A stretch of 64,000 nt of DNA, from the NCBI RefSeq assembly GCF_004300825.1, contig NZ_CP036250.1, positions 620,001-684,000 of the forward strand, given 5' to 3'. Positions 1 through 64,000 of this stretch are shown in pieces. The stretch's first letter is position 1. Each line of letters starts with the position of its first letter. The position numbers and the translations under genes are program-made. The notes beneath the pieces are model-generated. The model was not told the DNA's origin. It was given only the letters and a program-made list of their open reading frames with translations, and ran no database searches. The DNA is from Egicoccus halophilus. GTDB lineage: Bacteria; Actinomycetota; Nitriliruptoria; Nitriliruptorales; Nitriliruptoraceae.

Positions 1-1
1 T

Positions 2-745
2 CTCGCGGTGGCCAGCGTGTTCATCTACGTGGGCTCGCTGCGGGTGAGCGACATCGTCAACGCGCAGGCCGGCGACGGGCTGTGGGCCGGCATGCCCGGC
101 TGGTTCGTGGTCCCGCTGTTCCCGGCGTTCGTGGTCTTCCTCGTCGGCATGGTCGCCGAGGCCGGCCGCACCCCGTTCGACCTCGCCGAGGCCGAGGGGG
201 AGCTCGTCGGCGGGTTCGTCACCGAGTACTCGGCCCTGCGGTTCGGCCTGTTCATGATCGCGGAGTTCATGGGCGCGATCACCCAGTCGGCGATCATGGT
301 CACGCTGTTCTTCGGTGGCCCGAGCGGTCCGACGTTCGGGCTCGAGGGCACGGCGGCCGGTCTGCTCGGTTTCGTGTGGTTCGCGCTCAAGACGCTGTTC
401 TTCGTGTTCTTCTTCATCCTGCTGCGTGGTGCGCTGCCGCGCTACCGCTACGACAAGCTGATGGAGCTGGGCTGGAAGATCCTGATCCCGATCGCCCTGG
501 TGTGGACCATGGTCACGGCCGTGTTCGTGCTCCTCGCCGAGCAGGGCGGCCTGGCCACCGAGGCCCGTGTCGGCCTCGCCGTGGGTGCGGTCCTGATCCT
601 CGCCCTGCTGCTGTTCGTCCGCCCCAAGGGCGACGACGACGCACCGTCGGATCCCGCGTCCACCGACCGGTCACGCGACATCGACACGCCCGCCCACACC
701 GTGGCGCCGCCCGCGGACTCCACCACCACCGGGAGGAACGGCTGA
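2..745 (+). CDS. nuoH: NADH-quinone oxidoreductase subunit H, first cluster (5' truncated)
   Basis: C-terminal ~247 residues of the membrane subunit that links the quinone site to the proton-pumping arm of complex I. The start lies before the window. The signature loop [10 protein letters not shown] followed by [11 protein letters not shown] is visible near residue 60 of the fragment, with several transmembrane helices after it. The usual loop form is FDLPEAExEL, so the Pro is missing here. A hydrophilic, Asp/Thr/Ser-rich tail of about 35 residues ends the protein. The stop overlaps the nuoI start by one base (TGATG). Confidence 0.95.
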
Positions 746-1524
746 TGCCTGCCCCCCTCGTCACCCTGCTGTTCTTCGTCGTCATCGTCGCGCTGCTGGC
801 GCTGTTCCTCACCCAGACGCACTGGGGGCGCGGATTCCTCGTGCCGCTCAAGGCGATGGTCCGCAAGGCGGAGACGGCGCAGTACCCCGAGCAGCCCCGT
901 CCGGTCACGCCGCGCTTCCACGGGCGGCACCAGCTCAACCGATACGCGGACGGGCTGGAGAAGTGCATCGGCTGCGAGCTGTGCGCGTGGGCGTGTCCGG
1001 CGGATGCGATCTACGTCCAGGGCGCCGACAACACGCTCGAGGCCCGCTACTCGCCGGGTGAGCGCTTCGCCGACGACTATCAGATCAACTACAACCGCTG
1101 CATCCTGTGCGGCCTGTGCATCGAGGCGTGCCCGACCCGGGCGCTGACCATGACGCACGACTACGAGTTCTCGGCCGACACCCGCCGTGGGCTGATCTGG
1201 ACCAAGGAGAACCTGCTGGTCCCGGTCGCGCCCGGCGGCGAGGACACCCCGCACACCGACCGCGAGGTGCGTCAACGGGGGCTCAACTACTACGGTGGTC
1301 TGGCGGTCACGCCGCCCAACCTCCATGGTGGGCGTTTCGAGCCGGCGGCCAACGCACCGTCCGCTCGGGCCGGACAGGTCATCCCGTCGGGTGAGCTGCC
1401 CTCGACCAGCGAGGACCCGGTCGACTCGGCCATCGTCAGCCGTGCCAACTCCACCGACCCGTCGCGCCGCGACGGGGCGTCCGCGCCCAGCCAGGGCAAC
1501 ACCGACCCATGGGGGGAGCGCTAG
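745..1524 (+). CDS. nuoI: NADH-quinone oxidoreductase subunit I, first cluster
   Basis: Carries iron-sulfur clusters N6a and N6b, which pass electrons toward NuoB. Two CxxCxxCxxxCP motifs are visible at Cys 74/77/80/84 and 119/122/125/129 of 259 residues. The ATG overlaps the nuoH stop and a GGAGG lies about 10 bases upstream. Residues 5-22 form a strongly hydrophobic helix before the usual YPEQPRP segment. Most NuoI proteins begin with an amphipathic segment there, so this one may have an added membrane anchor. A Ser/Pro-rich tail follows the ferredoxin domain. Confidence 0.96.
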
Positions 1525-2322
1525 ATGTCCCTGCTTGCCCAGGCCGCCGACGGGGCGGCCGTCGGAGGCAGCACGGCCGAGGTCGTGTTGTTCTGGATCT
1601 TCGCGGTGATCGCGCTCGGCGCGGCCATCGGCGTGGTGACCATGCGCAACATCGTGCACGGCGCGTTGATGCTGGTGGTGAACCTGCTGGCCGTGGCCGG
1701 GCTCTACCTCGGCCTGGAATCGCCGTTCCTGTCGATCATCCAGGTGCTGGTCTACGCCGGCGCGATCATGGTCCTGTTCCTGTTCGTCATCATGCTGCTC
1801 GGCGTCGACCGCGACGACCTGCTGCTGGCGACCGACGTCCGTGCTCGGGTGTTGGCCGGTGCGGGCGGGGCGTTGTTGGCCGGCGCACTGCTGTTCGGCT
1901 TCGTCGGTCCCTACACCGGGGACGCATCGGTGTGTCCGCACGGTGAGGCGGTGGCCGCGCCGGCGACCGGCGACGGCGTGAGCTGCGTCGGACTGGCCCA
2001 GGCCAAGGACGCCGACGACGACGCCGGGGTGGCGCTGCTCGGCCGGCGCCTGTTCACCCGCTACACGTTGCCGTTCGAGCTCTCGGCGCTGTTGCTCACG
2101 GTCGCCACGATCGGCGCCGTGGTGATGGCGCGCCGCAAGGACCTGGCCCCCGACGACATCGAGGACCACGTCTTCTCCGACGCCGAGGTCCTCGCCCGCG
2201 GTGACCACCTCGGTGAGGAGGGTGCCGACGTCGGCGCTGCCGACCTGCGCGGCGAGCAGGCCGCCTTCGGGGAGCCGGACGCCTCCAGCACCCCACCCCT
2301 GCGCGACGAACGGGAGGGCTGA
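1525..2322 (+). CDS. nuoJ: NADH-quinone oxidoreductase subunit J, first cluster
   Basis: Membrane subunit of complex I, 265 residues, with five predicted membrane helices. The core motif VYAGAIMVLFLFVIMLLG near residues 75-92 is the conserved TM3 region with the pi-bulge. A loop around residues 130-165 holds two Cys and is rich in Ala and Asp. The C-terminal ~60 residues are hydrophilic and acidic. The ATG follows the nuoI TAG directly, so the two are translated from one message. Confidence 0.95.
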   Translation: MSLLAQAADGAAVGGSTAEVVLFWIFAVIALGAAIGVVTMRNIVHGALMLVVNLLAVAGLYLGLESPFLSIIQVLVYAGAIMVLFLFVIMLLGVDRDDLLLATDVRARVLAGAGGALLAGALLFGFVGPYTGDASVCPHGEAVAAPATGDGVSCVGLAQAKDADDDAGVALLGRRLFTRYTLPFELSALLLTVATIGAVVMARRKDLAPDDIEDHVFSDAEVLARGDHLGEEGADVGAADLRGEQAAFGEPDASSTPPLRDEREG

Positions 2323-2325
2323 GTC

Positions 2326-2625
2326 GTGGAGATCGGTTACTACTTCGCCCTGTCGGCGCTGCTGTTCTGCGTCGGGCTCGTGGGTGTGCTCATCCGGCGC
2401 AACGCCATCGTGCTGTTCATGTGCATCGAGCTGATGCTCAACGCCATCAACCTGACCCTGGCCGCCGCCGCCCGCATGTGGGGCGGCCCGGACGGGCAGG
2501 TCTTCGTCTTCTTCGTCATCGTCGTCGCCGCGGCGGAGGTGGTGGTCGGCCTCGCGCTGATCGTCAACCTCTTCTTCCGCCGCGGGACGGTCGACGTCGA
2601 CGTCCCCCAGCTGTTGAGGTACTGA
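2326..2625 (+). CDS. nuoK: NADH-quinone oxidoreductase subunit K, first cluster
   Basis: Small antiporter-like membrane subunit of 99 residues, the usual family length, with three membrane helices. The two membrane glutamates needed for proton transfer are present: Glu35 in [10 protein letters not shown] and Glu71 in [11 protein letters not shown] start, three bases after the nuoJ stop. Confidence 0.95.
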
Positions 2626-2626
2626 C

Positions 2627-4576
<1,950 letters not shown>

Positions 4577-4579
4577 GCG

Positions 4580-6085
4580 ATGGAACTCGGATCGATCACC
4601 CTGACCCTGGCGCTGCCGCTCTTCGGCGCGCTGGTCCTCGCCTTCGTCGCGGACGACCCGCGCGTGGTGCGCATCGTGGGGCTCGTCGCCTCCGCTGCCG
4701 CCTTCGTCGCGTCGCTGTTGATCCTCGTCGACTTCGACCTCGCCAACCCGGCGCTGCAGCTCGAGGAGCGCGTGAACTGGATCCCGGCGATCGGGGCGGA
4801 CTTCGCCCTGGCCGTCGACGGGGTCAGTCTCGCGCTCATCCTGCTGACCACGTTCCTGGTGCCGCTGATCCTGATCGCGTCCTTCGACAGCGTGAAGGTC
4901 AACCTCAAGGGGTACGTGGCGGCGTTCCTCGCGCTCGAGACGGCCGTGCTGGGCGTCTTCGCGGCGACCGACCTGCTGCTGTTCGCGGTGTTCTTCGAGT
5001 TCACCCTGATCCCGATGTACTTCATCATCGGCATCTGGGGTGGCGCCAAGCGCAAGTACGCCGCGGTCAAGTTCTTCCTGTACACCACGCTGGGCGGTCT
5101 GCTCATGCTGGTGGCGATCCTGTACCTGTACGCCCAGGCCGGCAGCTTCGACTACCAGGCGATCCGCGCCGTCGAGTTGACGGCCAACGAGCAGTACTGG
5201 CTCTTCGCCGCGTTCCTGCTCGCCTTCGCCATCAAGGTGCCGATCTTCCCGGTCCACACCTGGCTGCCCGACGCCCACACCGAGGCGCCGACCGGAGGCT
5301 CGGTGTTCCTGGCCGGCGTCCTGCTCAAGATGGGCACCTTCGGGCTGCTGCGCTACGCGCTGCCGCTGTTCCCCCAGGCCACGATCGACTGGGCCCCGGC
5401 GCTGCTGGTGGTCTCGGTGGTCGGCATCCTCTACGGCTCGGTCGTGGCGCTGATGCAGAAGGACATCAAGCGGTTGATCGCCTACTCGTCGGTGGCCCAC
5501 ATGGGCTTCGTGGTGCTGGGCACGTTCGCCCTCAACGCCACGGCGACCACGGCCTCGGTCGTGCAGATGGTCAACCACGGTCTGTCCACCGGCGCGCTGT
5601 TCCTGCTGATCGGCTTCCTCTACGAACGGCGTCACACCCGGCAGATCGCCGCGTTCGGCGGTCTGGCCAAGCGGGTGCCGATCATGGCCGGACTGTGGTT
5701 GCTCGTGTCGATGTCGTCGCTGGCCCTGCCGGGTCTCAACGGCTTCGTCGGGGAGTTCCCGATCCTGCTCGGCACGTTCCAGACGGCACGGTGGGCCGGT
5801 GTGCTCGCCGCGTTCGGTGCCGTCCTCGCCGCCCTCTACCTGCTCTGGGCCTACCAGCGGATGTTCCACGGTCCGCTCGTGGGTGCCGACAACGAGCACA
5901 CCACCGACCTCAAGCCCCGGGAGATCGGCGTCCTGGCTCCGCTCGTCGTGCTGATCGTCGGCATCGGCGTGTACCCGCAGCCGCTGTTCGACCTCGTCGA
6001 GCCCGCGGTCGACCGCGTGCTGACCGAGGTCGGCGTCGCCGACGCGCCGGCGGTCGAGCCGGCCGCCGCAGTCTCCGAGGAGTAG
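4580..6085 (+). CDS. nuoM: NADH-quinone oxidoreductase subunit M, first cluster
   Basis: Antiporter-like proton-pumping subunit, 501 residues. Key residues are Glu140 in FFEFTLIPMYF and Lys219 in FAIKVPIFPVHTWLPDAH. It starts three bases after nuoL and shares the message. The last ~25 residues are hydrophilic. Confidence 0.96.
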   Translation: MELGSITLTLALPLFGALVLAFVADDPRVVRIVGLVASAAAFVASLLILVDFDLANPALQLEERVNWIPAIGADFALAVDGVSLALILLTTFLVPLILIASFDSVKVNLKGYVAAFLALETAVLGVFAATDLLLFAVFFEFTLIPMYFIIGIWGGAKRKYAAVKFFLYTTLGGLLMLVAILYLYAQAGSFDYQAIRAVELTANEQYWLFAAFLLAFAIKVPIFPVHTWLPDAHTEAPTGGSVFLAGVLLKMGTFGLLRYALPLFPQATIDWAPALLVVSVVGILYGSVVALMQKDIKRLIAYSSVAHMGFVVLGTFALNATATTASVVQMVNHGLSTGALFLLIGFLYERRHTRQIAAFGGLAKRVPIMAGLWLLVSMSSLALPGLNGFVGEFPILLGTFQTARWAGVLAAFGAVLAALYLLWAYQRMFHGPLVGADNEHTTDLKPREIGVLAPLVVLIVGIGVYPQPLFDLVEPAVDRVLTEVGVADAPAVEPAAAVSEE

Positions 6086-6089
6086 GAGC

Positions 6090-7736
6090 GTGCCCGTGTT
6101 CCTCGCCCAGTCCACCATTGCCGACGGGCCGCAGATCGCCTGGTCGAGCTTCGCACCGGAGCTGGCGGTCGTCTGCGCCTCGCTGGTGCTCCTGCTGCTC
6201 GCCGTGGCCGGATCCCGTCGTCTGCTCGTCGGCATCGTCGCCGGCGTGCCCGCCATCGCCGCCGGTGTGTGGCTCGTCACCGAGGGCTTCGTGGTCCCCG
6301 GTGCCGTGACCATCGCGTTGGGGGCGGCCGCGCCGGCCCTGGTCGTCGCCTTCCCGGGCCGGCCCTCGCTCACCCAGTCGTGGGGTGCCGGACTGTCGCT
6401 GCTCGCGGCGCTGGTGCTCACCTTCTGGCAGTACGCCGAGGTCTTGGCGCCCGAGGGCGGGCTCATCGCGCCCCAGTCCGCGATGCAGGGCGCCCTGGCC
6501 AACGACGGCATCGGGTTCTTCACCCGCATCACCGTCTACCTGTCGGCCCTGTTGGTGATCCCGATCGGCTACGGCTACCTGCGCGACCGCCGGATCGGTC
6601 GCGCCGAGGTCGAGCCGCTGCTGCTGCTCAGTGTCGCCGGCATGGCGTTCCTCGGGACGGCCAACGACCTCATCACGCTGTTCATCAGCCTCGAGGTCCT
6701 GTCGATGGCGCTCTACATCCTCACCGGCCTGGCCCGGCGCGACCGCCGTTCGCAGGAGTCGTCGCTGAAGTACTTCATCCTCGGCTCGGTCGCCTCGGCG
6801 ATCCTGCTGTACGGGATGGCGCTGCTGTACGTGGCCACCGGCTCGCTCGACCTGCCCACCATCGGGGCGGGCCTGGGCCTGGTCACCACCCCGTCGGTCG
6901 TCGGCGCCCTCGGGCTCGCGCTGGTGACGGTCGGCATCGGCTTCAAGGTCGCGCTCGCCCCGTTCCACCTGTGGACGCCCGACGTCTACCAGGGCGCGCC
7001 CACCAACGTCACCGCGTTCATGGCCGCCGCCGTCAAGGCCGCCGGGTTCGCCGCACTGCTGCGGCTGTACCTGGTCGCGTTCCCGGCGCTCGAGCAGCTG
7101 TGGATCCCGGTGCTGAGCGTGCTGGCCGCGATCTCGATGCTCTACGGCGCCTGGGTCGCGATCGTCCAGCGCGACGTCAAGCGCATGCTGGCCTTCTCGT
7201 CGATCACCCATGCCGGCTACGCCACGATCGGGGTGGTGAGCAACTCCGACGCCGGCCTGTCGGCGACCCTGTGGTACCTGCTGACCTACGCGGTCGCGAC
7301 GCTGGGCGCCTTCGGGTGCGTGCTCGCCATCGAGCGGGTGCGTCGCGGTGAGGTGACCCTGGTCGACCTGCGGGGGTTGGGCAAGACCTCGCCACTGCTG
7401 GCGGGGATCTTCACCCTGTGCCTGCTGTCGTTGGCCGGGGTGCCGGCCACGGCCGGGTTCATCGGCAAGCTGGTGGTGTTCCAGGCCGGTGTCGCCGCCG
7501 GGCACACCTGGCTGGTCGTCATCGGCGTGCTGAGCTCGGTGATCGCCGCGTTCTTCTACCTGCGCCTGGCCGGCATGATGTTCCTGGAGGACGTCGAGGA
7601 GGGGCGCGCCATCCCGCTGGTCACGACCGGGCTCTCCGCCGGCGTGTACGCATCGGCCGTCCTGGTCCTGTTCCTCGGGATCTGGCCGCAGCTGCTGCTG
7701 CAGCTGTCCGAGTACGCCGCGGCTGTGGTTCGGTGA
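6090..7736 (+). CDS. nuoN: NADH-quinone oxidoreductase subunit N, first cluster
   Basis: Antiporter-like subunit, 548 residues, last gene of this nuo cluster. Glu202 in ISLEVLSMALYIL and Lys286 in GFKVALAPFHLWTPDVYQG mark the proton path. GTG start four bases after nuoM, with GGAG just upstream. The first ~60 residues form extra hydrophobic helices. The stop overlaps the next gene (GTGA). Confidence 0.96.
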   Translation: MPVFLAQSTIADGPQIAWSSFAPELAVVCASLVLLLLAVAGSRRLLVGIVAGVPAIAAGVWLVTEGFVVPGAVTIALGAAAPALVVAFPGRPSLTQSWGAGLSLLAALVLTFWQYAEVLAPEGGLIAPQSAMQGALANDGIGFFTRITVYLSALLVIPIGYGYLRDRRIGRAEVEPLLLLSVAGMAFLGTANDLITLFISLEVLSMALYILTGLARRDRRSQESSLKYFILGSVASAILLYGMALLYVATGSLDLPTIGAGLGLVTTPSVVGALGLALVTVGIGFKVALAPFHLWTPDVYQGAPTNVTAFMAAAVKAAGFAALLRLYLVAFPALEQLWIPVLSVLAAISMLYGAWVAIVQRDVKRMLAFSSITHAGYATIGVVSNSDAGLSATLWYLLTYAVATLGAFGCVLAIERVRRGEVTLVDLRGLGKTSPLLAGIFTLCLLSLAGVPATAGFIGKLVVFQAGVAAGHTWLVVIGVLSSVIAAFFYLRLAGMMFLEDVEEGRAIPLVTTGLSAGVYASAVLVLFLGIWPQLLLQLSEYAAAVVR

Positions 7737-8812
7737 CGGCCTCCACCCGCCCGGGCGACCCGCCGCGCGCCGCGCGGCTGACGATCCCTGCCCCGGTCCT
7801 CGACGAGCTCGAGGCCCACGGGCTGCCCGTGGCCGACGTCCTCGACGGGGTGGAGCAGCGCCTGCACGAGCAGGTGACGTCGAACCACGCCTTCGTCGAC
7901 GAGGTGGCCCGCTACCTGATCAGTGCGGGCGGCAAACGCTTCCGGCCGCTGATGGTCGCGCTGACCGGTCACCTCGGGCCCAACCCGCCCGTCGCCGGCG
8001 TCGCCGAGGACGCGACCCGGCGGGCGTTGGTCGACGCCGGGGTGATCGTGGAGCTGGTGCACCTTGCCACGCTCTACCACGACGACGTGATCGACGAGGC
8101 ACCGGCCCGGCGCGGCACGCCGTCGGCCAACTCGCGGTGGGACAACACGGTCGCGATCCTGACCGGGGACTACCTGTTCGCCCGGGCGTCGGACCTGTCG
8201 GCCGATCTCGGCGTCGACGTGACCCGGATCATGGCGCGCACGCTGGCCCGTCTGTGCGAGGGACAGATCCGCGAGGTGCAGACCTCCCTGGGCGCGCTGC
8301 CCGACGTCCCGCAGATCGAGCCGACGTTGGCGCACTACCTCGAGGTGATCTCCGGCAAGACGGCGTCGCTGATCGAGACCTCCTGCCGGTACGGCGCGCT
8401 GTTGTCGGGCTCGTCCGCCGACGAGGTCGAGGCCGCGGCCCGCTACGGCTGGAACGTCGGGATGGCGTTCCAGCTCTCCGACGACATCCTCGACGTGGCC
8501 TCGGAGCACGAGGCGTCGGGCAAGACGCCGGGCACCGACCTGCGCGAGGGCGTGCGCACGTTGCCGGTCCTCTACGCGCTCGCCGACGACCCCGACGGCG
8601 AGCTCGCGTCCCTGCTCGACGGCGAGCTCGGCGACGCCGAGGTGGCCCGGGCGCTCGAGCTGCTGCGCTCGGGCGATGCGCTGGCCCGATCGCGCGCGTC
8701 GGCGGCCGGGTACGTCAACGACGCGGTCGGGGAGCTCGCCGGATTCGGGGAGCGCCCGGTGGTGACGGCGCTGACCCGGCTCGCCGAGTACTCCCTCGAC
8801 CGGGTCGGCTGA
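7733..8812 (+). CDS. Polyprenyl diphosphate synthase (probably menaquinone side chain)
   Basis: All-trans polyprenyl synthase of 359 residues that extends allylic diphosphates with isopentenyl diphosphate. GGKRFRP lies at 66-72, the first Asp-rich motif DDVID at 117-121 and the second DDILD at 250-254. The GTG start overlaps the nuoN stop by four bases, so the gene is translationally coupled to complex I. This context suggests it makes the isoprenoid tail of menaquinone, the electron acceptor of the Nuo complexes. Chain length cannot be read from sequence. From memory, a polyprenyl synthase also lies between the two nuo clusters in Streptomyces. Confidence 0.9.
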
Positions 8813-8825
8813 CGGCTCGCGAGCC

Positions 8826-9509
8826 ATGACGACACCCGACACCGATCTCGCGGCCCTGCTCGGCCCGGGGTGGTCCGAGGCGCTCGCGCCGGTGCACGGG
8901 CGCATCCGGGCGATGGGGGACTTCCTGCGTGCCGAGCAGGCGGCGGGACGCGGCTTCCTGCCGCGCGGGTCGCAGGTCTTCGCCGCCTTCGCGCAGCCGT
9001 TCGACGCCGTCCGGGTGCTGGTGGTCGGTCAGGACCCGTATCCGACCCCGGGTCATCCGATCGGGCTCGCCTTCTCGGTCGCGCCCGACGTGCGGCCGCT
9101 GCCGGCGTCGCTGCGCAACGTCTACGCCGAGTACCGCGCCGACCTCGGCCATCCCGAGCCGGCCACCGGGGACCTGACCCCGTGGGTGGGACAGGGGGTG
9201 CTGCTGCTCAACCGGTGCCTGACCGTGGCACCCGGCGCGCCCGCCTCGCACCGAGGCAAGGGGTGGGAGCAGGTGACCGAGGCGGTGATCGACGCGCTGG
9301 TCGGCCGCGGAGGCCCGTTGGTCGCGATCCTGTGGGGCCGCGACGCCCGCTCGCTGGTGTCACGACTCGGTGCCGTGCCGCGGATCGAGTCGGCGCACCC
9401 GAGCCCGCTGTCGGCACGCAGCGGCTTCTTCGGCTCCCGGCCCTTCAGCCGCGCCAACGCGCTGCTCGCCGACCAGGGCGCCGAACGGGTCGACTGGCGG
9501 CTGCCGTGA
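8826..9509 (+). CDS. ung: Uracil-DNA glycosylase, family 1
   Basis: Removes uracil from DNA after cytosine deamination or dUTP incorporation, 227 residues. The water-activating motif [11 protein letters not shown] is at 68-78, the LLLN segment at 126-129 and the HPSPLS motif with the catalytic His at 191-196. ATG start 13 bases after the polyprenyl synthase and in the same direction, so probably co-transcribed. Confidence 0.96.
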
Positions 9510-9519
9510 GCCGCCGCCC

Positions 9520-10125
9520 GTGAGCGCTCGACTGCGGGCCTACGCCCCGGCCGACCTGCCGGCGCTGCGCCACGTCTGCGTCGCCACCGGCGCGGCCGGA
9601 CGGGATGCGACCGGCACGCTGCCCGACGTCGGCATCCTCCCCGACGTCTACGCCGAGCCGTACGTGGTCCTCGAGCCCTCGCTCGCCACCGTCGTCGAGG
9701 ACGCCGCCGGACAGGTGGTGGGCTACGTGCTCGGCACGGCCGACACCGAGCGCTTCGTCGCGGCGTGGCGCGCACGCTGGCTGCCGGTCGCCGCCTCACG
9801 CCACCCCGCCCCCGACGCCGTCGACCACGCCGACCAGGCCCGCCTGGTGCGCACCCTGCACACGCCCGAGTCGATGCGCACCCGGTGGGTCGCCACCCAC
9901 CCCGCCCACCTGCACGTCAACCTGCTGCCGTCGGCCCGCGGTCGCGGGCTCGGCCGCGCGCTGCTCGACCGCTTCACCGCCGCGGTGGCGGCCCGCGGCG
10001 CCGGCGGGGTGCATCTCGGGGTCGCGGCCGACAATCCGGCGGCGCAGGCCTTCTACGCCGCGCTCGGCTACCAGTGTCTGGGTGAGGATCCGGGCGTGGT
10101 CTGGTTCGGTCGCCGCCTGGCGTGA
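9520..10125 (+). CDS. GNAT-family N-acetyltransferase
   Basis: Predicted acetyl-CoA-dependent acetyltransferase, 201 residues, substrate unknown. The acetyl-CoA-binding stretch HLHVNLLPSARGRGLGRALL and the downstream NPAAQAFYAALGY segment are typical of the fold. The central region (residues ~75-125) is longer than in minimal GNAT proteins. GTG start chosen because it lies 10 bases after ung and precedes the first conserved strand (ARLRAYAPADLPAL). Last gene of the run that begins with nuo; a promoter for the next cluster follows. Confidence 0.85.
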   Translation: MSARLRAYAPADLPALRHVCVATGAAGRDATGTLPDVGILPDVYAEPYVVLEPSLATVVEDAAGQVVGYVLGTADTERFVAAWRARWLPVAASRHPAPDAVDHADQARLVRTLHTPESMRTRWVATHPAHLHVNLLPSARGRGLGRALLDRFTAAVAARGAGGVHLGVAADNPAAQAFYAALGYQCLGEDPGVVWFGRRLA

Positions 10126-10133
10126 CCCGTTCG

Positions 10134-10163
10134 TTGGGTCGGTGTCCGCCCGGTTGCTAGCAT
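10134..10163 (+). promoter_or_regulatory. Candidate promoter of the second nuo cluster
   Basis: TTGGGT and TAGCAT are separated by 18 bases. They lie in the 226-base gap before nuoA2, the first gene of the second nuo cluster. This implies a leader of about 180 bases. Read by eye; no transcription data. Confidence 0.45.
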
Positions 10164-10351
10164 CGCCGCCCGCGGTGTTCGTCCCGGTCGTCCGCATGGT
10201 GGGTGTGGCCCGACCGGCCGGCGCGCGGATGGGAGCCGTCACCGGCCCTCGGAAGGCACCGCCGGGAGGCGGGAAGGTGAACGGGAGCAGCACCGACAGG
10301 TAGTGGCGGATCGGCCGGAACGCCGGGGGATACCCTCGACAGGAGGACCGG

Positions 10352-10735
10352 GTGAGCTTCACCGAGCAGTACGGCGCCTTCGCGATCCTCGTGATCGTCG
10401 GCTGCGCGCTGTACGCGATCATCATGCTCGGAAGCCGATTGGTGCGTCCGACCGTTCCCTCACCGCTGAAGCTGACGACCTACGAGTGCGGTGTCGAGGC
10501 GGTCGGGACCGGCTGGTCCCAGATGAACATCCGCTACTACGTCTTCGCGTTCCTGTTCGTCATCTTCGACGTCGAGGCGATCTTCCTGTTCCCGTGGGCG
10601 CTGGTCATCGGTGACCTCGACGGGACCACGACTCCCTCGGCGTTGTTCGCCCTCGTCGCGATGTTCCTGTTCATCGCCACGCTGCTCGAGGGCCTGATGT
10701 ACGCCTGGAAGAAGGGGGTACTGCAATGGGACTGA
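10352..10735 (+). CDS. nuoA: NADH-quinone oxidoreductase subunit A, second cluster
   Basis: Small membrane subunit of 127 residues with three helices. The [20 protein letters not shown] loop, which carries the conserved Cys near the quinone cavity, and [11 protein letters not shown] are both present. GTG start with AGGAGG about 8 bases upstream. First gene of an 11-gene cluster; its end overlaps nuoB. Confidence 0.95.
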
Positions 10736-11277
10736 TCGACCAGGTCGAGCTCCCCAAGCCCGTCAAGTACGTCTTCAACTGGGGCCGCAAGTACTCGCTG
10801 TGGTGCTTCAACTTCGGTCTCGCGTGCTGCGCGATCGAGTTCATCGCGGCCTCGGGCTCCCGGCACGACTTCATCCGCCTCGGCGTGATCCCGTTCGCCC
10901 ACGCGCCCCGTCAGGCCGACCTGCTGGTCGTGTCGGGAACGCTGACCGACAAGATGGCCCCGGCGCTGCGCCGGCTCTACGAACAGATGCCCGAGCCGAA
11001 GTACGTGGTCTCGTTCGGTAGCTGCTCCAACTGCGGCGGCCCGTACTGGGACAGCTACTCGGTCACCAAGGGCGTCGACCAGATCCTGCCCGTCGACGTG
11101 TACGTCCCGGGATGTCCTCCCCGTCCGGAAGCCCTGCTGGACGGCATCGTGGCACTGCAGGACCGCATCCAGGGCGAGAGCGTCAAGGACCGCATGGCCC
11201 AGCGTCGACGTGACCCCATCGTGATCCGCTCCGAGGGGCCCGACGTGGCACCCGAGCTCCAGACCGCGGAGGGCTGA
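10726..11277 (+). CDS. nuoB: NADH-quinone oxidoreductase subunit B, second cluster
   Basis: Holds the terminal iron-sulfur cluster N2 that reduces quinone. The N2 ligands are visible as adjacent Cys34-Cys35, Cys100 and Cys130 of 183 residues. An additional Cys103 lies in [11 protein letters not shown]. The ATG lies inside the end of nuoA (10-base overlap). Confidence 0.95.
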
Positions 11278-11284
11278 GGTCACC

Positions 11285-12736
11285 GTGACGGACGTCCTGG
11301 CACGCAGGGATCGGGCGCTCAGCCCGGAGGAGACCGCCGAGCTGGTCCGGGTGCGGGCCGGTGACGCGGCCGTGGTCGGCTCCACCGTCGAGTACGGCAC
11401 CTTCACGCTGTACGTCGCCAACGAGCACTTCGCCGAGGTGGCCCGCGTCTGCCGGGACGAGCGGGTCCTCGCCTACGACTTCTTCGACTGCCTGTTCGGG
11501 ATCGACGCGCGTGACGAGGGCTTCGACATCGTCGCGATCCTGTACTCGACCTCGACCGGCAACCGGGTGGCGTTGCGCACCCGGTGCCCCGGCGGACGCG
11601 AGACGCCGACCTGTCCCTCGCTGACCGCGGTCTACCGCGGGGCGAACTGGCACGAACGTGAGGCCTGGGACATGTTCGGCATCGAGTTCCCGGACCATCC
11701 GGGGCTCGAGCCGCGCATCTTCACCATCGAGACCTTCGAGGGCTGGCCGCTGCGCAAGGACTTCCCGCTCGCGTCGCGGGTGGCCAAGCCCTGGCCGGGG
11801 GTGAAGGAGCCGGCCGAGCTCGACGAGGACGGCAACGTCATCGAGCGCCAGCCGCAGCTCGGCGACGCGCCCGGTCCCTACGAGCTCGACAAGGCGATGG
11901 CCGAACAGGCCAAGCTCGCCAACCCACAACCGGTGTCCGATCCCGCCACCCGCGAGGGCGAGGAGGTCGAGGACGCGCTCGGCGGTGCGGCCGAGCTCGC
12001 GCCCGACAGTGGTGCGGTGCTCGCGGGCGACGCCGAGCACTCCCAGGAGCAGCACGAGGACGTCAAGTCCGAGGCCCGGGTGCGGGCCGAGGCCAAGCGC
12101 AAGTCCGCCGCCGAGGCCCGAGCCCGCAAGGCGGCCGAGCGTGCGGCCGCCGCCACGGGGACCGAGGCGGCCGAGGCCGCCGGTGGTGCGGTCGCGCCCG
12201 GGGAGGACCAGTTCCCGGAGTCGGCGACGGCCGAGGCGAACGCCGACGCGCCACCGGTGAGCGCCGGGCAGCCGGAGGCCACCAGCTGGGGCAACGAGGC
12301 CGACGCCCACGGCACCGAGGGTCCGGTGCCCGGCTCGCGCGGGCAGGACGAGCCGAGCGCGCCGGGTGACGAGGCCGTCGCCGGCGAGCCGGCCGGTCGC
12401 AACGGCGAGCCGACCCGGGCGGGTGAGACCTCCGGCGCACCGGCCACGTCGGCCGACAGCCCGGCCACGCCGGTCGCGCCCGGCGCGACGTTCCCCGGCG
12501 AGGACGCCGACGCCGATCCCGCCGATCCCGCCGACGCCGACGCGCCGTACCAGGGCGCGGGAGCCAGCGAGGACCTCGCCGAGCGCGAGGGCGAGGAGGC
12601 CGCGGGGACCGGCGGCGCCGTCGCGGACGCGCTCGGCGGGACCGAGGAGCACGCCGACGCCCCGGGTTCGTCGGACGCGGTCGGCGACGACCGCGGCGAC
12701 CGGGACGGCACCGACGACGGGGAGGAGCGCGCATGA
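11285..12736 (+). CDS. nuoC: NADH-quinone oxidoreductase subunit C with a very long acidic tail, second cluster
   Basis: Structural subunit of the peripheral arm that contacts NuoB and NuoD. The family core lies in residues 1-~190, with WHEREAWDMFGIEFPDHPG and GWPLRKDFPL. NuoC is usually about 200 residues, but this protein has 483. Residues ~195-483 form a low-complexity tail rich in Ala, Glu, Asp, Gly and Pro, with a Lys/Arg/Ala/Glu stretch near 260-290 that could form a helix. The tail is in frame with no stop and ends in an ATGA overlap with nuoD, so it is truly part of the gene. Confidence 0.93.
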   Translation: MTDVLARRDRALSPEETAELVRVRAGDAAVVGSTVEYGTFTLYVANEHFAEVARVCRDERVLAYDFFDCLFGIDARDEGFDIVAILYSTSTGNRVALRTRCPGGRETPTCPSLTAVYRGANWHEREAWDMFGIEFPDHPGLEPRIFTIETFEGWPLRKDFPLASRVAKPWPGVKEPAELDEDGNVIERQPQLGDAPGPYELDKAMAEQAKLANPQPVSDPATREGEEVEDALGGAAELAPDSGAVLAGDAEHSQEQHEDVKSEARVRAEAKRKSAAEARARKAAERAAAATGTEAAEAAGGAVAPGEDQFPESATAEANADAPPVSAGQPEATSWGNEADAHGTEGPVPGSRGQDEPSAPGDEAVAGEPAGRNGEPTRAGETSGAPATSADSPATPVAPGATFPGEDADADPADPADADAPYQGAGASEDLAEREGEEAAGTGGAVADALGGTEEHADAPGSSDAVGDDRGDRDGTDDGEERA

Positions 12737-13920
12737 GCGTCAGTGACCTCAGCGCCAAGCAGACCATCCACCCGGCGAGCGCCCCGGGGGAGAGCCTCAA
12801 CCTCGAGATCGTCGGGGACGGCGCGTTCACGACCGCCGACATGACGCTGTCGGTGGGACCGGCGCACCCGGCCACGCACGGGGTGCTGCGGGTCGTGCTC
12901 GAGATGGACGGCGAGCGCGTGAAGTCCGCGCACCCGGTGATCGGGTACATGCACCGCGGGTTCGAGAAGCTCGCCGAGCACCGCGACTTCCGTCAGAACG
13001 CCGCGCTGGTCAACCGGCACGACTGGTTGTCGGGCATGTCCAACGAGATCGGACTGATGCTCACCGTCGAGCGCATGCTCGAGATGGAGGTGCCCGAGCG
13101 GGCGCAGTGGATCCGCATGCTGATGGCGGAGTACAACCGGATCCTCAACCACCTGCTGTTCGTCGGCTCCTACGGCCTCGAGCTCGGCGCCATCACGCCG
13201 ATGTTCTACGCCACCCGCGAACGCGAGCGCATCCAGTACCTGCTCGAGTCGGCGACCGGCGGCCGGCTGCACTACACCTACAACCAGCCGGGCGGGGTGA
13301 AGATCGATCTGCCCAAGGGGTTCCTGCACCAGTCGGTCGAGTTGGTCGCCGACGTCAGGAAGCGTCTGCGCGACTTCGACGACCTGCTGTTGGGCAACGA
13401 GATCTTCCAGGCCAGGACCAAGGGGGTCGGGCCGCTGTCGACCGACGTGGCGCTGTCCTACGGCGTGTCGGGGCCGACCCTGCAGGCGACCGGTATCCCC
13501 GAGGACGTGCGGGTCTCGGAGCCCTATCTCAAGTACGACGAGGTCGAGGTCCCGGTGCCGGTCGGGGAGAACGGCGACAGCTGGGACCGCTTCTACTGCC
13601 TGCTCGGCCGGATGAAGGCCTCCTGCCACATCATCGAGCAGATCCACGACCACCTGCCTCCGGGGCCGGTCAACGTGAAGCTGCCCAAGATGGTCAAGGC
13701 CCCCGAGGGCGCCACCTACGCCCGCGTGGAGAACCCACTCGGATCGCTGGGCTACTGGTTGGAGTCCGACGGCGGTCGCACACCGTGGCGGCTGAAGATG
13801 CGCACCGCGTCGTTCTCCAACGTGCAGGTGCTGCCGTACCTGCTCGAGGGGGTGCTCGTGCCCGACGCCATCAGCGTCCTGGGCTCGGTCTTCTTCGTCG
13901 TGGGAGACGTCGACCGATGA
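12733..13920 (+). CDS. nuoD: NADH-quinone oxidoreductase subunit D, second cluster
   Basis: Forms the quinone-reduction site with NuoB. 395 residues, normal length. HPATHGVLR at 45-53 includes the quinone-binding His. At the position of the quinone-binding Tyr (Tyr108 of bovine NDUFS2, in a DRLDY motif) this protein reads NRHDWLSG, placing Trp98 there. The rest of the family pattern is intact, including RAQWIRMLMAEYNRILNH, the GGRLHYTYNQPGGV segment and the C-terminal VFFVVGDVDR. Confidence 0.95.
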   Translation: MSVSDLSAKQTIHPASAPGESLNLEIVGDGAFTTADMTLSVGPAHPATHGVLRVVLEMDGERVKSAHPVIGYMHRGFEKLAEHRDFRQNAALVNRHDWLSGMSNEIGLMLTVERMLEMEVPERAQWIRMLMAEYNRILNHLLFVGSYGLELGAITPMFYATRERERIQYLLESATGGRLHYTYNQPGGVKIDLPKGFLHQSVELVADVRKRLRDFDDLLLGNEIFQARTKGVGPLSTDVALSYGVSGPTLQATGIPEDVRVSEPYLKYDEVEVPVPVGENGDSWDRFYCLLGRMKASCHIIEQIHDHLPPGPVNVKLPKMVKAPEGATYARVENPLGSLGYWLESDGGRTPWRLKMRTASFSNVQVLPYLLEGVLVPDAISVLGSVFFVVGDVDR

Positions 13921-13960
13921 GCGCACGGCCAGCAGGCGGGGTCGCCGGAGGGATCGACCG

Positions 13961-15067
13961 ATGATCGAGGCGTTCACCGTCGTCTCGCGTGGCTTCGTCG
14001 CGCAGACGCCCGGCCTGCTCGACACCGACACGTTCCTGCTCTCGGTGGCCCTCAAGGTCGCGCTCGTGCTCGGCCTGTTCTTCGTCGTGCCGCTCGCGGT
14101 CGGCTACATGGAGCACAAGGCGATGGCCCGCCTGCAGCACCGGCGCGGACCGATGTTCGCCGGTCCGGCCGGCTCGCTGCAGCTCGTCGCCGACGGCATC
14201 AAGTTCCTCCAGAAGGAGGACGTGATCCCGCGGGCGGCGGACAAGCACGTCTTCGCGCTCGCTCCCGGCCTCGCGCTCGTGCCCGCCATCCTGATCTTCT
14301 TCGTGCTGCCGCTCGCGCCGGGCGTGTGGGCCGCCGACCTCGAGCTCGGGCTGTTCTACGCGCTGGCGATCACGTCGATCTCCGTGCTCGGCGTGATGAT
14401 GGGCGGTTGGGCGAGCGCCAACAAGTTCTCGCTCTACGGCGGGTTGCGCGCCGCGGCGCAGCTGATCGCCTACGAGCTGCCGCTGATCCTGGCGGCGATC
14501 GCGGTCGCCGTGCAGGCCGGCAGCCTGTCGCTGGTGGGCATCGTCGAGTCGCAGGCGAACTTCCTGCTGCCGGGCACGAACATCAACGTGTGGTTCGTCT
14601 TCCCGCAGCTGCTCGGCTTCGGCATCTTCTTCCTCGCGGCCCTGGCCGAGCTGTCGCGGCCGCCGTTCGACATGCCGATCGCCGACTCCGAGCTCGTGTT
14701 CGGCTACATGACCGAGTACACGGGCATCAAGTTCGCGATGTACCTGCTCACCGAGTACGCCGGCATGGTGTCGATGTCGGCGTTGATGGTGGTGCTCTAC
14801 CTCGGGGGCTGGCAGCTGCTGCCGGGGGTGCCGCTGCCCGGCTGCGAGGGCGCCGGCGGCCTGTTCGACTGCGGCGTGCTCGGCACGCTGCTCGGGCTGG
14901 GTGTCACGCTCGGCAAGATCGTGCTGCTGACCTTCGTGATGGTGTGGGCCCGGGTGGCCTACCCGCGGTTGCGCGAGGACCAGCTGCAGCGCATGTCCTG
15001 GCTGGTGCTCGTGCCCCTGTCGCTGCTCAACCTCGCGATCGTCGCGGTCGCCAAGGTGGTGTTCTGA
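13961..15067 (+). CDS. nuoH: NADH-quinone oxidoreductase subunit H, second cluster
   Basis: Membrane subunit joining the quinone cavity to the pump modules, 368 residues. The motifs [19 protein letters not shown] and [16 protein letters not shown] are present. The usual loop is FDLPEAExEL, so one Glu is Ile240 and another is Asp242. ATG start with GGAGG upstream in a 40-base gap after nuoD. The cluster goes straight from nuoD to nuoH, with no nuoE, nuoF or nuoG. Confidence 0.95.
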
Positions 15068-16359
15068 TGGCAACGACCTCCGTACCGGGTGTCGGGCTGC
15101 TCAAGGGGCTCGGCGTCACGCTCAAGCACCTGTTCAAGACCCCCGCGACGCAGCTGTACCCGGACGTGCGGCCCGACCTGCCGCCACGCGCCCGGGGCGT
15201 CATCGCCCTGATGGAGGAGAACTGCACCGTCTGCATGCTCTGCAGCCGGGAGTGCCCCGACTGGTGCATCTACATCGACTCGCACAAGGAGACGGTGCCC
15301 CCCGCCAAGGAGGGGGGCCGGGCGCGCACCCGCAACGTGCTCGACCGGTTCGCCATCGACTTCGCGCTGTGCATGTACTGCGGCATCTGCGTCGAGGTGT
15401 GTCCCTTCGACGCGCTGTTCTGGTCCCCGGAGTTCGAGTACGCCGAGTACCAGATGCCGGGGCTGCTGCACGAGAAGACCAAGCTGCGGGAGTGGATGGA
15501 CACCGTCCCGCCGCCGCCGGCGCTCGACGCCGGTGCCGAGGTCCCGGCCGAGGTCGCCGACGCGATCGCCAAGGCCGAGCGCGAGCTCGAGCAGGCCCAG
15601 CAGGCGGCCCAGCAGGCGGCACAGCAGGCCGAGCAGGCGGCGTCGGCCGCGGCGAGCCCGTCCGCGGGCGTCGCCAAGGCCGATGAACCGAAGGTCGAGG
15701 CCGGCGAGATCGACCAGGAGACCTACGACCAGCTGATCGCCGAGGGCAAGTCCGAGCGCATCGCGCGGTCCAAGGCCAAGGCGGCCTACGTCAAGAAGCA
15801 GAAGGCCAAGCTCCGCGAGCAGCAGGCGGCCGCCGGGGACGATGGCGGCGCGGCCGGGTCCCAGCCGGCGCCCAAGCCGGCGGAGGTGCACGTCGAGGCC
15901 GGCCAGATCGACCAGGAGACCTACGACCAGCTCATCGCCGAGGGCAAGCCGGAGCGGATGGCGCGGGCCAAGGCCAAGGCCGCCTGGGTGAAGAAGGAGA
16001 AGGCCCGGCTGCGCGCGGAGCAGGAAGACCGCGCCCAGCAGGCGGCGGCCGGCGGCGACGCCGCTCAGGTGGACACACCGGCCGCCGAGCCCGCTGATCG
16101 CACCGGTGAACCCGTCGGCGGCGCAGGTCCGGCGACCGACGCTGCCGCTCCCACCGACGCGCAGGGCGAAGCGGCTGCCACCACGCCTCGCAAGAAGCTC
16201 GGTGACGTCCACGTCGAGGGTGCCGGGGAGATCGACCAGGAGACCTACGACCGCCTGATCGCCGAGGGCAAGTCCGACCGCATCGCGCGGGCGAAGGCGA
16301 AGGCCGCATGGGTGAAGAAGCGCAAGCAGGAGCAGCTCGACGCGGGAGACGAGGCATGA
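15067..16359 (+). CDS. nuoI: NADH-quinone oxidoreductase subunit I with a triple-repeat tail, second cluster
   Basis: Two-[4Fe-4S] ferredoxin subunit. Ligand Cys are at 53/56/59/63 and 102/105/108/112. The family core ends near residue 150, but the protein has 430 residues. Residues ~160-205 form an Ala/Gln/Glu coiled-coil-like stretch. Three copies of a ~36-residue unit follow, at 213-248, 279-314 and 387-422. Each has the core IDQETYD(Q/R)LIAEGK followed by a Lys/Ala/Arg-rich helix ending in VKK, and acidic linkers separate them. The ATG overlaps the nuoH stop (TGATG). The tail's function is unknown. Confidence 0.94.
15703..16332 (+). repeat. Three coding repeats in NuoI2 (15703-15810, 15901-16008, 16225-16332)
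   Basis: Three 108-base units, each encoding about 36 residues and nearly identical in protein sequence. They are spaced 90 and 216 bases apart. The pattern is G(E/Q)IDQETYD, then LIAEGK, then a basic helix with AR.KAKAA. They are in frame inside nuoI and have no direct-repeat and spacer structure of a CRISPR array. Confidence 0.9.
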
Positions 16360-16381
16360 ACGGCGGCCCGGAGGGAACACC

Positions 16382-16999
16382 GTGACGGGATACGACGTCG
16401 TCTTCGCCCTCGTGGGGCTGGTGACCGCGGGCGCGGCGATCCTGACGGTCACCTCGAAGAACCTGGTCCACGCGGCCCTGCACCTGGCGGTCACCCTGGC
16501 CGGCATCGCCGGGGTGTTCCTGGTCCTGCACGCCGACTTCCTGGCGCTGGTCCAGCTCATCGTCTACGTCGGGGCCGTGACGGTCCTGTTCCTGTTCGGT
16601 CTGATGCTCACGCGGGCGCCGATCGGTCGGGAGGCGCTCGACAGCCAGAACCGCGGGCTGGGTCTGGCGGTGGCGGGGGGTCTGTTCGTGACGCTGGCGG
16701 CCCTGATCGTGCAGGCCTACGCCGGCCACCCCAGCGTGCTGCCCCAGCGGATCCCCACCGAGGCGATCGGCATGGTGATCTTCTCGCAGTGGGTGCTGCC
16801 GTTCGAGGTGCTCTCGATGCTGCTGCTCGCCGCGCTGATCGGGGCGATCGTGCTCGCCCGACGCGAGGCCGGTGACTCCGGCGACACCGTCGACCAGACG
16901 CGCATCGAGTTCGGCGACGCCCCGTCGACCGAGCAGGGCCGCGCCGCGACCGAGCCGGTCGAGCTCGGCGCCGGCGAGTCCGGGAGCGAGTCCCGATGA
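16382..16999 (+). CDS. nuoJ: NADH-quinone oxidoreductase subunit J, second cluster
   Basis: Membrane subunit, 205 residues. [16 protein letters not shown] near 60-75 is the TM3 signature. GTG start with GGAGGG upstream, 22 bases after nuoI. The last ~40 residues are hydrophilic and acidic. The end overlaps nuoK by four bases. Confidence 0.94.
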
Positions 17000-17307
17000 G
17001 CCCCATCGGCCCGCTGCTGCTGGCGACGCTGCTGTTCTGCGTCGGCGTCTACGGGATCATCGCCCGCCGCAACGCCGTGCTCGTGCTGATGAGCGTCGAG
17101 CTGATGCTCAACGCGGTGAACATCAACCTCGTCGCGTTCCAGAACCTGCTGTGGCCGGAAACGGCGTTCGTGAGCGGGCAGCTGTTCGCGTTGTTCATCA
17201 TCGCGGTCGCGGCGGCCGAGGTCGGCGTCGGGCTGGCCATCCTGTTCAACCTGTTCCGCAACCGTGCGTCGGTCAACGTCGACGACGTCGACCTGATGCG
17301 CTGGTAG
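16996..17307 (+). CDS. nuoK: NADH-quinone oxidoreductase subunit K, second cluster
   Basis: Three-helix membrane subunit, 103 residues. Membrane glutamates Glu35 ([10 protein letters not shown]) and Glu75 (AAAEVGVG) are kept, as expected of an active proton pump. ATGA overlap with nuoJ. Confidence 0.95.
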
Positions 17308-17318
17308 GGGGCACACTC

Positions 17319-19856
17319 GTGGAATCTGTCCTGGACCTGGCGTGGCTGGTCGTCCTGCTGCCGTTCGCCTCGGCCGTGCTGACGGCGTTCTTCGGCCGGC
17401 TGATGCCGCTGCGCGGCAGCGAGTTCGGCATCGCCGCCGTCGGCATCGCGCTGGTGATCTCGCTGCTGATCGCCTGGGAGACCTTCTCCACCGGTGTCGG
17501 CGAACCGCTGGAGCGTGCCTTCGCGTGGTCGCCGCTCGGCGGCGGGTTCGTGCTCGAGCTGGGCATGCTCGTCGACGGCCTGACCTCCATGATGTTCGTG
17601 CTGGTCACCACGGTGTCGCTGCTGGTCCACGTCTACTCGCGCGAGTACATGGCGCACGAGCCGCGCTTCACCTACTTCTTCGCGATGCTGAGCCTGTTCA
17701 CCTTCTCCATGCTGGTGCTGGTGATCGCCAACAACACGCTGCAGGCACTGCTGGGTTGGGAACTGGTCGGTCTGTGCAGCTTCCTGCTGATCGGCTTCTA
17801 CTGGGAGGAGAAGTCCAACCAGGACGCGGCGAACAAGGCCTTCCTGGTCACCAAGTTCGGTGACGTCGGCCTGATCGTGGGCGTCATCGTGCTGTCGGTG
17901 CCCATGTTCACCCTCGCCGAGGGCGGCCAGGTCTTCAACATCCGCCTGCTCAACGAGGCGGCCGTGAACGGCGAGCTCGGGTCGGGCACGGTGGTGCTCG
18001 GCATGTTGATGATCTTCCTGGCCTGCATCTCGAAGTCGGGGCAGATGCCGCTGCACGTGTGGCTGCCCGACGCCATGGCCGGTCCGACCCCGGTGTCGGC
18101 CCTGATCCACGCTGCCACGATGGTGACCGCCGGCGTGTTCCTGCTCGCCCGCCTGTACCCGGTGCTGGCGCAGTCGGCGGTCGTGATGACCGTCATCGCC
18201 GTGGTCGGCATCGTCACGCTGTTCTTCGGGGGGCTGGTCGCGCTCGTCCAGGACGACATCAAGAAGGTGCTGGCCTACTCGACGGTGTCCCAGCTCGGGT
18301 ACATGGTCGCTGCGCTCGGTGTGGGCGGCTACACCGCCGGCATCTTCCACCTGTTCACCCACGGGTTCTTCAAGGCGCTGCTCTTCCTCGGTTCGGGGTC
18401 GTTGATCCACGCGGTGCACAGCAACAACATGTCCGACATGGGCGGCATGCGGAAGTACATGCCGCACACGTTCTGGACCTTCATCGTCGGCTCGCTCGCG
18501 TTGGCCGGGTTCCCGATGACCGCCGGGTTCTTCTCCAAGGACGAGATCCTGGTGTCCGGACAGATCTGGGCCGGCAACGGCTTCGTCACCGGCGACCTCG
18601 TGTTCTGGGTCGGGCTCGCGGCGGCGTTCGTGACCACCTTCTACATGGCGCGTGCCTGCCTGCTGATCTTCGCCGGCGAGTTCCGTGGCGGCCACGACAC
18701 CCACGGCGACCCGGACGTCCGGCACCAGGCGGCCGGGTCGGCCGGCGTCGACCCCGTGCTCGCCGGCCACGGCGTGACGGTGGACGCCGCCCACGCGCAG
18801 GACGACGACCGGGCCGCCGACGACGCCGTCACCGTGGTGGCCGGTGGCCACGCGCCTGCGGCCCAGGGCGCCGGTTCCCACGACGCCGGGCACGCCACGT
18901 CCGGGGACGCCGCGTCCGGGACCGCGACGTCCGGGACCGACCGGGACGCCTCCGACGCCGGGTCGCACGCGGTCGGTGCGGGTGTCGCCGCACACGGCGC
19001 CGGCTCGCACGCGATGGGCGGCGGGCACGGGACCGACGACCACGGCGCCCACGGCGCCCACGCCGAACCGCACGAGTCGGGCCTGCAGATGGTCCTCCCG
19101 CTGATCATCCTCGCCGTGCTCTCGCTCACGGTCGGCCTGATCGGCTCACCGCTGTGGACGGCCGAGAACAACTTCGAGACCTGGACCGCGACACCGGTCC
19201 TCGAGGAGGCCACCTATCCCTTCGTCGAGGGTGGCTACCACGACGACGAGGTCGACCACGCCGAAGCGGGCGCGGTCGGGACCCCGGGGGGGAGCACCGG
19301 TGCACTGCGCGGCGCGGGGGTCCTGGCCGCCGGGCCCGACGTGCTCGCGGCCGCCGAGGGGGCGCACCCGGAGGTCCTGCACGGGCCACCGTCGTGGCAC
19401 CTCGACGTGCTCGGGCTCGCCCTGCTGGCGTTCCTGTCCGCGGTCGCGCTGGCCTGGAAGTTCTACGGGCAGGGGCAACCGGCCGAGGACCCGACGTTCA
19501 AGATGGGAGCGCTGACGAAGGTGCTGGTCGCCAAGTACGGCCTCGACACGTTCGGCTACCGCTACGTGGTCGTGCCGGTGCGTGACCAGCTCGCCGTCTG
19601 GGCCTCGCGCAGCAGCAACGAGGGTCTCGACCGCATCGTGGCCGGGGTGGGCGCCGCCACGCGGGCGGCCGCCACGTCGACCTACGAGGTCCTCGACCAG
19701 CGCGTCATCGACGGCGGCGTCAACGGCGCGGCCCTCAGCGCGGCGTGGTGGAGCGACCGCCTCAAGCGGCTGCAGTCGGGTGACGTGCAGCGCTACGCCG
19801 GCGCGATCGTCGCCGGCACGATCGTCCTGGTGCTCGCCTTCGCGGTGGCCCGGTAG
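17319..19856 (+). CDS. nuoL: NADH-quinone oxidoreductase subunit L with a His-rich insertion, second cluster
   Basis: Antiporter-like proton-pumping subunit. Glu148 (GWELVGLCSFLL) and Lys239 (KSGQMPLHVWLPD) are present. The protein has 845 residues against the usual 600-650. Residues ~460-584 are a soluble insertion rich in His, Ala, Gly and Asp, with about 16 His, between late membrane helices where relatives have a short His-containing loop. A second loose segment lies at ~620-690. GTG start 11 bases after nuoK. The final lateral-helix region and the terminal membrane helix are intact. Confidence 0.93.
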   Translation: MESVLDLAWLVVLLPFASAVLTAFFGRLMPLRGSEFGIAAVGIALVISLLIAWETFSTGVGEPLERAFAWSPLGGGFVLELGMLVDGLTSMMFVLVTTVSLLVHVYSREYMAHEPRFTYFFAMLSLFTFSMLVLVIANNTLQALLGWELVGLCSFLLIGFYWEEKSNQDAANKAFLVTKFGDVGLIVGVIVLSVPMFTLAEGGQVFNIRLLNEAAVNGELGSGTVVLGMLMIFLACISKSGQMPLHVWLPDAMAGPTPVSALIHAATMVTAGVFLLARLYPVLAQSAVVMTVIAVVGIVTLFFGGLVALVQDDIKKVLAYSTVSQLGYMVAALGVGGYTAGIFHLFTHGFFKALLFLGSGSLIHAVHSNNMSDMGGMRKYMPHTFWTFIVGSLALAGFPMTAGFFSKDEILVSGQIWAGNGFVTGDLVFWVGLAAAFVTTFYMARACLLIFAGEFRGGHDTHGDPDVRHQAAGSAGVDPVLAGHGVTVDAAHAQDDDRAADDAVTVVAGGHAPAAQGAGSHDAGHATSGDAASGTATSGTDRDASDAGSHAVGAGVAAHGAGSHAMGGGHGTDDHGAHGAHAEPHESGLQMVLPLIILAVLSLTVGLIGSPLWTAENNFETWTATPVLEEATYPFVEGGYHDDEVDHAEAGAVGTPGGSTGALRGAGVLAAGPDVLAAAEGAHPEVLHGPPSWHLDVLGLALLAFLSAVALAWKFYGQGQPAEDPTFKMGALTKVLVAKYGLDTFGYRYVVVPVRDQLAVWASRSSNEGLDRIVAGVGAATRAAATSTYEVLDQRVIDGGVNGAALSAAWWSDRLKRLQSGDVQRYAGAIVAGTIVLVLAFAVAR

Positions 19857-19961
19857 TGACACCGGCCGCTCGCGGCCAGCAACGACAACGCAGATGGTGG
19901 GACCCGGGGGACCGGGAGGCGCGCTCGCTCCGGACGGAGCCGGCCAGGAGGGAACGACACG

Positions 19962-21500
19962 ATGGACCCGCAGACCGCAGGTTGGGCACTGATCGTCGCC
20001 CTGTTCCTGCCCCTGGCCGGGGCAGGACTGCTGGCGCTGATGCCCGCCCGGTTGGACCGCGAGATCCGTTGGGCGGGGGTCGGGATCACCGCCGTCGCCT
20101 TCGCCCTCGTCGTCGCGATCACCGCGGCGTTCGACTTCGGCGCGTCCGGTGAGCTGCAGTTCCAGACCGATGTCAGCTGGATCGGCGCGATCAACGCCAA
20201 CTTCCACGTCGCGCTCGACGGCATCAGCCTGCCGCTGTTCTTCCTGACCTATCTGCTGCCGCTGCTGTGTGCGATCTACACCACCCGCATCCTGCCCGCA
20301 CCGGGACGCCCCAAGGCGTTCCTCGGCCTGATGCTGCTGCTGCAGACCGGGATGGCCGGCACGTTCGTCGCCTTCGACCTGATCCTGTTCTTCGTCTTCT
20401 GGGAGCTCGTGCTCGTCCCGATGTTCTTCCTGATCGGGATGTGGGGCGGTCCGCGCCGCGAGTACGCCAGCGTCAAGTTCTTCCTCTACACGCTGTTCGG
20501 CTCGATCTTCATGCTGGTCGCCTTCCTCGCGATCTATTTCCAGGGCGGGGCGACGACCTGGGACATCCAGGCGCTGTCCGCCGCGGGCGGCGTCGGCGGG
20601 GTCACCTTCCAGACGTGGGCGTTCGCCGGCATCTTCCTCGGCTTCGCCATCAAGGTGCCGATGTGGCCGTTCCACACCTGGCTCCCCGACGCGCACACCG
20701 AGGCGCCGACGGTCGGCTCGGTGCTGTTGGCCGGCGTGCTGCTGAAGATGGGCACCTACGGGTTCATCCGCATCGCCCTGCCGATCCTGCCCGAGGGTGC
20801 GATGCGTTTCGCCCCCATCATCGGGGTGCTGGCCGTCATCGGCATCATCTACGGCTCGCTGTGCTGCCTGGCCCAGACCGACGTCAAGCGACTCATCGCG
20901 TTCTCGTCGGTGGGGCACATGGGCTTCGTGATGCTGGGGATCGCCGCCATGAACGAGGCGGGCATCCAGGCCGCCCTGTTCGGCAACATCGCCCACGGGG
21001 TGGTGACCGGCATGCTGTTCTTCCTCGCCGGGTCCCTGCACGAGCGCTACCACACCCGCGAGATCGCCGAGATCGGCGGCGGCATGTTCACCAAGATCCC
21101 CCGCTACGGGGTGCTGCTGACCTACGTCGCGGTCGCGTCCCTGGGGCTGCCGGGTCTGGCCGGGTTCTGGGGAGAGTTCACCGCCATGTGGGCGGCGATC
21201 AGTCCCGGCGGCGGGCTCGCCGACACCTACGGCGGCCTCTACCTGGCGTTGGTCGTCGTCGCCGCCATCGGGACCGTGCTGACCGCCGGCTACTTCCTGT
21301 GGCTGCTGCAGCGCATGAACCTCGGTCGTCCCACCGCCCGCTGGGCCGACGAGCCGCTGCAGGACGTCATGCGGGTCGAGTGGGTGTCGTGGATGCCGCT
21401 GCTGGTGCTGATCCTGGCGCTGGGCGTCTACCCGCGCCTGGTGTTCGGGGTGCAGGACGCGGCGGTGAACAACCTGATGGGCTGGGTGCTCGGGGGCTGA
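19962..21500 (+). CDS. nuoM: NADH-quinone oxidoreductase subunit M, second cluster
   Basis: Antiporter-like subunit, 512 residues. Glu148 (FWELVLVPMFFLIGMW) and Lys231 (FAIKVPMWPFHTWLPDAH) are in place. ATG start with GGAGG upstream. The 105-base gap after nuoL is the widest between nuoH2 and nuoN2; I see no promoter in it. Confidence 0.95.
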   Translation: MDPQTAGWALIVALFLPLAGAGLLALMPARLDREIRWAGVGITAVAFALVVAITAAFDFGASGELQFQTDVSWIGAINANFHVALDGISLPLFFLTYLLPLLCAIYTTRILPAPGRPKAFLGLMLLLQTGMAGTFVAFDLILFFVFWELVLVPMFFLIGMWGGPRREYASVKFFLYTLFGSIFMLVAFLAIYFQGGATTWDIQALSAAGGVGGVTFQTWAFAGIFLGFAIKVPMWPFHTWLPDAHTEAPTVGSVLLAGVLLKMGTYGFIRIALPILPEGAMRFAPIIGVLAVIGIIYGSLCCLAQTDVKRLIAFSSVGHMGFVMLGIAAMNEAGIQAALFGNIAHGVVTGMLFFLAGSLHERYHTREIAEIGGGMFTKIPRYGVLLTYVAVASLGLPGLAGFWGEFTAMWAAISPGGGLADTYGGLYLALVVVAAIGTVLTAGYFLWLLQRMNLGRPTARWADEPLQDVMRVEWVSWMPLLVLILALGVYPRLVFGVQDAAVNNLMGWVLGG

Positions 21501-21561
21501 CAACGCCCCCGACACCGGTCGCCGGAGCGCCGGCGACGACCAACGAGACGGAAGCGAGCTC

Positions 21562-23028
21562 ATGGCCATCGACTTCTTCGCGATCGCTCCCGAGATCGCG
21601 CTGACGGTCACGGCGCTGGTCGTGCTGGCGGCCGACCTCGCACTGCGCGGCGAGGCCAAGCAGCTGGTCAACCCGCTGGCGTCCCTCGGCACGCTCGTGG
21701 CGATCGGCTTCACGGTGGCGCTGTGGGGTCAGCAGCGCACCACCTTCGGCGGCACGTTCGTGGTCAACGAGTTCGCCCTGGTGTTCAAGCTGGTGTTCCT
21801 CGGCAGCCTGCTCGCGATCCTGGGCATCAGCTGGCGCTACTTCGCCGAGGGGCGCTACTTCCAGGGCGAGTACTACTTCCTGCTGCTGACCTCCTTCCTG
21901 GGCATGCTGCTGATGCCCTCGGCCCGCGACCTCATCCTGCTGTTCATCGCGCTCGAGACCGTGTCGGTCCCGGCGTTCGTGATGGCCGGGTTGCGCAAGC
22001 GGGACCTGTACAGCTCCGAGGCGGCGCTCAAGTTCTTCCTCATCGGGGTGTTGTCGGTCGCCCTGATGCTGTTCGGCATGTCGATGGTGTACGGCTTCAC
22101 CGGCACCACGGCGTTGGCCGGCATCGCCGAGGCGATCGCCGGGGACGCCGAGCTCACCCCGCTGCTGCTCGCCTCCGTGATGCTCATCTTCGTCGGCTTC
22201 GCGTTCAAGATCTCCGCGGTCCCGTTCCACTTCTGGGCCCCCGACACCTACGCCGGTGCGCCGATGCCCGTCGCGGCGATGCTGGCCGTGGCCTCCAAGG
22301 CGGCCGGGTTCGCCGGCCTGCTCGTCATCGCCTTCGTCGCGTTCGAGCCGGTCGCCGACGTGTGGGCCCCGGTGCTCGGGGTGCTGGCGATCCTGACGAT
22401 GACGATCGGCAACCTCGTCGCCCTGCAGCAGCGCGACCTGGTCCGGCTGCTCGCCTACTCCTCGGTGGCGCAGGCCGGCTACATGCTGATCCCGTTCGGG
22501 CTCGCCCGTCCCGGGGGTGCCGAGGTCAACGACGCCGCCGTGCAGGCGGTGGTCTTCTACCTGGTCGCCTATGCGGTGATGAACATCGGCGCGTTCGGCG
22601 TGGCCATCGCGGTCAACCGCCGCACCGGCCTGCGCTCGTTGGCCGACTACGCCGGTCTGGCGTCGCGCAGCCCGATGCTCGCCCTGGCGATGACGGTGTT
22701 CCTGCTCAGTCTCGGTGGCGCACCGCCGACCGTCGGGCTGTGGGCCAAGTTCGCCATCATCGAGGCCGCGCTGGTCGAGGTCAGCGTCTTCGGCATCGTG
22801 CTGATGGTGTTCCTGGCCATCAACTCGGTGATCGCGTTCTTCTACTACCTGCGCATCGTCAAGGCGATGTGGATGGACACGGCCCGCGAGGGTCTGCCCG
22901 TGCTCCAGCCCGGATTCCAGCTGTCGCTGGTGGTGCTCGTGCTCATGGCCGGCACCGTCCTGCTCGGCGTCCTGCCCGGCCTGGTCACCGACTACTCCGC
23001 CGTCACCGGTTTCCTCGCCGCCAACTGA
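21562..23028 (+). CDS. nuoN: NADH-quinone oxidoreductase subunit N, second cluster
   Basis: Last subunit gene of the second complex I cluster, 488 residues. Glu132 (IALETVSVPAF) and Lys216 (FAFKISAVPFHFWAPDTYAG) are present. ATG start after a 61-base gap. It is shorter at the N-terminus than the copy in the first cluster. Confidence 0.95.
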   Translation: MAIDFFAIAPEIALTVTALVVLAADLALRGEAKQLVNPLASLGTLVAIGFTVALWGQQRTTFGGTFVVNEFALVFKLVFLGSLLAILGISWRYFAEGRYFQGEYYFLLLTSFLGMLLMPSARDLILLFIALETVSVPAFVMAGLRKRDLYSSEAALKFFLIGVLSVALMLFGMSMVYGFTGTTALAGIAEAIAGDAELTPLLLASVMLIFVGFAFKISAVPFHFWAPDTYAGAPMPVAAMLAVASKAAGFAGLLVIAFVAFEPVADVWAPVLGVLAILTMTIGNLVALQQRDLVRLLAYSSVAQAGYMLIPFGLARPGGAEVNDAAVQAVVFYLVAYAVMNIGAFGVAIAVNRRTGLRSLADYAGLASRSPMLALAMTVFLLSLGGAPPTVGLWAKFAIIEAALVEVSVFGIVLMVFLAINSVIAFFYYLRIVKAMWMDTAREGLPVLQPGFQLSLVVLVLMAGTVLLGVLPGLVTDYSAVTGFLAAN

Positions 23029-23188
23029 CCTCCGCTGCCGCGGCCTGCGGGTGGGCGGGCAGACGGGCGGGGGTGGCGGTGGCGAACGGTCGGCCACGGC
23101 GGTGGCGATGAGCAGCCCCTGCGCCGGAGGCACGAAGGTTTTCGGTGCGGGCAGTGTCCGTCGGCTGGTCGCCCGGATGCACCCTTCG

Positions 23189-23194
23189 TACCCT
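23189..23194 (+). promoter_or_regulatory. Possible -10 element before htpX
   Basis: TACCCT sits 35 bases before the htpX ATG in the 201-base gap after nuoN2. No good -35 is visible. The same hexamer recurs before rpmG and tRNA-Trp. Confidence 0.3.
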
Positions 23195-23229
23195 TTCGAA
23201 CTCCGCCCCCCTTCACGAGAACGGATGAG

Positions 23230-24150
23230 ATGTTCAAGAGCGCGAAGACGTTCGTCCTGCTGGCTGCCCTGTCCGGTCTGCTGCTGGTGATCGGCGCGAT
23301 GCTCGACGGCGGCGGCGGCGGGTTCCTGACCATCATGCTGGTCGTCGCGATCGGCATGAACTTCTTCAGCTACTTCTACTCGGACAAGATGGCCATCAAG
23401 ATGGCCAAGGCGCAGCCGATGGACGAGGCGCGCTATCCCGACGTGTACGCGATGGTGCGCAGCCTCTCGCAGCGGGCCGGTCAGCCGATGCCGCGGCTGT
23501 ACGTCTCGCCCTCCCCGCAGCTCAACGCGTTCGCCACCGGCCGCAACCCGGACCACGCCGCCGTGTGCGTCAACGAGGGCCTCTACCGGGCGCTGACCCC
23601 CGAGGAGCTCGAGGGTGTCCTCGGTCACGAGCTGCAGCACGTCTACAACCGCGACATCCTCATCGGTTCGGTCGCGGCCATGATCGGGACCGCCATCACC
23701 TACCTGGCGCTGATGCTGCGCTGGATCCCGATCATGGGTGGCGGCAACGACCGCGAGGGTGGTGCGAACCCGCTGGCCATGATCGCCGCGTCGATCGTCG
23801 CCCCGATCGTCGCGATGGTCATCCAGGCCTCGATCACCCGGTCGCGTGAGTCGCTCGCCGACCACACCGGTGCCGAGTTGACCGGCAAGCCGCTGGCGCT
23901 GGCGAGCGCCCTCGCCAAGCTCGAGCGCGGCGCCAACGACCCGCAGCTGCTGCGGGCGGGCGGTACGAAGGCGGAGACCAATCCGGCGATGCAGCACCTC
24001 TACATCGCCGCTCCCTTCGGCGGCCGTGCCGCGGCGAAGCTGTTCTCCACGCACCCGCCGATCCCCGAGCGCATCGCCGCGCTCGAGGAGCAGGCCCGCC
24101 GCATGGGACAACTCGGTCCCGGCCAGTCGTTCCCGGCCGGCTGGCGTTGA
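23230..24150 (+). CDS. htpX: HtpX-like membrane zinc metalloprotease (M48)
   Basis: Membrane quality-control protease, 306 residues. Two N-terminal membrane helices cover about 8-24 and 32-50. The zinc motif HELQH is at 133-137, followed by two more hydrophobic segments and the third-ligand region SRESLADHTGAEL. The usual HELSH has Gln for Ser, which leaves the HExxH pattern intact. It follows nuoN2 directly; from memory, Streptomyces has the same order. ATG start preceded by GAGA. Confidence 0.93.
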   Translation: MFKSAKTFVLLAALSGLLLVIGAMLDGGGGGFLTIMLVVAIGMNFFSYFYSDKMAIKMAKAQPMDEARYPDVYAMVRSLSQRAGQPMPRLYVSPSPQLNAFATGRNPDHAAVCVNEGLYRALTPEELEGVLGHELQHVYNRDILIGSVAAMIGTAITYLALMLRWIPIMGGGNDREGGANPLAMIAASIVAPIVAMVIQASITRSRESLADHTGAELTGKPLALASALAKLERGANDPQLLRAGGTKAETNPAMQHLYIAAPFGGRAAAKLFSTHPPIPERIAALEEQARRMGQLGPGQSFPAGWR

Positions 24151-24196
24151 CCTCGCCGGCCGCGTCGACCCTCGCGGTCGGCCGGCGCGCGAGGCC

Positions 24197-24232
24197 ACGA
24201 ACGCCCGCCGCAGCGCTGCGGCGGGCGTTCGT
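24197..24232. terminator. Bidirectional terminator between htpX and the DedA-like gene
   Basis: A perfect 36-base palindrome (two 18-base arms) centred at 24214/24215. It lies in the 106-base gap between the convergent genes htpX and the DedA-like gene. There is no clear T-run on either side. Confidence 0.75.
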
Positions 24233-24256
24233 CGTGGTGCTGCCGGCGTCGCGCGG

Positions 24257-24958
24257 TCAGCCCTCGCCCTCGACGGGAGCGGCCGGCGCCATCGCCTCGG
24301 CCTCGCGCTGGATCCAGCTCGTCAGCAGCGTCACCAGCACGAACACGATGGCGATCCCGAGCCCGGTCAGCCACGGCCCGCCGTCCTCGTAGGCCTGGCC
24401 GAGCGCGTAGCCGGCCCCCACCGCCGTCCCGAAGCCGGCGATCGAGCCGACGAGGTCCGCGAGCAGGTAGCGGCGGGTGGACACGTCGGAGGCCCCCGCG
24501 GCGGCGGCGAGCACGGTCGGTGGCACGGTGGCGATACGCCCGAGGATCGCGATCGCCGGTCCACGCTTGGCCAGGATGCGGTCGGCGAGCAGCAGCTTGT
24601 CGGCGGGGACCGCCCGGTGCAGCCAGGCCGGTCCGTCCCCGGTCCGCAGGGCGTCGCGGTAGAGCCGGCCGAGGGCGAAGAACGCCCACACGCCCACGAC
24701 GAGGAACGGGAACACCGCCAGCCACAGCTCGAGCACGGTCACGTCCCCGAACCGCGCCCGGGCCCCGCCGAGCAGCAGCAGTTCCTTGCCCGGTCGCAGC
24801 GCCAGCAGCAGCAGGAAGCGTTCGCCCAGCATCACCGGGATCAGCGGCAGCATCGCGATCGGGATCACGAAACGCAGGACCGCCACGGCCAGCAGTGCGC
24901 GACGCAGTGGCACCCGGTCCTGCGGGACCGGGGCGGCCTCCGGCGGCACCGCGCTCAC
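24257..24958 (-). CDS. DedA/VTT-like membrane protein
   Basis: Integral membrane protein of 233 residues. The segment LGRIATVPPTVLAAAAGAS followed by YLLADLVGSIAGFG resembles the re-entrant-loop core of DedA/VTT proteins, which have been linked to lipid scrambling and envelope homeostasis. At least four hydrophobic stretches are visible. GTG start chosen because it overlaps the stop of the upstream nei/fpg gene (GTGA) and precedes the first membrane helix. It ends in an acidic Pro/Ala/Glu tail. The family call is moderate and the function unknown. Confidence 0.65.
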   Translation of the reverse strand: MSAVPPEAAPVPQDRVPLRRALLAVAVLRFVIPIAMLPLIPVMLGERFLLLLALRPGKELLLLGGARARFGDVTVLELWLAVFPFLVVGVWAFFALGRLYRDALRTGDGPAWLHRAVPADKLLLADRILAKRGPAIAILGRIATVPPTVLAAAAGASDVSTRRYLLADLVGSIAGFGTAVGAGYALGQAYEDGGPWLTGLGIAIVFVLVTLLTSWIQREAEAMAPAAPVEGEG

Positions 24959-25806
24959 GAGGCACCCCGCCGTGCAGCCGGGGTGCGGCCGGGGGACGCC
25001 GCGCCGGTCCGGGGCGGTCGCGGTTGGCAGGTCTCGCAGGCGTACGCCCAGCGGCCGGCGATGTCCCACCGCCGGATCTCGGTCTCACAGCGGGGACAGC
25101 GGTCGGACTTGTACACGTGCGTCGCCTGTTCGCGGGTCAGTCTCGAGCGTGGCACCCCGACCTCGGCCGGGTCGACGGTGATGATCCGGTTCTCCTCGAC
25201 CCCGGAACGCAGCCACGTCACCAGGGTCCGCCACATCGACTGCCACAGGTCCCGGTCGATGGCGTTGGCCGGGGTCTCGGGATGCACACCGTGGACGTGG
25301 AGGATCTCGGCCCGGTAGACGTTGCCGATGCCGGCCAGCACCGACTGGTCCATCAGGGCCTGGCCGATGCCGCTGCGTCGCCGCTGCAGCGCGGCGAAGG
25401 CCGCCTCGGGGTCGGCGTCGTCATGCAACGGGTCCGGGCCGAGACGGTCGGTCACGCGGTGCACCTCGTCGGCATCGAGCAGTTCGCACTGCGTCGCGCC
25501 GACCAGGTCCAGCGCCAACTCGTCACTCACCACCCGGTAGCGCACGGTCGGTCGCGGCTCGGGTGGTGGGACGTCGTGTCGGGAGAACGTGCCGTACAGG
25601 CCGAGGTGGATGTGCACCACCCGTTCGCCGTCGTAGCGGTGGAACAGGTGCTTGCCGTGGGCCTCGGCACCGAGGAACCGGCTGCCGTCGAGGAGGTGGG
25701 CCCCCCGGGCGAAACGTCCCTGGGGGGAGGAAACGGCGACCCGGTGGCCGCCGAGCCAGGCGCCGTGGTCACGCGCGAGGCGGTGGATGGTGTGACCCTC
25801 GGGCAC
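24955..25806 (-). CDS. Fpg/Nei-family DNA glycosylase (endonuclease VIII-like)
   Basis: Base-excision repair glycosylase/AP lyase for oxidised bases, 283 residues. It begins with MPEGHTIHRL, where Pro2 and Glu3 are the catalytic pair and the following GHTIH is typical of the actinobacterial Nei type rather than Fpg. Lys52 (HGKH) is conserved. A C-terminal zinc finger has Cys 237/240/257/260 with Arg252 in the GRWAYAC turn. About 20 disordered residues follow. It lies between a HIT protein and a DedA-like protein on the minus strand. Confidence 0.92.
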   Translation of the reverse strand: MPEGHTIHRLARDHGAWLGGHRVAVSSPQGRFARGAHLLDGSRFLGAEAHGKHLFHRYDGERVVHIHLGLYGTFSRHDVPPPEPRPTVRYRVVSDELALDLVGATQCELLDADEVHRVTDRLGPDPLHDDADPEAAFAALQRRRSGIGQALMDQSVLAGIGNVYRAEILHVHGVHPETPANAIDRDLWQSMWRTLVTWLRSGVEENRIITVDPAEVGVPRSRLTREQATHVYKSDRCPRCETEIRRWDIAGRWAYACETCQPRPPRTGAASPGRTPAARRGAS

Positions 25807-25931
25807 GGGTTTCCTCGACGTGTGCGGGGCGGTCGACGGCGCTGCTGGCCTTCGGCGCTGCTCGCCTTCGGCGGCAGGGTACGTCGCCGACGCCGGAACC
25901 GAACGGCGAGCACGGAGGTCGGCCGTGCGCC

Positions 25932-26435
25932 TCAGCCCCGGGTCAACCCCTCGCGCAACGACCGGGCGGCGCCCTCCATGGTCGTCGCGTCACCGGGGGA
26001 GGGTGTCCAGGGCAGCACCAGCCCGTCGTCCTGGTACCGCGGGATCACGTGGACGTGCAGGTGGAACACCGTCTGGAACGCGGCCGCCCCGCTCGACTGC
26101 ACGAGGTTGACCCCCGCGGCGCCGAGCCGGGCCACCGCCGCGCGGGCGAGCGCCTGCGCCGTCGTCGCGACCTCCCGCAGATCGTCGACCGCGACGTCGT
26201 GCAGGTCACGCGCGTGGGCTTTCGGCACGACCAGGGCATGCCCCCGGGTCGCCGGGGCGACGTCGAGGAAGGCCAGCGTCCGTGGTGTCTCGTGGACCAC
26301 GCGGGCCGGAGCCTGCCCGGCCACGATGGCGCAGAAGATGCAGTCGGCCGCGTCCGTCGGGCCGTCCGTCACCCCGTCCGCCGTCGTGTTCGCCGTCACG
26401 TCCGCCGTCACGTCCGCCGTCACGTTCGTCGTCAC
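25932..26435 (-). CDS. HIT-family nucleotide hydrolase
   Basis: Histidine-triad hydrolase or transferase acting on nucleotide phosphates or phosphoramidates, 167 residues. CIFC at 32-35 is the zinc pair of the Hint-like subgroup. HLHVHV at 125-130 is the catalytic triad. GTG start chosen because GGAGG lies 5 bases upstream and the codon overlaps the stop of the upstream gene (GTGA). The first ~28 residues are a low-complexity VTAD repeat encoded by 12-base tandem units. Substrate unknown. Confidence 0.9.
   Translation of the reverse strand: MTTNVTADVTADVTANTTADGVTDGPTDAADCIFCAIVAGQAPARVVHETPRTLAFLDVAPATRGHALVVPKAHARDLHDVAVDDLREVATTAQALARAAVARLGAAGVNLVQSSGAAAFQTVFHLHVHVIPRYQDDGLVLPWTPSPGDATTMEGAARSLREGLTRG
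26391..26435 (-). repeat. 12-base tandem repeat at the start of the HIT gene
   Basis: Three full and one partial 12-base unit (CGCCGTCACGTC on the plus strand) encode the VTAD repeats at the N-terminus. It is a likely slippage site, and because 12 is a multiple of 3 a copy change keeps frame. Confidence 0.7.
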
Positions 26436-27148
26436 ATCCGCCTCCGGTGTCCGCCCCGGCCGCCGAGGTGACGTCCCCGCAGCAGCCACACGCCCGCGAA
26501 CACGTACCAGACGTCGGCGACGGTGTTGAAGACCCGCTGCGCGACACCCGATCCCCAGCCGATCAGCCAGGTCTGGTCGGCGACGAACAGCGTCGCCGCC
26601 GCCCCGCCCAACACCCACGACCACGCGGCGAGTCGGGGGAGCGACGGGCGGACCCGCCAGCCGATCAACAGCGGCCCGAGCACGAGCAGCCCGTAGCCGA
26701 GGCTCGCGGCGATCGCGTGGCCGGTGTCGGTGACGCTGCTGCCGAACCCGGGGCAACCCTGCGTGCAGGGGAACAGCAGGATCAGGCCGGTGGCCGTCCC
26801 CGAACCGATCACCGCGGCCGGGCCGGCGAGGTCACGGAGGCCGGTCCCCGCCGGCGTCCGCCGGGGCAGGCAGCGGTGCAGCACCCAGCCGAAGGCGACC
26901 AGCGCGACGGCGCTGACCAGCAGACCCGACACCAGCAGCAGCCGCGGCCCGCGCGAGGCGCCGAGGTCGAACAGTTCGCTGATGGCCTGGTTCGCCGGGT
27001 CGTAGCCGGGCTCGAGGGCACCGGCCACGACCCACGCGGTCACGTACCAGCCCAGCGCGACGACGGCGCCGATGGTCGTCCACCGGTCACGGGTCGTCAG
27101 CGATCGGCCCGCGCCCGGCGGGGACGCGGTCGGGCTGCGCACGCTCAT
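26432..27148 (-). CDS. DUF998-like six-helix membrane protein
   Basis: Membrane protein of 238 residues with about six hydrophobic helices. The conserved-looking stretch is YDPANQAISELFDLGASRGP after the first helix, and an FPCTQGCPGFGSS loop follows the third. This pattern fits the DUF998 family, whose function is not established. ATG start with GAGGA 9 bases upstream. Its stop overlaps the HIT start, so the two are coupled. Divergent from the heparinase-like gene. Confidence 0.7.
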   Translation of the reverse strand: MSVRSPTASPPGAGRSLTTRDRWTTIGAVVALGWYVTAWVVAGALEPGYDPANQAISELFDLGASRGPRLLLVSGLLVSAVALVAFGWVLHRCLPRRTPAGTGLRDLAGPAAVIGSGTATGLILLFPCTQGCPGFGSSVTDTGHAIAASLGYGLLVLGPLLIGWRVRPSLPRLAAWSWVLGGAAATLFVADQTWLIGWGSGVAQRVFNTVADVWYVFAGVWLLRGRHLGGRGGHRRRM

Positions 27149-27336
27149 GCGACGGGTCCTCGGCTCGGTCGGTGCCGTCGCCCGCGGCCGCGCGTGCGGT
27201 GGCGGCGGCAGTGTCGCGTGCCGGGAGCCCGTCCGCTGAAGCGATCGAGCCTGGCGGCCGACCAGGTCCGTGATGTCCGGTTCCGGTGTCGTCACCGGGG
27301 CCTGCCCGTCCACTCTCGACGCGGATCGATCGACCC

Positions 27337-29130
27337 ATGTCCCCGACCACCGTCCTGCGCCCCGTGCTGTGCCTCGTCCTGGCCGCCGCCCTGCTCGCCG
27401 TGCCCGGCGTCGGCGACGTCCCCGCCGAAGCCGCACGCGAGTCGTTCACCTGCCTGCCCACCAACGGGATGGTCAAGCCCAACCCGCCGGCGCAGGTCAT
27501 GGGGGGCACGGTGGTGCTGCCCTACGGCGAACGCGTCAACATCGGCACGACCGGGGACGTCAACTGGGCACAGTCCCAGCTGCGGTCGGAGAGCCACCGG
27601 TTCTTCACCAGCCTGCGTTGGCTCGAGACCCTCGTGCGCGAGTACCGGCGGACCAACGACCCGGCCATCCTCGCGCGCGCCCGGGCGATCGTGCGCGACT
27701 TCGACCGGGACAACCCCGTCGGGCGTGGTCCGCGTCCGGTCGACACCTGGACGGCGATGTACACCGGGCAGCGCGCCACCGTGCTCGCCTGCCTCGACAC
27801 CCTCGGACGGGACGCCGGTGTCGCCAACGTGCTCGCCGGACACGCGAGCTGGTTGACCGATCCGGCCAACGACCCCGGCGACTGGAACCAGGCGATCGAT
27901 GCCTCGCTCGGGGTGCTCGCCGCCGGCTGCCGGCTCGACCGGGCCGACTGGCGGCGGTCGGCCACCGACCGCTTCTCGCGGCTGATCGAGGTCAACATCG
28001 ATGCCGAGGGGGCGATCAACGAGCAGGCGCCCGGCTACGCGCGCTTCGTCCACGACCGGTGGGGGGTGGTGACCGACAAGCTGCGCGAGTGCCGCCAACC
28101 CGTGCCCACCGCGATCGCCGTGCGTCGACCGCTGCTGCTCGAGTTCGCGGCGTGGGCCACCCTCCCCGACGGGAACATGGTGCAGATCGGCGACACCTAC
28201 CAGACCCCGCCCGGCAACGTCCCCGGCACCGCCACCGAGTTCGTCACCACCGCCGGCGCACGGGGAGTGGCGCCGCGTGGCACCTCCCGGATCTACCGCG
28301 AGTCCGGGTACGCGTTCGGTCGCAACACCTGGTCGCCGTTCGCCACCGGGATGCACTACAGCCTGCGTTTCGGCCCCGGCATGAACTTCCACGGGCACGA
28401 GGACCACCAGTCGGTCACGCTGTCGGCCTTCGGGCGTCCGGTCCTGGTCGACTCCGGTCACGTGGGCTACACCGAGCCGCAGCAGCGGGCGCACCTGCGT
28501 GCTCCGGAGGCGCACAACCTGTTGATCGTCCCCGGCGAAGCCTTCCGTGCCCGACGTCCGACGACGTTGGTGCGTGCCGAGCAGCGGGCTGCCTGGCAGT
28601 TCTACGAGGTCCGCGACGACGCCTACGGCGGGCGGACTCGCACACGCGGGGTGCTGGCCGACACCGCGCGCCAGTCGTTGCTGGTGCAGGACCGTGCCAG
28701 CCGTGCCCGGAGCGGGCCCTTCCAACAGTTGTGGCACCTGCCGCGCGGCAGCCGGGTCGAGATCACCAGCCGCAGTCGGGCCATCGCCCGCGATCCCAAC
28801 GGTCGGCTCGAGACGCACATCCTGCAGATCCCGCTCGCCGGCGAGACGTTCGCCGCCGGCGCCACCAGCGTGGTCACCGGCCAGCGCACGCCGCTGCTGG
28901 GCTGGGTGGCACCCGCGGTGGACACCTGGCACCCCGCACCCGTGGTGCGCACGACGCGGTCGGGCACCTCGGTGCGGATGGTCACCGCGATCGTGCCGGT
29001 CACCCCGGGCACGCGGGTGTCGAGCACGGTGAGCCGCAGCGGCCAGCACTGGGAGGTCCGGATCACCGCCGGCGCCAGCGTCCGCCGCTACGGCATCTCG
29101 TCGGGCGGAGGCATGTGGGTCGTCGGCTGA
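27337..29130 (+). CDS. Secreted heparinase II/III-like protein
   Basis: Predicted exported polysaccharide lyase-like protein, 597 residues. An N-terminal signal peptide is visible (Arg8, then a Leu/Ala-rich core to about 22, likely cleavage near AEAA at 30-33). Residues ~60-300 fit the helical toroid of the family. The beta-sandwich part carries the diagnostic NFHGHEDHQS (His352, His354, Asp356, His357) and GRPVLVDSGH. ATG chosen because the next upstream start would place 17 charged residues before the signal peptide. No Shine-Dalgarno is visible. No transporter or sugar genes are nearby, so the substrate is unknown. Confidence 0.8.
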   Translation: MSPTTVLRPVLCLVLAAALLAVPGVGDVPAEAARESFTCLPTNGMVKPNPPAQVMGGTVVLPYGERVNIGTTGDVNWAQSQLRSESHRFFTSLRWLETLVREYRRTNDPAILARARAIVRDFDRDNPVGRGPRPVDTWTAMYTGQRATVLACLDTLGRDAGVANVLAGHASWLTDPANDPGDWNQAIDASLGVLAAGCRLDRADWRRSATDRFSRLIEVNIDAEGAINEQAPGYARFVHDRWGVVTDKLRECRQPVPTAIAVRRPLLLEFAAWATLPDGNMVQIGDTYQTPPGNVPGTATEFVTTAGARGVAPRGTSRIYRESGYAFGRNTWSPFATGMHYSLRFGPGMNFHGHEDHQSVTLSAFGRPVLVDSGHVGYTEPQQRAHLRAPEAHNLLIVPGEAFRARRPTTLVRAEQRAAWQFYEVRDDAYGGRTRTRGVLADTARQSLLVQDRASRARSGPFQQLWHLPRGSRVEITSRSRAIARDPNGRLETHILQIPLAGETFAAGATSVVTGQRTPLLGWVAPAVDTWHPAPVVRTTRSGTSVRMVTAIVPVTPGTRVSSTVSRSGQHWEVRITAGASVRRYGISSGGGMWVVG

Positions 29131-29140
29131 TCGGCGCGCC

Positions 29141-29171
29141 GTGGCGGTGGGCGTCCGGCGCCCACCGCCAC
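29141..29171. terminator. Hairpin between convergent heparinase-like gene and yajQ
   Basis: A perfect 13-bp stem with a TCCGG loop fills most of the 46-base gap between the two convergent stops. Probably a bidirectional terminator. Confidence 0.75.
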
Positions 29172-29176
29172 CCGGC

Positions 29177-29668
29177 TCACTTGTAGTTGGCGAAGCGCAG
29201 CGGGGCGTCGTAGTCCTTCGAGCGGACCATCGCCTGGATCTCCTGCAGGTCGTCGCGCTTCTTGCCCGCGACGCGGACGTGGTCGCCCATGTTGGTCGGG
29301 GTGACCTTGAGCTTGGTCGCCTTGATGTCCTTGACGATGGTCTTGGCCAGGTCCGCCGGCAGCGTGTCGACCAGCGACACGTCGATGCGGCTGCGCCCCC
29401 CGGAGACGTCGCGCGGGTCGGCCACGTCGAGGGCCTTGAGCGAGACCTTGCGCCTGACGATCTTGTCGCGCAGCACCTCGAGGGCGGCCCGGGCGCGGTC
29501 CTCGGACACCGACTCGACGCGGATGCCCTCCTCGCCCGACCACTCGATGACCGTGTCGGTGTCCTTGAAGTCGAACCGGGTCGCCACCTCGCGGGCGGCC
29601 TGGTTGATGGCGTTGTCGACCTCCTGACGGTCGACGCCGGCCTCGATGTCGAAGCTGGACTCGGCCAC
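29177..29668 (-). CDS. yajQ: YajQ-family nucleotide-binding protein
   Basis: Small cytoplasmic protein of 163 residues, normal for the family. It begins MAESSFDIEAGVDRQEVDNA and contains TRFDFKDTDTVIEW, both family hallmarks. Members bind nucleotides, and some bind cyclic di-GMP. The role here cannot be told from sequence. Its upstream region carries TAGGCT on the minus strand (29715-29710), a possible -10. Confidence 0.93.
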   Translation of the reverse strand: MAESSFDIEAGVDRQEVDNAINQAAREVATRFDFKDTDTVIEWSGEEGIRVESVSEDRARAALEVLRDKIVRRKVSLKALDVADPRDVSGGRSRIDVSLVDTLPADLAKTIVKDIKATKLKVTPTNMGDHVRVAGKKRDDLQEIQAMVRSKDYDAPLRFANYK

Positions 29669-29759
29669 GGCGGGCTCCTCGCGGACTCGGGGGCGTGGGC
29701 GGATCGGTCAGCCTACTGCCGCTGCGCCCGGGCGCCAGGGGCGTTGCCCGGGTCCCGCT

Positions 29760-29788
29760 TTGCCCCCGGGGCCCGCTCTGCGTACGCT
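29760..29788 (+). promoter_or_regulatory. Candidate promoter of the tRNA-Tyr/Thr/Met-tuf unit
   Basis: TTGCCC and TACGCT with a 17-base spacer, ending 29 bases before tRNA-Tyr. It would drive the three tRNAs and possibly tuf. Confidence 0.45.
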
Positions 29789-29817
29789 TCGCGCCTGCCC
29801 GGCTCGCCGGGCGCCAC

Positions 29818-29899
29818 GGTGGGATGCCCGAGTGGCCAAAGGGACCTGACTGTAAATCAGGCGGCTATGCCTTCGCAGGTTCAAATCCTGCTCCCACCA
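29818..29899 (+). tRNA. tRNA-Tyr (GTA)
   Basis: 82-base class II tRNA. Acceptor arms GGTGGGA and TCCCACC pair perfectly. The anticodon arm CCTGA-CTGTAAA-TCAGG gives anticodon GTA. A long variable arm and a T arm with TTCAAAT are present. Discriminator A. CCA is not encoded. First of three tRNAs ahead of tuf. Confidence 0.95.
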
Positions 29900-29996
29900 C
29901 CGGCAGGCACAGCAGACCAGCACCATCTCGACGCACGGACGCACGTCGGGTTCGACGCGCCGGATGGTGCTGGCTACGCTGCGCCCCGCCAAGCCC

Positions 29997-30069
29997 GCCC
30001 TGGTAGCTCAGTCGGCAGAGCGCTTCCATGGTAAGGAAGAGGTCCGCGGTTCGATTCCGCGCCAGGGCT
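29997..30069 (+). tRNA. tRNA-Thr (GGT)
   Basis: 73 bases. Acceptor GCCCTGG pairs with CCAGGGC. The anticodon arm CTTCC-ATGGTAA-GGAAG gives anticodon GGT. T loop TTCGATT. Discriminator T. CCA is not encoded. Confidence 0.95.
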
Positions 30070-30143
30070 CTGGGTCCATCCGGACCCGGCATTCGGTGCC
30101 GCATCCACCCGGGTGCGAGTTGCCGGTGGACGCGACGCCATAC

Positions 30144-30215
30144 GGCGGCGTAGCTCAGAGGTAGAGCAAGCGACTCATAATCGCTGTGTCGGTGGTTCGA
30201 GTCCACCCGCCGCTA
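30144..30215 (+). tRNA. tRNA-Met (CAT), elongator type
   Basis: 72 bases. The anticodon arm AGCGA-CTCATAA-TCGCT gives anticodon CAT. Acceptor GGCGGCG pairs with CGCCGCT, with a G-U pair at position 1-72. The initiator's unpaired 1-72 and three G-C pairs in the anticodon stem are absent, so elongator Met is preferred. A lysidine-modified Ile tRNA is less likely. CCA is not encoded. Confidence 0.9.
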
Positions 30216-30371
30216 CGAACCGACCTGGCCCTTCGGAACACGCCCCGGTGGGCAGCCGAGGGGCCATCGTCGTAACCGGCACCGTCAAGCGCACCGCAAC
30301 CGCACCAACAACCACGCCACGCTGCGGGCCGGATCCGCCGGCCGCCGAAGTCCCCACGAGGAGCACCTCCG

Positions 30372-31559
<1,188 letters not shown>

Positions 31560-31567
31560 CTCCTCGC

Positions 31568-31602
31568 GACCGGGTCCCCGCTCGAGCAGCGGGGACCCGG
31601 TC
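31568..31602 (+). terminator. Terminator after tuf copy 1
   Basis: A perfect 15-bp stem (GACCGGGTCCCCGCT and its complement) with a 5-base loop starts 8 bases after the stop. No T-run follows, which is common in high-GC actinobacteria. Confidence 0.8.
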
Positions 31603-31636
31603 GTGTCCTGCGCTCGCCGTCGCGCGCCGGGGGTCG

Positions 31637-31642
31637 TACCCT
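31637..31642 (+). promoter_or_regulatory. Possible -10 element before rpmG
   Basis: TACCCT lies 110 bases before rpmG, downstream of the tuf terminator. The -35 is weak. A promoter is expected here because the terminator separates rpmG from tuf. Confidence 0.3.
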
Positions 31643-31752
31643 GTCGCGCAGCGCGTGTCCGCGCACCTGTTCCCCACCACCATCCCCGTCCTCTGGCGCT
31701 GGCCGAGGCAGGACGCACTCCACGCGGCCGCGACGGGGGAGGAGACACCACC

Positions 31753-31917
31753 ATGCCGAAGAACGACAACCGTCCCAAGGTGACGCTCGCCTGCACCGAG
31801 TGCAAGGAGCGCAACTACATCACCTCCAAGCACCGCGTGAACCAGCGCGAGCGCATCGAACTGCGCAAGTTCTGTTCGCGCTGCCGCACGCACCAGGTGC
31901 ACCGCGAGACCCGCTGA
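31753..31917 (+). CDS. rpmG: 50S ribosomal protein L33
   Basis: 54 residues. A zinc ribbon with CTEC and CSRC pairs marks it as the zinc-binding (C+) form. ATG start with GGAGGAG 9 bases upstream. Position between tuf and hadA matches actinobacterial order (rpmG2 in mycobacteria). Confidence 0.95.
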
Positions 31918-31938
31918 GTCTCGCCCCTGCTGTTTCGT

Positions 31939-31990
31939 CGACGACCCGCCACGAGGCCTGCGTGCCCGCCCGGCGGGTCGTCGTCGTTTT
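31939..31990 (+). terminator. Terminator after rpmG
   Basis: A perfect 12-bp stem (CGACGACCCGCC and its complement) encloses a 21-base loop and is followed by TCGTTTT, the clearest T-run after a hairpin in this window. Confidence 0.75.
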
Positions 31991-32014
31991 CCGGGTCGGC
32001 GCGTGCGCGCGGCC

Positions 32015-32020
32015 TAGGAT
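32015..32020 (+). promoter_or_regulatory. Probable -10 element of hadAB
   Basis: TAGGAT lies 29 bases before the hadA ATG and after the rpmG terminator. A convincing -35 is not visible. Confidence 0.4.
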
Positions 32021-32049
32021 CGTCGTCGTCGCCGGCTACGAGGGAGTGC

Positions 32050-32571
32050 ATGGCGCTCAACACCGACAAGGCGGGGACCACCTATCCCCCCTACACCTAC
32101 GAGGTGTCGCGGGAGAAGATCCACGAGTACGCGTCGGCGCTCGGCGAGTCCGACCCGCGCTATTTCAGTGCCGGTGACGACTGCGTCGCCCCCCCGACGT
32201 TCGCGGCGGCGTTCACCGTGACCAAGGGTGGGCGTGCGGCCTTCGCCGACCCGGAGCTCGGCGCGCACTGGACGTTGGTGCACGGTTCCCAGAGCTACGC
32301 CTTCGGCGAGCGACCCGTGCGCCCCGGGGACGTGCTCACCTGCACACCGCGGATCGCGGACATCTCGGTCCGCGGACGCAACGAGCTGATGACCATGGAG
32401 GTCGACTGCCGGTTCGCCGACGACGACACCCGCGCGGTGCTCTCGCGCGCGGTCATCGTGTTCCTCGGATCAGCGCCGGCGGCTGACGCCGGCGGCGACG
32501 GCTCGGCGCCGGCGGCTGACGCCGGCGGCGACGGATCAGCGCCGGCGGCCGACGAGGAGGGAGCGGCATGA
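32050..32571 (+). CDS. hadA: (3R)-hydroxyacyl-ACP dehydratase subunit HadA-like
   Basis: Hot-dog-fold protein of 173 residues that in mycobacteria pairs with HadB in FAS-II dehydration. The N-terminal dehydratase pattern is visible (YEVSREKIHEYASALGESDP, then VHGSQSYAFGERPVRPGDVL). The last ~35 residues are an 11-residue tandem repeat, GSAPAADAGGD, added beyond the fold. Placement rpmG-hadA-hadB-tRNA-Trp-secE matches mycobacteria. It overlaps hadB by four bases. The true substrate here is unknown, since mycolic acids are not implied. Confidence 0.85.
   Translation: MALNTDKAGTTYPPYTYEVSREKIHEYASALGESDPRYFSAGDDCVAPPTFAAAFTVTKGGRAAFADPELGAHWTLVHGSQSYAFGERPVRPGDVLTCTPRIADISVRGRNELMTMEVDCRFADDDTRAVLSRAVIVFLGSAPAADAGGDGSAPAADAGGDGSAPAADEEGAA
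32467..32553 (+). repeat. 33-base tandem repeat in the 3' end of hadA
   Basis: Two complete 33-base units and one 21-base partial unit, encoding GSAPAADAGGD. In frame, so copy changes would only lengthen the disordered tail. Confidence 0.85.
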
Positions 32572-32957
32572 ACGTCGAGGTCGGGACCGAGCTCCCGGAG
32601 ATCTCCCAGCGTGCCGAGCTGACCACCTCGGTCGCCTACGCCGCCGCGTCGGGGGACCTCAACCCCCTGCACTACGACCCGGACTTCGCCGCCGGCGTCA
32701 GTCCCACCGGAGGCATGATCGCGCACGGCATGTACGCCATGGGCCTCGCCTCACGGGTGCTGACCGCCTTCGCCGGCGGACCCGAGCGGGTCGCGGAGGT
32801 CAACGTGCGCTTCACGCGCCCCTGGCCGCTGCAGACCACCTCGACCTTCGGTGGCACCGTCACCAACGTCGACGGTGACGTGGCCACCGTGCAACTGTGG
32901 GGTCGCAACGACCGTGGTGAGCAGATCCTCAAGGGCGTCGGCCGCATCCGCGTCTGA
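32568..32957 (+). CDS. hadB: (3R)-hydroxyacyl-ACP dehydratase subunit HadB (MaoC-like)
   Basis: Catalytic hot-dog subunit, 129 residues. SGDLNPLHYDPDFA near residues 29-42 carries the catalytic Asp and His of the MaoC family, and GMIAHGMYAMG follows. ATGA overlap with hadA fits co-translation of a heterodimer. Confidence 0.9.
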   Translation: MNVEVGTELPEISQRAELTTSVAYAAASGDLNPLHYDPDFAAGVSPTGGMIAHGMYAMGLASRVLTAFAGGPERVAEVNVRFTRPWPLQTTSTFGGTVTNVDGDVATVQLWGRNDRGEQILKGVGRIRV

Positions 32958-33056
32958 CGCGGCGCCTCGCCGACGGCGTGGGTGACGCCACCCCGGTCGG
33001 CGCCGCTCGGCTCGGCCCGTCGGTGGCCCCGGCGCGCGCCCCCGCAGCCGGTCCGG

Positions 33057-33086
33057 TTGTCGTCGGGCGGGTCGGCGGGTTACCCT
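33057..33086 (+). promoter_or_regulatory. Candidate promoter of tRNA-Trp-secE-nusG
   Basis: TTGTCG and TACCCT with an 18-base spacer, ending 82 bases before tRNA-Trp, in a 211-base gap after hadB. Confidence 0.5.
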
Positions 33087-33168
33087 CGTCGTGCTGCCTC
33101 CCGGTGAGGCAGCGTTCCCTTGTCGGGGACGGTGCGCTCACGCGTGTCCGTCCCGGACCCGGGAACGG

Positions 33169-33242
33169 ACGGGAGTAGCTCAATTTGGTAGAGCACCGGT
33201 CTCCAAAACCGGCGGTTGGGGGTTCAAGTCCCTCCTCCCGTG
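33169..33242 (+). tRNA. tRNA-Trp (CCA)
   Basis: 74 bases. Acceptor ACGGGAG pairs with CTCCCGT. The anticodon arm CCGGT-CTCCAAA-ACCGG gives anticodon CCA. T loop TTCAAGT. Discriminator G. CCA end is not encoded. The place before secE is conserved in actinobacteria. Confidence 0.96.
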
Positions 33243-33403
33243 CGACGCACTGACGCGATCCGCGACGGTGTGCCGTCCAGGCCACGCTCGCCCCACCAGT
33301 ACGCCCGGTGGGGTGGTGGCCGCCGTAGGACGTGACGGGGCCCAACGTCCCCGTCGACGTCGCGTCCTCCCTCGCCCACCCGTTGCGGGCAGGAGTCCCA
33401 CAC

Positions 33404-33676
33404 ATGAGTCGCGAGTCCAAGCGCAATGCCGACCGTGAGGAACGCCGCACGGCCGGCCAGGTCAGCGCTGCCGACGAGAGCTCGTCCAACGAGCGCACCT
33501 CACCGGGTCAGTTCCTCCGGGAGGTCCGCAGCGAGCTGCGCAAGGTCGCCTGGCCCAACCGCAAGGAGGTCGCCTCCTACACCATGGTGGTGCTGGTCGT
33601 GACCCTGGTCCTCGTCGCCATCGTGTGGGGCATGGACGAGGTGTTCCGTCGCGCCGTCATCAACACCCTGGGCTGA
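33404..33676 (+). CDS. secE: Preprotein translocase subunit SecE
   Basis: Single-span essential subunit of the SecYEG channel, 90 residues. The conserved FLREVRSELRKVAWPNRKEV precedes one membrane helix. The N-terminal ~40 residues are charged. ATG chosen with AGGAG 8 bases upstream. Confidence 0.95.
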   Translation: MSRESKRNADREERRTAGQVSAADESSSNERTSPGQFLREVRSELRKVAWPNRKEVASYTMVVLVVTLVLVAIVWGMDEVFRRAVINTLG

Positions 33677-33685
33677 GAGGTAACC

Positions 33686-34861
33686 GTGCCCGACGAGACC
33701 ACCACTTCCGACTTCGACCTCGAGGGCGAGACCGCCACGAACCGTGAGGAGCTCCCGCCGGTCGAGGCGCCCGACACCCCGCCCGACGCAGAGCTGCGCT
33801 CGGCCGGGCGTGGCGACAACCCGGACAACGTGCCGGCGTCCGGCGAGAGCCTGAGCGTGGCCGACGACCTGCCCGGCATCGCCGAGCCGGTGGCCACGCA
33901 CGCGGACCTGGACACGGTGGCCGAGGCCGTCGTCGCCGTCGACGCCGAGCCCACCGGTGAGGACGCGGCCGAGCTCGAGCAGGTCGGCGCGACCGAGACC
34001 GCTCCGGGGACCACCGAGGACGCGGCCGGAACCGACGAGGACTCCCTCGCCGCCGACGACCTCGACGACCTGCTCGGGATCGCCGTGGGCGACGAGGACG
34101 TCGACGCGGGCGGCGAGCCCCTCGACGCCGTCGACGTGCCCACCGCCGATCCGTCGGACGCTGCCAGCGACGCCCCGGTGGAGGCCACCGGCGAGGCGAC
34201 CGAGGACGAGCAGGCCGCAGCGCCGGTCCGCCGCGGTCGTCCCCGGTCGCTCGAGGACGTGCGCGACAAGAAGGAGCTCGGCCGCCTCCTGGGCGACTGG
34301 TACGTCGTGCACACCTACGCCGGCTACGAGCAGCGCGTCAAGGACAACCTGCACAGCCGCGTCGAGGCGCTCGAGGCCGAGGACCGCATCTACGAGGTGC
34401 ACATCCCGACCGAAGAGGTCACCGAGTACAAGAAGGGCAAGAAGACCACGTCGCAGAAGAAGTTCCTGCCGGGCTACGTGCTCGTGCGCATGGAGATGGA
34501 CGACGAGGTCTGGGGCATCGTCCGGCACACGCCGGCCGTCACCGGGTTCGTCGGGTCCCCCGGGACCCGGCCGGTGCCGCTGCCGTTGCGTGAGGTCGCC
34601 GACACCCTGAAGCTGCCCGACGAGTACGTCGAGGAAGTGGCGGCCGAGGAGGGCGCTGCGCCCGCGCAGCCCGAGAAGGTCGTGGCGGAGATCGACCTCG
34701 AGGTCGGCGAGACCGTCCGGGTCACCGGCGGGCCGTTCGCGGACTTCACCGGCACCATCGCCGAGATCAACCTCGACCAGGCCAAGCTCAAGGTGCTCGT
34801 CAGCGTCTTCGGGCGGGAGACCCCGCTCGAGCTGCCGTTCGACAACGTCGCCAAGCTGTAG
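33686..34861 (+). CDS. nusG: Transcription termination/antitermination protein NusG, long acidic N-terminus
   Basis: Elongation factor linking RNA polymerase to Rho and the ribosome, 391 residues. The NGN domain begins near residue 200 ([17 protein letters not shown]) with [12 protein letters not shown] after it. The KOW domain ends the protein ([17 protein letters not shown]). Residues 1-~198 are a disordered Asp/Glu/Ala-rich extension. Actinobacterial NusG often has an acidic extension, but this is at the long end. GTG start 10 bases after secE with GAGAGG upstream. Confidence 0.95.
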
Positions 34862-34893
34862 CCCGCCGCCCGGGCGACGACCCCACCACACGT

Positions 34894-34912
34894 CGCGGCG
34901 CTCTGCGCCGCG
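34894..34912 (+). terminator. Short hairpin between nusG and rplK
   Basis: An 8-bp GC stem with a TCT loop in the 136-base gap. No T-run. It may be an attenuator rather than a full stop. Confidence 0.4.
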
Positions 34913-34997
34913 CGAACCACCACCAGGCACCGCTGCAGGTGCACATCGACGTGGGAGGCCGCACTGCGGCCGCCGGACCACGCGAGGAGACAGACAC

Positions 34998-35423
34998 ATG
35001 GCGAAGAAGGTCGCAGGCTTCATCAAGCTGCAGATCCCGGCCGGCCAGGCCAACCCCGCCCCGCCGGTCGGTCCGGCGCTCGGTCAGCACTCCGTGAACA
35101 TCATGGAGTTCTGCAAGGCGTTCAACGAGCGCACCCAGCCGATGATGGGCGACATCGTCCCGGTGGAGATCACGGTCTACGAGGACCGCTCCTTCACCTT
35201 CATCATGAAGACGCCGCCGGCGGCACAGCTGCTGCTCAAGGCCGCCGGGTTGCAGAGCGGCTCGGGTACGCCCAACACGGTCAAGGTCGGCAAGGTCAGT
35301 CGTGACCAGGTCCGCGAGATCGCGGAGAAGAAGATGCCCGACCTCAACGCGATCGACATCGACGGTGCCGTCAAGATCATCGAGGGCACGGCCCGTTCGA
35401 TGGGCCTCAACGTCGAGGACTGA
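34998..35423 (+). CDS. rplK: 50S ribosomal protein L11
   Basis: 141 residues, usual length. Builds the GTPase-associated centre with 23S rRNA. The N-terminal Pro-rich stretch [17 protein letters not shown] and the C-terminal rRNA-binding domain with GTARSMG are clear. ATG with GAGGAG upstream. Confidence 0.97.
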
Positions 35424-35430
35424 CACCGCA

Positions 35431-35457
35431 TGCCCCGGCGCCCCGGGCACCGGGGCA
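35431..35457 (+). terminator. Hairpin between rplK and rplA
   Basis: TGCCCCGG and CCGGGGCA pair around an 11-base loop just after the rplK stop. A possible -10 (TACCGT, 35471-35476) follows, so rplA may be partly uncoupled from rplK. Confidence 0.4.
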
Positions 35458-35525
35458 CGGACGACCCTTCTACCGTGGGAGACGGACACGCGTCCGTCGT
35501 CTGACCACGAGGAGCGCACCACCTC

Positions 35526-36248
35526 ATGGCCAAGCGAGGCAAGAAGTACCAGCAGGCGCTGTCGCGCATCGACGTCGAGCGTCTCTACGGTCCCAAGCAG
35601 GGCCTGAAGCTGCTCAAGGAGATCGACTCGTCGAGCTACGACGCGACGGTCGACTGCGCGTTCCGGCTCGGCATCGATCCGCGCAAGGCGGACCAGATGG
35701 TCCGCGGTGCGGTGTCGCTGCCGCACGGCATCGGCAAGTCGGTCCGCGTCGCGGTCGTCGCCGGTGGCGACAAGGCCGCCGAGGCCCGTGACGCCGGAGC
35801 CGACCACGTCGGCGCCGACGAGATCGTCGAGCAGCTCGCCAGCGGGGAACTGATCGACGAGATCGATTCCGTCATCGCGACGCCCGACATGATGGGCAAG
35901 CTCGGTCGCCTCGGGAAGGTGCTGGGTCCGCGTGGCCTGATGCCGAACCCGAAGTCGGGCACGGTCACCATGAACGTCGCCCAGGCCGTGCGCGAGATCA
36001 AGGCCGGCCGGATCGAGTACCGCTCGGACCGCAACGGCAACGTGCACGCCATCCTGGGCAAGGCGTCGTTCACGACCGAGCAGCTGGTGGAGAACTACGC
36101 CGCGCTGCTCGACGAGATCATGCGTCAACGCCCCTCGGCCGCCAAGGGCCGCTATCTGCAGACCGTGGCGGTCTCGACCTCCTCGAGCCCCAGTGTCCCG
36201 CTCGACCCGGCCAAGTCCCGGGACCTGCTCGAGGACGACGAGGCCTGA
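35526..36248 (+). CDS. rplA: 50S ribosomal protein L1
   Basis: L1-stalk protein and translational repressor of its own operon in many bacteria, 240 residues. [15 protein letters not shown] is the family signature. ATG with CGAGGAG upstream. A short Ser/Pro/Asp tail follows the core. Confidence 0.97.
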
Positions 36249-36259
36249 CGAACCCCCTT

Positions 36260-36322
36260 CCGGTGCCGACGCGTCCGGGTGACCGCCGCCAGCGGTCGTC
36301 GCCCGGACGCGTCCGGCGCCGG
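36260..36322 (+). terminator. Long hairpin after rplA
   Basis: Imperfect stem of about 24 bp with a single-base bulge (arms 36260-36283 and 36298-36322). It probably terminates or attenuates the rplKA message. No T-run. Confidence 0.6.
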
Positions 36323-36346
36323 ACCGCCGGCACGGCGCACCTGGCG

Positions 36347-36376
36347 TTGGCCAGGTCGCGAGCGAGCCGGTACGCT
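36347..36376 (+). promoter_or_regulatory. Candidate promoter of rplJ-rplL
   Basis: TTGGCC and TACGCT with an 18-base spacer, placed between the rplA hairpin and the rplJ leader hairpin. Leader of roughly 245 bases. Confidence 0.45.
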
Positions 36377-36519
36377 CACTCCCACTTCAAGCCGAAGACC
36401 GCCGGATGCCCCGTTTCGGGCCGAAGGTCACGGCGACGCCAGCAACCACGAGCGTCCCGTGCGTCCCGCGCAGGTGGAAGTCGCGACCCGGAGGCGCCAC
36501 GAGGCGCACCGGCTCCGTC

Positions 36520-36546
36520 TCCCCCTTGCGCGGTGCGCCAGGGGGA
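36520..36546 (+). promoter_or_regulatory. rplJ leader stem-loop
   Basis: TCCCCCT pairs perfectly with AGGGGGA around a GC-rich 13-base loop, 80 bases before rplJ. Candidate part of an L10-L12 autoregulatory site. Confidence 0.35.
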
Positions 36547-36626
36547 TCGTTCGTTTCGCGGGCGTTGGCGTGGCACCTCGGACCTCGACGGCGCCGGTGG
36601 AACCAACCCCCCCGACGGAGGAACCC

Positions 36627-37397
36627 GTGCCCCGTCCCGACAAGGTCGCCGTGGTCGACGAGGTCCGTGAGGGCCTGTCGAACGCTGCAGCGACCCTGCT
36701 GACCCACTACCGCGGCCTGTCCGTGACCGAGCTGGCCCAACTGCGCGCGAAGCTGCGCGAGGCCAACGCGGACATGCGGGTCGCCAAGAACACCCTCGCC
36801 CGTCGTGCTGCGGCCGACGCCGGCATCGAGGGTCTCGAGGAGATGCTGACCGGTCCGACCGGCCTGGTGTTCTGCCAGGAGGACCCGGTGGGTCCGGCCA
36901 AGGCGCTGCGCGACTTCGCCAAGGACCACCCGGAGCTCGTCATCCGTGGTGGCTACCTCGACGGTGCCGTGCTGTCCGAGGCGGACGCGACCAAGCTCGC
37001 CGACCTCGAGAGCCGAGAGGAGCTGCTCGCCAAGCTCGCCGGCCTGATGTACGGCGCGCTGGCGAACACCGCCCGACTGCTGCAGGCGCCGCTGTCCCAG
37101 CAGGCCCGTCTGGTGCAGGCCCTGATCGATGCCGGTGGCTATGCGGGTGCTCCCGCCGACGCCTCCGACACCGAGGAGGCGTCCGCCACCGAGACGGCGC
37201 CCGCCGACGACACGCCGGCCACCGAGGACGCCGAGGCGACCGCGGACGCGCCGAGTGCCGAGACCGCCGACGACGCGCCGGCCACCGAGGACGCCGAGGC
37301 GACCGCGGACGCGCCGAGTGCCGAGACCGCCGACGACGCGCCGGCCACCGAGGACGCCGAGGCGACCGCGGACGCGCCGAGTGACGACGAGGCCTGA
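36627..37397 (+). CDS. rplJ: 50S ribosomal protein L10 with an acidic repeat tail
   Basis: Base of the L7/L12 stalk. The core covers residues 1-~180 ([17 protein letters not shown], then LTHYRGLSV and KNTLARRAA), with the L12-binding helix near its end. L10 usually has about 170-180 residues, but this protein has 256. The extra ~75 residues are Ala/Glu/Asp/Thr-rich and contain a 21-residue unit in almost three copies. GTG start with GGAGG upstream. The tail follows directly after the part that holds L7/L12 dimers. Confidence 0.94.
37206..37382 (+). repeat. 63-base tandem repeat in the 3' end of rplJ
   Basis: Units at 37206-37268, 37269-37331 and a 51-base partial at 37332-37382. Each encodes [21 protein letters not shown]. 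The copies are nearly identical at DNA level, which points to recent expansion. Confidence 0.92.
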
Positions 37398-37471
37398 GCC
37401 ACCACGCACCTGACCGGCCCGGCCGGTCGCACGTTCTCCCAGACCAGACCACAGCAAGAGGAACCACCACC

Positions 37472-37858
37472 ATGGCCAAGCTGACCACCGACGAGCTCAT
37501 CGACGCCTTCAAGGAGCTCACGCTCATGGAGCTGAGCGAGCTCGTCAAGAAGTTCGAGGACACCTTCGAGGTCACCGCTGCTGCGCCGGTCGCCGTCGCC
37601 GCCGCCGGTGGCGCCGCCGGTGGCGAGGCTGCGGCCGAGGAGGAGAAGGACTCCTTCGACGTCGTGCTGACCGCCGCGGGCGAGAAGAAGATCCAGGTCA
37701 TCAAGGAGGTCCGCGGCCTCACGAGCCTGGGCCTCAAGGAGGCCAAGGAGCTCGTCGAGGGTGCGCCCAAGGCGATCCTCGAGGGGGTCGACAAGGACAC
37801 CGCGAACGACGCCAAGGACAAGCTCGAGGGCGCCGGCGCCTCGGTCGAGCTCAAGTAG
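37472..37858 (+). CDS. rplL: 50S ribosomal protein L7/L12
   Basis: Stalk protein that recruits translational GTPases, 128 residues. N-terminal dimerisation region ([19 protein letters not shown]), an Ala/Gly hinge near 40-55, and the C-terminal domain with [20 protein letters not shown] are typical. ATG with AGAGGA upstream. Confidence 0.97.
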
Positions 37859-37870
37859 GCACCACGCCGC

Positions 37871-37904
37871 GGTGTCCGGTGCGCCCCAGCGGCGCACCGA
37901 CACC
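37871..37904 (+). terminator. First hairpin after rplL
   Basis: Arms GGTGTCcGGTGCGCC and GGCGCACCGACACC pair with one bulged C, about 14 bp. It starts 12 bases after the stop and is an attenuator or terminator. Confidence 0.6.
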
Positions 37905-37908
37905 TCGT

Positions 37909-37938
37909 ACCGCCGCTGGGCAAGCCCCGGCGGCGGTG
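37909..37938 (+). terminator. Second hairpin after rplL
   Basis: An 11-12 bp GC stem with a CAAG loop directly after the first hairpin. It is followed by GTTT, a weak T-run. Confidence 0.6.
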
Positions 37939-38045
37939 GCGTTTCGTCGGCGGTACGGGCCGGAAACCTCCGGTCCCGCCGCCGACGGGCCGTCGTCGAA
38001 CGCGCACCGACCCGCGGTGCGTGCGGAACGCGCGCGCGCTCGCGG

Positions 38046-38075
38046 TTGACGGGACGCGTCGTCCGGGCCTACACT
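38046..38075 (+). promoter_or_regulatory. Strong promoter of rpoBC
   Basis: TTGACG and TACACT with an 18-base spacer, a near-consensus housekeeping sigma promoter. Predicted start near 38082, leaving a leader of about 370 bases. Confidence 0.75.
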
Positions 38076-38452
38076 GCCCGGCTGCCGTGTGCCCTGCGTT
38101 TTGCCCCGTGCGCGATCGCGTTCGAGGCGCCGCCTGCTGACCGAGGTCCTCGCCATCTCCCACGTCGTCCCGCCGCGTCTGCTGGCGTGGACGAATCGTG
38201 CCCGTGGCAGGTCGGTCCCTGGCGTCGTCGTCGACGGCGACGCGCGGAGCACCGCACGTTCGACACCCGGGAGGGGGGCCGCCCGACGAGCTGCTCGTCG
38301 ATGCCCCCCGACGTGACCCCACCACCGTTGAAGGCGGGCCGGCGCCCCACCTTCAGCCGCGCTTCGCGCAGCGCACTCCAGCGCACACGCGCCATCCACC
38401 GGCGTCCCGTCCCCGCCGGGACGCACCGACCACCACGCCAGGGAGGTCCCTG

Positions 38453-41935
<3,483 letters not shown>

Positions 41936-41974
41936 TCGCGCTTCCCGCCGGTCGCCGGCGCCCCAGACACTGCT

Positions 41975-42020
41975 CCAGACTCCACTCTGCTCGCTTCGCA
42001 TCGCATTCAGAGTCGTCTGG
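41975..42020 (+). other. Hairpin in the rpoB-rpoC spacer
   Basis: CCAGAC/GTCTGG and ACTCTG/CAGAGT form a 12-bp stem with a small asymmetric internal loop, in a 214-base spacer that is visibly less GC-rich than its surroundings. It could be an RNA processing or pause site. No promoter was recognised. Confidence 0.4.
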
Positions 42021-42149
42021 ATCAGCGCCATGGGTCGCCGGCACCCGGCTCGCACCATCCACATTGCACATTGTTCTGCGACCGACACGGTCGCCCCTGG
42101 TCGCCACTCCAGGCGTCGAGGGAAATGAAGTAGGGGAGGACGTCGGCAC

Positions 42150-46136
<3,987 letters not shown>

Positions 46137-46141
46137 CACCT

Positions 46142-46179
46142 CGTGGCGTCGTTCGGCCCCACGGCCGGACGACGCCACG
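46142..46179 (+). terminator. First hairpin after rpoC
   Basis: A perfect 11-bp stem (CGTGGCGTCGT and its complement) with a 16-base loop, six bases after the rpoC stop. Confidence 0.6.
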
Positions 46180-46188
46180 TCACGCGGA

Positions 46189-46215
46189 CAAGGGCGCCCC
46201 GACGGGGCGCCCTTG
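46189..46215. terminator. Main terminator after rpoC
   Basis: A perfect 12-bp stem (CAAGGGCGCCCC and its complement) with a GAC loop. Together with the preceding hairpin it closes the rpoBC unit, and it can also serve the convergent protease gene. Confidence 0.8.
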
Positions 46216-46355
46216 CCCGCGTCAGGGGCTGGGACGGCGGCAGGAGATCGGACGTGGGCGCCGGCCCGGTCCGGACGAGGGCCGCGGCTTCGCGGCGTCC
46301 CCGGACGGTGACACGCGCCCGCCCCGGTCTGCGGTGGCTGTCCGGAGACCGAGCT

Positions 46356-48098
46356 TCAGGAGCCGGTGAGGACGGACAGGCCGGAGGTGTCGCCGTCGAC
46401 GAGGCGGGAGAGCGCGAGCTGTTGCCCGGTCGTGACGGCCTGTCGGCTCCCCACGATCGCGCCATCGACGACCCGGTCGCGCAGCAGCGTGACGTGGGAG
46501 TCCCGCAGTTGCGCCTCGATCGGGACCAGCAACCCGCCGAGCGAGGCCGCCAGGGAGATCGCCGGGATGGTGTGCTCGGGATGCTCGGTCGAGGCGAGCA
46601 CCGCGGACAGCTCGGCCGGTAGCCCGACACCAGGGTCCTCGGCGAGCGCGGCCGCGGCCGCCGCTGCGTCGGCGGCCCGGATCCGTTGCACCCGGACGCC
46701 GCTGTCGGCGAGGTCGAGCGCCACCGACGCCCGCACCATCGTGCCGTCCCCGACCAGCAGCACCTCCTCGAGCTCCGGGTACGCCTCGAGCAGACGCTCG
46801 ATCGCGGCCGGGTCGTCCGGCTCCTCGAGGACGGTCATCGGCGCGTCCAGGGCGACCGCCGCGCTGGCCGCGACCGCCGCGACCGGCGTGCCGCGGGCCG
46901 GTGCCGCCAGCGACGCCGCGACGACCCGGGTGGGTGGGGTCTGCCGGTCGCGCAGGATCTCGACCACGCGGTCCTCGACCGCTGCGGTGGTCGGCAGCTC
47001 GTCCACCTCGAGCGCCCAGGCGCCCCGCAGTGTCGCCAGGCACGCGCCCGCGACCGGTCCGACGGACACGGCGCGTCCCGCCACCGCAAGCACGCGGTCC
47101 AGCGCCCGTCCGTCGGGGCCGGCGGTGCAGTCCTCGTCGACGAGCAGGAGCGGAGCGCCGAGGTGTCCCGCCAACGTCGCCGCGGCCACCCGGTGGGCGA
47201 GCTCGCCGTCGTAGGGGGACAACACCGCGGTGAACGCGGAGCGAGGGGCTGGATGGGTCGCGAAGGACACCGACGCGCTGGTGCTGCGCGCGTCGGTGCC
47301 GCTCGCCCGGGGCAGGCGGGGGTGCAGGTGGACCAGGCCCAGCAGGTCGCCCTCCGTCACCTGTTGGCAGGGGTCGGCGCGCGGGCTCATGATCCGGCAG
47401 GTGTTGTCGGTGTCGAACTCGGGGTGCCAGCAGTCCTCGCCCTCGTCGCACAGGTGGTCGAGGCCGGCGATGTGACCGAGCTCGTGGCGGACCACGCGCG
47501 CCATCTGCCCGGGCCGCAACCGGTCGCACAGCCCGAGGTCGACCTCACCGATGGCGCGGGCGAGCAGACCGTCACGGATCACGACCTCGCCGGGCCAGAG
47601 GTGCGCCCGGGCGAGGTAGCGGCCGCCACACGACCGCCGGTCCATGAACACGCGGTTGACGTTGTCGCGCCGTCGTTCGTCGACCCCGGCCTCGACCGCC
47701 CGGGTCGCCCGGGCCCCGAAGCGGGAGCCCGGCGTGCCGTTCCAGACCTCGATCGCCTGACGGACCGCGTCCTCGCCGAACCGGTCGAAGACCTCCTGCT
47801 CGACCACGAACTCGAGCGGGACGGCCGAGCTGGGCAGCGCCCACAGGCCCGAGCGGCCGTCGTCGCCGACGTAGGGGAAGGTCGCGAAGTCGGCGTTGCG
47901 CGCCGGGGGCGGTGGCGTCCAGCGCTCGTCGGGCGCATAGGACGCGACCGGTTCGCGGGGCCCTCCCGCGATGGGGGTCGCGACCGTGAAGGCGAGATGG
48001 CTGAGCGCGAAGACCAGGACCGCGAACCCGGTGGCGAGGCGACGACCGGATGACCGCGCGGCGCGGCGCGGTGGCTGCGGCGGTGTCGGCGGGCTCAT
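46356..48098 (-). CDS. Membrane-anchored matrixin-like metalloprotease with a CW-binding-2-like region
   Basis: 580 residues. An N-terminal Arg/Pro stretch and one hydrophobic helix (~21-41) suggest export or anchoring. The zinc motif HELGHIAGLDH at 205-215 is the metzincin pattern HExxHxxGxxH, with the Met-turn at Met237 (CRIMSP), so it resembles matrixins. Seven or eight Cys around 157-245 may form disulfides. Residues ~275-560 look like cell-wall-binding repeat 2: ATLAGHLGAPLLLVDED then RAVSVGPVAGA, and later EEVLLVGDG. No clear Shine-Dalgarno precedes the ATG. Substrate unknown. It lies leftward between rpoC and the str operon. Confidence 0.75.
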   Translation of the reverse strand: MSPPTPPQPPRRAARSSGRRLATGFAVLVFALSHLAFTVATPIAGGPREPVASYAPDERWTPPPPARNADFATFPYVGDDGRSGLWALPSSAVPLEFVVEQEVFDRFGEDAVRQAIEVWNGTPGSRFGARATRAVEAGVDERRRDNVNRVFMDRRSCGGRYLARAHLWPGEVVIRDGLLARAIGEVDLGLCDRLRPGQMARVVRHELGHIAGLDHLCDEGEDCWHPEFDTDNTCRIMSPRADPCQQVTEGDLLGLVHLHPRLPRASGTDARSTSASVSFATHPAPRSAFTAVLSPYDGELAHRVAAATLAGHLGAPLLLVDEDCTAGPDGRALDRVLAVAGRAVSVGPVAGACLATLRGAWALEVDELPTTAAVEDRVVEILRDRQTPPTRVVAASLAAPARGTPVAAVAASAAVALDAPMTVLEEPDDPAAIERLLEAYPELEEVLLVGDGTMVRASVALDLADSGVRVQRIRAADAAAAAAALAEDPGVGLPAELSAVLASTEHPEHTIPAISLAASLGGLLVPIEAQLRDSHVTLLRDRVVDGAIVGSRQAVTTGQQLALSRLVDGDTSGLSVLTGS

Positions 48099-48249
48099 CG
48101 CGACGACAGGCTACGGCCCGACCGGCACCCGGGGTCCGCAGCGACCACGTGCACGGGGACGGACGCCTCCGACGACGCGCACGGGCAGGGACCCCCGCGA
48201 CGCCCGGGACGCCCGGGACGCACATCGACCCGGGCACCGGACGAGACGG

Positions 48250-48285
48250 GACGAGGGCCGCGCCGGGTGCGGCGCGGCCCTCGTC
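48250..48285 (-). terminator. Terminator after the small lipoprotein gene
   Basis: A perfect 15-bp GC stem with a GGGTGC loop in the 255-base gap between the lipoprotein and protease genes (both leftward). It implies separate transcripts. Confidence 0.75.
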
Positions 48286-48353
48286 GGGGACCGTCCGAGC
48301 GACCTCGTCGGTCGCTCATCGGGGAGTCGGACGTCGAGCGCCCCGCAAGACGC

Positions 48354-48557
48354 TCAGCCCTCGGTGCCACCGAGCGTGTCGTCGCCCATCGGGTCGCCGC
48401 CCAAGCCGTCGTCGGTCATGCCGTCGTCCATGAGCGGGTCCTCCTGGGCGGGGTCCAGTCCGTCACCACCGTCCTCGACCTGGCACGCGGCGGCGCCCAG
48501 TGCCAGCGCGGACGCGCTCGCCGCGATCGTCAGCCGGTGCATCAGGGTGCGCTTCAT
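48354..48557 (-). CDS. Small acidic lipoprotein
   Basis: 67 residues. A lipoprotein signal peptide (MKRTLMHRLTIAASASALAL) ends in the lipobox LGAAAC. The mature part is only about 43 residues, nearly all Asp, Gly, Met and Glu (DDGMTDDGLGGDPMGDD). ATG with AGGAG 9 bases upstream. No family recognised. The Asp-rich exported peptide could bind cations, which is inference only. Confidence 0.75.
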   Translation of the reverse strand: MKRTLMHRLTIAASASALALGAAACQVEDGGDGLDPAQEDPLMDDGMTDDGLGGDPMGDDTLGGTEG

Positions 48558-49096
48558 CGTCGGTGTCTCCTGTGGGATACGTCGCTGAAGCCAGCCGGGA
48601 CAGCGAATACGAGCGCCCGGAGCCCCGCCCCCGTCGGTTCGGCCAGTCCTCACGTCCAACGGGCGGTGGCCGGCCGTCGCCGGCGCAGCACGGCACCCAC
48701 GTCGGCAGGTCGGCGCCGGCACGCCGGCACGCCGGCCGCCCGGTTGACACGTCGGAGCCCGGGCCGGTACCGTGCTTGATCTCGCCGGGAGGCTTCCTGC
48801 CGGCGTGCGTCCGGGCGCAGTTCGCGTCACTCCCAGCACCGCAGGGGATCGTGCTGCCCTGGACGACGTCACCAACAGTGGAACGCCCGGCCCCGTGGGT
48901 CGGACCGTCCCGCCCGGCGACGGCTCCGTGACCCCCGGCCCGCGAGATGCGTCCACGCACTCGGCGCGGCCGACCGTGCAGGGCTGCGCCACCCACCGAA
49001 CCATCCGAACGACGACCGAGGCGAGCGGACACGCCCGCCCCCCGGTGCGCCGCGCGCGAGCGATCGTGCCCGGCCACGGAACGGAGAACACCAGGC
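48558..49096. other. 539-base divergent region before rpsL
   Basis: No gene is supported. The left part is the upstream region of the leftward lipoprotein gene. A strong rightward promoter lies at 48744-48773. The remaining ~320 bases are the rpsL leader, in which I see no clear large hairpin. Confidence 0.6.
48744..48773 (+). promoter_or_regulatory. Strong promoter of the str operon
   Basis: Perfect TTGACA and TACCGT with an 18-base spacer, the best promoter in the window. It drives rpsL-rpsG-fusA-tuf, with a leader of about 320 bases. Confidence 0.78.
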
Positions 49097-49468
49097 ATGC
49101 CCACCATCCAGCAGCTGGTGCGTAAGGGCCGCACGTCGAAGGCCAAGAAGAACAAGACCTTGGCGCTCAAGGGTTCGCCCCAGCGCCGCGGCGTGTGCAC
49201 GCGCGTCTACACCACCACCCCGAAGAAGCCGAACTCGGCGCTGCGCAAGGTCTGCCGCGTCCGGCTGACCTCCGGCATCGAGGTCACGGCCTACATCCCG
49301 GGTGAGGGGCACAACCTGCAGGAGCACTCGATGGTGCTCGTGCGTGGCGGTCGTGTGAAGGACCTGCCGGGTGTCCGTTACAAGGTCATCCGTGGAACGC
49401 TCGACGCCGCCCCGGTGCGCGACCGCAAGCAGTCGCGTTCCCGCTACGGCGTGAAGAAGGAGGGCTGA
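49097..49468 (+). CDS. rpsL: 30S ribosomal protein S12
   Basis: Decoding-centre protein, 123 residues. Lys43 ([11 protein letters not shown]) and Lys88 (GGRVKDLPG) are wild type, so no streptomycin-resistance change is present. First gene of the str operon. Confidence 0.98.
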
Positions 49469-49469
49469 C

Positions 49470-49943
49470 ATGCCTCGCAAGGGTTCCCCCGGGCGCCGCA
49501 AGCTCACCCCGGACCCCAAGTACGGGTCCGTGCTGGTGACCCAGTTGACCAACCGCGTGATGCGCGACGGCAAGCGTTCCGTCGCCGAGCGCATCGTGTA
49601 CGACGCGCTCGCCAACATCGGCAACCGCACGCAGGGCGGCGACCCGATCTCCGTGCTCAAGCGGGCGATCGAGAACGTCAAGCCCCAGCTCGAGGTCAAG
49701 TCCCGCCGCGTCGGTGGTGCCACCTACCAGGTGCCCATCGAGGTGCGTCCCGCCCGCTCCACCACCCTCGCGCTGCGCTGGGTCGTCGGCTACGCCCGGA
49801 TCCGTCGTGAGCACACGATGAGCGAGCGTCTCGCCGGCGAGCTGCTCGACGCCTCCAACGGCATCGGGGCCGCGGTCAAGCGCCGCGAGGACACGCACAA
49901 GATGGCCGAGGCCAACCGCGCCTTCGCCCACTACCGGTGGTGA
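49470..49943 (+). CDS. rpsG: 30S ribosomal protein S7
   Basis: Head-domain assembly protein, 157 residues. [18 protein letters not shown] and the C-terminal [12 protein letters not shown] are typical. It starts one base after the rpsL stop, so it is translationally linked. Confidence 0.97.
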
Positions 49944-50009
49944 ACCACCGGGTCGTGAGACCGGTGGCGGACCCACGGTCCACCGCCGCACCAGACCCGC
50001 ACGCGTAAC

Positions 50010-50039
50010 CGCCGTCCCCCGGGCACCCGGGGGACGGCG
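50010..50039 (+). terminator. Hairpin between rpsG and fusA
   Basis: A perfect 13-bp stem (CGCCGTCCCCCGG and its complement) with a GCAC loop in the 143-base gap. Likely a partial terminator that lowers fusA relative to rpsLG, or an mRNA-stabilising structure. Confidence 0.6.
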
Positions 50040-50086
50040 ACCTCCCACACGCAGCGTTCCGACGACGAGATCAGGAAGCGACGACG

Positions 50087-52207
<2,121 letters not shown>

Positions 52208-52260
52208 CGAGCCCCCGTCACTGCCGGCACCAGACCTGACGCACGAGGAGGCCAGCCACC

Positions 52261-53448
<1,188 letters not shown>

Positions 53449-53455
53449 TCCCACG

Positions 53456-53488
53456 TCGGCCGGCGGCCCGTCAGGGACCGCCGGCCGG
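53456..53488 (+). terminator. Terminator after tuf copy 2
   Basis: Imperfect 13-14 bp GC stem with a GTCA loop starting 8 bases after the stop. It separates the str operon from the S10 operon. Confidence 0.7.
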
Positions 53489-53700
53489 CAACGGCCCCGC
53501 GGACATACCCGCGGTCGGCCGAGACGTCCGCCCGGCGGCGCTGCCCACGGGCATTCGCACCCGCTGCACCACACCGGCACGTCCGGGGGAGCGCACCGGG
53601 GCGCGGCGACATCCCAGCTTTGACAAACACCAGCCGAACCACCGGGGCGCTGGGCATCTCACGGCTCAGTTCCTGCAGGTGGAGACGAAGAAGACGAGAC

Positions 53701-54012
53701 ATGGCTGCTGACCAGAAGATCCGCATTCGCCTGAAGGCGTACGACCACGAGGTCCTGGACCGATCCGCGCGCGAGATCGTGGACACCGTCGAGGCCACGG
53801 GGGCGCACGTCACCGGGCCGGTACCGCTGCCGACCGAGCGCAACGTGTGGGCCGTCATCCGCTCGCCGCACAAGTACAAGGACTCGCGGGAGCACTTCGA
53901 GATGCGCACCCACAAGCGCCTCATCGACATCCACCAGCCGACGCAGAAGACCATCGACAAGCTGATGGGTCTGTCGCTTCCGGCCGGCGTGGACATCGAG
54001 ATCAAGCTCTGA
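53701..54012 (+). CDS. rpsJ: 30S ribosomal protein S10
   Basis: 103 residues. [21 protein letters not shown] and [22 protein letters not shown] (in part) identify it. It begins the S10 operon. ATG chosen as the family start; a longer upstream in-frame extension lacks family similarity. The 252-base gap before it holds the tuf terminator and an isolated TTGACA. Confidence 0.97.
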
Positions 54013-54139
54013 CCCTGCAGGGTCACCGGGGGACGACCCCCGACGAGTACAACGCCGTCCGCTACGCCGCCCCGCTGCGCCACCGTGCACACACGCAGGC
54101 ACACGGGCCGTATGACGGCCAACCGGTAGGAGACGCTCC

Positions 54140-54790
54140 ATGGCTTCCAAGGGCATCTTGGGGACCAAGCTCGGCATGACGCAGGTCTTCGACGAGGACA
54201 ACCGCATCGTCCCCGTGACCGTGGTCCAGGCCGAGCCCAACACCGTGACCCAGGTCAAGACCAGCGAGACCGACGGCTACGTCGCCGTCCAGCTGGCCTA
54301 CGGCACCCGCAAGCGCACCACCAAGCCGATGGCCGGCCACCTCGCCAAGGCCAACGTCGACAGCGCCCGCGTGCTCGCCGAGCTGCGCCTGGCCGCTGCC
54401 GACGAGCTTCCCGAGGTGGGAAGTAACGTGTCGGTCGAGGCGTTCGCCAAGGGTGACGTCATCGACGTCACCGGCACCAGCAAGGGCAAGGGCCACGCCG
54501 GCGTCATGAAGCGGCACAACTTCCGCGGCATGGGTGACGGGCACGGCGTCAAGAAGAAGAACCGCCACCCGGGTTCGGTCGGCAACGCCTCGACCCCGGG
54601 GCGCACCTTCAAGGGCCAGCGCATGGCGGGTCGCATGGGTGGCGAACGCGTCACCGTGCAGAACCTCGAGGTCGTGGACGTCGACACCGAGCACCACCTC
54701 ATCCTCGTCAAGGGCGCACTGCCCGGGGCGGACGGTCAGGTCGTGTTCCTCAAGTCGGCGGTCAAGGCGCGGAAGGGCGGTGAGGCCTGA
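54140..54790 (+). CDS. rplC: 50S ribosomal protein L3
   Basis: 216 residues. Begins MASKGILGTKLGMTQVFDED and contains GRTFKGQRMAGRMGGERVT near the peptidyl-transferase centre. Two small hairpins (54010-54042) lie in the 127-base gap before it. The stop overlaps the rplD ATG. Confidence 0.97.
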   Translation: MASKGILGTKLGMTQVFDEDNRIVPVTVVQAEPNTVTQVKTSETDGYVAVQLAYGTRKRTTKPMAGHLAKANVDSARVLAELRLAAADELPEVGSNVSVEAFAKGDVIDVTGTSKGKGHAGVMKRHNFRGMGDGHGVKKKNRHPGSVGNASTPGRTFKGQRMAGRMGGERVTVQNLEVVDVDTEHHLILVKGALPGADGQVVFLKSAVKARKGGEA

Positions 54791-55449
54791 TGGCAAGCAC
54801 GGTTGACGTGAAGGACCTGCAGGGCGCGACGGTCGGCTCGATCGACCTGCCCGACGAGTGGTTCGGTGGCGAGGTCAAGGTGCACGTGATGCACCAGGTC
54901 GTCACCGCGCAGCTCGCGGCGGCCCGCCAGGGCACCCACAAGACCAAGACCCGCGGCGAGGTCGCCGGTGGTGGCGCCAAGCCCTGGCGTCAGAAGGGGA
55001 CCGGTCGCGCCCGTCAGGGCTCGATCCGCTCGCCGCAGTGGGTCGGCGGTGGCGTGGCCCACGGCCGCACCCCCAGCGACTGGTCGCAGCGGGTCAACAA
55101 GAAGATGAAGCGTTCGGCGCTGCGCTCGGCGCTGGCCGACCGTGTCAACAACGAGCTGGTCACGGTCGTGCGCGGCCTCGAGTTCGCCTCGCCGAGGACG
55201 AAGGACGCCGTCACGGCGCTCGGGGCACTCGGTCTGGCCGAGGGCAAGGTGCTGGTCGTCCTGGCCGACAAGCACGCCGGGACGCTGCTCTCCTTGCGCA
55301 ACCTGGAACGGGTCCACACCCTGACGGTCGACCAGCTCAACACCTACGACGTGCTCAACAGCGACGCCGTGGTGATCGACGAGGCCGCCATCGAACTGAT
55401 CGGCACCGGTCGCCTCGCCGGTCAGAGCACCGAGGAGGTCTCCCAGTGA
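54790..55449 (+). CDS. rplD: 50S ribosomal protein L4
   Basis: 219 residues. The loop [20 protein letters not shown] extends into the exit tunnel. TGATG overlap with rplC and GTGA overlap with rplW. Confidence 0.97.
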
Positions 55450-55736
55450 AGGACCCTCGCGACATCATCCTGCGCCCCGTGATCTCCGAGAAGACCTACG
55501 GGCTGCTCGACGAGAACAAGTACACGTTCGTCGTCGACCCGCGCAGCAACAAGACCGAGATCAAGCAGGCGATCGAGAAGATCTTCGAGGTCAAGGTCGT
55601 CAGCGTGAACACGCTGAACCGGCCCGGCAAGAAGAAGCGCCGGGGCTGGATCGTCGGCAAGCGCCCCGACACCAAGCGCGCCATCGTGACGCTGGCGCCC
55701 GGTGACGAGATCGAACTCTTCGAGGCCGGGCTCTAA
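55446..55736 (+). CDS. rplW: 50S ribosomal protein L23
   Basis: Tunnel-exit protein and docking site for SRP and trigger factor, 96 residues. [19 protein letters not shown] and the [14 protein letters not shown] loop are typical. GTG start chosen from the four-base overlap with rplD. Confidence 0.97.
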
Positions 55737-55769
55737 GTCCGTCCGACGACCTCCCAGAGGTTTTCCATC

Positions 55770-56603
55770 ATGGCCATTCGCAAGTTCAAGCCGACGTCGC
55801 CCGGGCGGCGTGGTGCTTCGGTCAACGACTTCGGCACCGTCACGAAGTCGTCGCCCGAGCGCTCGCTGCTGGCGCCGCTGCCCAAGAAGGCCGGCCGCAA
55901 CACGCACGGCCGCATCACCAGCCGCCACCGCGGCGGCGGGCACAAGCGCAAGTACCGCGTCATCGACTTCCGTCGCAACAAGGACGGCGTGCCGGCCACG
56001 GTCGCGGCGGTCGAGTACGACCCGAACCGTTCGGCGCGCATCGCGCTGCTGCACTACCACGACGGGGAGAAGCGCTACATCCTGGCGCCGAAGAACCTCG
56101 TCGTCGGGGCGCTCGTCGAGTCCGGTCCGGGTGCTGACATCAAGGTCGGCAACGCCCTGCCGCTGGCGAACATCCCGGTCGGTACCACGGTGCACGCCGT
56201 GGAGCTGCGCCCGGGTGGTGGCGCCAAGCTCGGTCGCTCCGCGGGTACCTCGATCCAGTTGCTCGCCAAGGAGGGCAAGATGGCCGCGCTGCGGCTGCCC
56301 TCCGGTGAGATCCGCCTGGTCGACGCCCGTTGCCGCGGCTCCATCGGCGCCGTGGGCAACGAGGAGCACGAGCTGCTCAACCACGGCAAGGCCGGTGCGA
56401 CCCGCTGGCGCGGCCAACGTCCGCAGACCCGCGGTGTCGCCATGAACCCGGTCGACCACCCGCTCGGCGGTGGTGAGGGCAAGTCCTCCGGCGGCCGACA
56501 CCCGGTCGACCCGTGGGGCAATCCCGAGCGCCGCACCCGTCGGGGCAAGAAGGCCTCCGACCAGTACATCATCCGCCGTCGCGGCAAGAACCGGAGGCGC
56601 TGA
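55770..56603 (+). CDS. rplB: 50S ribosomal protein L2
   Basis: 277 residues, usual length. Begins [20 protein letters not shown]. The C-terminal [17 protein letters not shown] holds the conserved His near the peptidyl-transferase centre. Confidence 0.98.
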
Positions 56604-56606
56604 CAC

Positions 56607-56894
56607 ATGCCCCGCAGCCTGAAGAAGGGTCCCTTCGTCGACGACCACCTCATGAAGAAGGTGGACGCCCAGAACGAAGCGGGCGACAAGCGCGTCATCA
56701 AGACCTGGTCGCGTCGATCCACGATCTTCCCGGAGATGGTCGGCCACACGATCGCGGTGCACGACGGCCGCAAGCACGTGCCGGTCTTCGTCTCCGAGTC
56801 GATGGTCGGCCACAAGCTGGGTGAGTTCGCTCCCACCCGCGCCATCAAGTGGGGCGGGGCCGGCGAGAAGCAGGCCCAGAAGAAGCGCCGGTAG
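56607..56894 (+). CDS. rpsS: 30S ribosomal protein S19
   Basis: 95 residues. Starts [19 protein letters not shown], and [19 protein letters not shown] is conserved. It follows rplB by three bases. Confidence 0.97.
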
Positions 56895-56932
56895 GAGAAT
56901 CGCCCCTTCCGGGGGGCGCGAAGGATTTCGAC

Positions 56933-57283
56933 ATGATCACCAAGGTCAAGGCGACCGCGAAGTACGTGCGCGTCTCGCCGTACAAGGTCCGGCAGCTGAC
57001 GCCGCTGATCACCGGTCTGCCGGTGACCGAGGCGCAGCGCGTGCTGACCTTCACCGACAAGAGGGCCGCCGCCGCGCCGCTGCTGAAGGTCCTGAACTCG
57101 GCGATCGCGAACGCGGAGAACAACGACGGCCTCGACGCCGACGAGCTGGTCGTCCACCGCGCGTTCGCCGACGAGGGTCCGACGCTCAAGCGTTTCCAGC
57201 CGCGCGCCCTCGGTCGCGCCTACCGCATCCGCAAGCGGACGAGCCACATCACCGTGGTGGTCTCGCCCGCGGAGGAGAACTGA
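56933..57283 (+). CDS. rplV: 50S ribosomal protein L22
   Basis: 116 residues. [16 protein letters not shown] and the C-terminal loop [19 protein letters not shown] are family hallmarks. ATG chosen with AAGGA upstream; the longer in-frame extension overlaps rpsS and lacks similarity. Confidence 0.96.
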
Positions 57284-57284
57284 C

Positions 57285-58445
57285 ATGGGTCAGAAGGTCA
57301 ACCCGTACGGCTTCCGCCTCGGAATCACCACCGACTGGAAGTCCAAGTGGATCGCGGACAAGAAGGACTACGCCGCGTACCTCCACGAGGACGACCGCGT
57401 GCGCAAGTACGTGCGTCAGCGTGTCCGACACGCGGGCGTGAGCCGCATCGACATCACGCGTACCCGTGACAACGTCGAGGTCAGCGTCCAGGCGGCGCGC
57501 CCCGGCATCGTCATCGGTCGCCGTGGCGCCGAGGCCGACGCGATCCGCAGCGATCTCGAGAAGCTGACCTCCAAGAAGGTCAAGCTCAACATCATCGAGA
57601 TCAAGAACCCCGAGCTCGACGCGCAGGTCGTGGCGTTCAACGTCGCCGAGCAACTGCGTGGCCGCGTCTCGTTCCGGCGCGCCATGCGTCGTGCGGTGCA
57701 GTCGGCCATGAAGGCCGGCGCCAAGGGCATCCGGATCCAGGTCTCGGGTCGCCTCGGCGGCGCCGAGATGAGCCGGACCGAGTGGTACCGCGAGGGGCGC
57801 GTCCCGCTGCACACCCTGCGCGCCAAGGTCGACTACGGCTTCGACGAGGCCCGTACGACCTACGGTCGCATCGGCGTCAAGGTGTGGGTCTACACCGGTG
57901 AGCAGATCGGCACCGGTGAGGAGGCCGAGGCACAGCGCGCCATGGAGCGCGCCCGCGCCCTCGCCGAGGGTCGTCCCGTCGACGACCGTCCGGGCCGTCG
58001 CAAGTCGGCCCGCAAGGCCGCCAGCGTGGCCAAGAAGGTCACCGGCGTCGGCTCGCGGCAGCAGCAGCCGGCCAAGGCGGAGAACACCCCGGCCGACACC
58101 TCCGACACCGCCGGCTCGCCGGCGCAGCCGGGCGGGCAGGGCCACACGGTGCCGACCTCGGTGACCGAGCCCGGCCACACCCCCAAGACCGACGTCGAGC
58201 AGGCCACGACCGAGTCGTTGCCGCCGCAGTCGGGTCCGATGACCGTCGAGAGCGTCACCGAGCCCGACGTCACCCCCGGCGACGAGGCCGCACCGGCCGA
58301 CGCCGTCCCGGCGGGCACGCCCGAGGGCACCAACGCCGAGGCCGACACCGACAAGCCGTCCACCTCCGTGACCGACGTCGAGCAGGCCGGGGACGTCCCG
58401 GCTGCCGGCACGGACTCCGAGGCCGGTCAGGAAGGGGAGCGCTGA
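57285..58445 (+). CDS. rpsC: 30S ribosomal protein S3 with a long C-terminal extension
   Basis: mRNA-entry protein. The core is residues 1-~212 ([14 protein letters not shown], the KH-domain segment [13 protein letters not shown], and [15 protein letters not shown]). Typical S3 has 210-280 residues; this has 386. The extension begins with a basic stretch ([15 protein letters not shown]) and then ~150 residues of Thr/Pro/Ala/Asp/Glu low complexity. No frameshift is seen; the stop overlaps rplP (TGATG). Confidence 0.96.
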
Positions 58446-58867
58446 TGCTCGCTCCGAAGCGCGTCAAGCACCGCAAGCAGCACCGGCCGCGCCCGCTCAA
58501 GGGGCTGTCCAAGGGCCACACCCAGGTCTACGTGGGTGACTACGGCCTGATGGCGACCACGCCGGGCTGGATCACCGCTCGCCAGATCGAGTCCGCACGT
58601 ATCTCCATCACCCGCGCGATCAAGCGTGGCGGCAAGGTGCGGATCACGATCTTCCCGGACCGGTCGATCACCCGCAAGCCGCTCGAGACCCGCATGGGCT
58701 CGGGCAAGGGTTCGCCCGACCACTGGGTCGCGGCGGTCAAGCCCGGGCGGATCATGTTCGAGCTGTCCGGCGTCCCGGAGGACCTGGCTCGCGAGGCCAT
58801 GCGAAAGGCCTCGCACAAGCTCCCCGTCAAGACCAAGTTCATCAAGCGCGAGGAGGCCGGCGAATGA
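58445..58867 (+). CDS. rplP: 50S ribosomal protein L16
   Basis: 140 residues. Starts [16 protein letters not shown]; the GRMGSGKG-like segment reads [19 protein letters not shown] overlap with rpmC. Confidence 0.97.
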
Positions 58868-59079
58868 GCACCGCGACCGAGCTGCGCGAGCTGCCCGACG
58901 ACGAGCTCCGGCAGGCACTGGCCGAGGGCAAAGAGGAGCTGTTCAACCTCCGCTTCCAGGTCGTGACCGGCCAGCTCGACGACCCCCGTCGGATCAACAC
59001 CGTCAAGCGCGAGATCGCGCGCATCCTGACCGTGATGCGGGAGCGCGAAATCGCCGCCGCACGGACCACGGAGGCCTGA
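58864..59079 (+). CDS. rpmC: 50S ribosomal protein L29
   Basis: Two-helix protein at the tunnel exit, 71 residues. [19 protein letters not shown]-like segment and RREIARIL-like segment ([15 protein letters not shown]) identify it. Overlaps rplP by four bases. Confidence 0.95.
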
Positions 59080-59084
59080 TACCC

Positions 59085-59354
59085 ATGGCAGAGACCACCG
59101 AGCGCAGCACCACCCGCAAGGAGCGCCAGGGCGTCGTCGTGTCCGACGTGCAGGACAAGACGATCGTCGTGCGCGTCGACCGGCGGACCACCCACCCGCT
59201 GTACGGCAAGACGATGAAGTCGTCGAAGAAGTACCACGTCCACGACGAGTCGAACGACGCCGGCGTCGGCGACACGGTCCGCATCATCGAGACGCGGCCG
59301 CTGTCGAAGCTCAAGCGCTGGCGGCTGGCCGAAATCGTCGAGCGCGCCAAGTAA
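59085..59354 (+). CDS. rpsQ: 30S ribosomal protein S17
   Basis: 89 residues, OB fold. [19 protein letters not shown] and [18 protein letters not shown] are typical. It starts five bases after rpmC. Last gene of the S10 operon proper. Confidence 0.97.
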
Positions 59355-59367
59355 ATCTCGTCCCGGT

Positions 59368-59405
59368 GGCGCGGACGGCCGGCGTCTCGACGCCACGTCC
59401 GCGCC
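59368..59405 (+). terminator. Nested hairpin between rpsQ and rplN
   Basis: An outer perfect 10-bp stem (GGCGCGGACG and its complement) encloses an inner GGCGT-CTCG-ACGCC hairpin. It sits at the S10/spc operon junction and may be an attenuator. No new promoter is clear. Confidence 0.5.
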
Positions 59406-59444
59406 GCGCGGTGACGACCCGCACTAGCAGAGAGACGATCTACG

Positions 59445-59813
59445 ATGATCCAGCAGGAATCGCGGCTGAAGGTCGCGGACAACTCGGGGGCACGCGAAGT
59501 GCTGTGCATCCGGGTGCTCGGCGGGTCCGGACGGCGGTACGCGTCGGTCGGTGACGTCTTCGTCGGCACCGTGAAGAACGCGATCCCCCAGTCCAACGTC
59601 AAGAAGGGCGAGGTCGTCCGCTGCGTTGTCGTGCGCACCAGCAAGGAGCGCCGGCGGCCGGACGGTTCCTACGTCAAGTTCGACGACAATGCGTGCGTGA
59701 TCATCCGCCCGGACGGCAGCCCGCGCGGGACCCGTATCTTCGGTCCCGTCGCTCGTGAGCTGCGGGACAACAAGTTCATGCGGATCATCTCGCTCGCGCC
59801 GGAGGTCCTCTAA
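59445..59813 (+). CDS. rplN: 50S ribosomal protein L14
   Basis: 122 residues. Starts [20 protein letters not shown], the family signature region. First gene of the spc operon. Confidence 0.98.
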
Positions 59814-59815
59814 CC

Positions 59816-60145
59816 ATGCGCCGCATTCGCAAGGACGACCAGGTTCAGGTGATCGCCGGCAAGGACGCGGGCAAGTCGGGCCGCGTCATCAAGGTGTACA
59901 CCGACCGCGACCGCGTGCTGGTCGAGGGTCGCAACTACGTCAAGAAGCACCAGCGGATCCAGAACCAGCGTGGTGGCGCCCAGGAGGGCGGCATCATCGA
60001 GACCGAAGCTGCGATCCACGCCTCCAACGTCCAGCCCATCTGTCCCTCGTGCGACCAGCCGACCCGCGTCGGCTACCGCTACGAGGACCAGGACGAGCGC
60101 CGCAGCAAGGTCCGCGTCTGCAAGAAGTGCGACGCCACCTTCTGA
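59816..60145 (+). CDS. rplX: 50S ribosomal protein L24
   Basis: 109 residues with a KOW motif (VIAGKDAGKSGRVIKVY). The C-terminal half has two Cys pairs (CPSCDQP and CKKC) that look like a zinc ribbon. Two bases separate it from rplN. Confidence 0.96.
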   Translation: MRRIRKDDQVQVIAGKDAGKSGRVIKVYTDRDRVLVEGRNYVKKHQRIQNQRGGAQEGGIIETEAAIHASNVQPICPSCDQPTRVGYRYEDQDERRSKVRVCKKCDATF

Positions 60146-60286
60146 GCCGCTCGACGCCCTGACCAGCTTCGACACCCCACCGCGAGCCGGCCCGGCCTTC
60201 CATGGCAGCGGGATCGGCGCCACACCGCCAGCACGTGACCCGGCGGTGCGGCCGAGTCGGCCGCGATCCACGAGGAAGACGTTTCG

Positions 60287-60886
60287 ATGAGCGACACCGA
60301 GACCACCACCGGCGAGGCCACCGCGGCCACCCGGGTTCCCCCGCGCCTCAAGCAGCGCTACGTCGACGAGATCCGCCCGCAGCTGCTCGAGCAGCTCGGC
60401 GTCAACGCGATGCGGATCCCCAAGCTCGAGAAGATCGTCGTCAACGTCGGTCTCGGCGAGGCGGTCAACGACTCCCGGGCCCTCGAGGGCGCCCTGCGCG
60501 ACCTGCAGACGATCACCGGGCAGAAGCCGCGCGTGAACCGTGCGCGCAAGTCGATCGCCGCCTTCAAGCTCCGCGAGGGCATGCCGATCGGCGCCAAGGT
60601 CACCCTGCGTGGTGAGCGCATGTGGGAGTTCTTCGACCGGCTGTTGTCCGTGGCGTTGCCCCGCATCCGTGACTTCCGCGGCCTGAAGGCGACCTCCTTC
60701 GACGGCAACGGCAACTACACCTTCGGGCTCACCGAGCAACTGGTGTTCCCGGAGATCGACTACGACCAGATCGACGCCGTGCGTGGCATGGACATCACCA
60801 TCGTCACCACCGCCGACAACGACGAGCACGGCCGGGCGTTCCTCGACGCCTACGGCTTCCCGTTCGTCCGCGACAACCAGGCCTGA
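60287..60886 (+). CDS. rplE: 50S ribosomal protein L5
   Basis: 5S rRNA-binding protein, 199 residues. [20 protein letters not shown] and [20 protein letters not shown] are typical. The N-terminal ~20 residues are a Thr/Ala-rich extension. The 141-base gap before it shows no clear signal except the GAGGAAG site. Confidence 0.97.
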
Positions 60887-60896
60887 GGGAAACACG

Positions 60897-61082
60897 ATGG
60901 CGAAGAAGTCCAAGATCGCCCAGCAGCGACGGGGCATGAAGTACGGCGTGCAGAACTACACGCGTTGCGACCGTTGCGGTCGTCCGCGCGCGGTGTTCAA
61001 GCGCTTCCGTCTGTGCCGCGTCTGCTTCCGCGAGATGGCGCACGCCGGCGAGCTGCCGGGCATCAAGAAGGCGTCCTGGTAG
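60897..61082 (+). CDS. rpsN: 30S ribosomal protein S14, zinc-binding short form (type Z)
   Basis: 61 residues. The short form with CDRC and CRVC pairs binds zinc, and the remaining [18 protein letters not shown] is conserved. ATG start 10 bases after rplE. Confidence 0.97.
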
Positions 61083-61215
61083 CAGCCCGGTGGAGGCAGT
61101 CGCCCCACCGAGCAGCGCCCGACCACATCCCACCGCACGCCGCCAGCCGGCGAGCGCGTACCACGACGGGAAGTGCGGGTCCGCGTCGGGCCCGTAACCC
61201 CAGGAGGAACTCCCC

Positions 61216-61614
61216 ATGACGATGACCGACCCCGTGGCGGACATGCTGACGCGTGTCCGGAACGCGTCGATCGCCTACCACGACACGACCACCATGCCCT
61301 CGTCGAAGATCAAGGTGAACATCGCCCGGATCCTCGAGCAGGAGGGCTACATCACCGGTTGGTCCGTGGACGACGCGACGCCGCAGCCGAACCTGACGGT
61401 CAAGATGAAGTACGGGCAGAACCGCGAGCGGGTCATCACCGGGCTGCGCCGCATCTCCAAGCCGGGCCTGCGCGTGTACGTCAAGAAGGACGAGGTGCCC
61501 CGCGTTCTGGGCGGCCTCGGCGTCGCGATCGTGTCCACCAACGCCGGCCTGATGACCGACCGCACCGCCCGCGCCGAAGGCCGCGGCGGCGAGGTCGTCG
61601 CCTACGTCTGGTAG
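61216..61614 (+). CDS. rpsH: 30S ribosomal protein S8
   Basis: 132 residues. [16 protein letters not shown]-type start and the C-terminal GGEVVAYVW identify it. In other bacteria S8 represses the spc operon by binding its mRNA. The preceding 133-base gap is AGGAGG-ended and otherwise unremarkable. Confidence 0.98.
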
Positions 61615-61622
61615 GAGAACCC

Positions 61623-62165
61623 ATGTCCCGCATTGGCAAGCTCCCCGTCCCGGTCCCGGACGGCGTGGACGTCACCCTCGACGGGTTGACGGTCACGGTC
61701 ACCGGACCCAAGGGCGAACTGACCCGCACGATGCCCGAGGGCGTCACGCTCTCGCGTGACGACGACGGCGCGATCGTGGTCACCCGCAACGGCGAGACCC
61801 GGACCGAGCGGTCGCGTCACGGCCTGGTGCGTACCCTGATCGCCAACATGATCGTCGGCGTGACCGAGGGCTACCGCAAGGCGCTCGAGCTGGTCGGCGT
61901 CGGCTACCGCGCCGCCGCCAAGGGCTCGGACATCGAGCTCCAGGTCGGCTACAGCCACCCGGTCACGATCGAGGCCCCCGAGGGCATCACCCTCAACGTG
62001 CCGGCCCCGACCCGTATCGAGGTCAGCGGCATCGACAAGGTGCTCGTCGGCCAGATCGCCGCGAACATCCGCAAGGTGCGCCCGCCGGAGCCCTACAAGG
62101 GCAAGGGCATCAAGTACGAGGGTGAGCGCATCCGCCGCAAGGCCGGAAAGGCCGCCGGCCGCTGA
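61623..62165 (+). CDS. rplF: 50S ribosomal protein L6
   Basis: 180 residues. [17 protein letters not shown] start and the C-terminal [19 protein letters not shown] are family hallmarks. Confidence 0.98.
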
Positions 62166-62187
62166 GCCGGTCCCACTCGGGACCGGC
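62166..62187 (+). terminator. Hairpin after rplF
   Basis: A 9-bp stem (GCCGGTCCC type) with an ACTC loop at the very start of the 173-base rplF-rplR gap. The rest of the gap is GC-rich with further small pairings and an AGGAGGAG site before rplR. Possible attenuator. Confidence 0.4.
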
Positions 62188-62338
62188 GCCCGGTACGCCG
62201 ACGCAACGACCACGACACCACACCACCAGCGGTGCCGCCGGAACGGACGGCGGTGCCGCCGCCCGCGACACCGACCGGTGCCGGGCTCGTGGCCACCGGA
62301 GCAGCAACCGGTGGCTGCACGAGGAGGAGCAGACCTTC

Positions 62339-62698
62339 ATGGACGCGAGCAAGAAGCGCCTCGCCCGCCAGCGGCGGCAGCAGCGCATCCGCAAGCAGGT
62401 ACGCGGCACCGCCGGCAAGCCACGGCTGTCCGTCTACCGCAGCAACACCAACATCTACGCCCAGCTGATCGACGACGTCGCCGGACGCACGGTGGCCGCG
62501 GCCTCCTCGCTGGAGACCGACGTCGCCAAGGGTGAGGACGGCAAGGTCGGCGTCGCCAAGCAGGTCGGCACGCTCGTCGGCCAGCGGGCCAAGGACGCGG
62601 GCATCACCACCTGCGTGTTCGACCGCGGTGGCAACCGCTACGCCGGTCGTGTCGCGGCCCTCGCCGAGGGCGCGCGCGAGGCGGGGCTCGAGTTCTAG
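62339..62698 (+). CDS. rplR: 50S ribosomal protein L18
   Basis: 5S rRNA-binding protein, 119 residues. [20 protein letters not shown] and the C-terminal [20 protein letters not shown] are typical. Confidence 0.97.
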
Positions 62699-62738
62699 AC
62701 AGGTCTCCCCGGTTCCCGGGGTACAAAGGAGTCAACCA

Positions 62739-63341
62739 ATGGCAGCCAACAACCGTGGAGGCGGGGGCCCGGGTCGCGGCGGACGCGGCCGGGACGACCG
62801 TCGCGGTCGGGGTCGCGAGCAGGAGCGCGAGCAGTACGACGAGCGCGTCGTCGCGATCAACCGCGTCGCCAAGGTCGTCAAGGGTGGTCGTCGCTTCCAG
62901 TTCACCGCCCTCGTCGTCGTCGGCGACGGCAAGGGCATGGTCGGCGTCGGTCACGGCAAGGCCAAGGAAGTCCAGTCGGCGATCCAGAAGGGCGTCGAGG
63001 AGGCCAAGAAGAACTTCTTCAAGGTCCCCATGGTGGGCAGCACCATCGTGCACCCGGTCGTCGGGCGCGCCGGTGCGGGCCAGGTCATGCTGAAGCCGGC
63101 CGCCCCGGGTACCGGGGTCATCGCCGGTGGTCCGGTCCGTGCGGTCATCGAGGCCGCCGGGATCGCCGACCTGCTCGCCAAGTCGCTGGGCACCGCGAAC
63201 CCGATCAACGTCGTGCACGCGACCGTCGCCGGCCTCCAGAGCCAGCGCTCGGCCCATGAGATCGCCACCCTGCGTGACAAGGCGGTCGAGGACGTCGCCC
63301 CGAAGAAGATGCTCGAGACCATGCGACAGGGCGGGAAGTGA
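62739..63341 (+). CDS. rpsE: 30S ribosomal protein S5
   Basis: 200 residues. An Arg/Gly-rich N-terminal tail (~35 residues) precedes the double-stranded RNA-binding region with [20 protein letters not shown] and the [10 protein letters not shown] turn. ATG with AAAGGAG upstream. Confidence 0.97.
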
Positions 63342-63559
63342 TGGCCGACAAGACGCTCCGCATCACGCAGACGCGGTCGGTCATCGGCCGCACCCAGGAC
63401 CAGCGCGCCACCGTGCGTTCCCTGGGCCTCAAGCGCATCCGTCACACCGTCGAGCAGCCGGACCGCCCCGAGATCCGCGGGATGCTCCGCAAGGTGCCGC
63501 ACCTCGTCGAGTGGGAAGTTCTCGACGCGGCGCCGTCGAGCACGCAGGACGAGGCCTGA
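63341..63559 (+). CDS. rpmD: 50S ribosomal protein L30
   Basis: 72 residues. [20 protein letters not shown] and [15 protein letters not shown] are typical. ATG preferred over a GTG three bases earlier, because the ATG gives the usual TGATG overlap with rpsE. A short acidic tail follows the core. Confidence 0.95.
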
Positions 63560-63560
63560 C

Positions 63561-64000
63561 ATGACCATCAAGCTGCACCACCTCAAGCCCGCCGAGGGCG
63601 CCAAGACCGACAAGAAGCGCGTCGCCCGTGGTGACCGCGGCAAGGGCGGCAAGACCGCTGGTCGCGGGACCAAGGGCACCGGCGCGCGCGGCAACGTGCC
63701 CGCCGGGTTCGAGGGCGGCCAGATGCCGCTGATCCGTCGGCAGCCCAAGCGCCCCGGGTTCAACAACCCGAACAAGATCGAGTACGCGGTCATCAACGTG
63801 GCCCGGCTCGAGGAGGCGTTCGAGGCCGGTGACGAGGTCACCGTCGCGACGTTGACCGCCAAGGGGCTGGTCAAGAAGAAGCGCCCGGTCAAGGTGCTCG
63901 GTCACGGTGAGCTCTCCAAGGCGCTCACCGTCGACGTGGACGCGCTGACCGGCACCGCCCGGGAGAAGATCACCGCGGCCGGCGGCACCGTCCGCGACTG
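63561..64000 (+). CDS. rplO: 50S ribosomal protein L15 (3' end cut by the window)
   Basis: 146 residues visible, nearly the full family length. [20 protein letters not shown] and [15 protein letters not shown] identify the N-terminal rRNA-binding part. It begins one base after the rpmD stop. The stop codon lies beyond the window. Confidence 0.97.

Follow-up and report, generated by a model that had tools for sequence, protein, structure and literature searches.

The nuo2 gene cluster of Egicoccus halophilus encodes a NuoD subunit, NuoD2, in which tryptophan occupies the position of the quinone-binding tyrosine of complex I. In the Actinomycetota clade that shares it, this residue, Trp98, is an old exception that has become fixed at a catalytic position regarded as invariant. 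The cluster lies within the window, that is, the whole 64,000-nucleotide stretch analysed here (contig positions 620001–684000), in a genome consisting of a single contig of 3.98 Mb. In our judgement, the balance tips slightly towards NuoD2 being the quinone-site subunit of a working 11-subunit complex I that lacks the NADH module, in which tyrosine was replaced by tryptophan once and the replacement became fixed.

Residue 98 and the quinone site of NuoD2

The Trp98 codon reads TGG within an ATG-started reading frame (context ALVNRHDWLSGMSNE). A phmmer comparison with PDB chains pairs residues 33–326 of NuoD2 with residues 22–315 of Thermus Nqo4, a block of 294 residues with zero gaps. Counted on this alignment, W98 corresponds to Tyr87, H49 to His38, and E150 to Asp139, and the mitochondrial chains in the output align in the same manner. 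The predicted structure of NuoD2, a single-chain model without quinone (mean pLDDT 85, pTM 0.85), has W98 opening helix 98–115. Residues 35–395 of this model superpose on residues 45–430 of the bovine and ovine 49-kDa subunits (Z 48, rmsd 1.6–1.7 Å). The numbering there is shifted by 10, so that W98 of the predicted structure falls at residue 108. The quinone-bound mycobacterial chain is matched equally closely (Z 48.3). Alignment error at W98 is ruled out by the gap-free block and the agreeing superposition. An earlier note on this DNA had assigned Trp98 to the quinone-tyrosine position and described the histidine motif HPATHG as retained, and both statements hold.

NuoD2 belongs to the NuoD family despite Trp98, as homology, fold, and cluster context demonstrate. 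The protein exceeds the cut-off of PF00346 and scores 401.8 bits against NF004739 (cut-off 360); its 399.6 bits against TIGR01962 lie below the stricter cut-off of that model (459). The fold is shared with NuoD, Nqo4, and NDUFS2 from Mycobacterium (8e9g/8e9h), Thermus, and bovine sources over 354–359 residues at Z 48, and the HPATHG loop, the conserved Arg95, and the surrounding helix are common to all of them. The Trp clade departs from these proteins at Tyr87, which becomes Trp98, and at Asp139, which becomes Glu or, in one branch, Gln. Among the residues that characterize NuoD, the histidine of the beta1-beta2 loop (Thermus His38) is present as H49, and H45 and H49 are both found in 119 of 119 clade members; the quinone tyrosine is absent. 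This tyrosine is a mark of the typical catalytic site and not of the NuoD family as such. The large subunit of MBS and membrane-bound [NiFe] hydrogenases is homologous to NuoD2, but NuoD2 lacks the [NiFe]-hydrogenase cysteine ligands, with RHDW instead of RxCGxC, whereas three hydrogenase-type loci carry the Gly/Cys motif ERVCGICS.

Beyond the earlier note, the acid that pairs with His38 is altered as well, from Asp139 in Thermus to Glu150 here. Position 150 in the Trp clade is Glu in 97 proteins, Gln in 21, and Pro in one, and never Asp. Because Glu also occurs at this position in 37 Tyr-type proteins, Glu150 is not special to the clade. Gln150, unlike Glu150, is distinctive: in this branch (21 proteins), the phenol and the acid that partners His38 in the proposed trigger are both gone, and His49 is kept. 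Another Actinomycetota NuoD branch, represented by six loci, keeps Tyr and has Asn at the Asp139 position. The positions fixed differently between nuo2 and nuo1 include M73, N94, W98, and F388 of NuoD and I55, P56, P106, D109, and K115 of NuoB. Most of these nuo2-specific positions are not common to four Tyr-type clusters of the 11-subunit type.

The nuo2 cluster and its electron donor side

The nuo2 genes follow the order A-B-C-D-H-I-J-K-L-M-N (Table 1), and no nuoE, nuoF, or nuoG lies between nuoD2 and nuoH2 in the window. This gene content, nuoA to nuoD plus nuoH to nuoN, is that of an 11-subunit complex I. Residues associated with function are retained outside NuoD2 as well: NuoB2 keeps its N2 cysteines, and the buried acids of the proton channels are preserved in NuoA2 (FDVE) and NuoK2 (two Glu). 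The neighbouring nuo1 cluster encodes a 14-subunit-type NuoD, NuoD1, with the motif TRMDY and hence the normal Tyr; its gene lies upstream of the window, at a distance of about 6 kb. The D and H genes of nuo1 are separated by 6 kb, room for nuoE, nuoF, and nuoG, and NuoF was found there. A polyprenyl synthetase, a uracil-DNA glycosylase-type gene, and an acetyltransferase lie between nuo1 and nuo2.

Table 1. Features of the nuo1 end and the nuo2 cluster, with positions in the window
Feature	Position	Strand	Description	Basis
nuo1 end	1..7736	+	end of H1, then I1, J1, K1, L1, M1, N1	
nuoA2	10352..10735	+		
nuoB2	10726..11277	+	cluster N2 subunit, four Cys ligands kept	
nuoC2	11285..12736	+	long low-complexity C-terminal tail past ~residue 165	
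nuoD2	12733..13920	+	49-kDa-type subunit, 395 aa	family matches, predicted structure
HPATHG loop of NuoD2	12865..12882	+	H45 and H49 (Thermus His34, His38), both kept	
Trp98 codon of NuoD2	13024..13026	+	TGG, equivalent to Tyr87 of Thermus Nqo4 and Tyr108 of bovine NDUFS2	
Codon 150 of NuoD2	13180..13182	+	Glu versus Thermus Asp139 (ion-pair partner of His38)	
nuoH2	13961..15067	+	quinone-tunnel subunit, TM5-6 loop PIADSELV	
nuoI2	15067..16359	+	two 4Fe-4S motifs and C-terminal tail with three ~51-residue repeats	
nuoJ2	16382..16999	+		
nuoK2	16996..17307	+	both buried Glu kept	
nuoL2	17301..19856	+		
nuoM2	19962..21500	+		
nuoN2	21562..23028	+		

Several subunits display unusual extensions or motifs. 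NuoC2 carries an acidic, Ala/Pro-rich low-complexity tail of ~300 residues after its 30-kDa domain. The repeat units of NuoI2 follow the iron-sulfur domain (window positions 15674–16348), and the same ~51-residue unit recurs in NuoI2 tails at many Nitriliruptoria loci and, likewise at many loci of this class, just upstream of nuoD2 in the NuoC2 tail region. It is possible that this unit acts as a docking element. In NuoH2, the TM5-6 loop differs from the acid-rich PEAE-type loop of most complexes, and the ERR/ERK motif reads EHK.

Ferredoxin or another low-potential carrier probably donates the electrons to nuo2. This proposal draws on the missing N-module, on the presence of KorAB genes in the genome (2 Mb from nuo2), and on the association of KOR with NuoD2 in the phylum: KOR was present in 111 of 127 NuoD2-bearing Actinomycetota genomes and in 102 of 269 without NuoD2 (Fisher p 9e-22, with kinship among the genomes ignored). 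A ferredoxin donor has also been proposed for the 11-subunit enzyme of Desulfitobacterium (PMC11238625). Beside nuo2, at the 27–30 kb where ferredoxin oxidoreductase genes were expected, none was found; this interval holds a heparinase-like ORF and a frame without Pfam match. Many NuoF matches across the phylum score below the cut-off of the model and are probably subunits of hydrogenases or formate dehydrogenases.

Distribution and origin of the tryptophan

Among 252 distinct NuoD-type proteins, the site is occupied by Trp in 119, Tyr in 130, and Gly in three. All 119 Trp proteins form one clade of Actinomycetota NuoD2, with identity to the window protein down to ~39%. A mutation confined to one genome and a sequencing error are ruled out by this invariance. 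Tyr is present in 130 of 130 other quinone-type NuoDs, including those of 11-subunit-type clusters, of other phyla, and of the nearest sister branch. Relatives of the same class that possess NuoD2 read NRHDW in all 30 loci examined. Across the phylum sample, a close NuoD2 occurs in 127 of 396 genomes, and the sequences read from these all carry Trp, those of Streptomyces-like genomes included. A further 40 Actinomycetota sequences, of intermediate similarity or from previously unsampled groups, have Trp within the clade and Tyr outside it. Surveys of other phyla covered three groups of records, known by their titles (Dehalococcoidia, Elusimicrobia, Campylobacteraceae), and returned only Tyr in quinone-type and Gly in hydrogenase-type proteins. 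The exception consists of Actinomycetota-type genes in probably mixed bins. Two public MAGs titled Dehalococcoidia (L058) and Acidobacteria (L065) contain nuo2 clusters clearly of Actinomycetota type, and the match coordinates in L065 are identical to those of an Actinomycetota genome; both are probably mis-named or mixed bins.

Phylogenetic placement was assessed with quick maximum-likelihood trees, computed without bootstrap and rooted on the hydrogenase-type rows. With the column of the codon removed, 39 Trp representatives (<80% identical) group as one clade (SH-aLRT 100) and a single change accounts for them. When the 40 further sequences are included and the column is retained, all 48 Trp rows form one clade (SH-aLRT 99), and the three nearest sister loci have Tyr. 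The direction of change, from Tyr to Trp, follows from the hydrogenase-type root. These trees show a single origin of Trp98 in an old Actinomycetota clade, followed by fixation, and its invariance down to 39–46% identity argues for strong purifying selection.

Members of the Trp clade are typically encoded in 11-subunit clusters (A-D, H-N). The arrangement A-B-C-D-H-(I)-J-K-L-M-N without an E-F-G gap occurs in this genome and in most checked neighbourhoods of distant families. The earlier note had asked whether other 11-subunit clusters also have Trp fixed in their NuoD2, and within Actinomycetota they do. Elsewhere, four clusters resemble nuo2 in having the order A-B-C-D-H-J-K-L without an E-F-G gap but differ from it in carrying Tyr at the site in four of four. 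Since such Tyr-type clusters exist, the absence of NuoEFG does not require Trp. In five neighbourhoods, some of them Streptomyces-like, nuoD2 stands alone, far from other nuo genes, and keeps its Trp. The Streptomyces nuo2 genes have been described (PMC3765725, PMC8388888), and Streptomyces-like NuoD2 falls in the Trp clade by sequence; in Streptomyces, unlike here, nuoD2 is separated from the rest of the nuo2 genes.

Function of the Trp-type complex

In structures and simulations of complex I, the quinone is hydrogen-bonded to Tyr87 and His38, both possible proton donors, and the charge left behind on Tyr87/His38, or a freed Asp139, has been proposed to start pumping (PMC7434922, PMC5938582, PMC8119997). 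One review calls the quinone Tyr 'strictly conserved' (PMC8119997). A search of openly accessible literature found no paper describing a natural Trp at this site, nor did it yield biochemical data for a Trp-clade complex. Yarrowia mutants of this tyrosine, studied by Tocilescu in 2010, are reportedly crippled in their activity with decylubiquinone, which weighs against a working Trp-type enzyme. The review cites that study for head-group binding (PMC8119997).

Given the tyrosine contact in known structures, Trp98 likely changes the contact with the quinone head group, as the earlier note had supposed. Its further suggestion of a changed redox partner finds no support as an effect of Trp98, because it is the absence of NuoEFG that determines the electron donor side and because the Tyr-type complex I of the same cell should share the quinone pool. 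Adaptation to a different quinone species is disfavoured by the same companion, NuoD1 with Tyr in this genome.

Other readings of the substitution were weighed. The indole may plug the deep head-group site, so that quinone is reduced at a shallower point in the tunnel or the acceptor is not quinone. Trp is larger than Tyr, several quinone positions along the complex I tunnel are known (PMC8119997), and clade-wide differences from nuo1 lie nearby (I55, P56, and P106 of NuoB2 and the NuoH2 loop described above). Moreover, the sulfane reductase MBS operates without equivalents of His38 and Tyr87 (PMC7684303). However, NuoD2 keeps both histidines, and the retention of His49, the residue lost in MBS, in every clade member suggests a deep site that is still functional; the nuo2 membrane subunits are all quinone-type, and no gene for a different acceptor was seen among the nuo2 genes. 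We regard such a plug as unlikely. A more improbable scenario casts NuoD2 as an alternative subunit that can enter mixed complexes alongside other nuo parts, with Trp tuning that use. The five solitary nuoD2 genes and the Streptomyces reports, in which nuoD2 is separate and subunit exchange was proposed for nuoL2/M2 (PMC3765725, PMC8388888), speak for it, although here and in most checked lineages nuoD2 is accompanied by its own B2, C2, and H2 in a complete cluster of 11 genes.

Slightly less probable still is that a nearby tyrosine has taken over the role of the phenol, a possibility that would have undermined the earlier note. The best candidate, Tyr147, precedes E150 by three residues and is thus a single helical turn away from where Asp139 sits. 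Within the Trp clade, however, 55 of 119 proteins have Tyr at position 147, 44 have Phe, and 20 have Met, Leu, Ile, or Thr; Tyr147 also occurs in 23 Tyr-type proteins and does not covary with Trp98, and no other clade-fixed gained Tyr is apparent in NuoD. Weakened constraint or a gene copy in decay, as might be imagined for a second copy beside a complete nuo1, is effectively refuted by Trp in 119 of 119 proteins over many families of one phylum, by open frames, and by the retention of the other catalytic residues.

Returning to the working 11-subunit enzyme, nuo2 most likely encodes an N-module-less menaquinone reductase with indole in place of phenol, to which a low-potential carrier, probably ferredoxin, would deliver electrons. 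The complex would still reduce menaquinone and pump protons. Trp98 could hold the quinone head group by stacking and through its indole N-H. An indole N-H is a hydrogen-bond donor and not a proton donor, as its pKa lies far above the physiological range. Trp98 would consequently give no proton, and protonation would rely on His49 and water, with the second proton coming from His49, water, or another route. More tentatively, and at less than an even chance, these proteins may represent a natural lineage of pumping complex I without the proton-giving Tyr, one branch of which (the 21 Gln150 proteins) also lacks the acid paired with His.

The Trp clade corrects the description of the quinone tyrosine as strictly conserved. 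Here and in many relatives it shares the cell with a Tyr-type complex, which offers a natural comparison for models of Tyr87/His38 coupling, and Trp98 predicts altered sensitivity to deep-site inhibitors. If pumping without the tyrosine is true, neither the chemistry of the quinone nor its coupling to the pump would need a charge trigger from Tyr or the His-Asp pair, on which several current models are based.
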